Below are positions 1-64,000 of a DNA stretch of 64,000 nt, piece after piece (within the stretch, counting starts at the first letter, position 1; every line of letters begins with the position of its first letter). Under the pieces are notes generated by a model. It was not told where the DNA came from. It did no database searches and worked only from the letters and a program-made list of their open reading frames with translations. The stretch is from Leptotrichia hofstadii (lineage in GTDB: Bacteria; Fusobacteriota; Fusobacteriia; Fusobacteriales; Leptotrichiaceae): positions 2,108,001 to 2,172,000 of the forward strand of contig NZ_AP019823.1 in the NCBI RefSeq assembly GCF_007990525.1, in the 5' to 3' direction. A program made the translations under genes and the position numbers.

Positions 1-1
1 A

Positions 2-166
2 TCCGACATTACTCCACTTGGAATCTCAAAAATAATCATTGAAAGGTTGAAAAAAGACTGCATTAGCACAATCTGCGACATTAACAAGCCTTTTTTTAGA
101 AAAAGTACAGTCAGAATGGAATGTGGCATTGTGGAAGCTAAAAATAGTAAAAAGGTGCTTATATAG
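2..166 (+). CDS. C-terminal fragment of an unrecognised protein (cut by window edge)
   Basis: An open frame enters from the left edge and stops at TAG at 164-166, giving the last 54 residues of a protein. The peptide begins SDITPLGISKIIIERLK and has two cysteines (contexts KDCIST and TICDI) and a basic C-terminal part. I do not recognise the family. It converges with the minus-strand fic gene. The frame could be accidental, but 54 codons without a stop and a balanced amino-acid composition in such AT-rich DNA favour a real coding end. No clear terminator follows. Confidence 0.4.
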   Translation, partial: SDITPLGISKIIIERLKKDCISTICDINKPFFRKSTVRMECGIVEAKNSKKVLI

Positions 167-224
167 TAAACTTTGGTATTTTTATCTATAAGATTCATTA
201 TTTTTCCCACCTTTCCAATCCATT

Positions 225-1259
225 TTATCTTTTAATAATTCTTTCCGATTTCCTGTATTTCTGATTTTTACTGTTAGGTTTGTCAGGAATTGTCCTTTCA
301 ATCAATTTTGCCTCTAAGGCAGGATTTAAATAATTTTTTCTAAAAGTAGGTTTATGTACTAAATTTAATCTTTCCATAATTTCTGCTGCTGATAAAACAT
401 TATTTCCAAGGACACTAAGTAATTTTTCGACTGGATTTTTATCCTGGTCGCTATCTTGATCGGTTACTTGGTCGTTATCTTGGTCGGTTATTTTTTCAGA
501 AGTTTTAATTTCTTTTAAACTGTCGTTTATAATTTTGAGCATAAACTCTACAAATATTGTACTCTCACCTTCTTTATCAGCTATTGCAAGAGTATCATAA
601 TATTTTTTCTGTTCTTTTTTTATCAATTCCTCTATTGGAAGCCAAAAAAATATTTTTTTCCATTTTCCAAGCAGTAAAGTATGCCACATTCTTCCAATAC
701 GACCATTTCCATCTGAAAATGGATGGATAAATTCAAATTCATAATGAAAAACAGCACTTTTAATCAATGGATGTACAGAAGAAGTTTTGTACCATGAAAT
801 TAAACTGCTTATATGCTTAGGCACTAAATCTGCTGGCGGAGCAATATGTACAACCTTTCTTCCAGCAAAAATACCAACCCCTTGAGAACGAAATTTACCA
901 TTTTCCTTAACCAGCCCATTCATCATCAATCTGTGAGCATTCAATAAATCCTTTACTAAAAATGGATTTAACTTAGTTAATAGTTCATATGCTTCATAAG
1001 CATTCTTTACTTCTTTTATTTCATTAGGATTTCCTAAAACTCTTTTTCCGTCCAATATAGCTGTAACTTGTTCCAGCGAGAGAGAATTATGTTCAATAGC
1101 AAGTGAAGAATGAATTGTTTTTATTCTGTTTTCTCTCCTTAAATGTGGATTTGAAATTTTTTCCTGAAAAATAGACATTCTTCCTATTTCTTCACTTATT
1201 TCACCTATTAATATTGTCATTTTTTCGGTTATTTGAAAAGGTGGCTTGTAATTATTCAA
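225..1259 (-). CDS. Fic family protein (probable AMPylase) with C-terminal winged helix
   Basis: This 344-residue protein carries the Fic signature HPFSDGNGRIGR at residues 179-190, whose His is the catalytic base and whose acidic and Asn/Arg residues bind metal and nucleotide phosphates. Fic enzymes transfer AMP, or occasionally other phosphate groups, from a nucleotide to Ser/Thr/Tyr hydroxyls of target proteins. Residues 51-58 (SSLAIEHN) match the N-terminal inhibitory-helix motif S/TxxxE(G/N) apart from His after the Glu, so the enzyme is probably self-inhibited. An Asp/Gln/Thr repeat linker (about residues 258-273) connects it to a C-terminal winged-helix-like domain. The TTG start is chosen because a perfect AGGAGG lies 9 nt upstream. 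The target is unknown, and no Doc/Phd-type antitoxin gene adjoins it. Confidence 0.9.
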   Translation of the reverse strand: MNNYKPPFQITEKMTILIGEISEEIGRMSIFQEKISNPHLRRENRIKTIHSSLAIEHNSLSLEQVTAILDGKRVLGNPNEIKEVKNAYEAYELLTKLNPFLVKDLLNAHRLMMNGLVKENGKFRSQGVGIFAGRKVVHIAPPADLVPKHISSLISWYKTSSVHPLIKSAVFHYEFEFIHPFSDGNGRIGRMWHTLLLGKWKKIFFWLPIEELIKKEQKKYYDTLAIADKEGESTIFVEFMLKIINDSLKEIKTSEKITDQDNDQVTDQDSDQDKNPVEKLLSVLGNNVLSAAEIMERLNLVHKPTFRKNYLNPALEAKLIERTIPDKPNSKNQKYRKSERIIKR

Positions 1260-1314
1260 TTTTAAATACCTCCTATTTTTCTAGAATTTTTTCCAATTAA
1301 ATTACAACAACAAA

Positions 1315-2079
1315 TTAAATCTTCTTACCCACAATATAAAATCTATGAATTCTTCCTTCCACTGCTCCATTTGACTCAATTATTTCCTGTACTTTATACA
1401 AATTGTCAAGATGGCTTTCGACTGAAAAATTTGGAAATTCCCATTCAATAATTTTTGCAAACCATACAAGAGCTCCTGTATCAAAAAACTTTATTGGTTG
1501 AAATGTTTCCCCACTTTCTAATATTTCAAATCCTTGTTCAGAAATTTCCTGCTGTTTAATATTGAGATAATGCTCAGCGTACGGTAAATCTTTATATTCA
1601 GGTAGTAACATTTCGACAAGTTCCCTATCATTTTCTGCCCCTACCTGCTGTGTAATAAAAATTCCATCTTTTTTCAAGACTCTTTTTAATTCTGTAACAT
1701 TATAAGCCCCATGCCGATTGGTAATTATGTCAAAATATTCATTTTCAAATGGGATTTTTTCATCTCCATCCGCTTCTTTAAAATCTATTCCCAATGGCAG
1801 CAATACTTTTTTACACAGTTCAACATTTGGCTGATAACCTTCGATTGCTGATGTGTTATGTTTTGGATGATTTAATGAAAGCAAAAACTCTCCACCGCCT
1901 GTTTCCATATCCAGCAATTTCATATTATTTTTCAGATACTTATTTATGACGGTTCTAAAATCCCAAGGTAAATTTTCCTCTTCTGAATAACGTCCATAAA
2001 TATGAGAAAAATCCCAGCCGTGTATATGTGCCATTTTTTCTTCTTTCAGCCACTCTTCTTTTAATTTATTTTTATCCAT
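1315..2079 (-). CDS. class I SAM-dependent methyltransferase
   Basis: The 254-residue protein has a Rossmann-type SAM site: motif I LLDMETGGGEFLL near residues 55-67, an acidic residue after the next strand (IEGYQPN), and a motif II/post-II stretch FDIITNRHGAYN. It should transfer a methyl group from SAM to an unidentified small molecule or macromolecule in the cytosol. The C-terminal part, with KFFDTGALVWF, resembles cytosolic methyltransferases annotated only as class I family members. The start ATG follows AAAGGAAATAT. It lies between fic and a membrane protein gene on the same strand with 22-55 bp gaps, so co-transcription is possible but says little about function. Confidence 0.75.
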   Translation of the reverse strand: MDKNKLKEEWLKEEKMAHIHGWDFSHIYGRYSEEENLPWDFRTVINKYLKNNMKLLDMETGGGEFLLSLNHPKHNTSAIEGYQPNVELCKKVLLPLGIDFKEADGDEKIPFENEYFDIITNRHGAYNVTELKRVLKKDGIFITQQVGAENDRELVEMLLPEYKDLPYAEHYLNIKQQEISEQGFEILESGETFQPIKFFDTGALVWFAKIIEWEFPNFSVESHLDNLYKVQEIIESNGAVEGRIHRFYIVGKKI

Positions 2080-2101
2080 ATATTTCCTTTTAATAAATTT
2101 T

Positions 2102-2791
2102 CTAAATAGTTTCCTTAAACATTATAATAAACACCGCAACCAGTAAAATACAGCAAGCAAGCAACGCTCCTATACCGTATATTTTTACTAAAACTACACA
2201 AAGCATTGCCCCTATAAAGAAAAATCCATCTAATCCCAAATATATCCAGAAATTCTGTAAATACGACTTGTTTTCTGTATTTATATATTTAAATAAGTTC
2301 TCCATTCCACTTCGTAAATTCCCAGTACACATTGTTGTCGCTCCTGCCAGTCCCCTAATTTTTCTAAATCCTTGATATTGAATTGCGGCAATAAACGACA
2401 TAATCATATTTACAACAATATTCCAATTTCCGCTTGGAATGAATGAAATAAAAAACATTATTATAACTTGGTAAAATATAACAATTTGCTGCCATCTAAA
2501 AATTCTATGTTTTTCAAATTTCACTCTAATAAATTCAGTAAATAATATTCCAAATGTGAAAACCAGAATAGGCATAAAATAATTAAAGGCTTTTCCAAAA
2601 TCTCCCCTTTGTAAATTTATAGCGAGATAAACAACATTTCCTGTCTGTGCATTAGCAAGCACCTTTCCACGCGTAACAAAAGTATATGCGTCCATAAATC
2701 CCCCAACCATGCACAACATCATTCCTAATCTAAATGTCTCTGGCGGATACTCCTCTCCATTAAAAAAAATCTTTTTTATTCTTTTACCCAT
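2102..2791 (-). CDS. YoaK/DUF1275 family membrane protein
   Basis: The predicted product is about 229 residues, largely hydrophobic, with six or so membrane segments and the family's early sequence GMMLCMVGGFMDAYTFVTRG followed by ANAQTGNVVYLAINL. These match the YoaK (DUF1275) family of inner-membrane proteins of unknown function. The ATG at 2791 is preferred to the GTG at 2806 because the GTG sits inside the ribosome binding site AAAGGAGTG, while the ATG is spaced normally from it. It is the first gene of a possible minus-strand run with the methyltransferase and fic genes. Substrate unknown. Confidence 0.85.
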   Translation of the reverse strand: MGKRIKKIFFNGEEYPPETFRLGMMLCMVGGFMDAYTFVTRGKVLANAQTGNVVYLAINLQRGDFGKAFNYFMPILVFTFGILFTEFIRVKFEKHRIFRWQQIVIFYQVIIMFFISFIPSGNWNIVVNMIMSFIAAIQYQGFRKIRGLAGATTMCTGNLRSGMENLFKYINTENKSYLQNFWIYLGLDGFFFIGAMLCVVLVKIYGIGALLACCILLVAVFIIMFKETI

Positions 2792-2875
2792 TTTAAAAAA
2801 CTTCACTCCTTTTTTATTTTTTTAAACTTTACATTTTTTATCCAATGATTTAATTTTTAATATTCATTAACAAAG

Positions 2876-3565
2876 TTATTTTTCTAAAACATCAAATTTA
2901 TAGCCAACTCCCCAAATTGTCTTAATATTCCATTTCTCATGCTTATAATTATCAAGTTTTGCACGAAGCCTTTTTATATGCGTATCGACAGTACGGCTTT
3001 CTCCAAAATAGTCAAATCCCCATATCAAGTCCAATAAATTTTCTCTTGTAAAAACTTTGTTCTGATTTGTTGCCAAAGTCCATAAAATCTCTATTTCTTT
3101 CTTAGTCAACGAAATTATTTCATCATTTATCTTTACCGTAAAATTATTCAAATCAATCTCAAGATTATCAAATGTGAAAATTTTTGCACTTTCATCATTT
3201 TTAGGTGTTATTCTACGTAAAATTGCATTTATTCTTGCAATTATTTCTCCTGGCGAGAAAGGTTTTACTATATAGTCATCTGCTCCTATTTCCAGTCCCA
3301 TTATTTTCTCATAATCCTCTCCACGTGCTGTAATCATTATAATTGGAACATTTGAAAAAGTACGCACTTGCCTGCATACATCAAAACCATCTTTTTTTGG
3401 CATCATTACATCCAAAAGTATTATATCAAACTCATTTTCTTCAATTTCCTTTAATGCCGTTTCCCCATCAAAAACAGTACTTACAGTAAAATTATTTTTT
3501 TTACAGTATTCTGACAGTATGGAAACAATTTGTTTATTATCGTCTGCGATTAATACTTTATACAT
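2876..3565 (-). CDS. OmpR/PhoB-type response regulator (no adjacent kinase)
   Basis: A DNA-binding response regulator of 229 residues. The receiver domain (about 1-115) has the acidic pair ADD at 7-9, the phospho-acceptor Asp52 in LLDVMMPKKDG, the Thr of the MITAR motif and Lys of IVKPF. The C-terminal winged helix (about 130-228) ends with TVDTHIKRLRAKL and IKTIWGVGYKF, typical of the OmpR subfamily. ATG at 3565 is chosen over GTG at 3577 because AGGA lies 5 nt before the ATG. No histidine kinase is adjacent: the downstream gene is a YoaK protein and the upstream divergent gene is ahpC. The divergent position makes ahpC a plausible but unproven target. Confidence 0.92.
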   Translation of the reverse strand: MYKVLIADDNKQIVSILSEYCKKNNFTVSTVFDGETALKEIEENEFDIILLDVMMPKKDGFDVCRQVRTFSNVPIIMITARGEDYEKIMGLEIGADDYIVKPFSPGEIIARINAILRRITPKNDESAKIFTFDNLEIDLNNFTVKINDEIISLTKKEIEILWTLATNQNKVFTRENLLDLIWGFDYFGESRTVDTHIKRLRAKLDNYKHEKWNIKTIWGVGYKFDVLEK

Positions 3566-3641
3566 ATTTATCCTCACTTTTTATTTTTATTCTTATAAAA
3601 TTTTATCATAATTTCTTTGAAATACAAACATTAAATTTTAT

Positions 3642-3669
3642 TTGACAAAATAATTTTTTATGGTATAAT
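3642..3669 (+). promoter_or_regulatory. sigma-70 promoter of the ahpC operon
   Basis: A perfect consensus pair is present: TTGACA at 3642-3647 and TATAAT at 3664-3669, separated by 16 bp. It lies 67 bp upstream of the ahpC start codon, and ahpC has AGGAGG at 3727-3732. This predicts very strong housekeeping transcription. No obvious PerR or OxyR operator could be identified by eye. Confidence 0.85.
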
Positions 3670-3736
3670 GTAATCAAGAAATATTTGTAATCATTTCAAA
3701 TTAAAAACAATAATATTATTAAATTAGGAGGAAGTT

Positions 3737-4303
3737 ATGTCGTTAATAGGAAAAAAAATTGAAAATTTTACAGCTCAAGCTTATCAAAACGAAGAATTTA
3801 AAGAAGTGAGCTTTGAAAAGGATATGTTAGGAAAATGGAATGTTTTCGTATTTTACCCAGCTGACTTTACATTTGTGTGTCCAACTGAATTGGAAGATTT
3901 AGAAGACCATAGAGAAGAATTGGAAAAATTAGGATTTAATGTTTATTCAGTAAGTACTGATACTCACTTTACTCACAAAGCATGGCACGATCACTCAGAA
4001 GCAATTGGAAAAGTTAAATATGCAATGATTGGAGATCCTACAAAAGCTATTTCAAGAGAATTTGAAGTATTAAACGAAGAAAGTGGACTTGCATTCAGAG
4101 GAACATTTATCGTAAATCCTGAAGGAAAAATTGCTGCTTACGAAGTAAACGATGAAGGAATCGGAAGAGATGCATCAGAATTAGTAAGAAGAGCAAAAGC
4201 TGCAAAATTCGTAGCCGATAACCCAGGATTAGTTTGTCCGGCAAAATGGAAAGAAGGAGAAGCTACTTTAAAACCAGGATTAGATTTAGTAGGTAAAATT
4301 TAA
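3737..4303 (+). CDS. ahpC: alkyl hydroperoxide peroxidase, 2-Cys peroxiredoxin
   Basis: AhpC reduces hydrogen peroxide, organic peroxides and peroxynitrite in the cytosol. The 188-residue length is standard. The peroxidatic Cys48 lies in DFTFVCPTE and the resolving Cys167 in GLVCPAKW, the typical 2-Cys pattern. A strong AGGAGG ribosome binding site precedes the ATG, and a consensus promoter lies just upstream. The next gene, 34 bp downstream, encodes only the disulfide-transfer N-terminal part of AhpF, so the pair forms an incomplete AhpCF system. For a strict or facultative anaerobe it is a main oxygen-defence enzyme. Confidence 0.97.
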
Positions 4304-4337
4304 TAATTTTAAACTTAATAAATTAGAAGGAGGTAAA

Positions 4338-4970
4338 ATGGCTTTATTAGATAGTAATATTGTAGAACAGTTAAAAGGTTATTTTGATAAAATTAACGGT
4401 AACATTGAATTAGTCGCATTTTTGAATGATAGCGAAAAATCAGCTGAATTAGATAGCTTCTTACAAGAAGTTGATGCAATTTCTGGAAAAGTGAACTATG
4501 TAAAAAAATCATTTGACAATGATAAGGCTGACTTAGAAAAAGCAAACCTTACTCGTCCAACATCTTTTACAATTTTAAAAGATGGAGAAAATACAGGTAT
4601 TAATTTTTCAGGTATTCCTGGAGGACACGAATTTAATAGCTTTATTCTAGCAGTTTTGGGACTTGCAGGACTTGGGAAAAAACTGGAAGGAGAGCAGCTT
4701 TCAAAAGTTGAATCAGTTAATAAGCCTGTAAATATCGAAACGTTTGTTTCGTTATCTTGCACACATTGTCCAGATGTAGTTCAAGCATTAAATCTAATTT
4801 CAACAAATAATAAAAATATTACAGCAACAATGGTAGATAGTGCAGTATTTTTTGAAGAAGCAAAAGAAAAAGATATTCAGGCGGTACCAGTTGTATTTAT
4901 AAATGGAGAGCAAAAATCAGTTGGTGCAAAAACTATTGAAGAATTAATAAATCTTGTTGTTAATGCTTAG
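4338..4970 (+). CDS. stand-alone AhpF N-terminal-type protein (tandem thioredoxin fold)
   Basis: This 210-residue protein aligns by eye with the first ~200 residues of AhpF: two thioredoxin-like folds, the second with the redox motif CTHCPDVVQALN at 141-152, close to the AhpF sequence CHNCPDVVQALN. In AhpF this domain passes electrons from the FAD/NADH thioredoxin-reductase-like part to AhpC. Here the reductase part is absent; the gene ends in a normal stop followed by a terminator, with no sign of a frameshift. It is therefore probably a free electron carrier to AhpC that uses a separately encoded reductase. It forms an operon with ahpC (34 bp gap, AGAAGGAGG before the ATG). Confidence 0.85.
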   Translation: MALLDSNIVEQLKGYFDKINGNIELVAFLNDSEKSAELDSFLQEVDAISGKVNYVKKSFDNDKADLEKANLTRPTSFTILKDGENTGINFSGIPGGHEFNSFILAVLGLAGLGKKLEGEQLSKVESVNKPVNIETFVSLSCTHCPDVVQALNLISTNNKNITATMVDSAVFFEEAKEKDIQAVPVVFINGEQKSVGAKTIEELINLVVNA

Positions 4971-5047
4971 TAACCAAAATTATAAATAGAGAGAAAATTG
5001 ATTTATCTGAAAAGATGAGAGAAAAATAAAACTTGTGAATGAAGAAA

Positions 5048-5087
5048 AGAGAATATTTAGGGATTTACCCTTTATACTCTCTTTTTT
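5048..5087. terminator. intrinsic terminator, ahpC operon (possibly bidirectional)
   Basis: Arms AGAGAATAT (5048-5056) and ATACTCTCT (5074-5082) pair with one mismatch. A short inner GGG/CCC pairing strengthens the hairpin, and a T run follows on the plus strand. The A run on the left gives weak activity for the converging minus-strand gene that ends at 5090. Confidence 0.8.
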
Positions 5088-5089
5088 AT

Positions 5090-5770
5090 TTAAAATACTG
5101 ATTTTCTATTATAGTTTGTTACATCGCTGTTTAATTTTTCATATAATTCTTTAACAGTTGTCTCTTTATTTTGAATTGCTTTCAGTTCGTTATCAGTTAC
5201 TCCGATAAATTGTATAAATTCCACTTTTCCATTAACTGTATCAATTATTCCAGCTTTTTCATCAGGAATAGTAATAAATCCTGTAATATTTGACTTTTTA
5301 TTTACATCCATTCCTTCCGTCTGCCCTGTGTATAAATATTCATACGGTCTAAATATTTCTCCGCTAGAAAACGTCGCTCTTGCAATTGTTTGTAAAATTC
5401 CACAAATTCCCTTTAATTCAGCTTCCTCATCAGCATAATTATCTTTTTTTAATTTTAATGTAAACTCCATTCCATAACCGCTATATTCTGTATTTTCACT
5501 TACTTTTTCATGCAGTTCAGACAATCCATAAGTAACAAAGTGCCAATAATCTCCCCCATCATAAATACTAATACCATCCAAAGGATCATTTCCACCAAAT
5601 CTCCATTTTATCATTGCCGCATAATGCAATGGATTTTTCTGATCTGGATAAAGTCTGTTAAAAGTTTCTGTAATAGCATCCCAGCCATCTGTATTTATTT
5701 CTTCAGAAACTGTTTCAGCATCATTCTCTTTTTCATTTTCTTTCTTAAATAATTTGTCAAATAATCCCAT
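5090..5770 (-). CDS. suppressor-of-fused (SUFU) domain protein
   Basis: The 226-residue protein starts with a short charged region rich in Lys/Glu, followed by a domain matching the bacterial SUFU-like family: NPLHYAAMIKWRFGGNDPLDGIS, then DYWHFVTYGLSEL, then an acidic YGMEFTLKLKK strand and a late segment with GFITIPDE and VEFIQFIGVTDNELKAI. Bacterial members often occur as free-standing proteins or as immunity-type proteins near polymorphic toxins. No toxin gene is adjacent here. No signal peptide or membrane segment is visible, so it should be cytosolic. Molecular role unknown. The ATG follows AGGAGGAAATTTTT. Confidence 0.75.
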   Translation of the reverse strand: MGLFDKLFKKENEKENDAETVSEEINTDGWDAITETFNRLYPDQKNPLHYAAMIKWRFGGNDPLDGISIYDGGDYWHFVTYGLSELHEKVSENTEYSGYGMEFTLKLKKDNYADEEAELKGICGILQTIARATFSSGEIFRPYEYLYTGQTEGMDVNKKSNITGFITIPDEKAGIIDTVNGKVEFIQFIGVTDNELKAIQNKETTVKELYEKLNSDVTNYNRKSVF

Positions 5771-5811
5771 AAAAATTTCCTCCTAAGTATCATCATTGCT
5801 AATTAAAAAAA

Positions 5812-6762
5812 TTATTTTTTTCTAATTTTTCTGCTTTTTAAATTATTAATTTTATTTAAATTTTCTTCCACCTTGCTTCCATCTGGATTCATCTTTTTAT
5901 CTAAAAATATACTTTTATCTCTAAATCCGGTATCATAGCCCTTTGTTTCAAACCATTCTGTTTTAGCTGCTTCAGTCTGAGCATTTATCTCTTGTTTTGT
6001 CATTTTGTCTCCATTTTTTATTTTAAAGTACATTTCCGGATCAACTCTGTTTATAAGTCCTTTTCCTCTCATTTCAAAGGCTATCTCAAAATGCAGATGA
6101 GGAGCATGTGTTCCGCTTGCATTTCCAGTTGTACCTGATTTAGCTATTACTTGCCCAGCCTTCACTGTATCTCCGATTTTTACATTCACTTCACTTAAAT
6201 GGCAATATCTAATGTATTTTACTTGCATTGTATTAGGGTCATAATTTGGGCTGTATGCCCATTCTCTTGCACTTTCTTTAGGTTTGTAATTTTTTCTTTT
6301 TATTTTTTCAAGTTCCTTTGGATCGACTTCCAAGTAGAAATTTAATCCATATCCAGTTTTATCCACATACATATCCACAATTTTACCATCCAGCACAGCA
6401 TAAACATCTGACCCTGGCAATGCAAAAATATCAATTCCTTGATGTCCTCTCGCTCCGTTACTTCGAGTAAGTCCAAATTTAGCCCAGTCAGGGTAAACTT
6501 CGCCACGAAAATTATAATAAGTAACTTGCGGGTTTTTTATCGGATCGATTCTAAAAATATTATCTTCTTCATCTCCATTCACGACATTACCTTTAGAATT
6601 AATATTTCTCCCATTAAAAATTATTCCTAAAATTATAATTCCCAAAATTAATAAAGCTGTTATTCCAAAAATAGTACCTTTTTTCCTGCCAGATTTGAAA
6701 TTTTCCTTTTCTTCTTTTTTTTCATCCAAAATCTCATCTACATTTTTATTTTCATTTTCCAT
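5812..6762 (-). CDS. M23 (LytM-type) metallopeptidase, membrane-anchored
   Basis: About 316 residues. The N-terminus is charged and followed by one membrane anchor (near residues 30-55: FGITALLILGIIILGIIF). The C-terminal half is a lysostaphin-type peptidase domain with the zinc and catalytic motifs GHQGIDIFA (HxxxD) and HAPHLHFEI (HxH). It should cut peptidoglycan cross-links in the periplasm, or, if degenerate, activate amidases; the ligands look intact. The start is uncertain: an in-frame TTG nine bases upstream (6771) is possible, and the nearest Shine-Dalgarno-like sequence lies unusually far away. It is transcribed with coaBC and cysS upstream, separated by short gaps. Confidence 0.88.
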   Translation of the reverse strand: MENENKNVDEILDEKKEEKENFKSGRKKGTIFGITALLILGIIILGIIFNGRNINSKGNVVNGDEEDNIFRIDPIKNPQVTYYNFRGEVYPDWAKFGLTRSNGARGHQGIDIFALPGSDVYAVLDGKIVDMYVDKTGYGLNFYLEVDPKELEKIKRKNYKPKESAREWAYSPNYDPNTMQVKYIRYCHLSEVNVKIGDTVKAGQVIAKSGTTGNASGTHAPHLHFEIAFEMRGKGLINRVDPEMYFKIKNGDKMTKQEINAQTEAAKTEWFETKGYDTGFRDKSIFLDKKMNPDGSKVEENLNKINNLKSRKIRKK

Positions 6763-6801
6763 AATAATCAATTTGCTAAATTTGAATAGCCTCTCCTTCT
6801 T

Positions 6802-8007
6802 TTATTTATTTTCCAATTCACAAACAACTTCACTCAAAATATCATAAGCTAGCTCTATCTTACTTTTCTGACTAATTTCCACCGAAGTCCTATCTTTTTT
6901 AATAATCTCAATCACATTTTCATCACTGCCCATTACAGACGCATTATTTGCCACTATAATATCCAAATTTTTCTTTTCCAGCTTTTTCAAGGCATTTTCC
7001 TTTATATTGTTAGTTTCTGCGGCAAATCCAACTAATAGCTGTTTTTCCTTCTTCTTGCTCATCTCTAGTAAAATATCAGGATTTCTAACCAATTCTATAA
7101 CAAAATCTGAATCTGATTTCTTTATTTTTTCCTTTTTGTATTCCTTTGGTCTGTAATCAGCAACTGCCGCACAAGCTATGAAAATGTCAGTATTTTTAAA
7201 ATACTCATCCACTTTCTCATGCATTTCCGACGCCGATTCTACAGAAATAAAGTTTTCAAGCCCATTCGGAACTTTCAAATCCGTAGGCCCGCTAATTAAC
7301 GTTACTTCTGCTCCCATATCAGCCGCCGCCTGAGCAATTGAATATCCCATTTTTCCGCTTGAATTATTTGACAAATATCTGACTGGATCAATATTTTCCT
7401 TTGTTCGCCCACTTGTTATAAGAATTTTTTTACCTTTCAAGGCTGTATCAAAATTCTCAAATTTTGAAAAAATACTGTATCTTCCTATTTCATCGACAAT
7501 ATCTTCTGGCTCGCTCATTCTCCCCTTCGCACTGTAATTGCAGGCAAGCAGTCCTTCTTCTGCATCAATAAACCTATACCCAAAAGATTTTAGCTTATTA
7601 ATATTTTCTTTTAAAATCGGATTTTCATACATATTCACATTCATTGCCAAAGCAAAAAATACTGGCTTTCTTACCGAAACAGCAGAAAGGATTGTCGTAA
7701 GCATATCGTCTGCAATCCCGTTTGCCACCTTTCCAATTATATTATAAGTCGCAGGTGCAATCAAAACCATATCTGCCCAATCCGCAAGTGAAATATGCTC
7801 CACTTCATAATGCGGATTGCTGTCCCACATATCCACATAAATCCTATTTCTTGATAAAGTTTCAAGAGTCAAAGGTCCAATGATTTTTGTAGCATTTTTA
7901 GTCATCACAACTTTCACATTATATCCTTTCTTTTTCAAAAGCGATACAATCCCAGCCGATTTATATGCCGCAATTCCCCCTGTAACTCCTACTAAAATAT
8001 TTTTCAT
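6802..8007 (-). CDS. coaBC: bifunctional phosphopantothenoylcysteine decarboxylase / phosphopantothenate-cysteine ligase
   Basis: CoaBC carries out two successive steps of coenzyme A synthesis: CTP-dependent joining of cysteine to 4'-phosphopantothenate, then FMN-dependent decarboxylation. The 401 residues match the usual fused length. The N-terminal flavoprotein half begins ILVGVTGGIAAYKS and includes ALAMNVNMYENP and the active-site flap ACNYSAKGRMSEP. The C-terminal ligase half begins with KILITSGRTKENIDPVRYLSN and contains SSGKMGYSIA and the VGFAAET segment. It lies between cysS upstream and the M23 peptidase downstream with about 25-40 bp gaps, suggesting a single transcript. Confidence 0.95.
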   Translation of the reverse strand: MKNILVGVTGGIAAYKSAGIVSLLKKKGYNVKVVMTKNATKIIGPLTLETLSRNRIYVDMWDSNPHYEVEHISLADWADMVLIAPATYNIIGKVANGIADDMLTTILSAVSVRKPVFFALAMNVNMYENPILKENINKLKSFGYRFIDAEEGLLACNYSAKGRMSEPEDIVDEIGRYSIFSKFENFDTALKGKKILITSGRTKENIDPVRYLSNNSSGKMGYSIAQAAADMGAEVTLISGPTDLKVPNGLENFISVESASEMHEKVDEYFKNTDIFIACAAVADYRPKEYKKEKIKKSDSDFVIELVRNPDILLEMSKKKEKQLLVGFAAETNNIKENALKKLEKKNLDIIVANNASVMGSDENVIEIIKKDRTSVEISQKSKIELAYDILSEVVCELENK

Positions 8008-8031
8008 TTTTCCCTCTTCTTAAATCAAAAA

Positions 8032-9483
8032 TTACAATAAATTATAATCTGTACTTCCATCCTTATTATCCTTAATTTCCACGCCAAGTTTCTTCAACTC
8101 ATCCCGAATTTCATCGGATAATTTGAAATTTTTCTCGCTTCTTGCTTCACTTCGTAATTTTATCAGCAATTCAATTAATTTTTTTGTCAATTCCATATTT
8201 TCCCCTTCTTCCTCCTTCACAGCATTTTCTACTTCAATCGCTATTCCAAACACATTTTCTAATTTTGCCTTCAAAGAATCATAAGATTTTTTTATTTCAT
8301 AATAAATTGTGGAAAACTCATTTTCATTTGTGGAAATAAATTTATTCGTTTCCCTAATCTGATCAAAAATAGTCGCTAGTGCCTGTGGTGTGTTCATATC
8401 CTCATTCATCGCCTCTTCAAATTTTTTATCAAATTCATCAATTTTTTGAGAAAACTCTGAATTTTTAATATTTTCTATTTTTTCATTCTTATATTTTTCA
8501 ACAATATTTTCAAATTTATTCATTGATTTTACAATATTTTGTAAGGCTTTTTTTGTATCCTCCATATTCTCGAATGAAAAGTTAATTGGCTTTCTGTAAT
8601 GAGTGCTAAGAATAAAAAGTCTTACTACATTCCCAGAAAATTTTTCAAGTATTTCACGAAGCAAAAAGAAATTTCCTAGCGATTTTGACATCTTGTCGCC
8701 ATTTATCTGAATAAATCCGTTGTGAAGCCAGTAATTTGCAAAATTTCCGTGATAAGCACACTTGCTTTGAGCAATCTCATTTTCATGATGCGGAAAAACT
8801 AAATCTTGTCCACCGCCGTGAATATCAAATGTATCCCCTAGATATTTTTTTGCCATCGCACTACATTCTATATGCCATCCAGGACGCCCCTGTCCCCAAG
8901 GCGACTCCCAAAACGGCTCTCCATTCTTCTTTTTTTTCCAAAGTGCAAAGTCTACTGGATTTTTCTTGATTTCCGAAACATCAATCCTAGCCCCAAGTTC
9001 CAGCTCCTCAATTTTCTGATTTGATAATTTTCCATAATCTTTATATTTTTTTACCTCAAAATAGACATCCCCATCTTTCTCGTAACCAAACCCATTATCA
9101 ATTAATTTTTGAATAATCTCAATAATTTCTGCCATATTCTCAGTAACCTTAGGTCTTTTCACACTATCAAGAATATTCAGCTTACTGATATCCTCAAAAA
9201 AATATTTTATATATTTTTCCGAAACCTCACTCGCAGAAGTCCCTTCTTCCATAGACTTATTTATAATCTTATCATCCACATCCGTAAAATTCTGCACAAA
9301 CTCAACTTTCATGCCCTTATGCTCAAAATACCGTGCCAACGTATCAAAAACAACAATCGGACGTGCATTCCCCAAATGTATGTAATTATAGACAGTAGGC
9401 CCGCAAACATACATTTTTACCTTATTTTCTTCTATTGTCTTAAATTCTTCGATTTTATTCGTCATTGTGTTGTAAAGTTTCAT
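8032..9483 (-). CDS. cysS: cysteinyl-tRNA synthetase
   Basis: The enzyme charges tRNA-Cys with cysteine in the cytosol. At 483 residues it has the class I signatures: the HIGH-like HLGN within GPTVYNYIHLGNARP near the N-terminus and KMSKSLGNFF in the middle. Zinc ligands are visible as the Cys in VCGPTV, the Cys in HIECSAMAKKY and the His/Glu of HHENEIAQS. The C-terminal helical DALR-like region is complete. The start ATG follows AGGGAGAATAAAAA. No T-box leader could be made out in the 65 bp upstream. Upstream lies the ATPase/HNH module on the same strand. Confidence 0.97.
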   Translation of the reverse strand: MKLYNTMTNKIEEFKTIEENKVKMYVCGPTVYNYIHLGNARPIVVFDTLARYFEHKGMKVEFVQNFTDVDDKIINKSMEEGTSASEVSEKYIKYFFEDISKLNILDSVKRPKVTENMAEIIEIIQKLIDNGFGYEKDGDVYFEVKKYKDYGKLSNQKIEELELGARIDVSEIKKNPVDFALWKKKKNGEPFWESPWGQGRPGWHIECSAMAKKYLGDTFDIHGGGQDLVFPHHENEIAQSKCAYHGNFANYWLHNGFIQINGDKMSKSLGNFFLLREILEKFSGNVVRLFILSTHYRKPINFSFENMEDTKKALQNIVKSMNKFENIVEKYKNEKIENIKNSEFSQKIDEFDKKFEEAMNEDMNTPQALATIFDQIRETNKFISTNENEFSTIYYEIKKSYDSLKAKLENVFGIAIEVENAVKEEEGENMELTKKLIELLIKLRSEARSEKNFKLSDEIRDELKKLGVEIKDNKDGSTDYNLL

Positions 9484-9548
9484 TTTTTATTCTCCCTTGA
9501 ACATTCTGATATTGTAAACTAAAACTTTGATTTTTAAATATTTCCAAC

Positions 9549-10163
9549 TTAATCATTGAAACTCTCAATCAAAAAATTTCTCAACGTTGGAAAGTCTAAA
9601 TCCTCAGATATTTCTTTTAATATTTTCTCATCTTTATATATCTTTTGATATTTTTGTAAAATTTTTATTACACTTTTTCTTCCTTTAAGCAATCTTTTAT
9701 CATCATTCAGATTTAAAATTTCAATTGTATAATTTGCTTTTTTTAAATCTATATCAGTAATATCTTTTTTAGGGATTATCTCTCCTGTCATTCTATCATA
9801 TGAAAAATATTTGCTTGGTTCATAAATTACTGGATTTACAAATAACTCACTCCATTTACTGCCTTTCTTTGAACCACAACTCTCAATATTAAGACAACCT
9901 GTAATAAAATTTTCATAGTTTGAAAATAATTGTGGAAACTGATCTTTTGGTTTAATATGTTCTATCTGACTTTTCTCTATTGTAATTTTTCTCTCACAAT
10001 AAGGACAAAAATAATTATCTTTTATTTTTTGCTCATTTTCCAACATATGATTTTTCAATTCACCTTTTATTTTAAAATTGAAGTCTTTCCAAGTTTTAGG
10101 TTTCTGATTTTTTTTAAATCCTTTCAAAAAATCAGGTTCTGAAGTTTTACATATTTTTAACAT
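9549..10163 (-). CDS. HNH endonuclease of a Septu-like (PtuB-like) module
   Basis: A 204-residue protein with a cysteine-rich HNH core: CPYCERKI, then QIEHIKPKDQFP with the catalytic His, then an Asn-containing strand (LFSNYENFITG), then CLNIESCGSKKG in place of the common CNxxKG. This layout is that of the HNH family found in retron- and Septu-associated effectors. Its start codon lies inside the end of the upstream ATPase gene (17 bp overlap), which implies translational coupling and a complex of the two proteins. In Septu the HNH partner (PtuB) degrades DNA when the ATPase is triggered. Assignment as PtuB-like is inference from domain pair and order; other ATPase-HNH systems remain possible. 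Confidence 0.75.
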   Translation of the reverse strand: MLKICKTSEPDFLKGFKKNQKPKTWKDFNFKIKGELKNHMLENEQKIKDNYFCPYCERKITIEKSQIEHIKPKDQFPQLFSNYENFITGCLNIESCGSKKGSKWSELFVNPVIYEPSKYFSYDRMTGEIIPKKDITDIDLKKANYTIEILNLNDDKRLLKGRKSVIKILQKYQKIYKDEKILKEISEDLDFPTLRNFLIESFND

Positions 10164-11364
10164 TCTTCAATCCTTTCTTCCGAATTTGAATCTCCATATC
10201 TATAAGCATAATATCTTCATCTGTCGTTCCCAGCAAATTCTTTAACTCTGTATAATCTTTTTTGAATTCATCAGTTTCATATTTATTTTCATTTACTATT
10301 TCCCTAATTTTTTTCAATCTATCAAATATTTCCTGATTCCTAGTTGTTTTAAGCCCCATTATATCTTCTAATATTCTCTCTGTCGGCTGTCCATAAGAAT
10401 CATACAATTCATCCCCAGTTCTAACCACAATTTTCCCATCCTCATTCTTATCTAGCAACATAATATTCTCTTTTCTTACACTTCCTAAAATATGTGGAGA
10501 ATGTGTCGCAATAATAATCTGATTATTTTTTCCAATTTTTCTATAAACATCGACAATTCTCTGTTGCCATTTTGGATGCAATGAAAGTTCAGGCTCATCA
10601 ATCAGAATAACAGAATTTTCAGGATTCAACATTTTTATAGCCAAAGTACGTAAAAACAACTGCTTTTCTCCAGAAGATAATTCATTTATATCAAATTTAT
10701 CTCCCGAAGAATTTTCAAAAATTGGTATATTTTTACCATCTTGCGAAATATCTTCAGCTTTTACATCTATATCTAAAATTTCAAATATTTCATTTATTTC
10801 ATTAAAAACCTTTTTTTGTACATCTCTAACTGTTTCATTTTTATTTTTGAACATTGCTGAAATCATTTTTGTAGCTATGTAAGATGGAATATCTTTTATT
10901 AAATTCGTATCTACAATATTAATAAATTTATATTCTTGAACTAAAGTAGTCGAAGCTGTTTTCATTTTTTGAAAATTAATTTCTATTGGAACATAAATTA
11001 TTTTAGGAAGAATTGGTAAATTTTCTTTGATGGCTAAATATGAAGTATCCATAACATTCTTTTGTTTATCATCAAAAGAAAAAGAGTTTAAAGCTTTGTA
11101 AAAATACTTCTCATTTCCTATTTTATTTTTACACTCTTCTTCTTTTTCTTCAAAAAACATTTCTAATTCATTACTAATTTTTAAATTTATAATAGCAATA
11201 TTATTCTCAAAACATTCTTTTATACTTTCCAATATTCGAGTTTTTCCACTCCCATTTGACCCAGCTAAGATTACTAAATCTAACGGCTTATCATTTTTTT
11301 CAAAATTTATAGATATATCTCTTAATCCTTTAAATTCCTTTATATAAAGATTTTTGATTTTCAT
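10147..11364 (-). CDS. AAA family ATPase of a Septu-like (PtuA-like) module
   Basis: The 405-residue protein resembles an SMC/OLD-type ATPase without a coiled-coil insertion or TOPRIM nuclease. The N-terminus reads MKIKNLYIKEFKGLRDISI; Walker A is AGSNGSGKTRILE (about 35-47); the signature is ELSSGEKQLFLRT; Walker B is VILIDEPELSLHP; and the switch His is in IIIATHSPHIL. The last ~90 residues form a helical tail with GQPTERILEDIMGL. Together with the overlapping HNH gene it matches the two-gene Septu layout (PtuA then PtuB). It sits between the housekeeping genes mutS2 and cysS, which suggests insertion as defence cargo. No restriction or methylation gene accompanies it. Confidence 0.8.
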   Translation of the reverse strand: MKIKNLYIKEFKGLRDISINFEKNDKPLDLVILAGSNGSGKTRILESIKECFENNIAIINLKISNELEMFFEEKEEECKNKIGNEKYFYKALNSFSFDDKQKNVMDTSYLAIKENLPILPKIIYVPIEINFQKMKTASTTLVQEYKFINIVDTNLIKDIPSYIATKMISAMFKNKNETVRDVQKKVFNEINEIFEILDIDVKAEDISQDGKNIPIFENSSGDKFDINELSSGEKQLFLRTLAIKMLNPENSVILIDEPELSLHPKWQQRIVDVYRKIGKNNQIIIATHSPHILGSVRKENIMLLDKNEDGKIVVRTGDELYDSYGQPTERILEDIMGLKTTRNQEIFDRLKKIREIVNENKYETDEFKKDYTELKNLLGTTDEDIMLIDMEIQIRKKGLKNVKNM

Positions 11365-11394
11365 AAATTTTCATTCTCCTTTAAATCAAATGTC

Positions 11395-13734
11395 CTATTT
11401 CAAAGTAGCCACCGTACACCCAATTCCACCTTCATTCTGATTGGCATCCTTAAATTCTGTTACATATTTTGAAGTTCTTAGGTATTCGTGGATTTTTTTT
11501 CTTAGTACCATTGTTCCTTTTCCGTGAATTATGTAGATTTCGTGGTAGCCTGTAAGCATTGCTCTGTCCATGTATGTTTCAAGTTCTGCGATTGCTTCGT
11601 CAGCGTTCATTCCACGTAAGTCGATTTCTCCTCGTACTTGTGAAGTTCGTTTTAGTGAGGCGAAGTTTTTGAATTTGTTTGTTTTTTTCTTTTGGATTTT
11701 TACAATGTCGTCAGTTGATACAACCAGCTTTAATATTCCAGTTTGCACTTGAATACGGTTGTTTGGCATTATTTTCAAAATTTTTCCATTTTGATTCATT
11801 GTTTTTACAAGTACTTCTTCCCCAACAGCAAAATCTACGTTTTGAGTAACAACTTTCTTTTCCTTTACATTTTTCTTTTTATCCGTAATGAATGATTCAC
11901 GTAGCATATTCAGGCTTCTTTGAGCATTTTTGGCATCTTCTTTTTTAGATTCCTCGCTGTTAATTTTGTCAATTAAGTTTTTGGCTTTTGCCTGCATATT
12001 TTTCAAATAACTATCAGCTTCCTCGTAGGCACGTTTTATAATTTCATTTTTTTCATTTTCAAGTTTTATCATATTTTGCTCATAAATGCTCTTTTGCTTG
12101 TCAAGTTCAGTTCTTGTTGCTTCTAATTTTGCCTGCATTGTTTCCAGTTCATCATTTTTTTCCTTAATTGATTTTAACATTTCTTCGACACGCTGATTAT
12201 CTTCACTTATGTAGCTTTTTGCATTTTCGATTACTTCTTCGCTAATTCCGTATTTTCTTGCAATTATAAGGGCGTTACTTTCCCCTGGTATTCCTTCCAG
12301 CAGTCTGTACGTTGGAGACAACGTTTCCACGTCAAATTCCATTGAGGCACTTTTAATTCCTGTTGTGTTAAAGGCGTATGCTTTTACTTCGCTGTAATGG
12401 GTTGTGATTATTGAAGTTACGTGTTTTTTATTCAAGTAATCAATGATTGCCATTGCAAAAGCAGCACCTTCCATCGGATCAGTTCCACTTCCCAATTCAT
12501 CCATTAATACAAGTGATTTACTGTTTGCATTTTCAATTATATCTTTTATTTTGCTCACATGCCCTGAAAATGAGGATAAGTTTTGCTCAAGACTTTGTTC
12601 GTCCCCAATGTCAGCCAGTACATTGTGAAAATACCCAATTTCAGTTTTTTCATTCGCAGGAATTGGGATACCAGATAATGCCATAATTGTAAGAAGTCCA
12701 GCCACTTTCAATGTTACTGTTTTCCCACCAGTATTAGGCCCTGTAATAAGCATTATATTTTCAGGATTCCCAAGTTCAAAATTAATTGGCACAACTGTAT
12801 TTTCATCAATTAGTGGATGTCTTGCTTCAACCAGTTTCAAATATTCCTTGTTAATAATTTTTGGAACAATACATTTCTTATTAACCGAATAAGTCGTTTT
12901 TGCATCAATAAAGTCCAGTCTTTCCAAAATTTCTTTAATTTCCAGAATTTCTTCCTTTTTCGTTTTTACAAGTTCTGTAATTCTAAGCAGTATTTTTCTA
13001 ATTTCCTCACGTTCACGGGCCTCATATTCACGTAATTTATTATTTAATGAAACAACATTTAAAGGCTCAATGTAAACTGTGCTTCCTGTCGCAGACCTAT
13101 CATGTTCTATTCCTTTAATAAGCCCTTTAAAATCAGTCTTTACAGCAATTACGTATCTATCATTTCTCTGAGTTATTATTCTTTCCTGAATAGCATTTTG
13201 GGTACTTTTATTGGAAATCAGCTCATCAAATTTCTCTTTAATATTCGCATTAATATTCTGCTTCTGCCTTCTCACATCACGAAGTCCAATCGAAGCCTCA
13301 TCTTTTAATACTCCTTCATCATTAATCGCTTCTGAAATAAAGTTCTCAATATCCTTAACTTCCTCAACATCACTAAACAGATTCCAAATCGTTCTATATT
13401 TATCCCTAACATTCTTAGCCCTGCTTTTAGAAATTCTAAAAATCGTCAAATTTTTCTTCAGAACTGCCAAATCCTCAGCACTCAAATAAGAACCAATAAT
13501 ATCAATGGAATTCATCATTCTAGTAATATCCGCAAGCCCCGCAAGTTCCAATCCATCGTCATACTTATAAAAGTCAATCATCTCCATCATAAGCATAAGT
13601 TCCTTATCCAAAACTGATTTTTCCTTTATAATATCAATATCCAGAAACTTTTCTTTCGTCTTCTCTAATCTTGATAAATCAATAAGTTCATTAACTATCT
13701 TATAAAATTCCAATACATCATAATTTTTTTTCAT
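11395..13734 (-). CDS. mutS2: endonuclease MutS2 (MutS-like ATPase with Smr domain)
   Basis: At 779 residues this has the usual MutS2 order: core/clamp helices, the ABC-type ATPase with Walker A ITGPNTGGKTVTLK (around 330), Walker B LVLMDELGSGTDP and the STTHYSEVK-like switch (SIITTHYSEVK), a long coiled coil (about 510-620), then a C-terminal Smr nuclease domain with DLRGMNADEAIAELE and YIIHGKGTMVLRKKI. It lacks the mismatch-binding domain of MutS. Family members suppress homologous recombination or, in some bacteria, rescue collided ribosomes. The start follows AGGAAAGAAAAGAGG. Upstream lies a 750-bp gap with the large family 1 repeat. Confidence 0.95.
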   Translation of the reverse strand: MKKNYDVLEFYKIVNELIDLSRLEKTKEKFLDIDIIKEKSVLDKELMLMMEMIDFYKYDDGLELAGLADITRMMNSIDIIGSYLSAEDLAVLKKNLTIFRISKSRAKNVRDKYRTIWNLFSDVEEVKDIENFISEAINDEGVLKDEASIGLRDVRRQKQNINANIKEKFDELISNKSTQNAIQERIITQRNDRYVIAVKTDFKGLIKGIEHDRSATGSTVYIEPLNVVSLNNKLREYEAREREEIRKILLRITELVKTKKEEILEIKEILERLDFIDAKTTYSVNKKCIVPKIINKEYLKLVEARHPLIDENTVVPINFELGNPENIMLITGPNTGGKTVTLKVAGLLTIMALSGIPIPANEKTEIGYFHNVLADIGDEQSLEQNLSSFSGHVSKIKDIIENANSKSLVLMDELGSGTDPMEGAAFAMAIIDYLNKKHVTSIITTHYSEVKAYAFNTTGIKSASMEFDVETLSPTYRLLEGIPGESNALIIARKYGISEEVIENAKSYISEDNQRVEEMLKSIKEKNDELETMQAKLEATRTELDKQKSIYEQNMIKLENEKNEIIKRAYEEADSYLKNMQAKAKNLIDKINSEESKKEDAKNAQRSLNMLRESFITDKKKNVKEKKVVTQNVDFAVGEEVLVKTMNQNGKILKIMPNNRIQVQTGILKLVVSTDDIVKIQKKKTNKFKNFASLKRTSQVRGEIDLRGMNADEAIAELETYMDRAMLTGYHEIYIIHGKGTMVLRKKIHEYLRTSKYVTEFKDANQNEGGIGCTVATLK

Positions 13735-13835
13735 TTTTTCCTCTTTTCTTTCCTATTTTTAAATCTTATCCTTATAGTTTTTCAATAAAATACTCTATAA
13801 TTTTTCTTTTTTATTTGTATTAAAGTTTATTTTAA

Positions 13836-14326
13836 GCAGAGGTATCAGTCGCCATACCTCTGCACTCCGGCTTCTCGAATTTCAATTTTACAGCAAAAGA
13901 CAAAACTCGCTTTTAACAAAAGTTATTTTCATCTCATAAAGTTATTATTAATTTAAGTACATTAGAAAAGCTCAAACAAGTTGTCTTTTACTGAAAAATT
14001 AAAATCTCTGAAATTTATAACAATTTTTTAATTTTTTGACATTTATTTTAATCAAATTAATTATTATAATCAAACTAAAAACGTCGTGATTTTTTTGAAA
14101 TGAAATTGACTGTCTGAGCTTTTTCAAAATTTTTAGACTATAATTGGTTTAAGGAATTTTAATAACCTTTGTTAAAAAAAAAGCGAGTTTCAATTTCGTA
14201 GTAATCCAGGTTTATTCAAATAACAAATGTTTAGACTACTTTCCCAAATAAAATTTGGGAATATTTCAAAAAAAAATACTTAGACAAGCCGGGGATGCAA
14301 GGGGGGATGGCCATTGTTCCCCCTTG
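13836..14326. repeat. family 1 dispersed element, copy A, with hairpin ends
   Basis: This fills the gene-less gap 13735-14488 and has no convincing ORF. The left end is a perfect 10-bp hairpin, GCAGAGGTAT (13836-13845), loop CAGTCGCC, ATACCTCTGC (13854-13863). The right end is a G-rich hairpin, CAAGGGGG (14298-14305) with CCCCCTTG (14319-14326), around loop GGCCATTG. Read on the minus strand it aligns along its whole length with copy B at 61878-62223: both contain GTCTAAG just inside the end, AAACTCGC, GCTCARAC and the core TTTCATTT followed by AAAAAATCACGAC. The rest of the gap is AT-rich spacer and the ppc promoter. Confidence 0.8.
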
Positions 14327-14348
14327 TCTTGTCTTATTTTGTTAAAAT

Positions 14349-14410
14349 TATATCACATTTTGTAATAATTTAAAATCGCTATTTAATACGAAACGTTTTT
14401 GTGATATAAT
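14349..14410 (+). promoter_or_regulatory. ppc promoter (extended -10) with overlapping inverted repeat
   Basis: TGATATAAT (14402-14410) is an extended -10 element upstream of ppc; the -35 (TTTAAT at 14382-14387) is weak. A perfect inverted repeat, TATATCACA (14349-14357) and TGTGATATA (14400-14408), has its right arm over the -10 box, so a dimeric regulator or a looped complex could block RNA polymerase. The promoter call is fairly good; the operator is inference. Confidence 0.5.
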
Positions 14411-14488
14411 TTAAAAGGTGAAATACTTAAAATAATAGAATTTAGATAATAAGTAGAATTTTATATAAAGAAAGAGAGTGTGAAATAA

Positions 14489-17290
14489 ATGAATTTAAAA
14501 AATTTACCGATAACTCCTTTACCGTCAGTAAAACTTGATAAGCATCAGGAGGATTTGCTCATTCATAATGAACTTTTTGCAACTCTTCTAGGTGAAACGA
14601 TTTTTAGATATGCGGGTTTACATATTTATGAGGTTACTGAAAAATTGAAAGAAGCTTCTAGTAAATATTATAAGACGCAGAAACAGGAGGCTAGAAAAAA
14701 TTTGTCGTCTTTTTGTTCGGATCTTACTGATGCGGAAATTTTGCGTGTAATAAGAGGTTTTTCGATTTTTTCGGCACTTGCAAATATTGCTGAAGATGTG
14801 TACCAGACTCATGAACAGCGATATGCAAAGATTTCCAACAAACTGCAGATTGGATCTCTTGAAAAATCACTAAAAAATTTGAAGAAAAAGGGAATTAGTC
14901 AGGATAAAATATTGAAGGCTATGAAAAAAGTCTCAATTGTTCCAGTCTTAACAGCACATCCGACACAAGTTCAAAGAAAAAGTATTTTGGATTTGACAAA
15001 AAAATTAACTGATATTCTTGATAAATATGAAAATGTAAAATCTCATCAAATTGATGAAAATGAATGGCTTAACGACCTAAGCCGTGGTATTCAGATCTGG
15101 TGGCAAACTGCGATGTTACGGGCTACCAAATTGCGTGTAACAGATGAAATAAGCAATGCTCTAAGTTATTACAACATTACATTTTTCAATGAAATTCCAA
15201 GACTTATGAATAAATTTCAGGAAATTTCAAAAACATTGGGAAATTCTGAAGTAAAATCTCAAGCTCTGCTTCCACTTACTATGGGAATGTGGATTGGTGG
15301 AGATCGGGACGGAAATCCTTATGTTACAGTAAATACATTGGAACAGTCGGCACAGGAACAGGCTATAAAATTATTCCAGCATTATCTTGATGTAGTTCGT
15401 GAAATTTACAGAGATTTATCAATGTCTATTTCAATGACAAATGTAACTGAGGAACTGCAAAAACTGGCTGATGCTTCTGGAGAAGTTTCGCCACACCGAA
15501 CACATGAGCCATATCGCCGTGCATTGACAACAATAACAGACAGACTGCTTGCAACAGCCTACAAATTGTGTGATTACAACCGTGACTTATTACCGCCAAA
15601 AAGAAAAAATGGAATTGACCTTCCCTACAAGTCAGCTAACGAGTTTACATACGACTTGGTAATCGTAGCAGAATCCCTTAAAAAGAATAACAGCGAATTT
15701 TTAACACAAGGAAAATTAAACAATCTAATCAGTGCCACAAAAATATTTGGATTCCACCTTGCGACAATTGATTTAAGACAGGATTCCAGCGTTCACGAAG
15801 TATGTGTTGCAGAACTTTTGAAAAATGCAAACATTCTAGGAGATTACTTGAGCCTGTCAGAAGACGCAAGATGTGAAATTTTGCTGCGGGAACTGGAACA
15901 TGACCCTAGAATTTTAAGCGATCCAACAATTCCACAAAGTGAAATACTGGCCTCAGAACTTGCAATTTACAGAAAGGCAAAATCTTTGAGAGAACGTTTT
16001 GGAAATAAAATTATTGAAAAAAATCTGATTTCTCATGCAACAAGCGTTTCAGATATGCTAGAGATAGCTATTTTACTAAAAGAAGCCAATCTTGCAAAAG
16101 GAAATGAAGGAAATGAGTTCTGCGATTTACAGATTGTTCCGCTTTTTGAAACAGTGGAAGATTTAATTGCGGCTCCTGATATTTTGAGAAAATGGTTTAA
16201 TTTGCCATTAGTGAAAAAATGGATGGATAAAAAAGGGCGAAAACAGGAAGTTATGCTAGGATATTCAGACAGCAACAAAGATGGTGGATATTTAAGTTCA
16301 AGCTGGTCTTTATACAAGGCGCAAAAAGAGCTGACTGCAATCGGACGGAAATTTGATGTGGAAATTTCATTCTTCCATGGGCGTGGAGGAACAGTAGGAC
16401 GTGGTGGCGGTCCAAGTTATGAAGCCATTTTAGCACAGCCTGAAGGAAGTACAGATGGAACAATAAGACTTACAGAACAGGGAGAAGTAATTGGTGCCAA
16501 ATACGGAAATCCTGATTTAGGATTAAAAAATCTGGAGGCATTGGTTTCAGCAGCTCTTGAATCAAGTGCATTGACAGAGGAAGATGCAGACTGGGAAGAA
16601 TATGAAAAAATAATAGAAAATGTTTCACAATTAAGTTATTATGCCTACCGTGACTTAGTTTACAATACAGATGGATTTTCAGACTTTTTCTTTGAAGTTA
16701 CGCCAATAAACTTTATTGCAGGGCTGAATATTGGTTCAAGACCGTCTTCACGTAAAAAAACACAATCATTAGACAGCCTAAGAGCAATCCCATGGGTATT
16801 TTCTTGGTCGCAAGCAAGAATAATGCTTCCGGGATGGTACGGTGTAGGAACAGCGTTTACAAAGTGGATTGACAATGATGATAAAAAATTGGAAATTTTG
16901 CAGAAAATGTACAAGGAATGGCCATTCTTCCGTTCAACAATTTCAAATGTTGACATGGTTCTATCAAAAACAGATTTGTCAATTTTTGCAGAATATGTAA
17001 AATTAGCAAGTGATCAGGAAACAGCACAAAAAATCTTTAAAGAAATAGAAAAAGAGTGGGGTTTAACAATTGATATTTTGAAAAAAATTACAGGAAATGA
17101 TGTTTTACTGGCAGATAATCCAGAGTTAGTGAGCAGTCTAAGAAATCGTCTGCCATATTTTGACTCGATGAATTATTTACAAATTGAATTAATAAAACGT
17201 TCAAGAGCTGGAGACGATTCAGAAGAACTGAGAAAAGCCATTCACATTTCAATAAATGGACTTGCAACAGGACTTCGTAATAGTGGATAA
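14489..17290 (+). CDS. ppc: phosphoenolpyruvate carboxylase
   Basis: PEP carboxylase converts PEP and bicarbonate to oxaloacetate and phosphate, feeding the C4 branch toward aspartate and malate/succinate. The 933-residue length is typical. Diagnostic sites are VLTAHPTQVQRKS (catalytic His; the Gln varies between families), GGDRDGNPYVT, LDLRQDSS-like IDLRQDSSVHE, GYSDSNKDGGY, and the glycine loop FHGRGGTVGRGGGP; the C-terminus ends in NGLATGLRNSG, where the terminal Gly is characteristic. It is the only gene between its promoter and the terminator at 17298, on the plus strand divergent from mutS2. The start follows AAAGAGAGTGTG. Confidence 0.97.
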   Translation: MNLKNLPITPLPSVKLDKHQEDLLIHNELFATLLGETIFRYAGLHIYEVTEKLKEASSKYYKTQKQEARKNLSSFCSDLTDAEILRVIRGFSIFSALANIAEDVYQTHEQRYAKISNKLQIGSLEKSLKNLKKKGISQDKILKAMKKVSIVPVLTAHPTQVQRKSILDLTKKLTDILDKYENVKSHQIDENEWLNDLSRGIQIWWQTAMLRATKLRVTDEISNALSYYNITFFNEIPRLMNKFQEISKTLGNSEVKSQALLPLTMGMWIGGDRDGNPYVTVNTLEQSAQEQAIKLFQHYLDVVREIYRDLSMSISMTNVTEELQKLADASGEVSPHRTHEPYRRALTTITDRLLATAYKLCDYNRDLLPPKRKNGIDLPYKSANEFTYDLVIVAESLKKNNSEFLTQGKLNNLISATKIFGFHLATIDLRQDSSVHEVCVAELLKNANILGDYLSLSEDARCEILLRELEHDPRILSDPTIPQSEILASELAIYRKAKSLRERFGNKIIEKNLISHATSVSDMLEIAILLKEANLAKGNEGNEFCDLQIVPLFETVEDLIAAPDILRKWFNLPLVKKWMDKKGRKQEVMLGYSDSNKDGGYLSSSWSLYKAQKELTAIGRKFDVEISFFHGRGGTVGRGGGPSYEAILAQPEGSTDGTIRLTEQGEVIGAKYGNPDLGLKNLEALVSAALESSALTEEDADWEEYEKIIENVSQLSYYAYRDLVYNTDGFSDFFFEVTPINFIAGLNIGSRPSSRKKTQSLDSLRAIPWVFSWSQARIMLPGWYGVGTAFTKWIDNDDKKLEILQKMYKEWPFFRSTISNVDMVLSKTDLSIFAEYVKLASDQETAQKIFKEIEKEWGLTIDILKKITGNDVLLADNPELVSSLRNRLPYFDSMNYLQIELIKRSRAGDDSEELRKAIHISINGLATGLRNSG

Positions 17291-17297
17291 TATAAAT

Positions 17298-17340
17298 AAA
17301 AGGAATATTTCTAATTAAAATTAGGACTGTTCCTTTTTTT
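17298..17340 (+). terminator. intrinsic terminator after ppc
   Basis: Arms AAAAGGAA (17298-17305) and TTCCTTTT (17330-17337), with a second inner hairpin CTAATT/AATTAG, are followed by an unbroken T run. It lies 8 bp after the ppc stop codon. Confidence 0.85.
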
Positions 17341-17386
17341 TTTGCAAAAATTTTTTTACATTCATTTTATATTCATAAAACTGTTT

Positions 17387-17392
17387 TATAAT
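17387..17392 (+). promoter_or_regulatory. probable -10 box for the PepSY genes
   Basis: TATAAT at 17387-17392 lies 58 bp before the chosen ATG of the first PepSY gene. No good -35 sequence is found at 16-18 bp, so transcription may need an activator, possibly the response regulator encoded downstream. That link is inference. Confidence 0.4.
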
Positions 17393-17450
17393 GTATTCAA
17401 GATAAGAGAGAAAAGTAAAAAAATAAATGAATATTAAAGGAGAAAGAAAG

Positions 17451-18020
17451 ATGAAAAAGAAAATTTTAAGTATTACATTATTAGGAATTATGGTATTAGG
17501 AGTATCAGTAGCTGTAAACGCAAAGAGCAGAAATAAATACAGTAGAAATGTTTCTTCAAATAACTACATTGGAGTAAACAGGGCAATGAACATTGCATTG
17601 AAAAAAGTACCGGGAGCAAGCAATTCTCACGTGAAAAAAATCAATTTAGACAGAGAAAATGGAATAATGGTTTATGAAGGGGAAATTTATTATAATGGAC
17701 AGGAATATGAATTTGATATTGATGCTGTAACTGGTGACATTGTAAAATGGAAAGCTGAGACAAAATCAACCCCTTCTTACAATAATAGAAGCGTGAATGC
17801 TACACAGCAAGTAACGCCAGAAAGAGCAAAATCAATCGCATTAGCACAAGTTTCAGGAGCAAACCAAAGCCATGTTGGAAAAGTTGACCTTGATTTAGAT
17901 AACGGAACACCAGTTTATGAAATTGAAATTTTTTACAACAATTCAAAATATGAATTTGACATTGATGCAACAACTGGTGAAATTATAGGAACAGAAGTAA
18001 AGAACTACAAAAACAATTAA
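17451..18020 (+). CDS. secreted protein with two PepSY domains
   Basis: The 189-residue product begins with a signal peptide (MKKKILSITLLGIMVLGVSV, then AVNAKS as a likely cleavage site), followed by two PepSY repeats: NRAMNIALKKVPGA...EFDIDAVTGDIVKW and ERAKSIALAQVSGA...EFDIDATTGEIIGT. PepSY domains are small periplasmic or membrane-attached modules thought to inhibit peptidases or sense envelope state. The ATG at 17451 is chosen over one 24 bases upstream because AAAGGAGAAAGAAAG lies right before it. The following gene is a shorter paralog, and a two-component system comes next. Confidence 0.85.
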   Translation: MKKKILSITLLGIMVLGVSVAVNAKSRNKYSRNVSSNNYIGVNRAMNIALKKVPGASNSHVKKINLDRENGIMVYEGEIYYNGQEYEFDIDAVTGDIVKWKAETKSTPSYNNRSVNATQQVTPERAKSIALAQVSGANQSHVGKVDLDLDNGTPVYEIEIFYNNSKYEFDIDATTGEIIGTEVKNYKNN

Positions 18021-18094
18021 GTTATAAGCCATATAGCTTAAAAAATACAAAAAAATTTATAAATAGAAAAAATTGAAATCAAAGGAGAAAAATT

Positions 18095-18412
18095 ATGAAA
18101 AAGAAAATTTTAAGTATCGCATTATTAGGAATTATGGTATTAGGAGTATCAGTGACTGCAAACGCAAAAAGTAAACACAAATATAACAGAAACGTTTCTT
18201 CAAACAGCTATATTGGAGTAAGCAGGGCAATGAATATTGCATTGAAAAAAGTGCCAGGAGCGAACAGTTCTCACGTAAAAGAAATCCATTTGGATAGAGA
18301 AAATGGAAGAATGGTTTATGAAGGAGAAATTTATTATAACGGATGGGAATACGAATTTGATATTGACGCAGTAACTGGTGCAATTGTAAAATGGAAAGTA
18401 GATAGAGATTAA
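18095..18412 (+). CDS. secreted single-PepSY protein, paralog of the preceding gene
   Basis: The 105 residues are nearly identical to the N-terminal half of the preceding protein: the same signal peptide (MKKKILSIALLGIMVLGVSV), the same linker with SKHKYNRNVSSN, and one PepSY domain ending EFDIDAVTGAIVKWK, after which the protein stops. This is a recent tandem duplication that kept only one repeat. A good ribosome binding site (AAAGGAGAAAAATT) precedes the ATG. It should be secreted to the periplasm like its neighbour. A terminator follows at 18439. Confidence 0.85.
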   Translation: MKKKILSIALLGIMVLGVSVTANAKSKHKYNRNVSSNSYIGVSRAMNIALKKVPGANSSHVKEIHLDRENGRMVYEGEIYYNGWEYEFDIDAVTGAIVKWKVDRD

Positions 18413-18438
18413 TAGCAATAAATAAAAATAGTGTTCTG

Positions 18439-18484
18439 GAGGGTTGATTGGAAATTTGATATTTTCAGTTTACCCTCTTTTTTA
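18439..18484 (+). terminator. intrinsic terminator after the PepSY genes
   Basis: Stem arms GAGGGT (18439-18444) and ACCCTC (18472-18477) are followed by seven T residues. A -10-like TATACT at 18501-18506 just beyond it probably starts the next operon. Confidence 0.75.
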
Positions 18485-18534
18485 TTTATTAAATTTATGT
18501 TATACTGACAAAAATGCGATTGAAAGGATTAAAA

Positions 18535-19206
18535 ATGAAAATTTTATTAGTGGAAGATGAGATAGATTTGAACAACGTTATTACAAAGTACCTTAAAAAG
18601 AATGGATACAGCATAGACAGCGTTTTTGACGGGGAAGAGGCACTTGATTACCTGAGATACGGCGAATACGATTTAGTAATTCTAGATATTATGATGCCAA
18701 AAGTAGATGGATTTGAAGTTATAAAAAAGCTTAGGGATAAGGGAAATCACACTTCGGTTCTTATGCTTACTGCAAGGGATAGTGCAGATGATAAGGTAAA
18801 AGGGCTTGACTTGGGGGCTGATGACTATATTGTAAAACCATTTGACTTTAATGAGCTTATGGCAAGAATTAGGGCAGTTGTGAGAAGAAAATACGGAAAT
18901 AGTTCAAATAAGCTTGTAATAGGAGATTTGATTTTGGATACTTCAGAAAAATCAGTAACAAGAGCTGGAAAGCAGATAGAATTAACAGGAAAGGAATATG
19001 AAGTTCTGGAATACCTTATGCAAAGCAAAAATCGGATTTTAAGCAGAGATCAGATTAAGGAGCATGTATGGGACTTTGATTATGAAGGAGATTCTAATAT
19101 AATTGACGTTTTGATAAAAAATATTAGGAAAAAAATAGATATAGAAGATGGAAAACAGATAATTTATACAAAAAGAGGTCTTGGATATGTTATAAAAGAG
19201 GATTAG
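18535..19206 (+). CDS. OmpR-type response regulator, partner of the adjacent kinase
   Basis: The protein is 223 residues from the chosen ATG (MKILLVEDE). The receiver domain has the acidic pair ED at 7-8, Asp51 in VILDIMMPKVDG, a conserved Thr (MLTARD) and Lys (IVKPFD). The C-terminal winged helix has NIIDVLIKNIRKKID and IIYTKRGLGYVIK. ATG at 18535 has AAAGGA in place; the upstream ATG (18514) would fall at the likely transcription start, just after TATACT at 18501. The kinase gene follows 53 bp later, and the PepSY genes directly upstream are candidate regulon members. Confidence 0.92.
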   Translation: MKILLVEDEIDLNNVITKYLKKNGYSIDSVFDGEEALDYLRYGEYDLVILDIMMPKVDGFEVIKKLRDKGNHTSVLMLTARDSADDKVKGLDLGADDYIVKPFDFNELMARIRAVVRRKYGNSSNKLVIGDLILDTSEKSVTRAGKQIELTGKEYEVLEYLMQSKNRILSRDQIKEHVWDFDYEGDSNIIDVLIKNIRKKIDIEDGKQIIYTKRGLGYVIKED

Positions 19207-19259
19207 TTCAAATAAATTAATCATTAGGAATTTTTTGAAGAGAAAGGAATAATTGAGTT

Positions 19260-20612
19260 TTGAAAAATAAATTAAATAAAATTTGGGGGGACTTTCCAAT
19301 TACTGTGAAGGTAACTCTTTGGTACACTGTTTTTGTGGTAATCTTAATTTCGATTATGCTAACAGTATCATTTACCGTTGCAAATAAGATGACAGGAGAC
19401 TTGAACCATCGAGAATTGATGGAGGCTGTGATTGAAATGACTGTTGAAATGGTTTCAAATCCTAATGAGTTTGACGAATTTGATGACGGGATTTACTTTG
19501 TTAAGTACAATAGCGAAGGAATAGAAATGGGCGGAATGTCGCCACGAGGATTTGATTTGACATTAAAATATAAAGAAAACACTGTCAGAACTTATGAAAA
19601 GAATGGAGAAAAATATTATTATTTCGATAAAAAAATAGACAATTCTGAAGGAGAATGGATTAGAGGGATTGTTCCAGTAAATCAGCTATCTGATGAAGTA
19701 AGCAAACTGCTTATTATAATTTTAATTTTAAGTCCACTATTATTACTAATAATAGTTTATGGCGGATACAGAATTGTAAAAAAAGCTCTAAATCCTGTAG
19801 CCAAAATATCAGATACAGCTTCAGAAATTCAAAAAAACGGTGATTTTTCCAAAAGAATCAAAATTGATGAAGGAAAAGATGAAATACACAGGATGGCAGA
19901 TACCTTTAATGAAATGCTAAATTCACTTGAAAATTCCTATACACGTGAAAAACAGTTCAGTTCAGATGTTTCGCACGAACTTCGGACACCTGTGAGCGTT
20001 ATACTTACAGAAAGTCAGTATTCGCTGGAATATGCAGACACTATGGAAGAAGCAAAGGATTCCTTTTCTGTGATTCAGCGTCAGGCAAAAAGAATGTCAG
20101 AACTGATAAATCAAATAATGGAACTTTCCAAAATAGAAAAGCAGACAACGATTGATTTACAAAAAATAAATTTTTCAGAAACAATGGAAAAAATATTAGA
20201 AGATTATAAAAATCTTTTAAGCGAGAAAAATATAAAAGTTTCAAAAGATATTGAACAAAATATATTTATAAATGCTGATAAAGTAATGATTGAAAGACTG
20301 CTTGACAATTTGCTTAATAATGCAATGAAATTTACAAAGGATGAAATAAGTGTAAAATTGTATTCAGAAAATGAAAACTGCATTATGGAGATTGAAGATA
20401 ATGGAATTGGAATATCTGATGAAGATAAAAAACTTATTTGGGGAAGATTTTACCAAGTAAATGATTCCCGAAACAAAAAAGTAAACAAAGGCTTTGGACT
20501 AGGTCTTTCATTAGTTTTAAAAATCATTGAGCAGCATAATGCAAGTATTGAGGTTGAAAGTGAATTGAATAAAGGGACGAAATTTATTGCCAAATTTATT
20601 AAAACTGAATAA
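19260..20612 (+). CDS. membrane sensor histidine kinase
   Basis: A 450-residue classical sensor kinase: first membrane segment about 18-42, a ~105-residue periplasmic sensor region (acidic, with FDEFDDGIYFVKY), second membrane segment about 149-168, HAMP linker about 170-225, a dimerisation domain with the phosphorylated His239 in DVSHELRTPVSV, and an ATPase domain with N box DNLLNNAMKF, G1 EDNGIGISDED and G2 KGFGLGLSLV. The start is a TTG preceded by GAGAAAGGAA. The partner regulator lies immediately upstream. The signal is unknown; the neighbouring PepSY proteins could act in the periplasm with its sensor domain. Confidence 0.93.
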   Translation: MKNKLNKIWGDFPITVKVTLWYTVFVVILISIMLTVSFTVANKMTGDLNHRELMEAVIEMTVEMVSNPNEFDEFDDGIYFVKYNSEGIEMGGMSPRGFDLTLKYKENTVRTYEKNGEKYYYFDKKIDNSEGEWIRGIVPVNQLSDEVSKLLIIILILSPLLLLIIVYGGYRIVKKALNPVAKISDTASEIQKNGDFSKRIKIDEGKDEIHRMADTFNEMLNSLENSYTREKQFSSDVSHELRTPVSVILTESQYSLEYADTMEEAKDSFSVIQRQAKRMSELINQIMELSKIEKQTTIDLQKINFSETMEKILEDYKNLLSEKNIKVSKDIEQNIFINADKVMIERLLDNLLNNAMKFTKDEISVKLYSENENCIMEIEDNGIGISDEDKKLIWGRFYQVNDSRNKKVNKGFGLGLSLVLKIIEQHNASIEVESELNKGTKFIAKFIKTE

Positions 20613-20618
20613 TTTAAA

Positions 20619-20658
20619 AAGGGATAATCTCTATCTTGAGAAAATCCCTTATTTTTTG
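20619..20658. terminator. terminator shared by the kinase operon and adhE
   Basis: AAAGGGAT (20619-20626) pairs with ATCCCTT (20645-20651), followed by ATTTTTT on the plus strand. The A-rich left flank makes it usable for the converging adhE transcript as well. Confidence 0.75.
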
Positions 20659-20683
20659 ACTTTATTTTTTTCATAAACTTAGA

Positions 20684-23311
20684 TTAAAAACCTAAAATTT
20701 TTGCTACTCTTTCTTTTTCATTTTCCCATTCTTTTCCATAGTAAGCTTTCAAGTAAATTTCTCTTAATTCTTCCATTAACGGATATCTTGGGTTAGCTGG
20801 AGTACATTGGTCATCGAAAGCATCTAGTGACATTTCATCTACAGCTTCCAAGAAGTCTTTTTCAGGCACTCCCCATTCTTTAATACTTGCTGGAATTCCT
20901 ATTTTTCTATTTAATTCATTAATTCCTTTAATTAAATTTTCTACTTTTTCTTCTTTAGTATTTCCGCCAAATCCTAGATAATCGTTCATTTCAGCGTATC
21001 TTTGCATTGCATCAGGGTATCTGTATTGAGGGAATAATCCCATCTTTGTTGGAGCCTCAGCTGCATTGAAACGGATAACTTCTTCAAGAAGCATAGCATT
21101 TGCGATACCGTGTGGAACGTGGAATTTTCCTCCAAGTTTATGTGCAAGTGAGTGGTTTATTCCTAAGAATGCATTTGCGAAAGCCATTCCTGCAAGGCAA
21201 GAGGCATTTGCCATTTTTTCTTTTGCTTTAATTGCTTTTGAACCTAATTCTACTGATTCTGGCAAGTATTTGAATACAAGTCTAGCCGCTTCTTTTGAAT
21301 AAGGTTTTGTGTATTCTGTCGCCATAACTGAAACATAAGATTCAAGAGCATGTGTAAATACGTCAATTCCAGAAGCTACTGTAAGTCCTTTTGGCATTGT
21401 AAGCATAAGTTCAGGATCGTTAATTGCTACATTTGGTGTCAATGCATAATCTGCAAGAGGGTATTTGATTCCAGTTTCATCATCTGTAATTACTGAGAAT
21501 GGCGTTACTTCCGAACCAGTTCCGGCCGATGTTGCTACTGCAACAAATTTAGCTTTTTTACCCATTTCAGGAAATTCAACGATTCTCTTTCTAATATCCA
21601 TAAATCTCATTGCCAAATCTCTAAATCGAAGTTCTGGATGTTCGTACAATACCCACATAATTTTAGCGGCATCCATTGCAGATCCTCCACCAAGAGCAAT
21701 AACAACATCAGGATTGTATTCAAGCATTGCTTTTGCTCCAGCCTGAGCTGAACTTAATGTCGGATCCTCTTTTACTTCTGAGAATATTCTATAATCGATA
21801 TGTATGCTGTCAAGTACTTTTGTAATATGTTCTGTATATCCTAGTTCAGCCAATACTTTATCCGTTACGATAAATGCTTTTTTGTGACTTCCTTTCAATT
21901 CTTCTAAAGCTGTCGGAAGCGATCCGTATTTGAAATAAATTTTTTCAGGAACTTTGAACCATAACATATTTTCTCTTCTTTCTGCAATTGTTTTTACATT
22001 TAATAAATGTTTTACTCCTACGTTTTCTGACACAGAATTTCCTCCCCATGAACCACATCCAAGTGTTAATGATGGCTCTAATTTAAAGTTAAATACATCT
22101 CCGATTGCTCCAAGTGATGCTGGCATATTGATTAGTGTACGCCCTGTTTTCATCAATCTTCCAAATTTATCTATTTTTTCTTTTTCAGCTAAATTAATAT
22201 ATAATGAAGATGTATGTCCTAATCCTCCAAGTCTTACCAACTCATCAGCTTTTTTAAGTCCATCTTCAAAATCTTCTGCTTTATACATTGCAAGCACTGG
22301 AGATAATTTTTCGTGTGCAAAAGGCTCTTCAGTTCCAGTAGATTCCACTTCTCCAATTAAAACTTTTGAACTTTTTGGAATTTCAAATCCTGCCATACCT
22401 GCAATAACGTATGCACTTTTTCCAACTACATCAGCATTCAAGTTTCCATTTATAAACAATATTTCTCTTACTTTGTTTAATTCTTCTTCATTAAGAATAT
22501 AAGCTCCTCTGTTTAAAAACTCGCTTCTAACTTTATCATAAATTTCTTTATCTATAATTACAGACTGCTCTGTCGCACAAATTACACCATTATCAAATGT
22601 TTTAGACATCAAAATATAGTTTGCAGTCATTTTTATATCTGCTGATTTGTCAATTACAACTGGTGTATTTCCAGCTCCAACTCCAATCGCAGGAGTTCCT
22701 GATGAATATGCAGATTTAACCATTCCTGGCCCACCTGTCGCAAGTATCAAGTCAACACTTGCCATAAGTTCTCTTGATAATTCCACACTTGGTTCATCAA
22801 TCCATCCAATTATATCTTTTGGTGCCCCATATTTTACTGCTGTTTCCAATGCAATTTTAGCTGTTTCAATTGTTGCCTGTTTCGCTCTTGGGTGTGGTGA
22901 AAATATTATTGCATTTCTTGTTTTTAATGATATTAGTGTTTTGAACATTGCTGTTGAAGTCGGGTTTGTTGTTGGTACAATACCTGCGATAATTCCTATT
23001 GGAGTTGCAATTTTTTTAACTCCATAAGATCTGTCATCTTCCAGCACGCCACAAGTTTTTTCGTCTTTGTATTTATTGTAAATGTATTCAGAAGCAAAGT
23101 GATTTTTTATAACCTTGTCTTCCACAATTCCCATTCCAGTTTCTGCCACTGCCAAATTTGCCAATGTAATTCTTTCATCGTTCATTTTTTGGGCTACTTT
23201 TCTAAAAATCTTATCGACTCTTTCCTGATCAAATGTTGCAAATTCTTCCTGAGCCTTTTTAACTCTTTGAATAAGTGCCTTCAAACTTTCCAAATCTTTA
23301 ACTGCTGCCAT
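20684..23311 (-). CDS. adhE: bifunctional acetaldehyde-CoA / alcohol dehydrogenase
   Basis: AdhE reduces acetyl-CoA to ethanol through acetaldehyde, oxidising two NADH, and forms long cytosolic filaments (spirosomes). The 875 residues fit the family. The N-terminal aldehyde dehydrogenase half has the catalytic Cys in NGVICATEQS and PTTNPTSTAMFK; the C-terminal iron-dependent alcohol dehydrogenase half has GGGSAMDAAK, the metal-binding His cluster HSLAHKLGGKFHVPHG, and TSAGTGSEVTPF. A strong AGGAGG precedes the ATG. It is a single-gene unit with its own promoter, indicating mixed-acid/ethanol fermentation. No convincing Rex operator was found. Confidence 0.97.
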   Translation of the reverse strand: MAAVKDLESLKALIQRVKKAQEEFATFDQERVDKIFRKVAQKMNDERITLANLAVAETGMGIVEDKVIKNHFASEYIYNKYKDEKTCGVLEDDRSYGVKKIATPIGIIAGIVPTTNPTSTAMFKTLISLKTRNAIIFSPHPRAKQATIETAKIALETAVKYGAPKDIIGWIDEPSVELSRELMASVDLILATGGPGMVKSAYSSGTPAIGVGAGNTPVVIDKSADIKMTANYILMSKTFDNGVICATEQSVIIDKEIYDKVRSEFLNRGAYILNEEELNKVREILFINGNLNADVVGKSAYVIAGMAGFEIPKSSKVLIGEVESTGTEEPFAHEKLSPVLAMYKAEDFEDGLKKADELVRLGGLGHTSSLYINLAEKEKIDKFGRLMKTGRTLINMPASLGAIGDVFNFKLEPSLTLGCGSWGGNSVSENVGVKHLLNVKTIAERRENMLWFKVPEKIYFKYGSLPTALEELKGSHKKAFIVTDKVLAELGYTEHITKVLDSIHIDYRIFSEVKEDPTLSSAQAGAKAMLEYNPDVVIALGGGSAMDAAKIMWVLYEHPELRFRDLAMRFMDIRKRIVEFPEMGKKAKFVAVATSAGTGSEVTPFSVITDDETGIKYPLADYALTPNVAINDPELMLTMPKGLTVASGIDVFTHALESYVSVMATEYTKPYSKEAARLVFKYLPESVELGSKAIKAKEKMANASCLAGMAFANAFLGINHSLAHKLGGKFHVPHGIANAMLLEEVIRFNAAEAPTKMGLFPQYRYPDAMQRYAEMNDYLGFGGNTKEEKVENLIKGINELNRKIGIPASIKEWGVPEKDFLEAVDEMSLDAFDDQCTPANPRYPLMEELREIYLKAYYGKEWENEKERVAKILGF

Positions 23312-23361
23312 TTTTCCTCCTATAAATAAAGCATTAATTTGTTACATTCCTTATAAATTAT

Positions 23362-23390
23362 ATAATACTCTATTTTATCAAAAAACTCAA
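23362..23390 (-). promoter_or_regulatory. adhE promoter
   Basis: On the minus strand TTGAGT (23390-23385) and TATTAT (23367-23362) are separated by 17 bp, about 50 bp upstream of the adhE start codon. Each box has two or fewer mismatches to consensus. The remaining gap to 23607 is AT-rich without other signals that I could support. Confidence 0.55.
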
Positions 23391-23607
23391 GTGTTTTTTT
23401 TCACTTTCTCATTATAATTTATATTTGTATAACAAAGTAAGGTGGTTTTTATCTTTAAAACTGTCTCCTATCTAAATAATAAAAATAAAAAAATAAAATA
23501 TCTTGATATATAAAGTAGTTAAGCTCCCTAGCATATTTAGGTAAAAAATACCGAAAGTAAATAAACTCTTGGATAATCAAATAGAACAACGTTTTTTAGT
23601 AAAGCTT

Positions 23608-24186
23608 TTAAAAAATTCTACTTTCACTTACAACAAAATCCAAGACTACATCATGCTCTTCTGCCGGAACTTTTTCAATAATCTGAAAATCATAACAAAT
23701 ACCAATAAACAAAACTTTTTTATTTTCCCCTCGAATCTTTTTCAAAAAAGTATCATAATACCCGCCGCCAAATCCAATTCGATTTTTTTCCAAATCAAAG
23801 ACAACTGCTGGAACAATTACAATATCCAAAATATTTTCGTTATAAAAATCGATGGAAGAAGATTCGTAATATCCAAATTTATGTAATACAAGCTCATTTT
23901 CCTCATATTTATTAATTTTCATTTCTCTATTTTTACTATCTGTAATTTTGGGGATAAAAAAACTTTTCTTAGGATAAAGTTCCATCAATTTTGTGATTCT
24001 CACTTCATTTTTCATGTCCATAAAAATCATTATATTTTCAGCATTTTTTATAAATTTTTCCAAATTTTGAATAATTAAATCACTTTTTTTTTCTACTTCT
24101 TCAGTGGATAAATTATTTCTTTTTTCCAAAATTTCTTTTCTAATTTTATCCTTTTCCAGCTGTAAATCTGTTTTTTTGTTTCTCAT
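23608..24186 (-). CDS. 5-formyltetrahydrofolate cyclo-ligase
   Basis: The enzyme converts 5-formyl-THF to 5,10-methenyl-THF using ATP, recycling a storage folate. At 192 residues it is of normal size. The N-terminus has KDKIRKEILEKRNNLS with the basic nucleotide-binding pattern; the middle holds DMKNEVRI, and the C-terminal diagnostic loop is RIGFGGGYYDTFLKK, followed by GICYDFQIIEKVP and HDVVLDFVVSE. The ATG follows AAAGGAGCATTTT. It stands alone between adhE and cobU; metF at 37.8 kb is another folate gene in this window. Confidence 0.93.
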   Translation of the reverse strand: MRNKKTDLQLEKDKIRKEILEKRNNLSTEEVEKKSDLIIQNLEKFIKNAENIMIFMDMKNEVRITKLMELYPKKSFFIPKITDSKNREMKINKYEENELVLHKFGYYESSSIDFYNENILDIVIVPAVVFDLEKNRIGFGGGYYDTFLKKIRGENKKVLFIGICYDFQIIEKVPAEEHDVVLDFVVSESRIF

Positions 24187-24375
24187 ATTAAAATGCTCCT
24201 TTATTAATGCTCTTCAGCCATTGCAAAAGTATATAAATTTCAATTATATATAGTTTTTTATTCTATTATTTTTCTCTATTCTCTGAAAAGAGTGATTAAT
24301 CTCTTGTACTTATAAATACCGCTGTCATTCAATAATTTTATTGCTTTTACTTTTACAATTTCCTATAATAATATT

Positions 24376-24446
24376 TTATACTATTTCCCATTAAAATAAA
24401 TTAGTTATAAATTCTAAGTTCTTATAGTTACCGAACAGGACTATTA
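24376..24446. repeat. remnant of nested family 3 / family 2 elements
   Basis: A family 3 left end (TATACTATTTCCCATT) is followed within 60 bp by a family 2 right end (TAGTTACCGAACAGGAC, then TATTA). This is the same order as in the nested copy at 56261-56597, with most of the inside lost. It abuts the 3' end of cobU. The right end is clear; the missing left end of family 2 makes this a degraded copy. Confidence 0.5.
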
Positions 24447-24447
24447 A

Positions 24448-25038
24448 TTATTTAATTTTCATTGGAATACCAGATACTACAAAATAAACTTCATCAGCCC
24501 TTTTTGCCACAGCCTGATTCATTTTTCCTGCAATTTCACGGAAATAACGTCCCAATGGATAACTCGGCACAAGCCCCAATCCCAGCTCATTTGACACAAT
24601 TACCGTATTTTCAAATTGACTCGTTATATTCAGCAGTTCATTTACTGTGTTTTCCACATTTTTGTTCAACTTTTCCACAATTTTTACATAAGATTTTTTG
24701 TCAAAATTATCCCAGTCAACATCCTTTTCCTCAAAAATTATATTAGTTATCATATTCGTAAGGCAATCCACAAGCATATTATTTTTAATTTCATTTTCTG
24801 TTTTAGGAAAATATTTATTTAAATTACTTTCAAAATTTTTATAAGTTTCCACAGTACCCCAATCGTTTTTCCTTCTTTCCTTATGCAACCTCACCTTTTC
24901 CTTCATTTCCTCATCAAACACAAGCGATGTTGCCAAATACACATTCTCCTGCTTCCCATTATTCAAACTTAAAATTAACTCTTCAGCAAACTTGCTTTTC
25001 CCACTTTTCGCCCCGCCAGTAACAAAAATTATCGCCAT
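24448..25038 (-). CDS. cobU: adenosylcobinamide kinase / adenosylcobinamide-phosphate guanylyltransferase
   Basis: CobU phosphorylates adenosylcobinamide and then attaches GMP, activating the corrin ring for nucleotide-loop assembly in adenosylcobalamin synthesis or salvage. The 196 residues from the chosen ATG match the family: P-loop FVTGGAKSGKSKFAEEL at the N-terminus, HKERRKNDWGTVE with the His that becomes guanylylated, LVDCLTNMITN, and the C-terminal VSNELGLGLVPSYPLGRYFRE. The ATG at 25038 has AAAGGAGTGAAAGAA before it; an upstream in-frame ATG at 25074 lacks such a site. No other cob gene or cobalamin riboswitch is nearby. Confidence 0.93.
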   Translation of the reverse strand: MAIIFVTGGAKSGKSKFAEELILSLNNGKQENVYLATSLVFDEEMKEKVRLHKERRKNDWGTVETYKNFESNLNKYFPKTENEIKNNMLVDCLTNMITNIIFEEKDVDWDNFDKKSYVKIVEKLNKNVENTVNELLNITSQFENTVIVSNELGLGLVPSYPLGRYFREIAGKMNQAVAKRADEVYFVVSGIPMKIK

Positions 25039-25114
25039 TTCTTTCACTCCTTTTTCACAATTTTCTATAAACAAAAAAACAACCTCACATAAAAGTTGTT
25101 GCCTTTAATTTTTT

Positions 25115-25742
25115 ATTCCAATCCTTGTTTTAATGGATTCACTATTCTTACTTCAGTTTATTTTCTCATAAAGACATAGACATATACGTTTCAATCCTTG
25201 TTTTAATGGATTCACTATTCTTACTGCCTCAGTTCGCAATGTTACATATCTACAATATAAGGTTTCAATCCTTGTTTTAATGGATTCACTATTCTTACAT
25301 TCAATATACATATAGGAGAATTTCCTATATGTAAAGTTTCAATCCTTGTTTTAATGGATTCACTATTCTTACCTTTAATGACTATTTGAGTTATACTAAC
25401 TACCCAGATAAAGTTTCAATCCTTGTTTTAATGGATTCACTATTCTTACTAGGAGGTAAATGTGGCTAACGTAAGTGAAGCATATGTTTCAATCCTTGTT
25501 TTAATGGATTCACTATTCTTACATGTAATACTTTACTGTCTGAATGGAATTATCTAATGTCTCAATCCTTGTTCTAATGGATTCACTATTCTTACAAATG
25601 GAAAGAAATGTAAAAAATGAAATTTTAAGAAGTCTCAATCCTTGTTCTAATGGATTCACTATTCTTACTAATGAAAGGATAAACAATGAGAAACATGTTG
25701 GAAAGGTCTCAATCCTTGTTCTAATGGATTCACTATTCTTAC
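25115..25742 (-). CRISPR. CRISPR array, 9 repeats of 37 bp and 8 spacers, no adjacent cas genes
   Basis: Repeats start at 25115, 25188, 25262, 25336, 25413, 25486, 25559, 25632 and 25706; spacers are 36-40 bp. On the plus strand repeats begin GTTTCAATCC and end ATTCTTAC, so on the minus strand they end in GGATTGAAAC, the usual 3' end (5' crRNA handle) of type I-B and type III systems. This sets transcription leftward with the leader at the right. Repeat 1 (ATTCCAATCC start) is degenerate, as expected for the trailer end. The three leader-proximal repeats (25559, 25632, 25706) share two changes, C at positions 3 and 16. The cas genes must lie elsewhere if the array is active. Confidence 0.97.
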
Positions 25743-25980
25743 CCGTACTTTTGAGAAAACCCTTTATTTATCAATGTTACAAGAATTTTTTCAGACATTA
25801 AAATCATATTTTTTTGATTAATTTTTGTCATTTTTTGCTGTTTTTTTAGCATTTTCCGTAACTCCTAACTAGCATGTTTAGTGGCTTTAAGCGAATTTTT
25901 CTCTGCATTTTTAATTTTTAGTAGTGGCAGGAATTTTTTCTACAAACTTATTGTACCATATTTTTTTGATTTTTCAAAGT
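25743..25980 (-). promoter_or_regulatory. CRISPR leader with promoter
   Basis: The AT-rich stretch right of the last repeat fits a leader. On the minus strand TTGAAA (25977-25972) and TACAAT (25955-25950), 16 bp apart, form a good promoter about 210 bp before the first repeat. No ORF overlaps it. Direction agrees with the repeat-end evidence. Confidence 0.6.
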
Positions 25981-26011
25981 TTTTTAGAAAAATTTCCCCA
26001 TTCAAATATTT

Positions 26012-26136
26012 TATACTAAACTCCATTTAAAAAATAGAAATAAAATTCTACAGCAATTAATTTGGTAGTCTTGTAAAAAAGACTTTAATTACATGAATTT
26101 TCTGATTTCTACTATTCAAATGAGGGCTTAGTATTA
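26012..26136 (-). repeat. family 3 TIR element, short copy
   Basis: A 125-bp element runs from TATACTAAACTCC to GGGCTTAGTATTA. Its ends are inverted repeats (TACTAAAC..CATTT and AAATG..GCTTAGTA), and the inner part read on the minus strand has ATCAGAAAATTCATGTAATT followed by AAGTCTTTTTTACAAG, as in the copies at 38663 and 56261. It codes for nothing. It lies between the CRISPR leader and the EF-G-like gene. Confidence 0.75.
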
Positions 26137-26149
26137 CTTTATCAAAACA

Positions 26150-26190
26150 AAAAAAGAGAAAAATAATATTATTAAATTTCTCTCTTTTCT
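26150..26190 (-). terminator. intrinsic terminator of the EF-G-like gene
   Basis: Read on the minus strand, AAAAGAGA (26188-26181) pairs with TCTCTTTT (26159-26152) and is followed by a run of T. It lies 30 bp after the stop codon of the 26223-28211 gene. Confidence 0.7.
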
Positions 26191-26222
26191 CAAACTATAT
26201 AAAAAATATTTCTAGTTAAATT

Positions 26223-28211
26223 TTATTTTTTTCTGCTGTCAATTACTTTTTGTGCCAAGTCTCCCATTAATTCTTCATATCTTACAAGTTTCATTTCAAA
26301 ATATCCACGTCCTTGCGTGATGGCTTTCAATTCGTTGGCATATTTGAATGTTTCTGACATTGGGGCTTCAGCTATTATTTTTTGTTTTGTATTTTTGTGG
26401 GCTTCCATTCCTATTACTCTACCACGTTTTTTGTTGATGTCGCCCATTACATCTCCGATATATTCTTCTGGAATGATAATTGTAAGTTCCATAATTGGTT
26501 CTAATAAAATTGGTTTTGCTTCCAGCATTCCCTTTTTGAAGGCCAAGTTTGCGGCAATTTTAAAGGCTAATTCTGAAGAATCTACATCGTGATATGAACC
26601 GTCGTATAAGACAGCTTTTATGTTAGTTACTGGATAACCAGCTAGAACTCCTTCTTTTAGCGATTCTCTTAATCCTTTTTCTACAGCTGGAATATATGAT
26701 TTTGGAACGCTTCCACCTGTAATTGTTTCTTCAAAGACAAAGTCTTCATCTACATGAGAAAATTTAATTAATACATCTCCGTATTGTCCGTGCCCTCCTG
26801 ATTGTTTCTTGTGTTTTCCTTGAACATCAGAAGTTCCTTTGATTGTTTCACGGTACGGCACTTTTAATTCGATAGTTTTTATTGATATTCCAAATTTAGC
26901 TTTTAATTTTTCGATAACTGTTGCAGAATGAAGTTCTCCTTGTACTCCTAGCACTGTCTGCCCTGTTTCAAGGTTTCTGTGCCAAGTGAAAGATGGGTCT
27001 TCTTCCATTAGGCGGTTAAGTCCAGAAGACATTTTTTCATCATCATTTTTGTTCAAAGGCTCTATTGCCACGAATAATTGTGGTTTTGGAAAAGTTATTT
27101 CCTTTATGGCAGCTTCTTTTTCATTAGTTGACAATGTATCAGAAGTTCTTGTACTGTTAAATTTTGAAAATACAACAATATCTCCAGCGATTCCCTTTTG
27201 AACTTCTTCCATTTTATTCATAACGAATGTGTAAATTTTTCCAATTCTTTCTTTTGATTTTCTATTTATATTAAAAACTTCGCTATCTTGCTTAACTTCA
27301 CCAGAATAAACTTTTGCGTATGAAACTTTTCCTAAGAAAGAATCAATCGTAGTTTTGAAAATTTGGCATGTAAATGTATTTTTTTCAGGCTCAATTTTTT
27401 TATTGTCGTTAGGTGATGGCAAGAAATCCTTTACCATGTCAAAAGTTGTGTGAAGTCCGATATTTTTTAGAGTCGCACCACAAATAACAGGAATTACAGA
27501 ACAGTCAAGCACTCCCTGTCTAAGTCCACGATGAATTTCAGCTGTTGTAAACTCAATCCCATTAAAATATTTATCCATTAATTCTTCATCTGTTTCAGCT
27601 ACCGCTTCCAAAAGCATTTCACGAATTGAATTTATTTCATCATCCATATCAGCGGGCATTTCCACAGTTGCACATTCATTTTTGTTTTTATCAAATTCCC
27701 TTGCAAACATATCAATTACATTAATATGCCCACGAAATTCGTTTCCCCGTCCCCAAGGTACATGAAATGGAGCGATTCTTTTACCATATTTTTCTCTCAA
27801 CTGTGAAAGAATCTTTTCATAATCAGCTTTTTCATTGTCAATTTTATTTACAAAAATAAATCGTGGAATATTTCTGCTGTCTGTCAGCTCAAGAGCCGTT
27901 TCTGTCCCAACTGTTAAATCAGTAGTTCCATCAACAATAATAATCGCTCCGTCAACTGCCGCAAGTCCCGATTCAACTTCACCAAAAAAATCTCCGTACC
28001 CTGGAATATCCACAAAATTAAATTTCGCAGCCTGATACTCAATGGCATGCAAACTCAAGGAATTAGTAATTTTTGTATCATTTTCATTGACCGCGATACG
28101 ATTGGTAAGTCCAGCCGTAAATTCCAGCCCCTCCACCATATTACTCTTTCCTGAACCGCTATGTCCTAAAATTCCCACATTTCTAATGTTACTGCTGTCA
28201 TATATTCTCAT
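26223..28211 (-). CDS. elongation factor G-like GTPase (EF-G paralog)
   Basis: The 662-residue protein has the five-domain layout of EF-G but an atypical G1 loop, GHSGSGKSNMVEG, instead of the AHIDAGKTTT type. G3 is DIPGYGDFFGEV and G4 NKID. Domain IV includes VPYRETIKGTSDVQGKHKKQSGGHGQYG, and the C-terminus has IMELTIIIPEEYIGDVMGDINKKRGRV, as in true EF-G. It matches the EF-G-like (FusA2) lineage, whose role in translation is not settled and which shows weak or altered ribosome dependence in some species. The main EF-G must be elsewhere. The ATG follows GGGAGGAAATGTT. It is a single-gene unit with a terminator. Confidence 0.88.
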   Translation of the reverse strand: MRIYDSSNIRNVGILGHSGSGKSNMVEGLEFTAGLTNRIAVNENDTKITNSLSLHAIEYQAAKFNFVDIPGYGDFFGEVESGLAAVDGAIIIVDGTTDLTVGTETALELTDSRNIPRFIFVNKIDNEKADYEKILSQLREKYGKRIAPFHVPWGRGNEFRGHINVIDMFAREFDKNKNECATVEMPADMDDEINSIREMLLEAVAETDEELMDKYFNGIEFTTAEIHRGLRQGVLDCSVIPVICGATLKNIGLHTTFDMVKDFLPSPNDNKKIEPEKNTFTCQIFKTTIDSFLGKVSYAKVYSGEVKQDSEVFNINRKSKERIGKIYTFVMNKMEEVQKGIAGDIVVFSKFNSTRTSDTLSTNEKEAAIKEITFPKPQLFVAIEPLNKNDDEKMSSGLNRLMEEDPSFTWHRNLETGQTVLGVQGELHSATVIEKLKAKFGISIKTIELKVPYRETIKGTSDVQGKHKKQSGGHGQYGDVLIKFSHVDEDFVFEETITGGSVPKSYIPAVEKGLRESLKEGVLAGYPVTNIKAVLYDGSYHDVDSSELAFKIAANLAFKKGMLEAKPILLEPIMELTIIIPEEYIGDVMGDINKKRGRVIGMEAHKNTKQKIIAEAPMSETFKYANELKAITQGRGYFEMKLVRYEELMGDLAQKVIDSRKK

Positions 28212-28354
28212 AACATTTCCTCCCTGTATCTGCTTTCCTTAATTAATAAAATTTACCTTATATTAAATTTTAACTTGAAATTGGAAAAAATCAAGTAATT
28301 TTATTATTTAATTGCTCAAAATTACAGTTTTCATAATTTTATAAAAAATTTTCC

Positions 28355-28383
28355 TTGTAATTAGAAAAAAAAAATGTTAATAT
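28355..28383 (+). promoter_or_regulatory. promoter of the spherulation family 4 gene
   Basis: TTGTAA (28355-28360) and TAATAT (28378-28383) are separated by 17 bp, about 90 bp before the ATG. AAAGGAGAAG just before the ATG serves as ribosome binding site. The upstream half of the gap (28212-28354) shows only AT-rich sequence. Confidence 0.5.
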
Positions 28384-28474
28384 ATGTAGCAACATTCTTT
28401 AAATTTAAGAAATAAATTTCCCAAATTTCTATTGGTTACAAGGAGAATTCTATAACGAAAGGAGAAGATAATAA

Positions 28475-29716
28475 ATGAAGGAAAATTTTGAGAATAATAC
28501 CAATTCTCTTTGGGAAAATATAAATGGTATTGAATTTTCAAAAAATGAAGAAATTTATGATATTATAAAAAATAATTTAAAAAACGAAAATGAATTTAAA
28601 GTGGATTTTGGCTATGCAGATGGTTTCCATAAAAGCAAAGCTAATAATAAAAAAAACATCCCCATTTCAGATAATGATTTTTCAGAAAACGAAGCAACCA
28701 TTCCTTATGTCATTATCAATCCTGAAAACGGTCCTTCTGACAAGGCTGATTATGACTATGTTGTTCAAATAAGAAGAAATAAGGAACTTGGAATAAAAAA
28801 TCTTGGGTATGTCACTACAAATGAATATACAAAAAGTGTAAAAAAAGTATATTCTGAAATTGATAAATATATACAATTTTACGGTTCTGACAATATCTCG
28901 GGAATTTTCCTTGATGAAGTTTCATCAGGTACAAATCCTCTAGAAATCGAATACATGGCACAAATATATAATTATATAAAAAATAAGTATCCTGACTCAA
29001 TCGTAGTTGCAAATCCCGGAGGAACAGTAACAGATGAAATGTCCAAATATTCTGATTTATGGCTAACAAGCGAACTGTCTGCCAATAACTACATCAATCA
29101 TTGGGTTCCAAGAACCTACAACTTTGAAAATAATCCTGAAAACGCAAGCCGTATTGTGCATGTCATTCATTCTGCAACGCCCGATCAGTACGAAACGCTA
29201 TTAAAATTGTCAAAAGAGCGAAATGCAGGATTTTTAATGATTACAACCGATGTTCCAAATATTCCCTATAAAGATTTGCCACAAAATTTTGAAAATTTAA
29301 TATTATCAATAAATAACCCTGAATTTGAAAATTTTTCAAATACAAAAAATGATTTGGCCAGAACATCAATATTTGATAATTCAGATATAAAACCCAAATC
29401 TACTGATTCAAAAAATTCTGTATCCGAACAAATTGTGAAAAATATTCAAACAGAAAGCTGCAATCATAATTCAGACCAGTTTGTATCTTCTGGAAAATAC
29501 AGTATCGCTGGAAATCTTGAAATCTCAAGTCTTGATTTTTGGAAACTTTTAGACTTTCATTATAAAAATAGTGTAAAAAGCTTCTCAAAAAAGATATTCA
29601 ATCCCCATTTTGACTTTGGATACAGTATTTTAGAAGAATTCATCATAAATGCTTCAAATAAAATAAATGAATCTGGAGACTTTGAGATTGATTTTAACAA
29701 GGACTGGAATATTTAA
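28475..29716 (+). CDS. spherulation-specific family 4 protein (TIM-barrel, glycosidase-like)
   Basis: The 413-residue protein contains a spherulation-specific family 4 domain (about 65-275): PYVIINPENGPSDKADYDYV, a strand LGYVTTNEY, acidic active-site-like FLDEVSSG, and NPGGTVTDEM. Such domains are TIM barrels related to glycoside hydrolases, sometimes active on galactosaminogalactan-type polymers. There is no signal peptide, so the protein appears cytosolic or is released in another way. Residues beyond about 285 are Asn/Ser-rich and not recognised, with a hydrophobic/aromatic tail containing DFWKLLDFHYKNSV. It stands alone on the plus strand among minus-strand genes. The polymer substrate is unknown. 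Confidence 0.75.
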   Translation: MKENFENNTNSLWENINGIEFSKNEEIYDIIKNNLKNENEFKVDFGYADGFHKSKANNKKNIPISDNDFSENEATIPYVIINPENGPSDKADYDYVVQIRRNKELGIKNLGYVTTNEYTKSVKKVYSEIDKYIQFYGSDNISGIFLDEVSSGTNPLEIEYMAQIYNYIKNKYPDSIVVANPGGTVTDEMSKYSDLWLTSELSANNYINHWVPRTYNFENNPENASRIVHVIHSATPDQYETLLKLSKERNAGFLMITTDVPNIPYKDLPQNFENLILSINNPEFENFSNTKNDLARTSIFDNSDIKPKSTDSKNSVSEQIVKNIQTESCNHNSDQFVSSGKYSIAGNLEISSLDFWKLLDFHYKNSVKSFSKKIFNPHFDFGYSILEEFIINASNKINESGDFEIDFNKDWNI

Positions 29717-29717
29717 C

Positions 29718-29762
29718 AAAAAAATTAGCTGTTTCATAAGTATCATGATACAGCTTTTTTTA
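29718..29762. terminator. bidirectional terminator between SSF4 gene and sufU
   Basis: AGCTGT (29727-29732) pairs with ACAGCT (29750-29755), with inner TCAT/ATGA pairing. T runs follow on the plus strand, and A runs precede it (T on the minus strand), so it can end both converging transcripts. Confidence 0.85.
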
Positions 29763-29771
29763 TTATTTATT

Positions 29772-30212
29772 CTACTTTTCACTCTTATCCACAATTACTT
29801 TTAACGAATGCCAGCTAAGTGTCGCACATTTTACTCTTGCAGGCATTTGAGCCACATATTCCATAAGAACAGCATCTCCTAATTTTTTGCTTTCTTCACT
29901 TGTCAGTTTTTCTTCCTGCTTCATCATTTTGAAAAACAAATTTACTTTTTCCTTTGCTTCTTCCATTGTCTTCCCTTTTACCAAGTCAATCAGCATAGCC
30001 ATAGAAGCCGTTGAAATGGCACATCCGCTTCCAATAAAAGCGGCATCTGTTATTACTCCATTTTCGTCAGTTTTTATTTCAAGTGTCAAGTCATCTCCAC
30101 AGTTTGGATTATGCCCACGTTCTGCAAATGTCGGATTTTCGATTTCACGGTTTAGTTCCTTACGTCTGCTGTATTCCAGTATTGTCTGCTGGTATATTTT
30201 TTCTAAATTCAT
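29772..30212 (-). CDS. sufU: Fe-S cluster assembly sulfurtransferase SufU
   Basis: SufU accepts persulfide sulfur from SufS through a zinc site and passes it to the SufBCD scaffold. The 146 residues from the chosen ATG keep all ligands: Cys and Asp in NPNCGDD, Cys in GSGCAISTASMAM, and Cys in RVKCATLSWHSLK. ATG at 30212 is preferred because AGGAGG lies 6 nt upstream; a start six codons earlier would place that sequence inside the gene. It is the last gene of the suf operon, but a 149-bp mobile-type element (30250-30398) separates it from sufS. Confidence 0.95.
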   Translation of the reverse strand: MNLEKIYQQTILEYSRRKELNREIENPTFAERGHNPNCGDDLTLEIKTDENGVITDAAFIGSGCAISTASMAMLIDLVKGKTMEEAKEKVNLFFKMMKQEEKLTSEESKKLGDAVLMEYVAQMPARVKCATLSWHSLKVIVDKSEK

Positions 30213-30249
30213 ATTAAACCTCCTTTTCAAATTTTTTTCTTTTTATTTA

Positions 30250-30398
30250 GGGCGTGTCTGAAAACTATAAAAATGATAAATTTTTAGCAAATTTTTCAAA
30301 ATTCAAAATAACAAACACTGATTTTATCGTAATTTATCTAATTTATAAAATTAAAAAATATTAAAACTAACATAGATTTTGAGTTTTAAGACACTGCC
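30250..30398. repeat. family 2-type TIR element inside the suf operon
   Basis: A 149-bp stretch with inverted ends: GGGCGTGTCTGAAAACT at the left and AGTTTTAAGACACTGCC at the right (14 of 17 positions match), flanked by TA on both sides. The ends resemble those of the element at 56440-56551 (GACGTGTTCGATAACT). It has no ORF and lies between sufS (ends 30407) and the sufU start codon (30212). It codes for nothing and looks like a non-autonomous transposable element. Confidence 0.65.
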
Positions 30399-30406
30399 TA
30401 TTTTTC

Positions 30407-31612
30407 CTATAATTCAAAAACTTCCTTCACTTTTAAAAGCCCTTCTATCAGTTTATCAATATCCTCTTCATTGTTGTAAATGCTAAAACTTGCACGGCAG
30501 CACGAAGGGACTCCTAAATACTTCATTAAAGGCTGAGCACAATGATGCCCCGAACGGACTGCTACATTATACGAGTCAAGTATAAATGCCACATCATGAG
30601 AATGCACATTTTTTACATTAAAGGCAATAATTCCAGCACGCTCAACATCTTTTGTAAAATATGTCTCTACAAAATCTAGCTTTTTCAATTTTTCTAAAGC
30701 AATTTCTGTAAGAGAATTTTCAATTTCATTAATTTTCTCATAACTTACTTCTTCAATAAAATTAATTGCCTCTTCCAGAGTTACTGCCCCTTCCACATTC
30801 TGAGTCCCTCCTTCAAATTTATTTGGAAGCGGTGCAAACGTTGATTCCTCCTCTGTTACAAATTCAATCATATCTCCACCGTATAAGAAAGGCGGCATTT
30901 TGTCAAGAATATCCTTTTTCCCATACATAACCCCAATTCCCATTGGTGTAAATAATTTATGTCCTGAAAATACAAGAAAATCTGCATCCAGTTCTTGAAC
31001 ATCATGTTTAAAATGCAGCATCGACTGTGCAGCATCCACAAGAATGCGTGTGTTTTTATTTTTGTTTCGTGCAATTTCAATAATTTCTTTTATTGGCTGA
31101 ATAACTCCTGTAACATTTACCACAGCGGAAACAGCTACAAGTTTTGTTTTATCTGACAATTTATTTTTAAAATCTTCAATATCAAATTGTCCATTTTCAG
31201 TAAGATAAACAAATTTTATCTTGGCATTTTTCTTTTTAGCTACAAACTGCCAAGGGACAATGTTTGCGTGATGATTTGAAATTCCTAGAATTATCTCGTC
31301 ATTTTCATTTATAAATTCCATTCCATAAGAATAGGCGATTAAATTGATTGATTCTGTAGTACTTTTGGTAAAGATTACTTCTTCCGAATATTCTGCATTA
31401 ATAAATTTCTGTACAGTTTTACGTGCATTTGCCATCAAGTTTGAGGCTTCCATAGACAAGGTATGCGAACCACGTCCTGGATTGCCGTTATATTTTTCAT
31501 AATATTCCATAATTTTATCCAGCACTCTTTTAGGCTTTTGTGAAGTTGCCGCTGTATCAAGATAGTGATTATTTCTATTCTTAAATATTGGAAATTCTTT
31601 TCTATAGTCCAT
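30407..31612 (-). CDS. sufS: cysteine desulfurase SufS
   Basis: SufS is a PLP enzyme that removes sulfur from cysteine as a persulfide for Fe-S cluster assembly. From the ATG at 31612 (MDYRKEFPIFK) it is 401 residues, the usual size; GGGAGGGAAAA lies right before it, so an open frame reaching 31723 is not used. The PLP Lys is in VFSGHKLFTPMG, and the catalytic Cys loop is RSGHHCAQPLM, the group II (SufS) form. YLDTAATSQKP near the N-terminus is characteristic. It lies in the order sufC-sufB-sufD-sufS-sufU. Confidence 0.96.
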   Translation of the reverse strand: MDYRKEFPIFKNRNNHYLDTAATSQKPKRVLDKIMEYYEKYNGNPGRGSHTLSMEASNLMANARKTVQKFINAEYSEEVIFTKSTTESINLIAYSYGMEFINENDEIILGISNHHANIVPWQFVAKKKNAKIKFVYLTENGQFDIEDFKNKLSDKTKLVAVSAVVNVTGVIQPIKEIIEIARNKNKNTRILVDAAQSMLHFKHDVQELDADFLVFSGHKLFTPMGIGVMYGKKDILDKMPPFLYGGDMIEFVTEEESTFAPLPNKFEGGTQNVEGAVTLEEAINFIEEVSYEKINEIENSLTEIALEKLKKLDFVETYFTKDVERAGIIAFNVKNVHSHDVAFILDSYNVAVRSGHHCAQPLMKYLGVPSCCRASFSIYNNEEDIDKLIEGLLKVKEVFEL

Positions 31613-31632
31613 TTTTCCCTCCCTATACAATT

Positions 31633-31673
31633 TTACCCACAAGCAATAAAAAATTATATCACTTTGTGGGTAA
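31633..31673. repeat. long hairpin between sufD and sufS
   Basis: TTACCCACAA (31633-31642) and TTGTGGGTAA (31664-31673) form a perfect 10-bp stem around a 21-nt AT-rich loop, in the 85-bp gap of the operon. No T run follows on the minus strand, so it is not a standard terminator. It may set mRNA stability or processing. Confidence 0.5.
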
Positions 31674-31697
31674 TTTTTCAAATTCATATTTTTTATT

Positions 31698-32825
31698 TTA
31701 AATTCTTCTTTCCAGCTCTTCAAATAATTTTTCTCTTAATTTTTCATCATCGATGTTATCCATTATTGGACGGAATGAAGATTCAACTATCAATTTTTTT
31801 GCTCTTCCTTCAGAAAGTCCACGGCTCATTAAATAAAATAATTTTGATTCATCAACTTTTCCGACAGAAGCGGCATGTTCTCCGATAACATCATCTTCAC
31901 TACAAAATAATGTCGGAATAGAGTCAGCTTTTATTTTATCATTTAACAAAATGGCAAATTCCCCTTCACGTCCTTCAGACTTGCTCGAACCTTGCTTAAA
32001 GTAAAGGTTTCCACGAAATACTTTTTTAGCTGTATCTTTTACAGCTCCTCTTCCTTGAAGCTCACCAACTGTTCTACGTCCACGGAATACTACTGAATAC
32101 TCCAAGTCCAGCTTTCTGTCCTCATCAGCAAGGTATGCAGGCCACACATAAACTTCTGATGAATCTTCCTCAAGATAAGATTTATGACTTATTGCATTAA
32201 TCTTTCCACCTAGTTCAACGCTGTAATATTGAGTTTTTCCTTGACCCAAAGTTTCAATTTTTGATGACTCAAAATTAGAACTTTTTGTATTTAAAGTTTG
32301 TATTTTTATAATTTTTACTTCTGCATTTCTCCCAGTGAACACTTTTATAATTCCATTGTGATAAACTGGTGTGTCGTCTTCTGAATCATAAGTAATAATT
32401 ACCGTAACTTTTGCAAAATCTTCTACTTCAATAACATTGTAGTCAACTAAAAAATTATTTTCTTTATTTGCCCGATAATTTAAGTAAATTGGTTTTTCAA
32501 CAATTTTTCTCTCTTTTATTTTCAAATATTTCCCTTCGTTATAAAAAGCAAAGTTCTGTTTCTTGAAAAAATCTCCCAATCCATAATCATTATCATTTTT
32601 TAAACTTTCAAGTTCTTGCAGGGAATCATTTATATTTTTTATAACAACTCCATCTTGATTTTCATTTTTAACTTCCAGATTATTAAATTCCTTAAAAGTT
32701 TCAGGCTCCTCATATTTATAGCCAACCCTTTTCCAATTAACTTTTTCAAGTGTTTTATATTCTTCAAAAATTTTTAATCTGTAATCACTGTTATCAAGAT
32801 TTTGTATGCTTGATTTTTCTAACAT
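31698..32825 (-). CDS. sufD: Fe-S cluster scaffold subunit SufD
   Basis: SufD joins SufB and two SufC to form the SufBC2D scaffold on which Fe-S clusters are built. The 375-residue protein has the SufB/SufD right-handed beta-helix core (about 110-330), with YSVVFRGRRTVGELQGRGAVKD and KVFRGNLYFKQGSSKSEGREG, and the C-terminal conserved part FCSEDDVIGEHAASVGKVDESKLFYLMSRG ending with helices. The N-terminal region is divergent, as is usual in SufD. It follows sufB with a 36 bp gap. The ATG is preceded by GAGAGGAGTAAAA-type sequence. Confidence 0.93.
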   Translation of the reverse strand: MLEKSSIQNLDNSDYRLKIFEEYKTLEKVNWKRVGYKYEEPETFKEFNNLEVKNENQDGVVIKNINDSLQELESLKNDNDYGLGDFFKKQNFAFYNEGKYLKIKERKIVEKPIYLNYRANKENNFLVDYNVIEVEDFAKVTVIITYDSEDDTPVYHNGIIKVFTGRNAEVKIIKIQTLNTKSSNFESSKIETLGQGKTQYYSVELGGKINAISHKSYLEEDSSEVYVWPAYLADEDRKLDLEYSVVFRGRRTVGELQGRGAVKDTAKKVFRGNLYFKQGSSKSEGREGEFAILLNDKIKADSIPTLFCSEDDVIGEHAASVGKVDESKLFYLMSRGLSEGRAKKLIVESSFRPIMDNIDDEKLREKLFEELERRI

Positions 32826-32861
32826 TTTTACTCCTCTCGTTTTTTAAGCAATGTCTTTAAA

Positions 32862-34274
32862 TTATCCAATAGTTCCTTCAAGTTCCAGCTCTATCAATTT
32901 ATTAAGCTCTACAGCGTATTCAAGCGGAAGCTCCTTAGAAATTGGCTCAACAAATCCTCTTACAATCATCGCCTTTGCTTCATCTTCGCTTATACCTCTT
33001 GACATAAGATAAAATATTGCTTCGTCGCTTATTCTTCCGATTTTTGCTTCATGTCCAATATCAACGCTATCGTTATTTATATCAATTATTGGTATAGTGT
33101 CTGAAGTTGATTCATTATCCAGCATTAATGATTCACATTCTACAGTTGATCTTGCTCCAGTTGCTTCTGGCAATACTTTTAAAAGCCCTCTATAAAATGC
33201 TGTTCCTCCATTTTTGGAAATTGATTTTGAATGAACTGTCGAACTTGTCTGTTTTCCTTGATGAATAATTTTACATCCTGTATCCAAATATTGTCCAGCC
33301 GCTGCAAATGTAACTCCTGTAAATTCACATCTTGAACGATCACCTTTTAGAATACTCATTGGGTAAAGCATCGAAACTCTTGATCCAAATGATCCAGAAA
33401 TCCACTCAACTACTCCATCATCTTCCACTATTGCTCTTTTTGTATTAAGATTGTACATATTTCTTGACCAGTTTTCAATTGTTGAATATCTTAATCTTGC
33501 CCCTTTTCTTACAAATAATTCAACCGCTCCTGCATGCAATGCATTTTTTTGATATTTTGGAGCAGAACATCCCTCGATATAATGCAAATCAGCTCCTTCG
33601 TCCACAATAATAAGCGTATGCTCAAATTGCCCTGCTTCAGGTGCATTCAATCTAAAGTATGATTGTAAAGGCATATTTACCTTTACTCCTTTTGGAACGT
33701 AGATAAATGATCCTCCAGACCATACTGCTCCATGTAATGCCGCAAATTTGTGATCATTAACTGTAATTAATGTCATAAAATATTCCTTTAGCATATCTTC
33801 ATATTCCACCATTGCAGTTTCAATATCTGTATAAATTACACCTTGTTCTTTCAATTCTTTATGAATGCTGTGATAAACTACTTCCGAATCATATTGTGCT
33901 CCTACTCCTGCAAGTGACTGCTTTTCAGCCTCAGGAATTCCAAGTCTGTCAAATGTATCTCTTATATAGCTTGGTACATCATCCCAGTTTTCATTCATAG
34001 GTGCCGAATCAGGTTCTAAATAATGCACAATATCATTTACATCAAGATCTGATAAATCTGGACCCCAGTCAGTCATAGGTTTTGAATTGTAAACTTCTAA
34101 TGCCTTTAATCTAAATTCTTTCATCCACTCAGGCTCATTTTTTCTTTCTGAAATTTTTTTGATAATTTCAGGAGTAAGTCCCTTTTCAGCCTTATATTTA
34201 TAACGTCCTTCGTCTTTTATATCATAGACACCACGTTCAATGTCTGCAACATATGTTTTTTTTCTATTTTCCAT
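32862..34274 (-). CDS. sufB: Fe-S cluster scaffold subunit SufB
   Basis: SufB is the central scaffold subunit. The 470-residue protein shows the family's strong conservation: WMKEFRLKALEVYNSKPMTDWGPDL, YDSEVVYHSIHKELKEQGV, HAAVWSGGSFIYVPKGV-like HGAVWSGGSFIYVPKGVKV, and the core strand ALHAGAVELFV. The late segment has VDIGHEAKIGRISDEAIFYLMSRGISEDEA. The start is either ATG 34274 (used here) or GTG 34283, which sits close to GAAAG; the difference is three residues. It is coupled with sufC upstream, 28 bp away. Confidence 0.96.
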   Translation of the reverse strand: MENRKKTYVADIERGVYDIKDEGRYKYKAEKGLTPEIIKKISERKNEPEWMKEFRLKALEVYNSKPMTDWGPDLSDLDVNDIVHYLEPDSAPMNENWDDVPSYIRDTFDRLGIPEAEKQSLAGVGAQYDSEVVYHSIHKELKEQGVIYTDIETAMVEYEDMLKEYFMTLITVNDHKFAALHGAVWSGGSFIYVPKGVKVNMPLQSYFRLNAPEAGQFEHTLIIVDEGADLHYIEGCSAPKYQKNALHAGAVELFVRKGARLRYSTIENWSRNMYNLNTKRAIVEDDGVVEWISGSFGSRVSMLYPMSILKGDRSRCEFTGVTFAAAGQYLDTGCKIIHQGKQTSSTVHSKSISKNGGTAFYRGLLKVLPEATGARSTVECESLMLDNESTSDTIPIIDINNDSVDIGHEAKIGRISDEAIFYLMSRGISEDEAKAMIVRGFVEPISKELPLEYAVELNKLIELELEGTIG

Positions 34275-34302
34275 TATTCCCACACTTTCTATTCTGTATT
34301 AA

Positions 34303-35049
34303 TTATAATCCTAATTCTTCCTTCATTTTAGCATAGCCATCTTTTTCAATGCTTTCTACTAATTCCTGTCCACCTGTCTTAACAATTTTTCCATTCATCA
34401 AAATATGAACAAAATCAGGCTTTAAATAATCCAGCACTTTATCATAGTGTGTAATTATAAGCAAAGCTGTATCTTTAGTTTTTAACTTTTGAACACCTTC
34501 AAATACAACTTTTGTTGCATCGATATCAAGTCCAGAATCAGTTTCATCCAGAATAGCCAATTTTGGCTCTAAAACTGCCATCTGTAAAATTTCATTCTTT
34601 TTCTTTTCTCCACCAGAAAATCCAACATTCAAATGTCTATCTGCATATTCAGGATTAATGTGAAGCTTTTCCATTTTTTCCACTAATTCATTATGAAATT
34701 GCATTAAATACTGCTTTTCCCCAGTAACAGCCTCTTTTGCCGTTCTCAAAAAGTCCTCCACAGTAAGCCCTGGTATTTCTTCAGGATATTGAAATGATAG
34801 GAAAATTCCTTTTTTAGCTCTTTCATCAACAGCATCTTCATTAATATTCTCTCCATCCAAAATAATTTCTCCATCAACTAATTCGTGTTTTGGATGTCCC
34901 ACAAGAATACTTGCAAGCGTAGATTTTCCTGCTCCGTTAGGTCCCATAATTACGTGAACTTCTCCTTTATTTATAGTCAAGTTCAGTCCTTTTAAGATTT
35001 CCTTCCCCTCTACTTCAGATTTTACGTTTTTCAATTCTAACAAACTCAT
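34303..35049 (-). CDS. sufC: SufC ATPase of the SufBCD scaffold
   Basis: SufC is the ABC-type ATPase that drives conformational change of SufBC2D in the cytosol; it is not a transporter. The 248 residues have Walker A MGPNGAGKSTLASI, signature FSGGEKKKNEILQ, Walker B LAILDETDSGLDIDA (the SufC-specific form with DETDSGLD) and switch His in IITHYDKVL. It is the first gene of the suf operon, with AGGTAAAATTAAC before the ATG and a promoter at 35157-35185. No IscR-type operator was identifiable. Confidence 0.97.
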   Translation of the reverse strand: MSLLELKNVKSEVEGKEILKGLNLTINKGEVHVIMGPNGAGKSTLASILVGHPKHELVDGEIILDGENINEDAVDERAKKGIFLSFQYPEEIPGLTVEDFLRTAKEAVTGEKQYLMQFHNELVEKMEKLHINPEYADRHLNVGFSGGEKKKNEILQMAVLEPKLAILDETDSGLDIDATKVVFEGVQKLKTKDTALLIITHYDKVLDYLKPDFVHILMNGKIVKTGGQELVESIEKDGYAKMKEELGL

Positions 35050-35156
35050 GTTAATTTTACCTCCAAAATTTTTCTAAATATATCTAAATTTCACTAAACT
35101 TAATCAAAGCAAAAATTTGAGTGAAACATATCAATTTTTAATTATTTCATAAACTG

Positions 35157-35185
35157 ATTTTATCATAAATTTATTTGTTTATCAA
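35157..35185 (-). promoter_or_regulatory. suf operon promoter
   Basis: On the minus strand TTGATA (35185-35180) and TAAAAT (35162-35157) are spaced by 17 bp; each box has one mismatch to consensus. It lies about 110 bp upstream of sufC. Confidence 0.6.
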
Positions 35186-35290
35186 ATCAAATTGTACTTA
35201 TATATTTTATCAAAAAATTGTAATAAAATCAATTATGAAAATAATTTATTTATATTTTTCTATATGATAATTTGTATTTTAATATTTAAA

Positions 35291-36181
35291 TTAAGTAATT
35301 GGTACAATTATTGAATAATCTTCTGTCCATTCTTTCCATTTTTCAGGTGTCAATGTTACCAAATCTATTTTTTTCATAAAATCGTATGGTTCTTCATAAC
35401 TTTGTAGCGAGGTATTATCAATTAAATTTTTAGGAGCCATTTTATCATTAATTCCTAAGTCAAATCCATGTAATAATGCTATTTTAGAATACATTAATAC
35501 ATAAATATTCAAATAAAAACTATAATTAATATCTGTATCAAAAAGAATTTTCTTAGCTATTTTAGGTTCTAATAATTTATGTATTGCTCGTTTCATTTTT
35601 TCTGTATTTTTATTTACTAATGCTTCAAAAAACATAAAATCATATTTTGTATATGCATAATAACTTTTAGTTAATGGTTCTTCCAAATATTTTTTGCTTC
35701 TTTTTTCTACTTCTTCAAAATCTCCTAATAGTGCTAAAATAGTTGTTTTTGATAAAAAAGAATTTCGATGTAAATCTTTTGATTTTATATAGGTGTTCTC
35801 TTTTGAATTAAAATCATTTGAAGTTATATAGTTTAAATTATTTTTTAAAAAACTTATCCATTCTTTATTATTTGACATAATTAATCCAAATAAACTATAG
35901 CTAGCCTTATAAAGTTTTGATTCTTTAGAAGTTCCTAAAATTTTTAATTTTTCTGAAATATGACAGTTTAACCTAAAAGAATTTAAATTATTTTCTATCA
36001 ATAAATTTTTTGAAGCAAGTACTTTATACCCTGATGATAATGTTCTCATACAGGATAACTGATTTCCCTTTTTATTTTTAATGTAATCTATACATCTTTT
36101 TTCCATTTCAAAATCAAATTTATAATCAGATAAAATTTCATAATTTTCTTTGAACTTTTGTTCATCAATTAAAATATTCAC
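35291..36181 (-). CDS. Imm49-like immunity protein
   Basis: The protein has 296 residues, is mostly alpha-helical by appearance, and has no signal peptide or membrane segment. The helical middle and end (KDLHRNSFLSKTTILALLGD, DFMFFEALVNKNTEKM, and YLNIYVLMYSKIALLHGFDL) resemble the Imm49 family, which neutralises polymorphic or contact-dependent toxins. I recognise this only by general pattern, so the call is moderate. The start is GTG preceded by GAGGAATATAA. No toxin gene is adjacent, so it may be an orphan immunity gene protecting against neighbours. Codon use is even more AT-rich than the suf genes, by eye. Confidence 0.5.
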   Translation of the reverse strand: MNILIDEQKFKENYEILSDYKFDFEMEKRCIDYIKNKKGNQLSCMRTLSSGYKVLASKNLLIENNLNSFRLNCHISEKLKILGTSKESKLYKASYSLFGLIMSNNKEWISFLKNNLNYITSNDFNSKENTYIKSKDLHRNSFLSKTTILALLGDFEEVEKRSKKYLEEPLTKSYYAYTKYDFMFFEALVNKNTEKMKRAIHKLLEPKIAKKILFDTDINYSFYLNIYVLMYSKIALLHGFDLGINDKMAPKNLIDNTSLQSYEEPYDFMKKIDLVTLTPEKWKEWTEDYSIIVPIT

Positions 36182-36310
36182 TTATATTCCTCATTTCCAA
36201 TCTAATTTTTATTATTTTCTTAATCTGAAAAATCACATCGCTCCATTGTATGTTTCCTTATCATTTTTAAAAAACTTCTTTTGTAATCGCTGAACATTTA
36301 TTTGTTTCTT

Positions 36311-36631
36311 TATACTAAACCCCATTTAAACAGCGAATTTATTAAAAACTTTTCTAAAAAAGGATAAAAAACTAATATTTTTAATTAAAATATAATTTTC
36401 ATTTTTTAAACAGAGTCTACCATAAACTAATCCGTCGGAGCATTTTTCTGTGCTGGCAAAACTGTTTGAGCATAGCGAGTTTTTTGTCAGTGCAGAAAAA
36501 TGTCGTAGACTAGCCATAGGTTGTAGGATTTGCGGCAATGAGCAATCCTACAAAAACATAGTAATTAGTTGAATGGCTATGAAATAGCTATTATAAAAAT
36601 TTATTCCTATTTTCAAAAGAGTTTAGTATTA
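36311..36631. repeat. family 3 TIR element, copy with family 1 sequence inside
   Basis: Ends TATACTAAACCCCATTT (36311) and CAAAAGAGTTTAGTATTA (to 36631) match family 3. The interior (about 36413-36552) is unlike other copies and carries family 1 features: GTTTGAGC followed by GCGAGTTT (36460-36481), GTAGACTAGCC, and a hairpin GTAGGATT (36523-36530) / AATCCTAC (36544-36551) with loop core GGCAATG. A second imperfect inverted repeat is built from CATTTTTCTG and CAGAAAAATG. This occupies most of the 36182-36820 gap; 36182-36310 is plain AT-rich sequence. No supported gene. Confidence 0.6.
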
Positions 36632-36751
36632 ATAACAAATCCTTCAATTCTTCAAGACTAATTTTTTCCATTATTTATATTCTCCTGTTTGATTTTCAGA
36701 TAAAAAAATGTTGCATTTAATATTGCAATTTATGATAAGTTAAAATTTTAC

Positions 36752-36798
36752 AAAAAAAGTATCCTCTTAAACACCTACTCCAAAGAGAATACTTTTTA
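36752..36798 (-). terminator. intrinsic terminator after thiD
   Basis: On the minus strand AAAAAGTAT (36797-36789) plus CTCTT pair with AAGAG plus ATACTTTTT (36762-36754), followed by further T residues. It lies about 25 bp past the thiD stop codon. Confidence 0.85.
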
Positions 36799-36820
36799 AA
36801 AAACATATTTTTATTACTTA

Positions 36821-37633
36821 TTATTTCAAAGCAAATGCCTTGTGATTTAAAGGTCCAGTATAGTCGTTTAATTTAAAGGACTGTTTCAAGGCTTCTGTGA
36901 TTAATTTTTTTGTAGTAGCAACTGCTTCGCTTACTGTGGAACCTTTTGCCAGTTCTGCTGTGATTGAGGCGGAGAAAGTACATCCTGCACCGTGATTCCA
37001 TTCTGTATCAATTTTTTCAGATTCAAAAAATTCAAAATCTTTTCCATCGTATAAGAAATCAATTGATTTTTCTCCAGCGAAAAATTTTCTTCCTTTTATA
37101 ACAACATTTTTTGCACCTAAGTCACATATTTTTTTAGCCGCTTCCTTCGCTTCCTCAAGCGTGTCAATTTTTTCCATTCCAGCTAACTGCGCGGCTTCAA
37201 ATAAGTTTGGTGTAACGACAGTTGCGTAAGGCAATAAATGATTTTTCATGGCAATTACATTTTCTGGGAAAAGATTTTCAGTAGAACCGCTGCTCACTTT
37301 GCATACCATAACGGGATCTATAACAACTGGATTTTTACAATTTTTTAAAATAGAACCTACATATTCAATAATTTCAACTGTAGGAAGCATGCCAGTTTTT
37401 AATGCATCCACTCCAATTCCATTTACAACTGTATCAATTTGCTCTTTTATAACATTCAATTCAATTGGAAAAACTTTGTGAGCCCAGCTATTTCTAGGAT
37501 CCATTGTAACAATAACTGTCAGGGCGTTCATTCCATAAACCCCTCTTTCCTGAAACGTTTTCAGATCTGCCTGTATGCCAGCTCCCCCGCTTGTATCAGA
37601 TCCCGCAATTGTTAATACTTTTTTTATAGACAT
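36821..37633 (-). CDS. thiD: hydroxymethylpyrimidine / phosphomethylpyrimidine kinase
   Basis: ThiD phosphorylates HMP twice for thiamine synthesis; relatives also phosphorylate pyridoxine, so a vitamin B6 role is possible. The 270-residue ribokinase-fold protein has the start VLTIAGSDTSGGAGIQADLKTF, the middle VVIDPVMVCKVSSG with GATVVTPNLFEA-like YATVVTPNLFEAA, and the anion-hole/catalytic motif WNHGAGCTFSASI. The ATG follows AGGAGGTACTAAA. It is a single-gene unit with a terminator; other thi genes are not nearby, and no TPP riboswitch was seen upstream. Confidence 0.9.
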   Translation of the reverse strand: MSIKKVLTIAGSDTSGGAGIQADLKTFQERGVYGMNALTVIVTMDPRNSWAHKVFPIELNVIKEQIDTVVNGIGVDALKTGMLPTVEIIEYVGSILKNCKNPVVIDPVMVCKVSSGSTENLFPENVIAMKNHLLPYATVVTPNLFEAAQLAGMEKIDTLEEAKEAAKKICDLGAKNVVIKGRKFFAGEKSIDFLYDGKDFEFFESEKIDTEWNHGAGCTFSASITAELAKGSTVSEAVATTKKLITEALKQSFKLNDYTGPLNHKAFALK

Positions 37634-37772
37634 TTTAGTACCTCCTGTTTTGTATTTTAATTATTTCAGTTTCAAATTATCAATAACCCTTGTTTTTATA
37701 AAAAATAATATGATAAAAACATCTATACAATCAAAACATTTCAAAAATTAATTTGTTAAATAAATTTTAAAT

Positions 37773-38648
37773 TTATCTTGCAAATTCAATATTTTTCATA
37801 ATTTCCTTTGCTATTTCAGGTTTATTCATTGTATAAATATGAATTCCCTTGATTCCATAAGCTAATAATTCTATAATTTGTTCACTTGCGTACATTATTC
37901 CAGCCTTTTTCATAGATTCTGGATTATCTCCGTATTTTTCCAGTAATTTATCTAATTTGTGAGGTACAGAGCATTTTGACAGCTCTATAATTCTTTTTAT
38001 CTGCTTTGCATTTGTAACTGGCATAATTCCTGCAACTAAAGGTACTTTTATATCTAGTTTTTCTGCCTGCTCCTTAAATTTTATAAAAATATCATTATCA
38101 AAGAACATTTGAGAAGTTAAAAAATCTGTTCCAGCCTCAACTTTATTCTTCAAATGAAAAAGATCAACCAAATCATTATTTTCATAGTGAGTTTCTGGAT
38201 AAAACGCACCGCCAATTGAAAAATCATCAAATTCACTGTTTTTTCTCAAGTCGCTAATCAGTTCAGAAGCGTACTTATAATCTCCCTTGTTATAAATATC
38301 TTCTGTTTCTCCTTGCGGAATATCTCCACGAAGTGCCAAAATATTTTTTACATTTTTACTTTTTGCTTCCTGTAAATAATCGTGAATTTCGCTTTTCTTA
38401 CTTCCAACACAAGTTAAATGAGCCAAAACTTCTGTTTTCAAATTATTTTTAATGTGAGAAGCCATTTCAATAGTCCCGCCTTTAGTCTGCCCGCCTGCAC
38501 CGTATGTAACGCTAATAAAATCAGGCTTGCACTCCACTAGTTCAGCCGTCACCTCTTTTAATTTCTCTTGCGAAAAATTTTTGTTTGGTGGAAAAATCTC
38601 AAAGGAAATAAGATGCTCCTTCTGTTCAAACATATCTTTTATTTTCAT
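37773..38648 (-). CDS. metF: 5,10-methylenetetrahydrofolate reductase
   Basis: MetF reduces 5,10-methylene-THF to 5-methyl-THF with FAD and NAD(P)H, providing methyl groups for methionine. The 291-residue TIM-barrel protein has the family start FEIFPPNK, DFISVTYGAGGQTKGGT, HLTCVGSK, NILALRGDIP and QMFFDNDIF, with late VPLVAGIMPVTN. These cover the flavin and folate sites. The ATG follows AGGAGGTTTTA. No methionine synthase gene is adjacent. It is monocistronic as far as can be seen; the family 3 element at 38663 lies just upstream and may supply or disturb promoter sequence. Confidence 0.95.
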   Translation of the reverse strand: MKIKDMFEQKEHLISFEIFPPNKNFSQEKLKEVTAELVECKPDFISVTYGAGGQTKGGTIEMASHIKNNLKTEVLAHLTCVGSKKSEIHDYLQEAKSKNVKNILALRGDIPQGETEDIYNKGDYKYASELISDLRKNSEFDDFSIGGAFYPETHYENNDLVDLFHLKNKVEAGTDFLTSQMFFDNDIFIKFKEQAEKLDIKVPLVAGIMPVTNAKQIKRIIELSKCSVPHKLDKLLEKYGDNPESMKKAGIMYASEQIIELLAYGIKGIHIYTMNKPEIAKEIMKNIEFAR

Positions 38649-38662
38649 TAAAACCTCCTAAT

Positions 38663-38836
38663 TAATACTATTTCCCGTTTAAAGAGCAGAAATCAAAAAT
38701 TGATGAAATTAAAGCCTTTTTACGCGGAAAAATCTTTAAGATGGATACTTAAAAATTAAATTTGATTTTTTTACAAAGATGTCAAATTAATTATTATAGA
38801 ATTTTACTTCTATTTTTTAACTGGGATTTAGTATAA
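38663..38836 (+). repeat. family 3 TIR element, intact 174-bp copy
   Basis: The element runs from TAATACTATTTCCCGTTT to GGGATTTAGTATAA. The left part has AGAAATCAAAAATTGATG and the right part AATTAATTATTATAGAATTT, as in copies 26012 and 56261. It has the undisturbed site TTAATTATTATAGAA into which family 2 has inserted in the 56261 copy. No ORF. It sits immediately upstream of metF. Confidence 0.75.
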
Positions 38837-38885
38837 ACATATAATAAAACATTCTTTAAATTAATTCAAACATTAAAAATAACTT

Positions 38886-39833
38886 TTATTCCTCAAAAAA
38901 TTCGCCCATTTTTCTGTATTTATCGTATCTTCTTCTAAGCAGTTCCCTTAGAGAGAACTTGTCAATCCGTTTAAATTCCTTTACAACCATTTCCTTTAAA
39001 TTTTGAGCTGTTTCCTCAAAGTTTCTATGAGCGCCGCCTAATGGCTCTTTTATTATTTCATCTATTATTCCGAGGCTCTTTAGACTGATGGCATCCATTT
39101 TTAGGCTTCTTGCGGCTTCCGCGGCTTTTGTTGAGTCGTTAAAAAGGATTGATGCGCAGCCTTCTGGAGAAATAACCGAATACACACTGTTTTCAAGCAT
39201 TAAAATTGAGTCTGCCACACCAATTCCTAATGCTCCTCCACTTCCACCTTCTCCAATAACAACTGATACAATTGGCACACGAAATCCGAACATTTCTGCC
39301 AAGTTTTTAGCAATGGCTTCTCCTTGCCCCTTTTCTTCGGCTTCTATTCCAGGATATGCTCCAGCCGTGTCGATTAATGTTAAAATTGGCAATTTAAAAC
39401 GTTCCGCCATTCTCATTAGCCTTAACGCCTTTCTATATCCTTCAGGACTTGCCATCCCAAAATTTCTGTAGATATTTGAATCAATATCCCTTCCTTTTTG
39501 CTGCCCTATTATCATTATCTTATATCCATCAATTGTCGCAAGCCCTCCTACAATGGCATTATCATCCTTTGAGAGCCTGTCACCATGAAGTTCTACAAAA
39601 TCCTGAGTCAGCTCATTTATATAGTCTAAAGTGTAAGGTCTTTGAGGATTTCTTGAAATTTGAATTCTGTTCCATGCATCCATCTCGTTTTCCTCAAAAT
39701 CCCTGTATTTGTCTTCCAGATTTTTTTCAAGTTCTGTTATCTGAGCAGAAAAATCAATGCTTCTTTCAGCTGAAAATCTTTTTAACTCGGCTATATTATC
39801 TTCCAATTCCTTAATTTCATCTTTTATACTCAT
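38886..39833 (-). CDS. accA: acetyl-CoA carboxylase carboxyltransferase, alpha subunit
   Basis: AccA with AccD transfers the carboxyl group from carboxybiotin to acetyl-CoA, giving malonyl-CoA for fatty acid synthesis. The 315 residues are of normal length: an N-terminal coiled region (EDNIAELKRFSAE), NPQRPYTLDYI, then the crotonase-fold core with IMIIGQQKGRD, FGMASPEGYRKALRLM, TLIDTAGAYPGIEAEEKGQ and IGEGGSGGALGIGVAD. It follows accD with a 33 bp gap on the same strand, the usual accD-accA order. Confidence 0.97.
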   Translation of the reverse strand: MSIKDEIKELEDNIAELKRFSAERSIDFSAQITELEKNLEDKYRDFEENEMDAWNRIQISRNPQRPYTLDYINELTQDFVELHGDRLSKDDNAIVGGLATIDGYKIMIIGQQKGRDIDSNIYRNFGMASPEGYRKALRLMRMAERFKLPILTLIDTAGAYPGIEAEEKGQGEAIAKNLAEMFGFRVPIVSVVIGEGGSGGALGIGVADSILMLENSVYSVISPEGCASILFNDSTKAAEAARSLKMDAISLKSLGIIDEIIKEPLGGAHRNFEETAQNLKEMVVKEFKRIDKFSLRELLRRRYDKYRKMGEFFEE

Positions 39834-39866
39834 AGTTCTATCCTTTCGTTTGAAAAATTTTAAAAC

Positions 39867-40718
39867 TTACACTAATTTTTCCAATACTCTATAAATCGTT
39901 GTTTTTAAATCTTTTCTTTCTGAAATTATGTCAATCATTCCGTGTTCCAGCAAAAATTCTGCCCTTTGAAATCCTTTTGGCAATTTCTGATTTACAGTCT
40001 GCTCAATTACTCTAGGCCCTGCAAAGGCAATCAAAGTATTTGGCTCTGTTATAATAACATCTCCCAGCATTGCAAAAGAAGCTGTTACTCCACCTGTAGT
40101 CGGATCAACAGGCACAGAAATAAACGGAATGCCTGCTTCATTCAGTTTCTTTACTGCTCCTGAAGTTTTTGCCATTTGCATAAGCGACAAGATTCCTTCC
40201 TGCATTCTTGCACCGCCAGAGCTTGAAACTATCACAACTGGTATTTTCCGTTTAAGCCCTCGTTCCAACGCCCTTGTAATCTTCTCTCCAACAACCGAAC
40301 CCATGCTTCCGCCCATAAAGCTGAATTCCATTGCGGCAATGCTGACTTCTATTCCGTTAATTTTCCCAATTCCACTAATGACACCATCTAACATACGGCT
40401 TTTCTCACGTGAAACTTCCAATTTTTCCTCGTATCCAGGAAAATTCAGCATATCTTTTGAATTAAGCGTCATATCTTCCTCAAGAAACGTTTCTTCATCA
40501 ATTAGAAGCTCTATTCTTTCAAACGCTGTAAGCCTGAAATAATTTCCACATTTTGGACATACATTTAAGTTATTCTTCAAATCCTCATTATAAATGATCT
40601 CGTTGCATCGATTACATTTTTTCCACTTGTTATCATCCACAACATCAACTGTTAATTTTGATTTGGATGTAAGTGTTACATATTTATTTTTTGATTTTCT
40701 ACTTGAAAATAAACCCAT
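39867..40718 (-). CDS. accD: acetyl-CoA carboxylase carboxyltransferase, beta subunit
   Basis: AccD forms the heterotetramer with AccA. From ATG 40718 it has 283 residues. The N-terminal zinc ribbon is complete (CNRCNEIIY and CPKCGNYFRL), followed by FEFSFMGGSMGSVVGEKI-like sequence AMEFSFMGGSMG, PVVIVSSSGGARMQEG and the oxyanion-hole stretch TTGGVTASFAMLGD. ATG is preferred to GTG at 40727 because AGAGGTGAAGAAA is spaced correctly from it, with the GTG lying inside that sequence. It is the first gene of the accD-accA pair. Confidence 0.96.
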   Translation of the reverse strand: MGLFSSRKSKNKYVTLTSKSKLTVDVVDDNKWKKCNRCNEIIYNEDLKNNLNVCPKCGNYFRLTAFERIELLIDEETFLEEDMTLNSKDMLNFPGYEEKLEVSREKSRMLDGVISGIGKINGIEVSIAAMEFSFMGGSMGSVVGEKITRALERGLKRKIPVVIVSSSGGARMQEGILSLMQMAKTSGAVKKLNEAGIPFISVPVDPTTGGVTASFAMLGDVIITEPNTLIAFAGPRVIEQTVNQKLPKGFQRAEFLLEHGMIDIISERKDLKTTIYRVLEKLV

Positions 40719-40827
40719 TTTCTTCACCTCTCAAGAATTTTATATTTTTTAATTGAAATAACAGGTGTTACAATACCATATATAATACTCCACTTATATT
40801 AGAAATTTCTTTGAGCGAAATATTTTT

Positions 40828-41814
40828 TTAAAAAAATGCCTTATCTGAAATTGAAAACTTATAGTTATCAAAAGAAATTGAATAGCAACAAAGAAAAAAT
40901 CTGTCACTGCCATCCTTTATCCCATATTTCTTATCTCCCACTATAAAAAGGCTTTCGTGAGCAAGCTGAGCTCTTATCTGGTGTTTTCTGCCAGTAATCA
41001 GCTCAACATCTAAAAGTAAAATATTTTTATTATTTTTTTCAAATAATTTTAATATTTCTTTTGATTTTTTTAATTTGTTAAAATTTACATGCTTAAAATA
41101 AGTAATGCTTTTTTTAGATTCACGTGAAACAGGATTTTCTGAAACAATAACTTTATTTTCCAATGTTGTTAAATAATTTTCAATTTTAAAATCTTCCAAA
41201 TTAAATTTTTCTCTCTCAAGTTTATTACGTCTAATAATATTTTTATTATGAACAACCGCAAAATATTTTTTGTGAACTTCATTATCCCTAATTTTTTGAG
41301 AAATATACCTAAGAAACTTCAAGGTTTTACAGCCAATGACAAGCCCTGATGTTTCAAAATCCAGCCTATTTGCAAAATTAATATTATCGCTTTTATAAAT
41401 TTTCTTAAAGACTTCAGCAAGTCCGTACTTATGCCCAGTCCCTTTATGCATCGGAACTTTTTCCTTTTTATTCACAATAAAAAAATCATCATTTTCAAAG
41501 ATAACCATCTTTTTATATTTTTCCAGATCTTTTTCTAAAATTTTCAGTTCCTTTATCTTATATGTATTTACAATTTCTCCTATTTTTTCAGTATTTCCTG
41601 TAGACAAATTTCTTATTGTAATTTTATCATTTAACAGAAGGCGATAGTTCTCCTTTGACTTTTTTCCGTTAATTTTAACATCTCCAGACCTTATCGCCCC
41701 AAAAATCCTGCTAAGCGGCTCATCCTTAAAATTTTTTCTTAAATATCTGTCCAGCCGCATTCCTTCCATCTCAGAATGTACAACAACTTCTTTTTTCCCC
41801 AAGATTTTCCTCAT
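40828..41814 (-). CDS. RluA/RluD-family pseudouridine synthase
   Basis: The 328-residue protein has an N-terminal S4-type RNA-binding domain (about 15-75: RLDRYLRKNFKDEPLSRIFGAI, GDVKINGKK) and a catalytic domain with NRLDFETSGLVIGCK, in which the Asp is the catalytic residue. The late part LITGRKHQIRAQLAHESLFIVGDKKYG fits the RluC/RluD branch, which modifies uridines in 23S rRNA. The exact target cannot be set from sequence. It lies 3 bp downstream of rodA, so translation may be coupled. The C-terminus is close to FSISDKAFF, slightly short compared with the family. Confidence 0.9.
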   Translation of the reverse strand: MRKILGKKEVVVHSEMEGMRLDRYLRKNFKDEPLSRIFGAIRSGDVKINGKKSKENYRLLLNDKITIRNLSTGNTEKIGEIVNTYKIKELKILEKDLEKYKKMVIFENDDFFIVNKKEKVPMHKGTGHKYGLAEVFKKIYKSDNINFANRLDFETSGLVIGCKTLKFLRYISQKIRDNEVHKKYFAVVHNKNIIRRNKLEREKFNLEDFKIENYLTTLENKVIVSENPVSRESKKSITYFKHVNFNKLKKSKEILKLFEKNNKNILLLDVELITGRKHQIRAQLAHESLFIVGDKKYGIKDGSDRFFLCCYSISFDNYKFSISDKAFF

Positions 41815-41817
41815 TTC

Positions 41818-42918
41818 TTAAGTATTATGAATTTTTATGCTTTCAATTATTCCTATCATTATAAATGAAGCTAGGAACGAACTTCCACCGTAGCTCATAA
41901 GCAATAATGGTTTCCCTGTAACTGGAACAAGTCCAATTGTCATTCCTACGTTTACGACTACGTGCATAAAGATTACTCCAGCCATGCCATATAATATGAG
42001 GCGGCCAAAATCATCCTGAATAATCCGGGATATCCGCATTATTTCAAGAATTAACGCAAAATACAAAAGTAAAACCAATGAAGAGCCTACAAATCCCATC
42101 TCTTCAGACAGTACTGAAAAAATAAAGTCTGTCTGTGCTTCAGGCAAAAATTCCAGCCTGCTCTGACTCCCCTGCAGCACTCCCTTCCCTAGAAATCCTC
42201 CAGCTCCAACTGATATTTTAGACTGTATAACGTGCCATCCGCTTCCCTTTCTGTCTGTTTCAGGATGTAAAAATGTCTCTACACGTGTCCTTTGATAATC
42301 GCTCAGTACAAACTTGTAAATCGGATAGACTGACAGCATAAGCACTATCCCTATTATCCAGATCGGCTTCATGTTTGCGCCATACAAAAAAATCATAAAC
42401 ACGAATGCTGAAATTGTTATCAAGGTTGTTCCCAGGTCAGGCTGAATAAGAATTAGAAAAATAAGCGGCGTTACTGGAAGAATAGCTCCAATAATGTCAT
42501 TTAAGTTATTAATCCCGCTTTTGTACTTGTTTACTATCCAGTAGGCAATAATTATAATAATCGCTATTTTTACAAACTCTGACGGCTGCAGCTGAAACGG
42601 TCCCAATGCAATCCAACGCTGCGCTCCAAGAGTTTTTTTCCCAGCGAACCGAACGAGCAGAAGCAGAATGACACATATACCGTAAATATGCCGTATAAAG
42701 TATTTTACATTTCTATAGTCAACTGCGGCTATTAAAAATACCAGCACCGTCCCTATCCCGATCCACAGGATATTTTTTACAACCATTCCGCTCTGCCTTG
42801 TCGCGCTGTACACAAATACTGTACTTATCGTTACAAGAGCATACACAAGCAGCAATATCATCTTATCTATCCGAAGGATATTATTTCTCATATCATTCAA
42901 TCTTTGGTTTTGAAACAT
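41818..42918 (-). CDS. rodA: RodA-type peptidoglycan glycosyltransferase (SEDS family)
   Basis: The 366-residue membrane protein has about ten membrane segments and the SEDS signature: RWIALGPFQLQPSEFVKIAI, the catalytic-loop region DYQRTRVETFLHPETD, and GSGWHVIQSKISVGAGGFLGKG, then LPEAQTDFIFSVLSEEMGFVG and PVTGKPLLLMSYGGSS. The protein polymerises glycan strands in the inner membrane together with a class B PBP, supporting rod elongation. It closely fits RodA over FtsW through its length and the pattern GKPLLLMSYGGSSFLA. It is coupled to the pseudouridine synthase gene downstream. Confidence 0.93.
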   Translation of the reverse strand: MFQNQRLNDMRNNILRIDKMILLLVYALVTISTVFVYSATRQSGMVVKNILWIGIGTVLVFLIAAVDYRNVKYFIRHIYGICVILLLLVRFAGKKTLGAQRWIALGPFQLQPSEFVKIAIIIIIAYWIVNKYKSGINNLNDIIGAILPVTPLIFLILIQPDLGTTLITISAFVFMIFLYGANMKPIWIIGIVLMLSVYPIYKFVLSDYQRTRVETFLHPETDRKGSGWHVIQSKISVGAGGFLGKGVLQGSQSRLEFLPEAQTDFIFSVLSEEMGFVGSSLVLLLYFALILEIMRISRIIQDDFGRLILYGMAGVIFMHVVVNVGMTIGLVPVTGKPLLLMSYGGSSFLASFIMIGIIESIKIHNT

Positions 42919-42981
42919 TTTATACTCCTAAATCTTTATTTTTATTTTTCAAATTATAAAATTTTACATAAATATTTTACC

Positions 42982-44202
42982 CTATTTGTCAATATTCCCC
43001 AAAACTGTAATATTTTCCGTCAAATATTTAGTTTTTGCAAAATTATTTACATCCTCAAGTTTTACTGCATTGACTTCATTTTTCATCTTTTCAGAATCTA
43101 GAATTTCATTTTTTCTAATATAATAATTTCCCAAAATTCCCATTCTAGAACGTGGATTTTCCATTGCAAATGCAATCCTGCTCATATATTTATTTTTTGC
43201 CTTCTGAAGTTCATCCTCTGTTACTCCATTTTCACGTAACTTTTTAAATTCTGAAAGCGTTATTTCTATTGCCTTTTCATAATTTTCTAGATTCGTTCCA
43301 ATGTACGTCGATGTCAGGCCTCCTGATAAATAATATTGATTATACGTATAAACAGAATAGGCAAGTCCATTTTTCTCACGGATTTCCTGAAAAAGTCTAG
43401 AACTCATTGAACCACCAATAATATTTGCTAAAATATCCGTATATATTTTATTTTTACTGTTATAATCTTCACTTTGATGAGAAATACAGATATTAACTTG
43501 ATTTATATCTTTTGAAACAATTTTTTTTCCAGCATTAAATGAAAAATCTATTTTATCACGTCTATCAATCTTTTTATCACCTAATTTTGAAAAATATTGA
43601 TCAATTTTCTGAATAATCTCGTTTTTATCAAAATTTCCAGAAACTACAACCAAAATATTGTCTTTTGTGTATCTTTCCTTATAATATTTTCTGATTTCAT
43701 CTGCAGTAAAGCCTTTTACACTAGCTTCTGTTCCAATAATAGGCTTTCCATACTGCCCATTTATACTGTCTGCATAATTCATTTCAAATACTAAATCATC
43801 TGGCGAATCCTTATACATCTTAATTTCTTCCACAATTACATCTTTTTCTTTTTCCAGTTCCTTTTCATCAATCGTAGAATTTGTAACAATGTCAAACAAA
43901 ATATCCACAGACTTTCCCAGAAACTGTGTTAAGGCATTTATATAAAAAACTGTTTCTTCTTTAGTCGTATGTGCATTCACATTTGCTCCAAGATAGTCAA
44001 TTTCTTCAGAAATTTCAAAATAATTTCTAGTAGGAGTTCCTTTAAAAATCATATGCTCTAGTACATGAGAGATTCCTTCCTCCGTATCACTTTCATCTCG
44101 TGAACCAGTTTTTACAAATACTCCAACTGAGCAGGTAGAAATACTTTCAAGCCTATCAAAAATAACTTCTATTCCACTATTTGTCCTTATCTTCTCTATC
44201 AT
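42982..44202 (-). CDS. M16 family zinc peptidase (processing peptidase-like)
   Basis: The protein has 406 residues and an intact inverted zinc motif in HVLEHMIFKGT (HxxEH), plus the third ligand Glu in EKEKDVIVEEI. The C-terminal half is the usual inactive repeat with NGLAYSVYTYNQYY and the arginine/tyrosine pattern. Members are cytosolic or periplasmic peptidases; no signal peptide is visible here. It is often found near ribosomal or dut genes in low-GC bacteria; here the neighbours are lptG upstream and rodA downstream, with 40-60 bp gaps. Substrate unknown. Confidence 0.93.
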   Translation of the reverse strand: MIEKIRTNSGIEVIFDRLESISTCSVGVFVKTGSRDESDTEEGISHVLEHMIFKGTPTRNYFEISEEIDYLGANVNAHTTKEETVFYINALTQFLGKSVDILFDIVTNSTIDEKELEKEKDVIVEEIKMYKDSPDDLVFEMNYADSINGQYGKPIIGTEASVKGFTADEIRKYYKERYTKDNILVVVSGNFDKNEIIQKIDQYFSKLGDKKIDRRDKIDFSFNAGKKIVSKDINQVNICISHQSEDYNSKNKIYTDILANIIGGSMSSRLFQEIREKNGLAYSVYTYNQYYLSGGLTSTYIGTNLENYEKAIEITLSEFKKLRENGVTEDELQKAKNKYMSRIAFAMENPRSRMGILGNYYIRKNEILDSEKMKNEVNAVKLEDVNNFAKTKYLTENITVLGNIDK

Positions 44203-44245
44203 ACCATTCCCTTCTTTTTCATTTTATAAAAATCAAAAATATTTA

Positions 44246-45322
44246 TTAGTATTCAGAATCCCTAAATAATTTTATTCCAACTATTAAAAATATAATTAAC
44301 GGAATAAAACAAGCTGCATAAATTGGAACTGCTCCAGATACTGCCATTGAACGTAAGATCGTGCTGACACCGTAATAGGCGTAACCAATTATTACAGATA
44401 ATCCTATATTTAGAGCCGCTCCTCCTCTTACATACCTACTTCCTAGCGAAAGTCCAATTAGACACATAACGAATGAAGATAATGCAAAAGATATTCTATA
44501 ATAAAATTCTATTCTTAAATTTAAGGAATCTGCTCCAACTCTTGTAAAATAAACTACCTTTTCACGTAATTCAGGCATTGTCAAATTTTTTGCCTTGACT
44601 GGACTTGCCAGTACATCCTCCATTTTTGCAATAAATTTGAATTTTTTTGTATCAGCAGGCTTCATTAAATTAGTTTTATCATCGTACTCCTTTAAGTCTT
44701 TAAAAGTCCATTCATTTGTTTTTGGGTTAATTTTTCCAAAAGGAGAAGTGTATATTTTGCTTATTTCCTTAAAGCCTTTTTCAAATTTCAGTATTTCAAT
44801 ATGCTCCATGGTCCCAGTATTTTTATTTACGTGTTCACTAAAAAGTACTGTTTTTTTGTCAATTTTTACAAAAATAAATTTTTTCTCCGCCTTGACAGGT
44901 TCCTTATTATCAATTTTTAAAGATTTTAAATTTTCCTTTTTAGTGTTTGATTTTCCTAAAGCGTCGTAATTTAACCAAAATACGCCCATACTTACAAGAA
45001 ATGAAAAAATCATTGGAAATAAAGCTATTCTTGCGAAACTGATTCCACTTGTTTTCATTGCTGCGATTTCCAGCTGTTTTGCCATCTTGCTTATACACAG
45101 AAGGCTTCCAAGCAGAACTCCAAGAGGAGCTGTATTTGTTATTATTTCAGGTGTTCCGTATCTCAGATATCTTATGGCGTCATGTCCTTTAAGCTTTCCG
45201 TCCATAATCCATCCCGTAAGACTAATACTTTCAGCTAGTAAAAATATTAAGAAAAACATCATCATTCCTAAAATAAAACTTTTTACATAGTTTAGAATTA
45301 TATATTTATCTAATTTATTCAT
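44246..45322 (-). CDS. lptG: LPS export permease LptG (LptF/LptG family)
   Basis: LptG with LptF forms the inner-membrane channel of the LptB2FG extractor that removes LPS from the inner membrane. The 358 residues show the YjgP/YjgQ pattern: three membrane segments at the N-terminus (KYIILNYVKSFILGMMMFFLIF; the third with GSLLCISKMAKQLEIAAMKTSG), a soluble beta-jellyroll (about 130-250) and three C-terminal membrane segments. It is the second of two paralogs, 14 bp after the first, which is the usual lptF-lptG order; F versus G is assigned by order only. Confidence 0.88.
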   Translation of the reverse strand: MNKLDKYIILNYVKSFILGMMMFFLIFLLAESISLTGWIMDGKLKGHDAIRYLRYGTPEIITNTAPLGVLLGSLLCISKMAKQLEIAAMKTSGISFARIALFPMIFSFLVSMGVFWLNYDALGKSNTKKENLKSLKIDNKEPVKAEKKFIFVKIDKKTVLFSEHVNKNTGTMEHIEILKFEKGFKEISKIYTSPFGKINPKTNEWTFKDLKEYDDKTNLMKPADTKKFKFIAKMEDVLASPVKAKNLTMPELREKVVYFTRVGADSLNLRIEFYYRISFALSSFVMCLIGLSLGSRYVRGGAALNIGLSVIIGYAYYGVSTILRSMAVSGAVPIYAACFIPLIIFLIVGIKLFRDSEY

Positions 45323-45335
45323 ACTCCTCCTTTCG

Positions 45336-46442
45336 CTAATTTCCTTTATATTTCTTTATTGAAAAATATATGCACATTATAAATAAAACAAAATTAGGAA
45401 CCCACATTGCAATGTTTGCAGGTACATTATTTTTTAGCACCATGATCTTTGCATAACTTGCCATTCCTATATAACCAAATATAACAATCAAACTTATTCC
45501 AAAACTTATTCCTCTTCCACTTCGTCTATGCCCTACCGAAAGCAGTACTCCCAGCCAGCATAAAAACGTGCTTGCAAATGGTCCTATAAGCCTCTGGTAA
45601 ATTTCCACCTGCGCCTTTAACGCAGTTTCTTTCTCTTCAGGATTTTTTATGTTCTGTTTATAAAATTCGTTTAGTTCCTTTATGTTCATTTCCTTACGGC
45701 TTTTTTTAACTTCCTTCTTATTTTCCCTGAAAAAAGTAGTGATTGGTATTTCCTGCTCCTGATATAAAGCGGAAACTTGACTATTACCGTCCTTATCAAA
45801 GGCATATCCTTTTACTTTCTTCAATCTTATAATTCCTGGATCAAATTTTGCATTTTCTGCAAGAAATACTATTGGATAAGGATTATTTCCACGTTTATTT
45901 ATAATCAGGAAATTCTTAGCCGTAGCTTTTTCATTATTTACTTCATCAATGTAAAATCCGAAACCTTTTTCCTCATTTGTCAAAAAAACTTTTTCTTCTG
46001 ACAATGAACTTGGTTTTGAAGCTAGAATTTGTTTTGTCTGTGCATTTATATTTTTTAAGGCACGGGGATTTACATATATTTCAAGTCCTAAACCAATCAA
46101 CGTCAATATTATTCCAAAAATAAATGCTGGCCGGATTATTCTAAAAAGTCCTATTCCAGAACCTTCCATTGCAACAATTTCATTCGTTTCTGAAAGTCCT
46201 CCATAAACAAGCATAACCCCAAGAAATGCTCCCATAGGTATTGTCTGCACAAGAACTCCCGGTATAGCATAAAATAGATAGTCTATTATAGATATAAATG
46301 GCAAATCACTTGCAAACAGACGTTCCATAACTTCCATTATCACATTTAACATCATAATAAATGTAAATATGCTAATTCCAAATATTGACGGCAAAAGAAG
46401 TGAATTGTAAATATATCTGTCAATTATTTTCATTTTTATCAA
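45336..46442 (-). CDS. lptF: LPS export permease LptF (LptF/LptG family)
   Basis: The 368-residue paralog of the preceding gene. Its N-terminal segments read MKIIDRYIYNSLLLPSIFGIS and GAFLGVMLVYGGLSETNEIVAME, the loop being the conserved coupling-helix region that contacts LptB. A periplasmic jellyroll (about 130-245) with YPIVFLAENAKFDPG precedes three more membrane segments. With lptG it forms the transmembrane part of the LPS extractor; lptB and the bridge protein are encoded about 9-12 kb away at 54.6-59 kb. The first three codons (MIK) are uncertain, as ATG also occurs at codon 4. Confidence 0.88.
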   Translation of the reverse strand: MIKMKIIDRYIYNSLLLPSIFGISIFTFIMMLNVIMEVMERLFASDLPFISIIDYLFYAIPGVLVQTIPMGAFLGVMLVYGGLSETNEIVAMEGSGIGLFRIIRPAFIFGIILTLIGLGLEIYVNPRALKNINAQTKQILASKPSSLSEEKVFLTNEEKGFGFYIDEVNNEKATAKNFLIINKRGNNPYPIVFLAENAKFDPGIIRLKKVKGYAFDKDGNSQVSALYQEQEIPITTFFRENKKEVKKSRKEMNIKELNEFYKQNIKNPEEKETALKAQVEIYQRLIGPFASTFLCWLGVLLSVGHRRSGRGISFGISLIVIFGYIGMASYAKIMVLKNNVPANIAMWVPNFVLFIMCIYFSIKKYKGN

Positions 46443-46502
46443 TTTTCCTTTTTTATTTTTCTTTTTATCTTATAATCATTTTTTATTTCTGTACCAAGGT
46501 GT

Positions 46503-47084
46503 TTATTCAATATCTTTTGTTTTTTCAAATTTATCTGGTTTTGGATTTTTATAATTATTTAAAACGTCATTTATTACTTCTTTCTCTCTCTGGCTAACAA
46601 CATATCTTTCCACATCATCTTTTATGAATTTTGGAAAAGAATCTGCAAATTTTAATGCATGTTTTGTCATAAACTGAACAGAAAGGCTTTTGTCCCTTAT
46701 TTCACGTATTCTTTTACTTCCTATAGATCCTGTAATTACTGTAATATAAACAATAACTGCAACAAAGAATAACTCCATTATTCCAAATATCATTCCAGAA
46801 AATTTATCAAATCTTTTTATTTTTATACTTTTTAAAAATTTTCTATTGGCTATAAGAACGACAGAATAGACAATACATTGGACTAAAACTATAATAACAA
46901 AAATTTTTAACTGATTTTGAGGTTTAATTTTCTCTGAATTAAAAAAAAGTTTACAAATATAATTTGTTATAAAAATAATAAAAATATATTTAAACATATT
47001 GAAAAATTCCAAAGAGAATCCTCTTCTATATCCAAGAAAAATAAATATTATCAGTAAAACTATAAAGCCAATATCCAGCATCAT
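46503..47084 (-). CDS. CvpA family membrane protein
   Basis: The 193-residue protein has four hydrophobic segments (about 4-22, 30-48, 60-78, 102-124) and a charged C-terminal tail. The start LDIGFIVLLIIFIFLGYRRGF and the FDKFSGMIFGIMELFFV segment match the CvpA family, named for a role in colicin V production and more generally linked to envelope stress. Molecular activity is unknown. It lies between alr and lptF on the same strand; the gap to alr is 11 bp, so they are probably co-transcribed. RBS AGAGGTAGGGAAA precedes the ATG. Confidence 0.8.
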   Translation of the reverse strand: MMLDIGFIVLLIIFIFLGYRRGFSLEFFNMFKYIFIIFITNYICKLFFNSEKIKPQNQLKIFVIIVLVQCIVYSVVLIANRKFLKSIKIKRFDKFSGMIFGIMELFFVAVIVYITVITGSIGSKRIREIRDKSLSVQFMTKHALKFADSFPKFIKDDVERYVVSQREKEVINDVLNNYKNPKPDKFEKTKDIE

Positions 47085-47095
47085 TTTCCCTACCT

Positions 47096-48193
47096 CTATT
47101 TTTCCACATAAATTCTAGGTACTCTCTGACTTATTCCACATAAAATCTCATACGAAATAGTATTACATAAATCAGCAACCTCTACAACACTTATATTTTC
47201 ACCAAAAAATTCTACGACATCGCCTTTTTTAGCTTCATTTTTCAATTCTTCAGGAAGTAAAATTATAAGCTGGTCCATACAGACACGTCCTACAATTTCA
47301 CATTTATATCCTTTATAAAAAACATAGCCTTTATTTGACAAGTCACGCCTTACTCCATCAGCATATCCAATAGAAACTGTAGCATAGGTCTTTCCAGCTT
47401 TTCCTTTATAAGTATTTCCATAACTTATAAAGCTATCTTCCTTTAATGTCTTTATATAGCTAATTTTTGCAAAAAGAGACATTACTGGCTTAAATTTATA
47501 CGGAGCTGTTTCTTCTCCTGTAACCCCTCCATAAAGTATAATTCCCACTCTCACAAAATCTTCTATGCTATCTTGAAACTTCAAAGTTCCAAAACTGTTG
47601 TGCAGATGTCTGTATTTTATTGATGATATTCCACTTGATATTTTTTCACACATTGCTTTAAATTTACTTTCCTGCAATTTTGTATAGTCTTTGTCACTAT
47701 CCGATGATGAAAAATGCGAGAAAATTCCTATTGGATTAATATGACTGGCATTTTTAAGAATTTCATTCAGTTTTTCAGTCTCACTTTCCTGAAAGCCTAC
47801 ACGTCCCATTCCAGTATCTATCTTTATAAACACATCTGTAGTTTTCCCTTTTTCTTTTCCAGTTTTTTCCAAATATTCTATTTCCTCAAAATCTGTTACC
47901 ATAAAATAAATATTTTTATCAGCAATCAAATCCATGTACTCATTTTCCACAGGTCCTAATATCAGCACCATAATATCATCATGAAGTTCTTTTATTTTAA
48001 GCGCTTCGTCACTTGTTGCAACTGCAAAATTCTTAATCCCTTTTTTTATAAGAGCATTACAAATTTGAAGCATCCCATGTCCATAAGCATCTGCTTTTAT
48101 AACTGCTATTATTTTGTCTTTTACCACAATTTTTTTTATCTCATCAATATTGCTATACAAATTATTTATATTTATTTCTGCCCAGCATCGCAT
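47096..48193 (-). CDS. alr: alanine racemase
   Basis: Alr interconverts L- and D-alanine with PLP, supplying D-Ala for peptidoglycan. The 365 residues have the PLP lysine in VIKADAYGHG (about position 33), the dimer-interface/catalytic Tyr in SIGYADGVRRDL, and the C-terminal signatures GRVCMDQLIILLP and NTISYEILCGISQRVPRIYV. All catalytic residues appear present. It is followed by the cvpA-like gene 11 bp later and preceded by secF. Confidence 0.96.
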   Translation of the reverse strand: MRCWAEININNLYSNIDEIKKIVVKDKIIAVIKADAYGHGMLQICNALIKKGIKNFAVATSDEALKIKELHDDIMVLILGPVENEYMDLIADKNIYFMVTDFEEIEYLEKTGKEKGKTTDVFIKIDTGMGRVGFQESETEKLNEILKNASHINPIGIFSHFSSSDSDKDYTKLQESKFKAMCEKISSGISSIKYRHLHNSFGTLKFQDSIEDFVRVGIILYGGVTGEETAPYKFKPVMSLFAKISYIKTLKEDSFISYGNTYKGKAGKTYATVSIGYADGVRRDLSNKGYVFYKGYKCEIVGRVCMDQLIILLPEELKNEAKKGDVVEFFGENISVVEVADLCNTISYEILCGISQRVPRIYVEK

Positions 48194-48232
48194 TTTTCAA
48201 TTCACCTTCTAAATTTATCATTTTATTTTTGA

Positions 48233-49204
48233 TTATACTAGCACTTTATCTTTTTCATCATATCCATTTACTGTTTTACCAGAACTTTTTATAACATCTT
48301 TAACTTTAGGCTCATTTTTACCTTTTTTCATTATATAAACCAAAGGACTTGCTACAAATACTGATGAATAAGTTCCAACAAGCATTCCTACAAATAGAGT
48401 CATGCTAAATGTTTTTAATGTATCTCCACCTAAAATCAGAAGTACAATTACTGAAAATAGAGTTGTCAATGAAGTATAAATTGATCTTGTAAACACTTGG
48501 TTTATCGATTTTTCTATCACTTCTCCAAATGATAATGTAACTTTATTTCTACCTTCCCTATTTCTTTTAATATTTTCACGAATCCTGTCAAATACAACAA
48601 TTGTATCGTTAATCGAATATCCTAAAATCGTAAGAATTGCCGCAATAAATGGTGTATCTATCTCATATTTAAGCATTGCAATAACTCCAAAAGCAATTAT
48701 TACGTCATGAACTAACGCCACAATGCCTGCCACTGCATAAATAAATTCAAATCTTACTGTAATATAGATGATAATCAAAATACTTCCAATTAACAATGCC
48801 TGAATTGCATTAGATGTTAATTCCTTACCAATTACCGCACCTACAGTTTCATTTTTCACAACTTCATATTTCCCAGTTTTTTTGCTTAATTCTGACATTA
48901 TTTTTGTTTTTTGCGTATTATCAAGCTGTTCCGTTCTTATAATAACAGTATTGTCCGTATCTGAAAACTGAACTCTTTTAGCTTTTAATTTAGGAATTTC
49001 CCCAACTAGGCTGTTTAATGTCCCATTTACTGCATTCTGGTCAATTTTTTTATCATATTTTAACTGAATTAGCTCTCCACCTTTAAAATCTACACCAAGA
49101 TTTAACTTTATTGCAAATAATGAAACTAGCGAAACTATAACCATTACTGCCGAAATTCCCAAATAAAGTTTTCTACGCTCTATTACTTTTAAATTAATCT
49201 TCAT
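48233..49204 (-). CDS. secF: protein translocase subunit SecF
   Basis: SecF with SecD uses the proton motive force to complete export through SecYEG. The 323 residues have six membrane segments and the periplasmic P1 domain after the first; signatures are VDFKGGELIQLKY, GYSINDTIVVFDRIREN, FTRSIYTSLTTLFSV and KTFSMTLFVGMLVGTYSSVFVASPL. The start overlaps the end of secD by 11 bp, so translation is coupled. The C-terminal tail is charged with KPKV-type residues, as is common. Confidence 0.95.
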   Translation of the reverse strand: MKINLKVIERRKLYLGISAVMVIVSLVSLFAIKLNLGVDFKGGELIQLKYDKKIDQNAVNGTLNSLVGEIPKLKAKRVQFSDTDNTVIIRTEQLDNTQKTKIMSELSKKTGKYEVVKNETVGAVIGKELTSNAIQALLIGSILIIIYITVRFEFIYAVAGIVALVHDVIIAFGVIAMLKYEIDTPFIAAILTILGYSINDTIVVFDRIRENIKRNREGRNKVTLSFGEVIEKSINQVFTRSIYTSLTTLFSVIVLLILGGDTLKTFSMTLFVGMLVGTYSSVFVASPLVYIMKKGKNEPKVKDVIKSSGKTVNGYDEKDKVLV

Positions 49205-50408
49205 TCAAAGCTCCTTTCCAGAACAACTGCTCTCTTTTTATATTAAATGTTTTTATAAATAACTTTAATATTACTTTTGAAACAAATACTCCTGTAATTA
49301 CAGTAGCCACTACCCCAAGCGACAATGTTACAGCAAATCCTTTAATCGGACCAGTTCCAAGAAAGAACAATACCGCTGCCACAAGTAATGTTGTTATATT
49401 TCCATCAATTATCGCAGGAAAGGCATTTTCATAACCTCTTTCAACCGCATCGTAAAGCGATTCTCCAAGCCGCAATTCTTCCTTTATTCTCTCATAAGTA
49501 ATTACATTTGAGTCAACTGCCATACCAAGTGTAAGGATGAATCCTGCAATCCCAGGAAGCGTCAAAGCTGCGCCAATACCGCTAAGAAGTCCTAAAACTA
49601 AAACTCCATTTATTAAAAGCGCAATATCAGCAACAATTCCCGGTATTTTATAAATAGCAATCATAAATACTGAAATTACACCTAAGGCAATTAGCCCAGC
49701 TATCCCAGTCTGTCTTATCGAATCTACTCCAAGTGTCGCTCCAACCGTTCTATTTTCAACAATTTTAATTTCCACAGGCAATGCCCCTGATTTTAACAAA
49801 TTTGCAAGATTGTTTGCTTCTTCCATTGAAAATCTTCCAGTTATAATTCCGCTTCCACCGTTAATTTCACTGTTAATTGTAGGGGCTGACTGTTCTTTAT
49901 TATCAAGCATTATTGCCAATTGCTTCCCAATATTTTCCCTTGTAATCTTAGCAAAAGTATTTGCTCCCTGTGAATTTAATTCAAAACTTACAGAAGGCAT
50001 TCCAACCTGATCCCTAGACACTCCTGCTGATTTTAATGCAGAACCTTCCAATAAAACAGGCCCGTAAGAACCATCCTTATTTTTTATTCTAAACTCAAGT
50101 TTTGCTGTCGTACCAATCAATTCAATAGCCTTTTGAGGATCTTTTATCCCCGCAAGCTCCACTATCAATTTGTCATTTCCGCTAAGCTGAATAACAGGTT
50201 CAGCAACTCCAATGCTATTTACCCGTCTTTCAATAATATTTCTAACCTTGCTCATTGTATCAGCCTCTATTTTTCCCTGCGCCTGTAATACAACCGATGT
50301 TCCACCACGTAAATCAAGTCCCAGTTTTACTTTATTAAAGTACAAAATAAGAGCTGGAACAAAAATTACTAAAAGTAACCAAACATAATGTGATTTTTTA
50401 TTCTGCAT
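49194..50408 (-). CDS. secD: protein translocase subunit SecD
   Basis: SecD is the larger partner of SecF. The 404 residues start with one membrane segment, then LGLDLRGGTSVVLQ, a periplasmic head (about 40-220) that is much shorter than in enterobacteria, and five membrane segments with ALTLPGIAGFILTLGMAVDSNVITYERIKEELR and LFFLGTGPIKGFAVTLSLGVVATVIT. The short head is normal for many Gram-positive and fusobacterial SecD. The ATG is preceded by AAAGGATAAAAAA. Upstream lies a gap of 257 bp with a repeat fragment. Confidence 0.95.
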   Translation of the reverse strand: MQNKKSHYVWLLLVIFVPALILYFNKVKLGLDLRGGTSVVLQAQGKIEADTMSKVRNIIERRVNSIGVAEPVIQLSGNDKLIVELAGIKDPQKAIELIGTTAKLEFRIKNKDGSYGPVLLEGSALKSAGVSRDQVGMPSVSFELNSQGANTFAKITRENIGKQLAIMLDNKEQSAPTINSEINGGSGIITGRFSMEEANNLANLLKSGALPVEIKIVENRTVGATLGVDSIRQTGIAGLIALGVISVFMIAIYKIPGIVADIALLINGVLVLGLLSGIGAALTLPGIAGFILTLGMAVDSNVITYERIKEELRLGESLYDAVERGYENAFPAIIDGNITTLLVAAVLFFLGTGPIKGFAVTLSLGVVATVITGVFVSKVILKLFIKTFNIKREQLFWKGALNED

Positions 50409-50518
50409 TTTTTTATCCTTTCTTTTTTTTCTATCTAAATATTTTTCATAAATTTATTCTTCAATTATTTAGATTACTGATTTTTATTTAGTCATTAAAA
50501 TTTACTTTTATTAAAAAT

Positions 50519-50640
50519 TTTGCGTCAAGTGGGGTAGTTCGTAGAACGTTTCGCCATTATCTCTAAGTAGCAGTCAGTTAAATATGTTAAAATAACTATG
50601 TTTTGCGAAAGAGAGCATGGCGTTTGATGCCCTTACGTTA
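50519..50640. repeat. family 1 element, shortened copy C
   Basis: The right end matches family 1: GAGCAT (50613-50618), loop GGCGTTTG, ATGCCC (50627-50632), then CTTACGTTA as at 62219. The left part begins TTTTGCGTCAAGTGGGGT, close to TTTTGCGGTAAGCGGGGT of copy B. An inverted motif, TTTCGCCAT and ATGGCGTTT, links the two halves. It lies between secD and ruvX, and no gene is present in this gap. Confidence 0.55.
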
Positions 50641-50665
50641 AAAGAAATTATTATATAAAATAATT

Positions 50666-51082
50666 CTAAACTAACGTATCTAAATATTTTTGCAAAATTA
50701 TTGACGCCGCAACCATATCTACAACTTTTCTACGTTCTTTTCCATTCTTTTTGGAATAGTTTTTTAAATAATGCTCAGCCTCTGTTGTTGTGTAACGCTC
50801 ATCCACAAAGATAATCTGAATATTTGGAATGTCTTTCTTTAATTCTTCCACAAATTCCTCCACTTTTTCCACCTGACGTTTTTTCGTGCCGTCAAGACTT
50901 TTTGGCATTCCCACTACAATTTTTTTTGTGCCTTCATCATCTAGTATTTCCTTTATTCTTTCAACAGGATTTGTCTTTGTTCTGTCAATCACTTCGAGAG
51001 CAGTCGCAAGAATTCCCAAAGGGTCGCATTTGGCAACCCCAATTCTGACATCTCCCACATCTAATCCAATAAATTTTTTCAT
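50666..51082 (-). CDS. ruvX: Holliday junction resolvase-like protein RuvX (YqgF)
   Basis: The 138-residue RNase H-fold protein has the family pattern MKKFIGLDVGDVRIGVAK with the first catalytic Asp, VGMPKSLDGTKK in the middle, and the late IFVDERYTTTEAEHYL with Asp-Glu. Proteins of this family are required for 16S rRNA 5'-end maturation in E. coli and have Holliday-junction activity in some species. It is alone between the alaS end and the secD start. The ATG is preceded by a weak ribosome binding site (AAATGAGAAATAAA). Confidence 0.93.
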   Translation of the reverse strand: MKKFIGLDVGDVRIGVAKCDPLGILATALEVIDRTKTNPVERIKEILDDEGTKKIVVGMPKSLDGTKKRQVEKVEEFVEELKKDIPNIQIIFVDERYTTTEAEHYLKNYSKKNGKERRKVVDMVAASIILQKYLDTLV

Positions 51083-51180
51083 TTTTTATTTCTCATTTCT
51101 TAAACAATTTACCATTTTATAAATTTAATAAAATTATTTTTTTATAAAGTTAAGTTTTACTTAATCAAATATAATTTTTA

Positions 51181-51265
51181 GATTGGCTTGCAAGGGGGAT
51201 TACCCCCTCACTAAATAATATCTTTTTTTGTACAAATCTATACCCGTATGGTTAGAAAGCAGGTC
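51181..51265. repeat. family 2-type TIR element abutting alaS
   Basis: GATTGGCTTGCAAGG at 51181 and GTTAGAAAGCAGGTC at the right end (to 51265) are imperfect inverted repeats with TA on both sides (TTTTTA and TATTATAA). An inner hairpin AGGGGG/CCCCCT and the segment CTATACCCGTATGGTTAG resemble the 56440 element, which has CTATAAGCACATATAGTTAG. It ends 2 bp before the alaS stop codon, so its right part may serve as alaS 3' untranslated sequence. Confidence 0.5.
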
Positions 51266-51267
51266 TA

Positions 51268-53883
51268 TTATAATTTTTCAGTTATAAATTCAAACGCTTT
51301 TTCAACAGCTTCTTTTACAGCGCTTCCATCTTTTCCGCCAGCCTGTGCAAAGTCAGGACGTCCTCCACCGTTTCCGCCAGCAACTTGTGCTGCAACTTTT
51401 ACTATTTCTCCAGCTTTCACTTTTGAAATCAGGTCTTTTGTAACTCCAACTACAAAAATTGCCTTTCCATTGTTATTTGTTCCCAAAATGATGATCCCAG
51501 ACTGCATCTTTTCTTTTCCTCTGTCCACAATCTCTTTCAGCTCATCAACATTTTTATTTTCAAATGAAGATTTTAATACTTTCACGTCATTTACTGTTTC
51601 CAGATTTTCCAGCATTTCATTGATTTCATATTTTACAAGTTTTGTCTGCATTTCTTCATGCACTTTTACTGCCGCTCTCATATCTCCAATATATTTTTCG
51701 ATAATATCAACAACATTTTTTTCATCTGTTCTAAAAATATCAGATATTTCCTTTATTTTTTCTTCAAGCCTGTTTACATAATTCAAGCTCTTATGTCCAG
51801 TTGTGGCTGTAATTCTACGTGTTCCTGAAGCAATTCCACTTTCAGACTCGATATTGAATAATCCTATTTCTCCAGTTGATTTGACGTGTGTTCCTCCACA
51901 AAGTTCAATTGAATATCCATCAATTTCCACAACACGGACTACATCTCCATATTTGTCTGAAAATAATGCCATCGCTCCTCTTGCTTTTGCATCTTCAATA
52001 TTTTCATAATTTATTTTTACCTGTAAATTTGATAAAATAATGTCATTTACACCTTTTTCAATTTTTTCAATCATTTCTGGACTGACTGCTTCGTAATGTG
52101 AAAAGTCAAATCTTAATTTTTCATCATCCACAAGCGATCCGGACTGCTCTACATGTGTTCCTAGATTTTCTCTTAAAACTTTGTGTAAAATATGTGTAGC
52201 TGTATGATTTCTCTGAATATCTTTTCTACGGTTTACATCAATTTGCATTTTCACTTCTACGCCTACCGCTGGAGCAATTCCTCTTGTGATTTCAACCTGA
52301 TGAATAAAGACATCGTGTTTTTTAACCACGTTTACAACTTTTCCTTCAAATTCTCCAGAAGTGATAATTCCTGTATCAGCAACTTGCCCTCCAGATTCAG
52401 CATAAAATGGAGTTTTATCAAAAATCATCTCGTATCCTGAAATTCCTTCACTTTTGGCAATATGTAAAAGCGTGCTTTTTTCTTCAAAATTTTGTGAATA
52501 CCCAGTAAATTCAGTTTTTCCGTGCTTTTCAAAAAATTCATCTATAAATTCATCTTTTATCATATCAGAGATTGTTGTTCTGCTATCCTTTGAACGTTGC
52601 ACCTGTTCTGCCAGTTTTTTCTCAAATTCTTCTTCTGATGCTTCAAATCCTTGATTTTCCAAGATTAATTTTGTAAGTTCAAACGGGAATCCAAAAGTAT
52701 CATACAGTTTGAAAGTCAGTTCAGCCGGTAATTCTTTCTGATTTTCCGCTTTTAATTTCTGAATTTCTTCTTCAAGCATTTCAGTTCCATTTTTCAAAGT
52801 TGTTGCAAATCTTTCTTCTTCCAGTCTTATAACTTTTTCAATATATTCCTGCTTTTCAGCTAATTCGGGATATGCTTCATTCATTGTTTCAAGAACGTAA
52901 GGTACTAATTTATAAAGAAATATATCCTCTTTTTCAAAAACCTTCTGTTTTGCGGAACTTCCAGCTCCAAAAGCACGTCTTATAATTTTTCTTAAAATAT
53001 ATCCACGTCCTTCATTTGACGGCAATACCCCATCTCCAATCAAAAATACTGAGGCTCTAACGTGATCGGCAATAATTTTTATTGCTTCCTCATTTTCATT
53101 TCCTTGAATTTCAAGTACAGATTTTATACCTTTTATAATATTTGTAAACAAATCAGTATCAAAGTTGTTATCCTTGTTTTGTACAACTGAAGCAATTCTT
53201 TCAAGTCCTGCCCCTGTGTCAATATTTTTTTCTGGAAGTGGCACAAGCGAGCCGTCTTCAAGCCTGTTCCATTCAGTAAATACCAGATTCCAGATTTCTA
53301 AAAATCTATCTCCGTCATCTCCCGGCTTTCTGTCAGCTTCTTCGTTATTTTTTCCCATATTCTGAGTATCGTAATAAATCTCGCTGCAAGGCCCGCAAGA
53401 ACCTACAGGTCCTGCCGCCCACCAGTTGTCCTCTTCTCCAAGCCTAACAATTCTTTCTGCTGGCACTCCGATTTCCTTGTTCCAGATTTCATAAGCCTCA
53501 TCATCTGTTTTATACACAGACACCCAAAGTCTGTCCTCTTCCAGTTTCAATACTTTCGTTATATACTCCCAAGACCATTCAATAGCTTCCTTTTTAAAAT
53601 AATCTCCAAACGAGAAATTTCCTAACATTTCAAAAAACGTATGATGTCTAGGCGTTCTTCCAACATTTTCCAAGTCATTAGTTCTAATACATTTCTGATA
53701 AGTCGTAATCCTTTTAAATGGTGCCTCCTTTTCTCCCAAGAAAAACGGTTTAAACGGTACCATTCCTGCTACAGTCAGCAATAAGCTCTTATCGTCTGGT
53801 ATAAGCGATGCACTTTCAAAATGTTTATGCTCTTTTGATTTAAAAAAATCTACAAAACTTTTTCTTATTTCATTTCCTGTCAT
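51268..53883 (-). CDS. alaS: alanyl-tRNA synthetase
   Basis: AlaS charges tRNA-Ala and edits mischarged serine and glycine. The 871 residues have the class II catalytic domain (start MTGNEIRKSFVDFFKSKEHKHF, then HHTFFEMLGNFSFGDYFKKEAI, GAGLERIASVVQ), the tRNA-recognition helices, the editing domain with HTATHILHKVL and CGGTHVKSTGEIGLF carrying the zinc ligands, and the C-terminal C-Ala domain with VAAQVAGGNGGGRPDFAQAGG. All are intact. No T-box leader is visible in the short gap upstream. The gene downstream on the strand is ruvX. Confidence 0.97.
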   Translation of the reverse strand: MTGNEIRKSFVDFFKSKEHKHFESASLIPDDKSLLLTVAGMVPFKPFFLGEKEAPFKRITTYQKCIRTNDLENVGRTPRHHTFFEMLGNFSFGDYFKKEAIEWSWEYITKVLKLEEDRLWVSVYKTDDEAYEIWNKEIGVPAERIVRLGEEDNWWAAGPVGSCGPCSEIYYDTQNMGKNNEEADRKPGDDGDRFLEIWNLVFTEWNRLEDGSLVPLPEKNIDTGAGLERIASVVQNKDNNFDTDLFTNIIKGIKSVLEIQGNENEEAIKIIADHVRASVFLIGDGVLPSNEGRGYILRKIIRRAFGAGSSAKQKVFEKEDIFLYKLVPYVLETMNEAYPELAEKQEYIEKVIRLEEERFATTLKNGTEMLEEEIQKLKAENQKELPAELTFKLYDTFGFPFELTKLILENQGFEASEEEFEKKLAEQVQRSKDSRTTISDMIKDEFIDEFFEKHGKTEFTGYSQNFEEKSTLLHIAKSEGISGYEMIFDKTPFYAESGGQVADTGIITSGEFEGKVVNVVKKHDVFIHQVEITRGIAPAVGVEVKMQIDVNRRKDIQRNHTATHILHKVLRENLGTHVEQSGSLVDDEKLRFDFSHYEAVSPEMIEKIEKGVNDIILSNLQVKINYENIEDAKARGAMALFSDKYGDVVRVVEIDGYSIELCGGTHVKSTGEIGLFNIESESGIASGTRRITATTGHKSLNYVNRLEEKIKEISDIFRTDEKNVVDIIEKYIGDMRAAVKVHEEMQTKLVKYEINEMLENLETVNDVKVLKSSFENKNVDELKEIVDRGKEKMQSGIIILGTNNNGKAIFVVGVTKDLISKVKAGEIVKVAAQVAGGNGGGRPDFAQAGGKDGSAVKEAVEKAFEFITEKL

Positions 53884-53932
53884 TATTTGTTTGAGATTGT
53901 CAAAACAATCCCGCTCCTTTCCTATTGTATCT

Positions 53933-54556
53933 TTATTTTATTATTGTAAAATTATTATTTTCAACCAATATTGCTTCCTTATTATTAATCAATTTCAAAT
54001 CCAATTTATCTTTATATAATTCAACAGTTTTTCTCGAACCTTCCACAAAAGGCTCTTCCTCAAAATGAGGAACTATGTAAAAGTCTACTAAATTTAACCC
54101 TGTATAATCATTTAATTCTGTTGCCAAAGTCTTATCATCCACTATAGAGGCGTACTCTATGTCAGGAGCCGCTATTACTGAACCTGCCGATTCTCCAATA
54201 TATAACAGTCCATTTTCTATTCTTTCCTTTAAATAAGGTATTAAATTTTTTCTTTTTAATTCTTGCAATAAATAAAATGTATTTCCACCAGAAATAAAAA
54301 TTATTTTCGCTTCTGACAATTTTTCTTTTGCAATTTCTTCTGAAAAAATAGAAACATCAAAATTTTCCACTTCATAACCAAAATCTTCAAATACTTTTTG
54401 AGTAAGATGTATGTATTTTTTATATTCGTCTACATTAGTTGCTGTGGGAATAAATAGTATTTTTTTACTTTCAGTATTTTTATCTAAAAATTTTTTTACA
54501 AGTTCTATACTTTCGTATAAAGACGATGTTAAAATCATATTTTTCAAAAAAATCAT
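53933..54556 (-). CDS. peptidase E-like serine peptidase (family S51)
   Basis: The 207-residue protein has a class I glutamine-amidotransferase-like fold with the nucleophile elbow YIGESAGSVIAAPDI (Ser in GESAGS), strand FISGGNTFYLLQEL and the late His in FYIVPHFEEEPF. These fit the dipeptidase E group that cleaves Asp-X dipeptides, although some relatives are cyanophycinases. The start is uncertain: the first ATG touches GAGAGG with no spacing, and TTG or ATG a few codons downstream (54547, 54538) are alternatives. It follows lptB by only 5 bp and so belongs to that transcript. Confidence 0.85.
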   Translation of the reverse strand: MIFLKNMILTSSLYESIELVKKFLDKNTESKKILFIPTATNVDEYKKYIHLTQKVFEDFGYEVENFDVSIFSEEIAKEKLSEAKIIFISGGNTFYLLQELKRKNLIPYLKERIENGLLYIGESAGSVIAAPDIEYASIVDDKTLATELNDYTGLNLVDFYIVPHFEEEPFVEGSRKTVELYKDKLDLKLINNKEAILVENNNFTIIK

Positions 54557-54561
54557 CCTCT

Positions 54562-55296
54562 CTAATCAAGTTTGAAGTTATCCCCAAGATACACTCTTCT
54601 AGCTGTTTCATCATTTGCAATCTGCTGTCCTGTTCCTGCAATCAGAATTGTACCTTCTGCCATTATATAAGCTCTTTCTGTAATTCTCAATGTTTCACGC
54701 ACGTTATGATCGGTAATCAGTATTCCAAGCCCACGTTCCTTTAACTGCATTATTATATTTTGAATATCCTCAACTGCAATCGGATCTACTCCTGCAAAAG
54801 GCTCATCCAGCAGTATAAAATCTGGATTTGTAGAAATAGTTCTAGCGATCTCCACACGTCTACGTTCCCCTCCGGAAAGTGCATATCCCAAACTTTTTGC
54901 TACATGAGATAACTTGAATTCCTCAATTAAATTCTGCATTGTAGCAATTCTTTCTTTCTTTTTGACTCCTCGCATCTCTAAAACTGACACAATATTTTCC
55001 TCCACAGTCAAGTTTCTAAAAACAGAGGCCTCCTGTGGCAAATATCCAAGTCCTAATCTAGCTCTCTTATACATAGGCAAAGTTGTAATTTCCTCTCCGT
55101 TGTACATTACTCTTCCATGATTTGGCCTTACAATGCCTGTAATCATGTAAAAGGTAGTTGTCTTTCCTGCTCCATTAGGCCCAAGAAGTCCTACAACTTC
55201 ACCCTTTTCCATCGACAGGCTCACACTTTTTACAACTTCCCTGTTTTTATATATCTTTTTCAAGCTATCGGCTTCTATACTAATTTTTCTAGCCAT
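54562..55296 (-). CDS. lptB: LPS export ABC transporter ATP-binding protein LptB
   Basis: LptB is the cytosolic ATPase dimer driving LPS extraction with LptF/LptG. From the ATG at 55296 it has 244 residues: Walker [15 protein letters not shown], signature [13 protein letters not shown], Walker [13 protein letters not shown] and the switch [10 protein letters not shown], all typical of LptB including [10 protein letters not shown] and [13 protein letters not shown] 55296 is preceded by AGGAGAAGAT; ten extra codons upstream lack a site. It lies downstream of the membrane protein and LptC/A-like genes, forming an Lpt-linked cluster. Confidence 0.95.
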
Positions 55297-55423
55297 ATCT
55301 TCTCCTATTTTAAAATTATCATTCAAATAACTTTACTTATCACAAGTTACCACTTCGCTATATTATAAATCATTTTTGCTTTTTTTTCTACTTTTTTTTA
55401 AAATTTGCAATTTCCCCAAATTA

Positions 55424-56203
55424 TTATTTTATCTTCCTATCCAAATATTCCACATTCAAATATATTATACTATGCAAAATTATAAAAAATATAATCATAA
55501 AAGTACTAATAAATTCCCTGGCAATTATACCGAACTTAGAAATTAAAAATAACAAGCCAATGCCTAACTCCTCAAAAATTGGAAACATTGGAAATAACAA
55601 AACAAATATTGCTGAAAAATAAAAAAGAAAGCACAGAATACCGGGAATTATCATTTTTAACTTATTTCCCTTAATTAAATGCAAATTATAATCCCAAGAC
55701 TCTCTTAAATTAAATGGTCTTGCAGAAAATAACGGTATGAAGTAAAATAAATAAATCCAAAAAATTATCAGCACCACCAAAGCCCCTGCCCCAAAAACTA
55801 AATGAAATTCATCAAAAAATAAAGAAAAAGGTAAATATCGAGACATATAGCTAATTATATAATATATCAGATATAAAAGAAAACATTTCGAGGCTGATTG
55901 GTCCAATCTTGAATAATTTTTCTCCTCTATTTTAAAAATTATTTTTTGATAAAACAGAAAAAGCGCCAAATAATAACAAAATTTAAAAATCTGAAGTATG
56001 TTTGCAAACGATAAAATTCCAGTATTTTCAATAATAACTTCTATTGTAATTTTAACGCAGGATATAAAAAAGAAAAATAATATCCACCATACATCATTCC
56101 TGTCAAGCACAAGTTTTTTCAAAATAAAAAAAGCGTATCTTATTTGCTGAAAGATATTCAAATTCTTTTCAGTCAATTTCCCTTGCAATTCTTTCATATC
56201 CAT
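55424..56203 (-). CDS. unrecognised polytopic membrane protein in the lpt cluster
   Basis: A 259-residue protein with about six hydrophobic segments (near 44-63, 73-87, 106-125, 135-157, 188-210, 222-250) and no recognised motif. A short soluble N-terminus (MKELQGKLTEKNLNIFQQIRY-like, mixed charge) precedes the first segment. The pattern (hydrophobic segments with ARPFNLRESWDYNLHLIKGNK between segments four and five) recalls DUF975-type or other glycerophosphoryl-phosphodiesterase-linked membrane proteins, but I cannot assign a family. It lies between the LptC/A-like gene (433-bp gap with repeats) and lptB (about 130 bp), so a link to envelope assembly is conceivable only. Confidence 0.7.
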   Translation of the reverse strand: MDMKELQGKLTEKNLNIFQQIRYAFFILKKLVLDRNDVWWILFFFFISCVKITIEVIIENTGILSFANILQIFKFCYYLALFLFYQKIIFKIEEKNYSRLDQSASKCFLLYLIYYIISYMSRYLPFSLFFDEFHLVFGAGALVVLIIFWIYLFYFIPLFSARPFNLRESWDYNLHLIKGNKLKMIIPGILCFLFYFSAIFVLLFPMFPIFEELGIGLLFLISKFGIIAREFISTFMIIFFIILHSIIYLNVEYLDRKIK

Positions 56204-56260
56204 AACAATTTATAATCCCTTTCTTTTCTAGTTCTGTCTCATATAATCTCAAACATATAT

Positions 56261-56597
56261 TTATACTATTTCCCATTTAAAAGAAATCAGAAATTCATGT
56301 AATTAAATCCCTTTTTACAAGACTGTACTGTTTACAGCCTATGTAACTGCAAAACATCCTTTAATTAAATTTAGTCATTAAGTATTTATCTTAAAAATTA
56401 GATTTGATTTTTTTAATAAGGCTGTCAAATTAATTATTAGACGTGTTCGATAACTTAAGTTTTTTTATTTCCACAAGGGGTCAAGACCCCTTGCTTCAGA
56501 ATATTTGTTTTATTAAACTATAAGCACATATAGTTAGTTGTCGAACAGGCCTATTATAGAATTTTATTGCTATTTTTCAAATGGGGGTTTAGTATTA
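56261..56597 (+). repeat. family 3 TIR element interrupted by a family 2 element
   Basis: Outer ends are TTATACTATTTCCCATTT and CAAATGGGGGTTTAGTATTA, with internal AGAAATCAGAAATTCATG as in the other family 3 copies. The inner family 2 copy lies at 56440-56551. It fills most of the gene-less gap 56204-56636; there is no ORF of note. The last 30 bp toward the LptC/A-like gene hold a possible weak hairpin (AAAAGTGAG..CCCACTTT). Confidence 0.75.
56440..56551. mobile_element. family 2 TIR element inserted in family 3, with target duplication
   Basis: A 112-bp unit with ends GACGTGTTCGATAACT and AGTTGTCGAACAGGCC (13 of 16 positions inverted). The duplicated host sequence TATTA lies at 56435-56439 and 56552-56556. 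An internal hairpin AAGGGGTC/GACCCCTT is present. The empty site is visible in the copy at 38663. It encodes no protein, so it must have used a transposase supplied from elsewhere. Confidence 0.75.
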
Positions 56598-56636
56598 AAG
56601 AAAAGTGAGTATTTTCTACCCACTTTCCCTATTTAT

Positions 56637-58985
56637 CTAAAACTGTTTCTGGTAAGATGCACCGCCATATCTTAATGTTGCCACATATCTGTCTCCATTT
56701 TTGCTCCAAGAAATTGGCACATCTATTGTTCCCTTGTTCACATTTACTCTTACTGACGAAGGTAAATTGCCGCCATCTTCTGGAACATAAATATTTTTTG
56801 CGGCTCTAACAAGCATTTCGTGTGCTGATTCTGTCGGAACACTCACGTTAAAGGTTCTTTCAGCTGTATCTACACCAGCTTTAGCTATTGCAGTCAAAGT
56901 TACTCCTTTTGTTCCGCCACCATAAAACTGCTTGTTAATTCTTCCAGATACTGCAAACAGGCTTGAGTTTGAAGAACGCCATTTTATTGTAACTGGAACT
57001 CCATTTGAGGCTGTCATTGATTTTGGCAAGTTAATTCCTCCTCTTGTGCTGACCTCTCCTTCAGGAATTGACAATTTGCCTATTACTTCCTGAGTTGCCG
57101 CTGCATTTTTAGGATCTGACCGTCCTTGTTCCTCGTTATTCTGAATTTCATATTGCATCTGAATATTTCCTTCATTTTCAAGGATTCTCTTATCCATATC
57201 GTAAATTGCGCTTTTAGATGAAATTTGCGTTTTCCCTTGATAAGTCACTACATTTCCATTTAATTTTATTTTTTTATCTTTCAAATAAATTGTAGCCTTA
57301 TCTGCACTTGTATTAATCGCTCTGAATTGTGGCAATGTACTTACGATTTTTACATTGTTTCTGGCATACCCTTCCTGCTTATTCATATCCATATAAAGAT
57401 AATTCGCTGTCATCTTTGTATTATTCTTAAAGTCAACCATAACCTTGTCCCTTGCAAGAATAAGGTTTCTTCCAGAATCCATTTCATTATATTGTGAATC
57501 AAGCGTAATATCCTTATAAGTCATATGCACATTTTCCTTAATTTCACTACGCGTAATACTCATATTGCTTCCATTTTTATGTGAAACGAAATAAACTTTG
57601 GCAGTATTTCCTATGAAGTTTACTGCTTCTGATTCTACAAGCGGTCTTGGATCATTTACAAGATCTTTTACATTTCCACGGATTTTACCTTTAACATGCC
57701 CATCAAACCTAAATTCCTTTTTCTCAAAACTTCCGCGCCCTGTATCAGATGTAATTCTATCTCCTTGAACACTTGTCATTTCCATTTTATTAGCAAAAAT
57801 ATCTTTTGAAATTGTGTTCATTGTTCCATTTGCACCATGTACATTAAAGTTTTGCTTTTTAACATTAAACGGACCGTTCATTCTGGCATCTCCAGTTGGG
57901 AACACATATATAAGTCCTGTTCCATCCATTTTATAGTCATCATAATTTGCAGTATAGTAGTCATTTGTTGTAAGCGTTTCTGTTTTTAAGTCATAAACTC
58001 CACTTCTATATGTTCCAGTAGTTTTTCTTGGTAAATAGTTATAAGTCCCATTTCCATCACCATTTAATATTTTGGCAATTTCATCGTAGAATACGTGATC
58101 TCCTGTTACTATTAAAGTTGGGCTCGTATATTTTACATGTCCTCTTCCATCAACCTGCTTTTTCTTTATAAAGTATGAAGCTGTATCTGCTGAAATCACA
58201 CTATTTTTACCAGTATAGACAATATTTCCCTGCCCATCTATACGTTCATCCTTCATATAATAGTCAACTTTGTATCCAGTCAGCTTATTTTCAGGATCCG
58301 TATAAATTACATTTCCTAAAGCAGTTCCAATTTTGTTTATATCGTCGTAACGCATTCTATCTGCACGTAATTCTCTTTTTGTCTGCTCTTCCTTGTAGAC
58401 TACATGCCCTTCTGCATCAGATACTTTTATTGGATCGTGATACGTAATCTTGTCTGCTGTCAATGTCTTTTTATCTTTCTTATTATTATAGCTTGCATGC
58501 CCAATTGCTACAATTACTTCAAATTTTGTTGTCGTTTCAACCCTGTCTGCTTCAGAAACCGTGTCATCAACAGTATTTATTAGCTTTGTCCTCACTGGAG
58601 AAATTAACGTGTCTCCCTGTTTCTTATATTCCACACGTTCTGTATAAATTTCCCATTTCTTGTCCTTCGTTGTTCCAACAACTTTTTTCATTAATGTAAC
58701 ATCAGATGTCTTTGTATTGACTTCCCCTTCTTTTCCAGAAATTAACATCTTTTTCTTTATTAAATCTACAATTACATTTTTAAACCTAATAACTTCATCT
58801 CCTTCAGATCCAATCTGTTCATCCGCATAAATGATAGCATCATCTTTTAATCTGTACACAACTTTTTTGGCTTTCATATCCTTTTGCATCTGTTCAAGCG
58901 GTGTCGGAATTTTTTTAAAGAATACCGCATATATGAAATATATCAGTATTAATACAAGTCCTCCATAAGCTATTTTTTTCCACAT
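56637..58985 (-). CDS. large LptC/LptA-like LPS transport bridge protein with Ig-like C-terminus
   Basis: A 782-residue protein. An N-terminal membrane anchor (about 5-22, GGLVLILIYFIYAVFF) as in LptC is followed by periplasmic beta-jellyroll (OstA/LptA-type) repeats of about 24-25 residues; five clear units around 170-310 share a pattern of adKxxY, then G-GnVxYt (e.g. GNVIYTD, GNIVYTG, GHVKYTS). Jellyroll sequence continues to about 615. The last ~150 residues (from about 633, GKLSIPEGEVSTRGG) resemble an atrophied bacterial Ig-like domain and a further beta module. LptC is about 190 and LptA about 185 residues in E. coli, so this is far longer. It lies 24 bp downstream of mutS and upstream of lptB. 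Confidence 0.82.
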   Translation of the reverse strand: MWKKIAYGGLVLILIYFIYAVFFKKIPTPLEQMQKDMKAKKVVYRLKDDAIIYADEQIGSEGDEVIRFKNVIVDLIKKKMLISGKEGEVNTKTSDVTLMKKVVGTTKDKKWEIYTERVEYKKQGDTLISPVRTKLINTVDDTVSEADRVETTTKFEVIVAIGHASYNNKKDKKTLTADKITYHDPIKVSDAEGHVVYKEEQTKRELRADRMRYDDINKIGTALGNVIYTDPENKLTGYKVDYYMKDERIDGQGNIVYTGKNSVISADTASYFIKKKQVDGRGHVKYTSPTLIVTGDHVFYDEIAKILNGDGNGTYNYLPRKTTGTYRSGVYDLKTETLTTNDYYTANYDDYKMDGTGLIYVFPTGDARMNGPFNVKKQNFNVHGANGTMNTISKDIFANKMEMTSVQGDRITSDTGRGSFEKKEFRFDGHVKGKIRGNVKDLVNDPRPLVESEAVNFIGNTAKVYFVSHKNGSNMSITRSEIKENVHMTYKDITLDSQYNEMDSGRNLILARDKVMVDFKNNTKMTANYLYMDMNKQEGYARNNVKIVSTLPQFRAINTSADKATIYLKDKKIKLNGNVVTYQGKTQISSKSAIYDMDKRILENEGNIQMQYEIQNNEEQGRSDPKNAAATQEVIGKLSIPEGEVSTRGGINLPKSMTASNGVPVTIKWRSSNSSLFAVSGRINKQFYGGGTKGVTLTAIAKAGVDTAERTFNVSVPTESAHEMLVRAAKNIYVPEDGGNLPSSVRVNVNKGTIDVPISWSKNGDRYVATLRYGGASYQKQF

Positions 58986-59009
58986 TATTTTTCTCCTATT
59001 TTACCAATT

Positions 59010-61694
59010 TTAATTTCTTTTTGTAATATTTTCCTTTAATTCAAACAAAAATTTCATTGCATCCATTGGTGTGATATTATTTATGTCATAATTTTCTATT
59101 TTATTCATAATTTCTAACAAACTTTCCTTTTCTTCTTCAACCTGTGCTAATTTTTCCGTATAAAACTGATTATTTTCAGTATTTTCAAAATCATTTGCAC
59201 TTTCATTTTCAAATTCTTGAAAATCATTCTCTAACTCTGAATTTTCTCCAAAAAGTGAAAGCTGGTGAACATCTACGGTTCTTTCAATCAATTCCTTTTT
59301 CTGCTCCAGCCGTTTCAATATTTTCCTGCTTTCAATCAATATTTCCTTTGGAAGACCAGCCAATTTCGCCACTTCAATACCATAGGACTTGTCTGCTCCG
59401 CCTTTTACAATATTTCGCAAAAACATTACTTTTCCCTGCTTTTCATCCACTTCTATCCGATAATTTACAATGTGTGCAAATTTATTTTCTAAATCAGTCA
59501 GTTCGTGATAATGTGTTGCAAAAACTGTCTTAGCACCAATTTTATCGTGAATATACATTGAAATGGCAGTCGCAATGGAAACTCCATCAGTTGTGGAAGT
59601 TCCACGTCCAACTTCATCCAGTATTATCAGACTTTTTTCAGTCGCATTGTTTAGAATGTTGGAGACTTCACTCATTTCCACCATAAATGTACTTTGCCCA
59701 GTCAAAATATCATCAGAAGCCCCAATCCGTGTCAAATATTTGTCTATAACTGATAAATTTGCTTTTTTAGCAGGGACAAAAGAGCCAATCTGAGCCATTA
59801 TGGAAATTAATGCGATTTGCTTCATATACGTTGATTTTCCCGACATATTAGGCCCTGTTAGCACAACAAAACTTTCTTTTTCAGTAAAGACTGTATCATT
59901 TGAAACATAATCCGTCCTTCCAATCAGTTTTTCCACAACTGGATGCCTTCCGCCCTCAATTTCAAATGAATATTCCTCATTCATTTCAGGTTTTGCGTAA
60001 TCATTTTCAATGGCACTTACAGCAAAAGATACCATTACATCAATGTATGCCAGCCTTTCTGCAAGTTCTGACAAAATTTTCCGATGTTCCTTGAGTTTTC
60101 CGCTAATTTCCTTGAACAAATGATATTCTAAATCTTCGATTTTTGCCTTGGAATTTATTATTGTGTCCTCATATTTTTTCAGTTCAGGCGTAATGTACCT
60201 CTCTGAGTTTGAAAGAGTCTGTTTTCTTATGTAATGTTCTGGCACCATATCCAGATTTGCTTTTGTAATTTCGATGAAGTAACCAAAAACCTTGTTAAAC
60301 TTTATTTTCATATTTCTAATTCCAGTTGCTTCCCTTTCCCGCTGTTCAATATCCAGCAAAAAGTCCTTCCCAGAATTCATAATATTCCTTATTTCATCCA
60401 GTTCCTCATTGTATCCTGATTTTATAATACCTCCTTCACGTACTGAAAACGGCGCATCTTCATTTATACTGTCGTCAATTATTTTATAACACTCAAACAA
60501 AATATTTGCATCAATATTCCTAAAAAAATCAGTATTTCCCAAAATTCTCATTATTTCAACAGCAGATTTTATCGTTTTTTTCAATGCTGTCAAATCTTTT
60601 CCATTTTCACTTCCAAAGATTATTTTCCCCAAAAGCCGCTCCAAATCGTAAATATTCTCAAGTTTTTCCCTCAAGTCTTCACGAATTAGGATATTATCAA
60701 TAAAATACTGTACATCTTCCTGTCTTTTCCGTATTTTTTCAATATTTAAAAGCGGATTATTTATAAATCTTTTTAAAAGCCGTGTTCCCATCGAAGTTTT
60801 ACATTCGTCCAGCACCCACAGAAGCGAGCCATAAACAGTTTTTTCTCTCTGATTTTTTAAAAGCTCCAGATTTCTGCTTGTTATCGCATTTATTTCAGCA
60901 TAATTGGAAATATTCACAAACTCAATTTTTTCCACAGTCAGCTCATGCTCAACCTGCATAGTAGCCGCATAATCAAGTGCCATGGCTGCAGCTCCAATTA
61001 TCGCCTTTTTATCCTTAATTCCATAACTTTCCAGCGACACAATCTCAAAATAATCCATAAGATACTTCGCACTATCCCGAACCTTATTCACAAAAGTTAC
61101 AACTGAATCATTCTTTTGTAAAAAATCATCTAACTTTTCCTTTATTTCTCCATAAAAATCCTCTGTAACAAGCACTTCCTTAGGCTCAATCTTATTAATC
61201 TCATTAAATAATTTTACAAAATCATCATCCTTTTCAACTTCCGTTACTTTAAACTCTCCAGTCGTTATATCAATATACGCAATTCCAAATTTATTCTCAA
61301 TTTTCAAAATACTCATCAAGTAATTATTGCTCTTGGCATCAAGTGCCTCCACATCCACAACTGTCCCCGGCGTTATAATCTTCACAACTTCTCGTTTTAC
61401 AATTCCCTTTGCCATCTTCGGATCTTCTGTCTGTTCACAAATCGCAACTTTATACCCTTTTGAAACAAGTTTTGTTATATATGAATCTGCCGAATGAAAC
61501 GGAACCCCCGCAAGCGGTATATCCACATTCTTCTCCTTATTTCTCGAAGTAAGCGTAAGTCCAAGTTCACGTGACGCTTTCACCGCATCCTCAAAAAACA
61601 TTTCATAAAAATCACCCAATCTAAAAAACAATATAGAGTCCTCAAAATTTGATTTTATCTCCTTATATTGCTTCATAAGCGGTGTATCTGCCAT
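59010..61694 (-). CDS. mutS: DNA mismatch repair protein MutS
   Basis: MutS recognises mismatches and starts repair. At 894 residues, slightly long, it has the mismatch-contact motif FFRLGDFYEMFFEDA in domain I (Phe-x-Glu), the connector and core domains, the clamp, and the ATPase with Walker A TGPNMSGKSTYMKQI, Walker B LIILDEVGRGTSTTDG and the switch FATHYHELTDL. The extra length lies near the C-terminus, an acidic Asn/Glu-rich segment (ENDFQEFENESANDFENTENN-like) before the terminal helix-turn-helix. Upstream lies a 600-bp gene-less gap with family 1 copy B. The gene downstream is the LptC/A-like protein. Confidence 0.97.
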   Translation of the reverse strand: MADTPLMKQYKEIKSNFEDSILFFRLGDFYEMFFEDAVKASRELGLTLTSRNKEKNVDIPLAGVPFHSADSYITKLVSKGYKVAICEQTEDPKMAKGIVKREVVKIITPGTVVDVEALDAKSNNYLMSILKIENKFGIAYIDITTGEFKVTEVEKDDDFVKLFNEINKIEPKEVLVTEDFYGEIKEKLDDFLQKNDSVVTFVNKVRDSAKYLMDYFEIVSLESYGIKDKKAIIGAAAMALDYAATMQVEHELTVEKIEFVNISNYAEINAITSRNLELLKNQREKTVYGSLLWVLDECKTSMGTRLLKRFINNPLLNIEKIRKRQEDVQYFIDNILIREDLREKLENIYDLERLLGKIIFGSENGKDLTALKKTIKSAVEIMRILGNTDFFRNIDANILFECYKIIDDSINEDAPFSVREGGIIKSGYNEELDEIRNIMNSGKDFLLDIEQREREATGIRNMKIKFNKVFGYFIEITKANLDMVPEHYIRKQTLSNSERYITPELKKYEDTIINSKAKIEDLEYHLFKEISGKLKEHRKILSELAERLAYIDVMVSFAVSAIENDYAKPEMNEEYSFEIEGGRHPVVEKLIGRTDYVSNDTVFTEKESFVVLTGPNMSGKSTYMKQIALISIMAQIGSFVPAKKANLSVIDKYLTRIGASDDILTGQSTFMVEMSEVSNILNNATEKSLIILDEVGRGTSTTDGVSIATAISMYIHDKIGAKTVFATHYHELTDLENKFAHIVNYRIEVDEKQGKVMFLRNIVKGGADKSYGIEVAKLAGLPKEILIESRKILKRLEQKKELIERTVDVHQLSLFGENSELENDFQEFENESANDFENTENNQFYTEKLAQVEEEKESLLEIMNKIENYDINNITPMDAMKFLFELKENITKRN

Positions 61695-61877
61695 CGTTAT
61701 TTTACCTCTGTTCTCTTTATTTTTTTATCTTTAAATTTTATCATAGTTTATTTTCTTTTTCAATTTTTTAAAAAATTAATAAAAATTATCCCCTGCTTAT
61801 TTCTTATTAAATTATATAAAATAAATTTTTGTTAATAAACACTTTTTCTATATTTTATATTTTTTCTTTTTCTATAC

Positions 61878-62223
61878 GTAAAGGGGATCAATCGCCATCC
61901 CCTTTACAATCCCCGCTCGTCTAAGCATTTTTTGAAAACAAAATCGAAACTCGCTACGTAAAAACTTCGCTCAAACAATCGATTTCATTTCCAAAAAATC
62001 ACGACAATTTTAATTTAGTTATAACAACTATTCTAATTAAAAGATTTTCGAGCAAAATTTCGTTAGAAGAAAAATAGCTGTTTGAGCTTTTGAAATATTT
62101 TTTAATTATACATATTTATTTAGATATAAAATAATTTTTGTTCAAAAGCGAGTTCTATTTTTCTTTTATAAGAAAGTTTTGCGGTAAGCGGGGTTGTAAG
62201 GGCATGGCGTCTGATGCCCTTAC
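61878..62223. repeat. family 1 dispersed element, copy B, with hairpin ends
   Basis: The left end is a perfect 11-bp hairpin: GTAAAGGGGAT (61878-61888), loop CAATCGCC, ATCCCCTTTAC (61897-61907). The right end is a perfect 10-bp hairpin: GTAAGGGCAT (62196-62205), loop GGCGTCTG, ATGCCCTTAC (62214-62223). Inside lie AAACTCGC and GCTCAAAC on the left and GTTTGAGC and AAAGCGAGTT on the right, a mirrored arrangement. It is homologous to copy A on the other strand. It occupies most of the gap 61695-62299; the flanks (61695-61877 and 62224-62299) are AT-rich. No supported ORF. Confidence 0.8.
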
Positions 62224-62299
62224 GTTAGAAAAGATTAAAATTATAAAAGAAAAAGCTATTATTAATAAAAATAATCTAAAATAAATATCAAAAATATAA

Positions 62300-63493
62300 T
62301 CAGTTTATTCTTTTTAAAATTTCATCGTAAACTCTCTCACAATTTCCCTTATCCACATACTTCAAAAATTTTTCTCTCAACTTATCAGACTTTTGCTTCA
62401 TTTCCTTATCATAATGAAAATTATTTTCAGAGATTTCAATGATTTCTTCAACGCATTTTTCTACAGTTTTGGCTTGTTTTCCAAATAAGTCCTTGTCTAG
62501 GTCTACGTAAGAGCCAACTTTTTCTTCATATTCACGTTTATCGAACTGGAAGAAGATAATTGGCTTGTTCAGATAGTAAAAATCGTAGGCTACGCTTGAA
62601 TAATCTGTTATTAATAATTTTGATTTTTGCAGTTCTTCAGTTATGTTTACTTCTTTTGGGAGTATTTTTATATTTTTTCCAAGCTTTATATTTCCAAAGT
62701 TCTTTAGATAATCTTGCATTAACTGATGAATGTAAATGTTTAATTTAATATCATTTTTTTCCAAATAGTTATTTAATTTCTTGTCTGTAATTAAATTTGC
62801 AATATTTTGGAAATATTTTGTTTCTTCAAATTTTTGATTTTCTGAGTTTTCTGACTTTAGCCAGTTTCGCCATGTCGGCATAAAGAATATTTGTTTTTCC
62901 GTAATTTTTAGATTGTATAATTTATCATATCTTGGGTAGCCTGTTATAACTGCTGTTTCCTTTGGAACTTCCCACCAAGTTTCTGTTTTTACTTTTTTTT
63001 CAAATTCTGAATCGCAGATATTTAAATCATAAGATTTTACAAGGGCTTCTGCTACTTTTGCTGTTTTTAGATTCATTGCCTGTCGGACTTTAAAACCTAC
63101 TGTTCCATGATTTAGAAATACTTTGAATACTTTTTTATGAAATTTATTTATTAATGGTACTACAAACAGGTATGGGACAATGTCCGCAGAAATTGAGTGG
63201 GAAAATAATGCAACTTTTGCATTCATAAAATACAGATAGCTTTTTACACTTCCTTTTATCAATTTTTCTCCTGGAATTTTTTTTGCAATCTTTGCATTTC
63301 TGTTTATTACCCAGTACACTTCCTCCTGCTGTCTTGACCGTAAATACTCATACATCGCACGTCCATTATCCACAAAAAGTTCTCCTGCGTTTCCGCCCAC
63401 AAGCCATATATTTCTATTTTTGAATTTTCCTTTGTTAAATGGATAAATGAGATAAGCTATTATCATATTTATCAAGCATTTTACCTTATCCAT
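62300..63493 (-). CDS. CDP-glycerol glycerophosphotransferase family protein (TagB/TagF-type)
   Basis: The 397-residue protein matches the glycerophosphotransferase family that builds or primes polyol-phosphate polymers: LFVDNGRAMYEYLRSR, YWVINRNAKIAKKIPG, FLNHGTVGFKVRQ with the His-Gly-Thr loop, and the C-terminal ITDYSSVAYDFYYLNKPIIFFQFD. In a diderm it is likely to transfer a phosphoglycerol- or related group to a surface glycan rather than make wall teichoic acid. A hydrophobic stretch near the N-terminus (about 8-20) may give peripheral membrane association. It lies 17 bp downstream of a glycosyltransferase gene, probably in one polysaccharide locus. The ATG follows AGGAGAAAAAT. Confidence 0.88.
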   Translation of the reverse strand: MDKVKCLINMIIAYLIYPFNKGKFKNRNIWLVGGNAGELFVDNGRAMYEYLRSRQQEEVYWVINRNAKIAKKIPGEKLIKGSVKSYLYFMNAKVALFSHSISADIVPYLFVVPLINKFHKKVFKVFLNHGTVGFKVRQAMNLKTAKVAEALVKSYDLNICDSEFEKKVKTETWWEVPKETAVITGYPRYDKLYNLKITEKQIFFMPTWRNWLKSENSENQKFEETKYFQNIANLITDKKLNNYLEKNDIKLNIYIHQLMQDYLKNFGNIKLGKNIKILPKEVNITEELQKSKLLITDYSSVAYDFYYLNKPIIFFQFDKREYEEKVGSYVDLDKDLFGKQAKTVEKCVEEIIEISENNFHYDKEMKQKSDKLREKFLKYVDKGNCERVYDEILKRIN

Positions 63494-63509
63494 ATTTTTC
63501 TCCTAATTT

Positions 63510-64000
63510 TTAAATTTTATATTTTGTATATCCAATTTTTCTACCCTTCATCACAACTCTATGATATGCCCTGTTTCTTGTAACAATCATTCCAGCAAAA
63601 CTTCTAAATTGTCTCTTCCAGTATTTCAGAATATAAAATCTGTTTTTTCTGCCCTTTACTTCCTTTTTTACCAATGCTCCAAATCCCAATGCATATCTAT
63701 AAGCACGTTCCAGATCGTTATAGTTTCCCTTTTTTGCTGGATGATAAATTATATCGTTTGCAAAGTATCTTCCCTTATAGCCTTTGTGAAGCAATGTCAG
63801 CACATAGTCTGTTTCCTCCCCACTTCCAAAAGTTGCACCAACGCCTAGATTTTCATCAAATAAGACAATATCATCCTTACCATAATTTACAAAAAAAGTT
63901 ATAGACTTCACAGTCGTATCCACACTATCCTTCGTTATTTCGGTATCTTTTTTCTCCATAACACCTGTTCCATAGTCTTTCCCACGTTCAAGCGTACGGC
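63510..64000 (-). CDS. family 2-type glycosyltransferase, C-terminal part (runs off the window)
   Basis: The frame remains open to the right edge without a stop, so the ATG at 63959 is internal; the coding part present is about 163 residues. It contains FDENLGVGATFGSGEETDYVL, a GT-A fold late motif (the metal/base region with GSGEETDY), and the familiar AYRYALGFGALVKKEVK helix of cell-surface glycosyltransferases. The donor sugar and acceptor cannot be deduced. It is followed 17 bp later by the CDP-glycerol-type transferase; together they point to a surface polysaccharide locus continuing beyond the window. Confidence 0.8.
   Translation of the reverse strand, partial: RTLERGKDYGTGVMEKKDTEITKDSVDTTVKSITFFVNYGKDDIVLFDENLGVGATFGSGEETDYVLTLLHKGYKGRYFANDIIYHPAKKGNYNDLERAYRYALGFGALVKKEVKGRKNRFYILKYWKRQFRSFAGMIVTRNRAYHRVVMKGRKIGYTKYKI

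Follow-up and report, generated by a model that had tools for sequence, protein, structure and literature searches.

Several described systems come close to the repeats analysed here. MITEs, for which we follow the definition used in PMC10969869 and PMC3049150, are short, AT-rich, intergenic elements with no reading frame, with inverted ends and a target duplication, and they occur in many copies. The BOX/SPRITE repeats of Streptococcus pneumoniae are modular, repeated and strongly folded when transcribed (PMC3049150); the word 'compensatory' is absent from that paper. By their description, BOX and RUP have terminal repeats that join the fold. Repeated hairpins in intergenic DNA are also found in REP/RAYT systems, and mitochondrial double-hairpin elements consist of hairpin pairs that vary in stem and keep their loops. 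IStrons, which combine a group I intron with an insertion sequence and are thus mobile DNA carrying structured RNA, have been reported in Fusobacteria including Leptotrichia (PMC4227781).

The repeats that we analysed, here called Family 1, lie in a window of 64,000 nucleotides from Leptotrichia hofstadii. Family 1 has the MITE traits listed above, but it carries strand-specific cassettes with covarying stems, and its cassette is found in two unrelated carriers, the TA-flanked Family 2 and a type with 10-bp duplications. It is modular, repeated and strongly folded like BOX/SPRITE, but its fold lies inside the ends. With REP/RAYT (Y1) it shares the intergenic hairpins, whereas the 10-bp duplications, the inverted repeats and the lack of a consistent Y1 gene set it apart. 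The likeness to IStrons holds if the cassette acts as RNA, as we assume, although the elements lack a transposase gene and match no intron in Rfam. The variable stems and kept loops resemble those of the mitochondrial elements, going by the general description of the latter. We suggest that Family 1 consists of MITEs with a strand-specific folded cassette, most likely an outward structured RNA, and that they would be moved by a DDE-type enzyme; we put the probability of this reading at about 50%. The initial annotation of the window, which had pointed to the hairpins, understated the scope of the finding, as the compensated hairpins belong to a mobile strand-specific cassette whose tip occurs in two phyla.

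The cassette is a folded stretch of about 120 nt that reads outward and is closed on its outer side by hairpin H. In all copies printed, the order in each half, from the centre outward, is a long hairpin, a CCCC/GGGG-type linker (GACNAGCC.GGGG) and hairpin H with its loop GGCGNNTG. The tip of the long hairpin (CTGTYTGAGC..GCGAGTTT) is invariant while the stems are exchanged between copies. The halves fall into at least four types (A, B, C and D), which differ in their long-hairpin stems and have this tip in common. Elements carry one cassette or two inverted cassettes, full copies being built of two inverted halves. The features found in the window are listed in Table 1. Its single D cassette has the long hairpin with the constant tip CTGTTTGAGCATAGCGAGTTT, followed by hairpin H.

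Table 1. Positions of Family 1 elements, their hairpins and Family-2 copies in the window.
Feature	Position	Strand	Description
Element E1	13836-14327		Two inverted half-cassettes; Family 1 of the initial annotation, two-ended
E1 left half, C type	13835-14005	-	Strand given is the folded strand
E1 right half, A type	14254-14327 (outer part)	+	Split by extra module
Hairpin H, E1 left half	13836-13863	-	Arms and loop GCAGAGGTAT-CAGTCGCC-ATACCTCTGC; - strand loop GGCGACTG
Hairpin H, E1 right half	14298-14327	+	CAAGGGGGGAT-GGCCATTG-TTCCCCCTTGT; loop GGCCATTG
Family-2 MITE-like copy	25998-26130		No cassette; direct reading
Family-2 MITE holding D cassette	36313-36628		TACTAAACCCCATTTAAA ... TTTAGTA, flanks ttta/ttaa
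Single D-type cassette	36434-36552	+	Best model hit, 116 bits
Hairpin H, single D cassette	36521-36552	+	TTGTAGGATT-TGCGGCAATGAGC-AATCCTACAA; loop TGCGGCAATGAGC
Family-2 MITE copy	38666-38833		No cassette
Decayed right-end remnant	50500-50650	+	Its hairpin 50612-50633 partly paired
Family-2 MITE copy with another palindromic insert	56264-56594		Insert at about 56440-56552
Element E2	61878-62223		Two inverted halves; cassette model 111 and 72 bits
E2 A-type half	61878-62005	-	Strand given is the folded strand
Hairpin H, E2 left half	61878-61907	-	GTAAAGGGGAT-CAATCGCC-ATCCCCTTTAC; - strand loop GGCGATTG
E2 B-type half	62050-62224	+	
Hairpin H, E2 right half	62196-62223	+	GTAAGGGCAT-GGCGTCTG-ATGCCCTTAC; loop GGCGTCTG

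In extended variants (L071, L074, L078, L103 and window positions 14120-14290), an extra module takes the place of one hairpin arm. This module, in which stems are exchanged as well, consists of a GTA-loop hairpin (GTGC-GTA-GCAC, GTTC-GTA-GAAC, ATTGC-GTA-GCAAT) and of a TTTCGCC/GCGAAA or CTTGCC/GCAAG helix. At one orthologous site (L080 in G000 and the region of G007:C1:1403000) one species has an A-type inner cassette and the other an inner cassette of a different type, which suggests that cassettes may have been exchanged. Upstream of A cassettes there is a TATAAT-like stretch, weak and in an AT-rich context, and no terminator-like T-run was found after hairpin H. The two loops are inverse complements, and we therefore considered that they might kiss within one transcript; the fourth base of the loop, however, shows no covariation between the two ends, and the idea was given up. 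Other repeats of the window include a CRISPR array (25099-25753) whose nine repeats match Rfam CRISPR-DR7 on the - strand, with few-base differences in the repeats at its high-coordinate end, and two 300-bp direct repeats (86%) within adjacent reading frames at 17444-18387.

The initial annotation named six hairpins at the ends of Family 1 and held that each of them stays paired. Direct reading of the sequence agrees with this for five, which are fully paired, four of them with folding z-scores of -3.7 to -5.8. The statement does not hold for the sixth (GAGCAT/ATGCCC), in which the inner four bases pair and, further outward, A.C mismatches alternate with pairs; it lies in a decayed remnant that scores 11.7 bits with the cassette model (E 0.73). 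The hairpins had also been taken for the ends of the elements, and this has to be corrected: wherever the ends could be fixed, in copies from G012 and G005, hairpin H is found about 90 bp inward of them. The loop word GGCGWYTG alone is not significant and not rare by itself, with 4 matches against 1.66 expected and 4 reached in 7 of 100 shuffles.

The compensation in the stems goes beyond chance. For hairpin H we chose 25 distinct sequences by their upstream flank, with pairing not required. In these, 93.2% of the cells are paired against 75.7% after shuffling (maximum 80.8%, 0/1000), and 46 cells are double-changed against 11.5 (maximum 22, 0/1000), in shuffles that ignore the relatedness of the copies. 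One stem column of a larger, less strictly chosen set has G-C, C-G, T-A and A-T 10-18 times each. For the whole cassette, RNAalifold predicts 35 pairs from an alignment of 23 cassettes of types A, B and D (A1), with double changes in 25 of them. This structure has 96.0% of its cells paired, as compared to 70.9% in shuffles that again ignore relatedness (0/500). Its covariation score of 0.715 compares with 0.09-0.19 for slid partners, and pairing falls to 40-56% when the partner is slid by one to three columns. The invariant columns of A1 belong mostly to the tip and the GGC loop, with few in the stems. The sole guard against relatedness is that separate cassette types agree with each other, as do separate columns.

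The fold furthermore has a preferred strand. Of 79 distinct long hairpins, 75 are more stable on the outward strand and none on the inward one, relatedness again being ignored; by type, these 75 comprise 30 of 31 A, 35 of 35 D and 9 of 12 B hairpins and one that is unclassified. On the outward strand of A1 there are 75 G.T cells against 5 A.C cells, in 13 against 4 columns (uncorrected for relatedness), and the excess is present in both inverted halves. A palindrome kept only as dsDNA would not be expected to show any preference of G.T over A.C, and the strand asymmetry speaks for selection acting on a single strand that folds, be it RNA or ssDNA. Such selection, with constant loops, was what the initial annotation had proposed, and the covariation and the strand-asymmetric excess of G.T uphold it. 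We rejected a single transcript that folds both halves: both inverted halves fold best on their outward strand, so one transcript cannot explain both and each half behaves as a unit of its own.

The genomic neighbourhood gives further indications. Beside tandem genes the folded strand is antisense in 28 cases and sense in 11 (p about 0.01, pooled and using simple open reading frames), and this excess lends no support to the idea that the fold acts within flanking mRNAs. Gaps between divergent genes, which is where promoters lie, hold 3 of 35 Fusobacteriota loci and 0 of 17 D cassettes; in the genome of L. hongkongensis (G007), by comparison, 58 of 398 gaps are of this kind. When the tip is compared with a K-turn, in which a bulge of three bases adjoins tandem G.A/A.G pairs, UGAGC..GCGAG permits tandem G.A, but RNAalifold has U32-A56 and Y33-G55 paired in their stead, and the bulge would be five bases.

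The ends of the elements are fixed by near-identical copies with differing flanks in G012 and G005, at about 468 bp. The inverted repeats typical of MITEs are found in the G012-type copies (GATGGTTTAAAAATTTTAGGGG.../...CTATTTTACTCTGTC) as well as in Family 2 (TACTAAACCCC), and of 20 end pairs in G012-type copies, 13 have a perfect 10-bp target duplication and one more agrees in 9 of 10 bases. One copy (L202) lies inside a Family-2 element and has its own duplication. In L. hongkongensis the D cassette occurs alone within Family-2 elements of about 340-400 bp that end in TACTAAACCCC...TTTAGTA, so the same cassette rides two different carriers. Family 2, whose flanks resemble TA or TTAA, seems to be a MITE in its own right. 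The other palindromic insert that is nested in a Family-2 MITE of the window reads TGTTCGATAAC ... GTTGTCGAACA, with AAGGGGTCAAGACCCCTTG inside, and a sequence resembling it adjoins the copy at G000 2081357 (L093). Around copies in the window's own genome we found no convincing 10-bp duplications, and the inverted terminal repeats of E1 and E2 were not located; as no duplication was found in this genome, E1 and E2 are placed among the MITEs by core homology only. An empty-site comparison with L. hongkongensis gave one clear absence (L066); the element concerned is composite and truncated and lacks a clean duplication.

Judging from the duplications and the inverted ends, the probable mover is a DDE-type enzyme. 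No transposase with matching ends was found among the ends listed in G012 and the G005 copy. A PF01609 transposase was rejected as a partner: it is absent from G012 and G007, and the flanks of the one full copy examined in G005, a 525-aa gene, have no matching ends. The open reading frames between distant Family-2 ends, as read from sequence, are ordinary genes and not transposases.

The initial annotation had asked for a covariance-model scan of the genome and of other Leptotrichiaceae, and had made its reading depend on further compensated copies genome-wide. Such copies are present, in the genome as well as throughout the genus. BLASTN against the window's own genome gave 78 and 75 pieces in about 48 places, and the family is present at the DNA level in 13 of 13 Leptotrichia genomes, with weak, single matches in 9 of 47 other genomes. 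Our covariance model R1 finds cassettes in all 13 Leptotrichia genomes, from 2 to at least 45 per genome and at least 45 in seven; its matches in other Fusobacteriota are weaker and repeated. At one locus (L084, G000:C1:1254950-1256028) a small module of two genes, resembling a RelB/RelE-type toxin-antitoxin pair, is tandemly duplicated, each unit with a Family-1 end.

The tip is found well beyond Leptotrichia. As a 21-nt pattern, CTGTYTGARCGNAGYGAGTTT is present in 31 of the 98 Fusobacteriota genomes and in 9 of the 398 Bacillota genomes, with as many as 39 copies, and a few viral contigs contain it too; the reversed pattern, used as a control, has no match in the same Fusobacteriota and Bacillota genomes. 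Inspection of R1 matches in other Fusobacteriota shows other stems around the tip, and its flanks differ yet pair, as in CCGCATCAA/TTGATGCGG (L317), GGGCAGA/TCTGCCC (L300) and AGATAAATTCGA/TCGAATTTATCT (L291). Over 101 distinct flank pairs from outside the main Leptotrichia set, about ten of which (L255-L266) are still Leptotrichia, 7.36 of 10 positions are Watson-Crick at one register, compared with 3.93 when permuted (maximum 4.4). The inner pair of the tip switches from GAGC/GCGAG to GAAC/GTGAG, both sides together. Beyond the main Leptotrichia set, the strand bias shrinks to 59 to 31. A literature search returned nothing describing the element or the tip. In Rfam, the window matches only CRISPR repeats, four loci gave nothing relevant at E<5, and the Bacillota loci contain no known RNA family above the gathering cut-off. 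In some Bacillota and Fusobacteriaceae (L320, L321, L300, L291) the tip hairpin lies within a longer palindrome with variable flanking stems and a second constant internal loop, GGCGTTAAGAA ... TTTTAGCC. Two of these loci (L320 1043-1249 and L321 1415-1620) have sub-threshold matches to the microRNA family MIR2670 (E 1e-5 to 2e-4); possibly a bacterial palindrome is behind that family, or long hairpins are alike by chance. As a tentative suggestion, the 21-nt tip with an arbitrary stem might be an undescribed structural signal of bacteria that a protein common to both phyla reads, as folded RNA or as ssDNA, and unrelated mobile repeats of Fusobacteriota and Bacillota might have taken it up as a shared address tag.

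In the reading that we prefer, Family 1 elements would be non-autonomous DNA elements, moved as dsDNA by a putative DDE-type transposase. Each cassette of about 120 nt would fold as a single strand, on the strand that runs from the centre to the element end. It would be transcribed outward into a structured RNA in which the tip and the GGCG loop are putative modules for protein binding. The stems would drift and be exchanged because they only need to pair, whereas the tip and the loop would stay constant because an assumed partner binds them. RNA over ssDNA and any benefit to the element or the host are likewise assumptions of this proposal.

A possible alternative, which we consider clearly less probable than the reading as a whole, is that the folded strand is ssDNA and that GNA-triloop mini-hairpins are recognised in replication, repair or transposition, with no RNA involved. 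The inner loop of the tip contains GCGNAGC, a motif in use in papers and known as an exceptionally stable ssDNA mini-hairpin, and the extra modules have GTA loops too. The outward strand has its 3' end at the element terminus, as does the strand that a DDE transposase transfers. DNA parameters likewise favour it (-23.2 against -18.2 and -22.4 against -19.1 for the other strand), and it is often antisense to its neighbours. But about 9% of the pairs in A1 are G.T, which is better tolerated in RNA, the tip loops include GNRA types common in RNA (for example GAAA and GTAA), cut-and-paste movement exposes no long single strand, and a Y1 gene (PF01797) is absent from three genomes, G007, G009 and G010. 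Given that the fold is real, the G.T tolerance, the GNRA-type loops and the TATAAT-like stretch before A cassettes lead us to lean towards RNA.

Template switching in imperfect palindromes is a known mutational route that could match the arms and keep the loop constant because it is not rewritten, in line with whole arms that differ between copies and with stems in discrete classes; it is unlikely here, as it predicts equal leftovers of G.T and A.C against the observed 75 to 5, and 75 to 0 by fold energy, and gives no reason for a 21-nt tip kept across two phyla. We find it improbable that these are ordinary MITE palindromes with a constant loop by shared ancestry: MITEs are as a rule rich in A and T and have strongly folding transcripts (PMC10969869; PMC3049150), so long inverted repeats would fold anyway, but the double changes are register-specific, the strands are asymmetric and the tip occurs outside these MITEs. 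That a Y1/HUH single-strand transposase of REP/RAYT or IS200/IS605-like kind recognises the hairpins and moves the elements, an idea raised in the initial annotation, is now very improbable. The hairpins are near the element ends and 10 of 13 Leptotrichia genomes have Y1 genes; however, the position of the hairpins inside the ends and the 10-bp duplications with inverted terminal repeats in G012 argue against it, and the three genomes that lack Y1 hold at least 45 cassettes each.

Folded repeats are common in bacteria, and stems that change freely around fixed loops provide direct evidence for structural selection. The strand of action can moreover be read from the balance of G.T and A.C. The recurring tip offers a bait for the protein that would read it, in culturable oral bacteria and in Bacillota.
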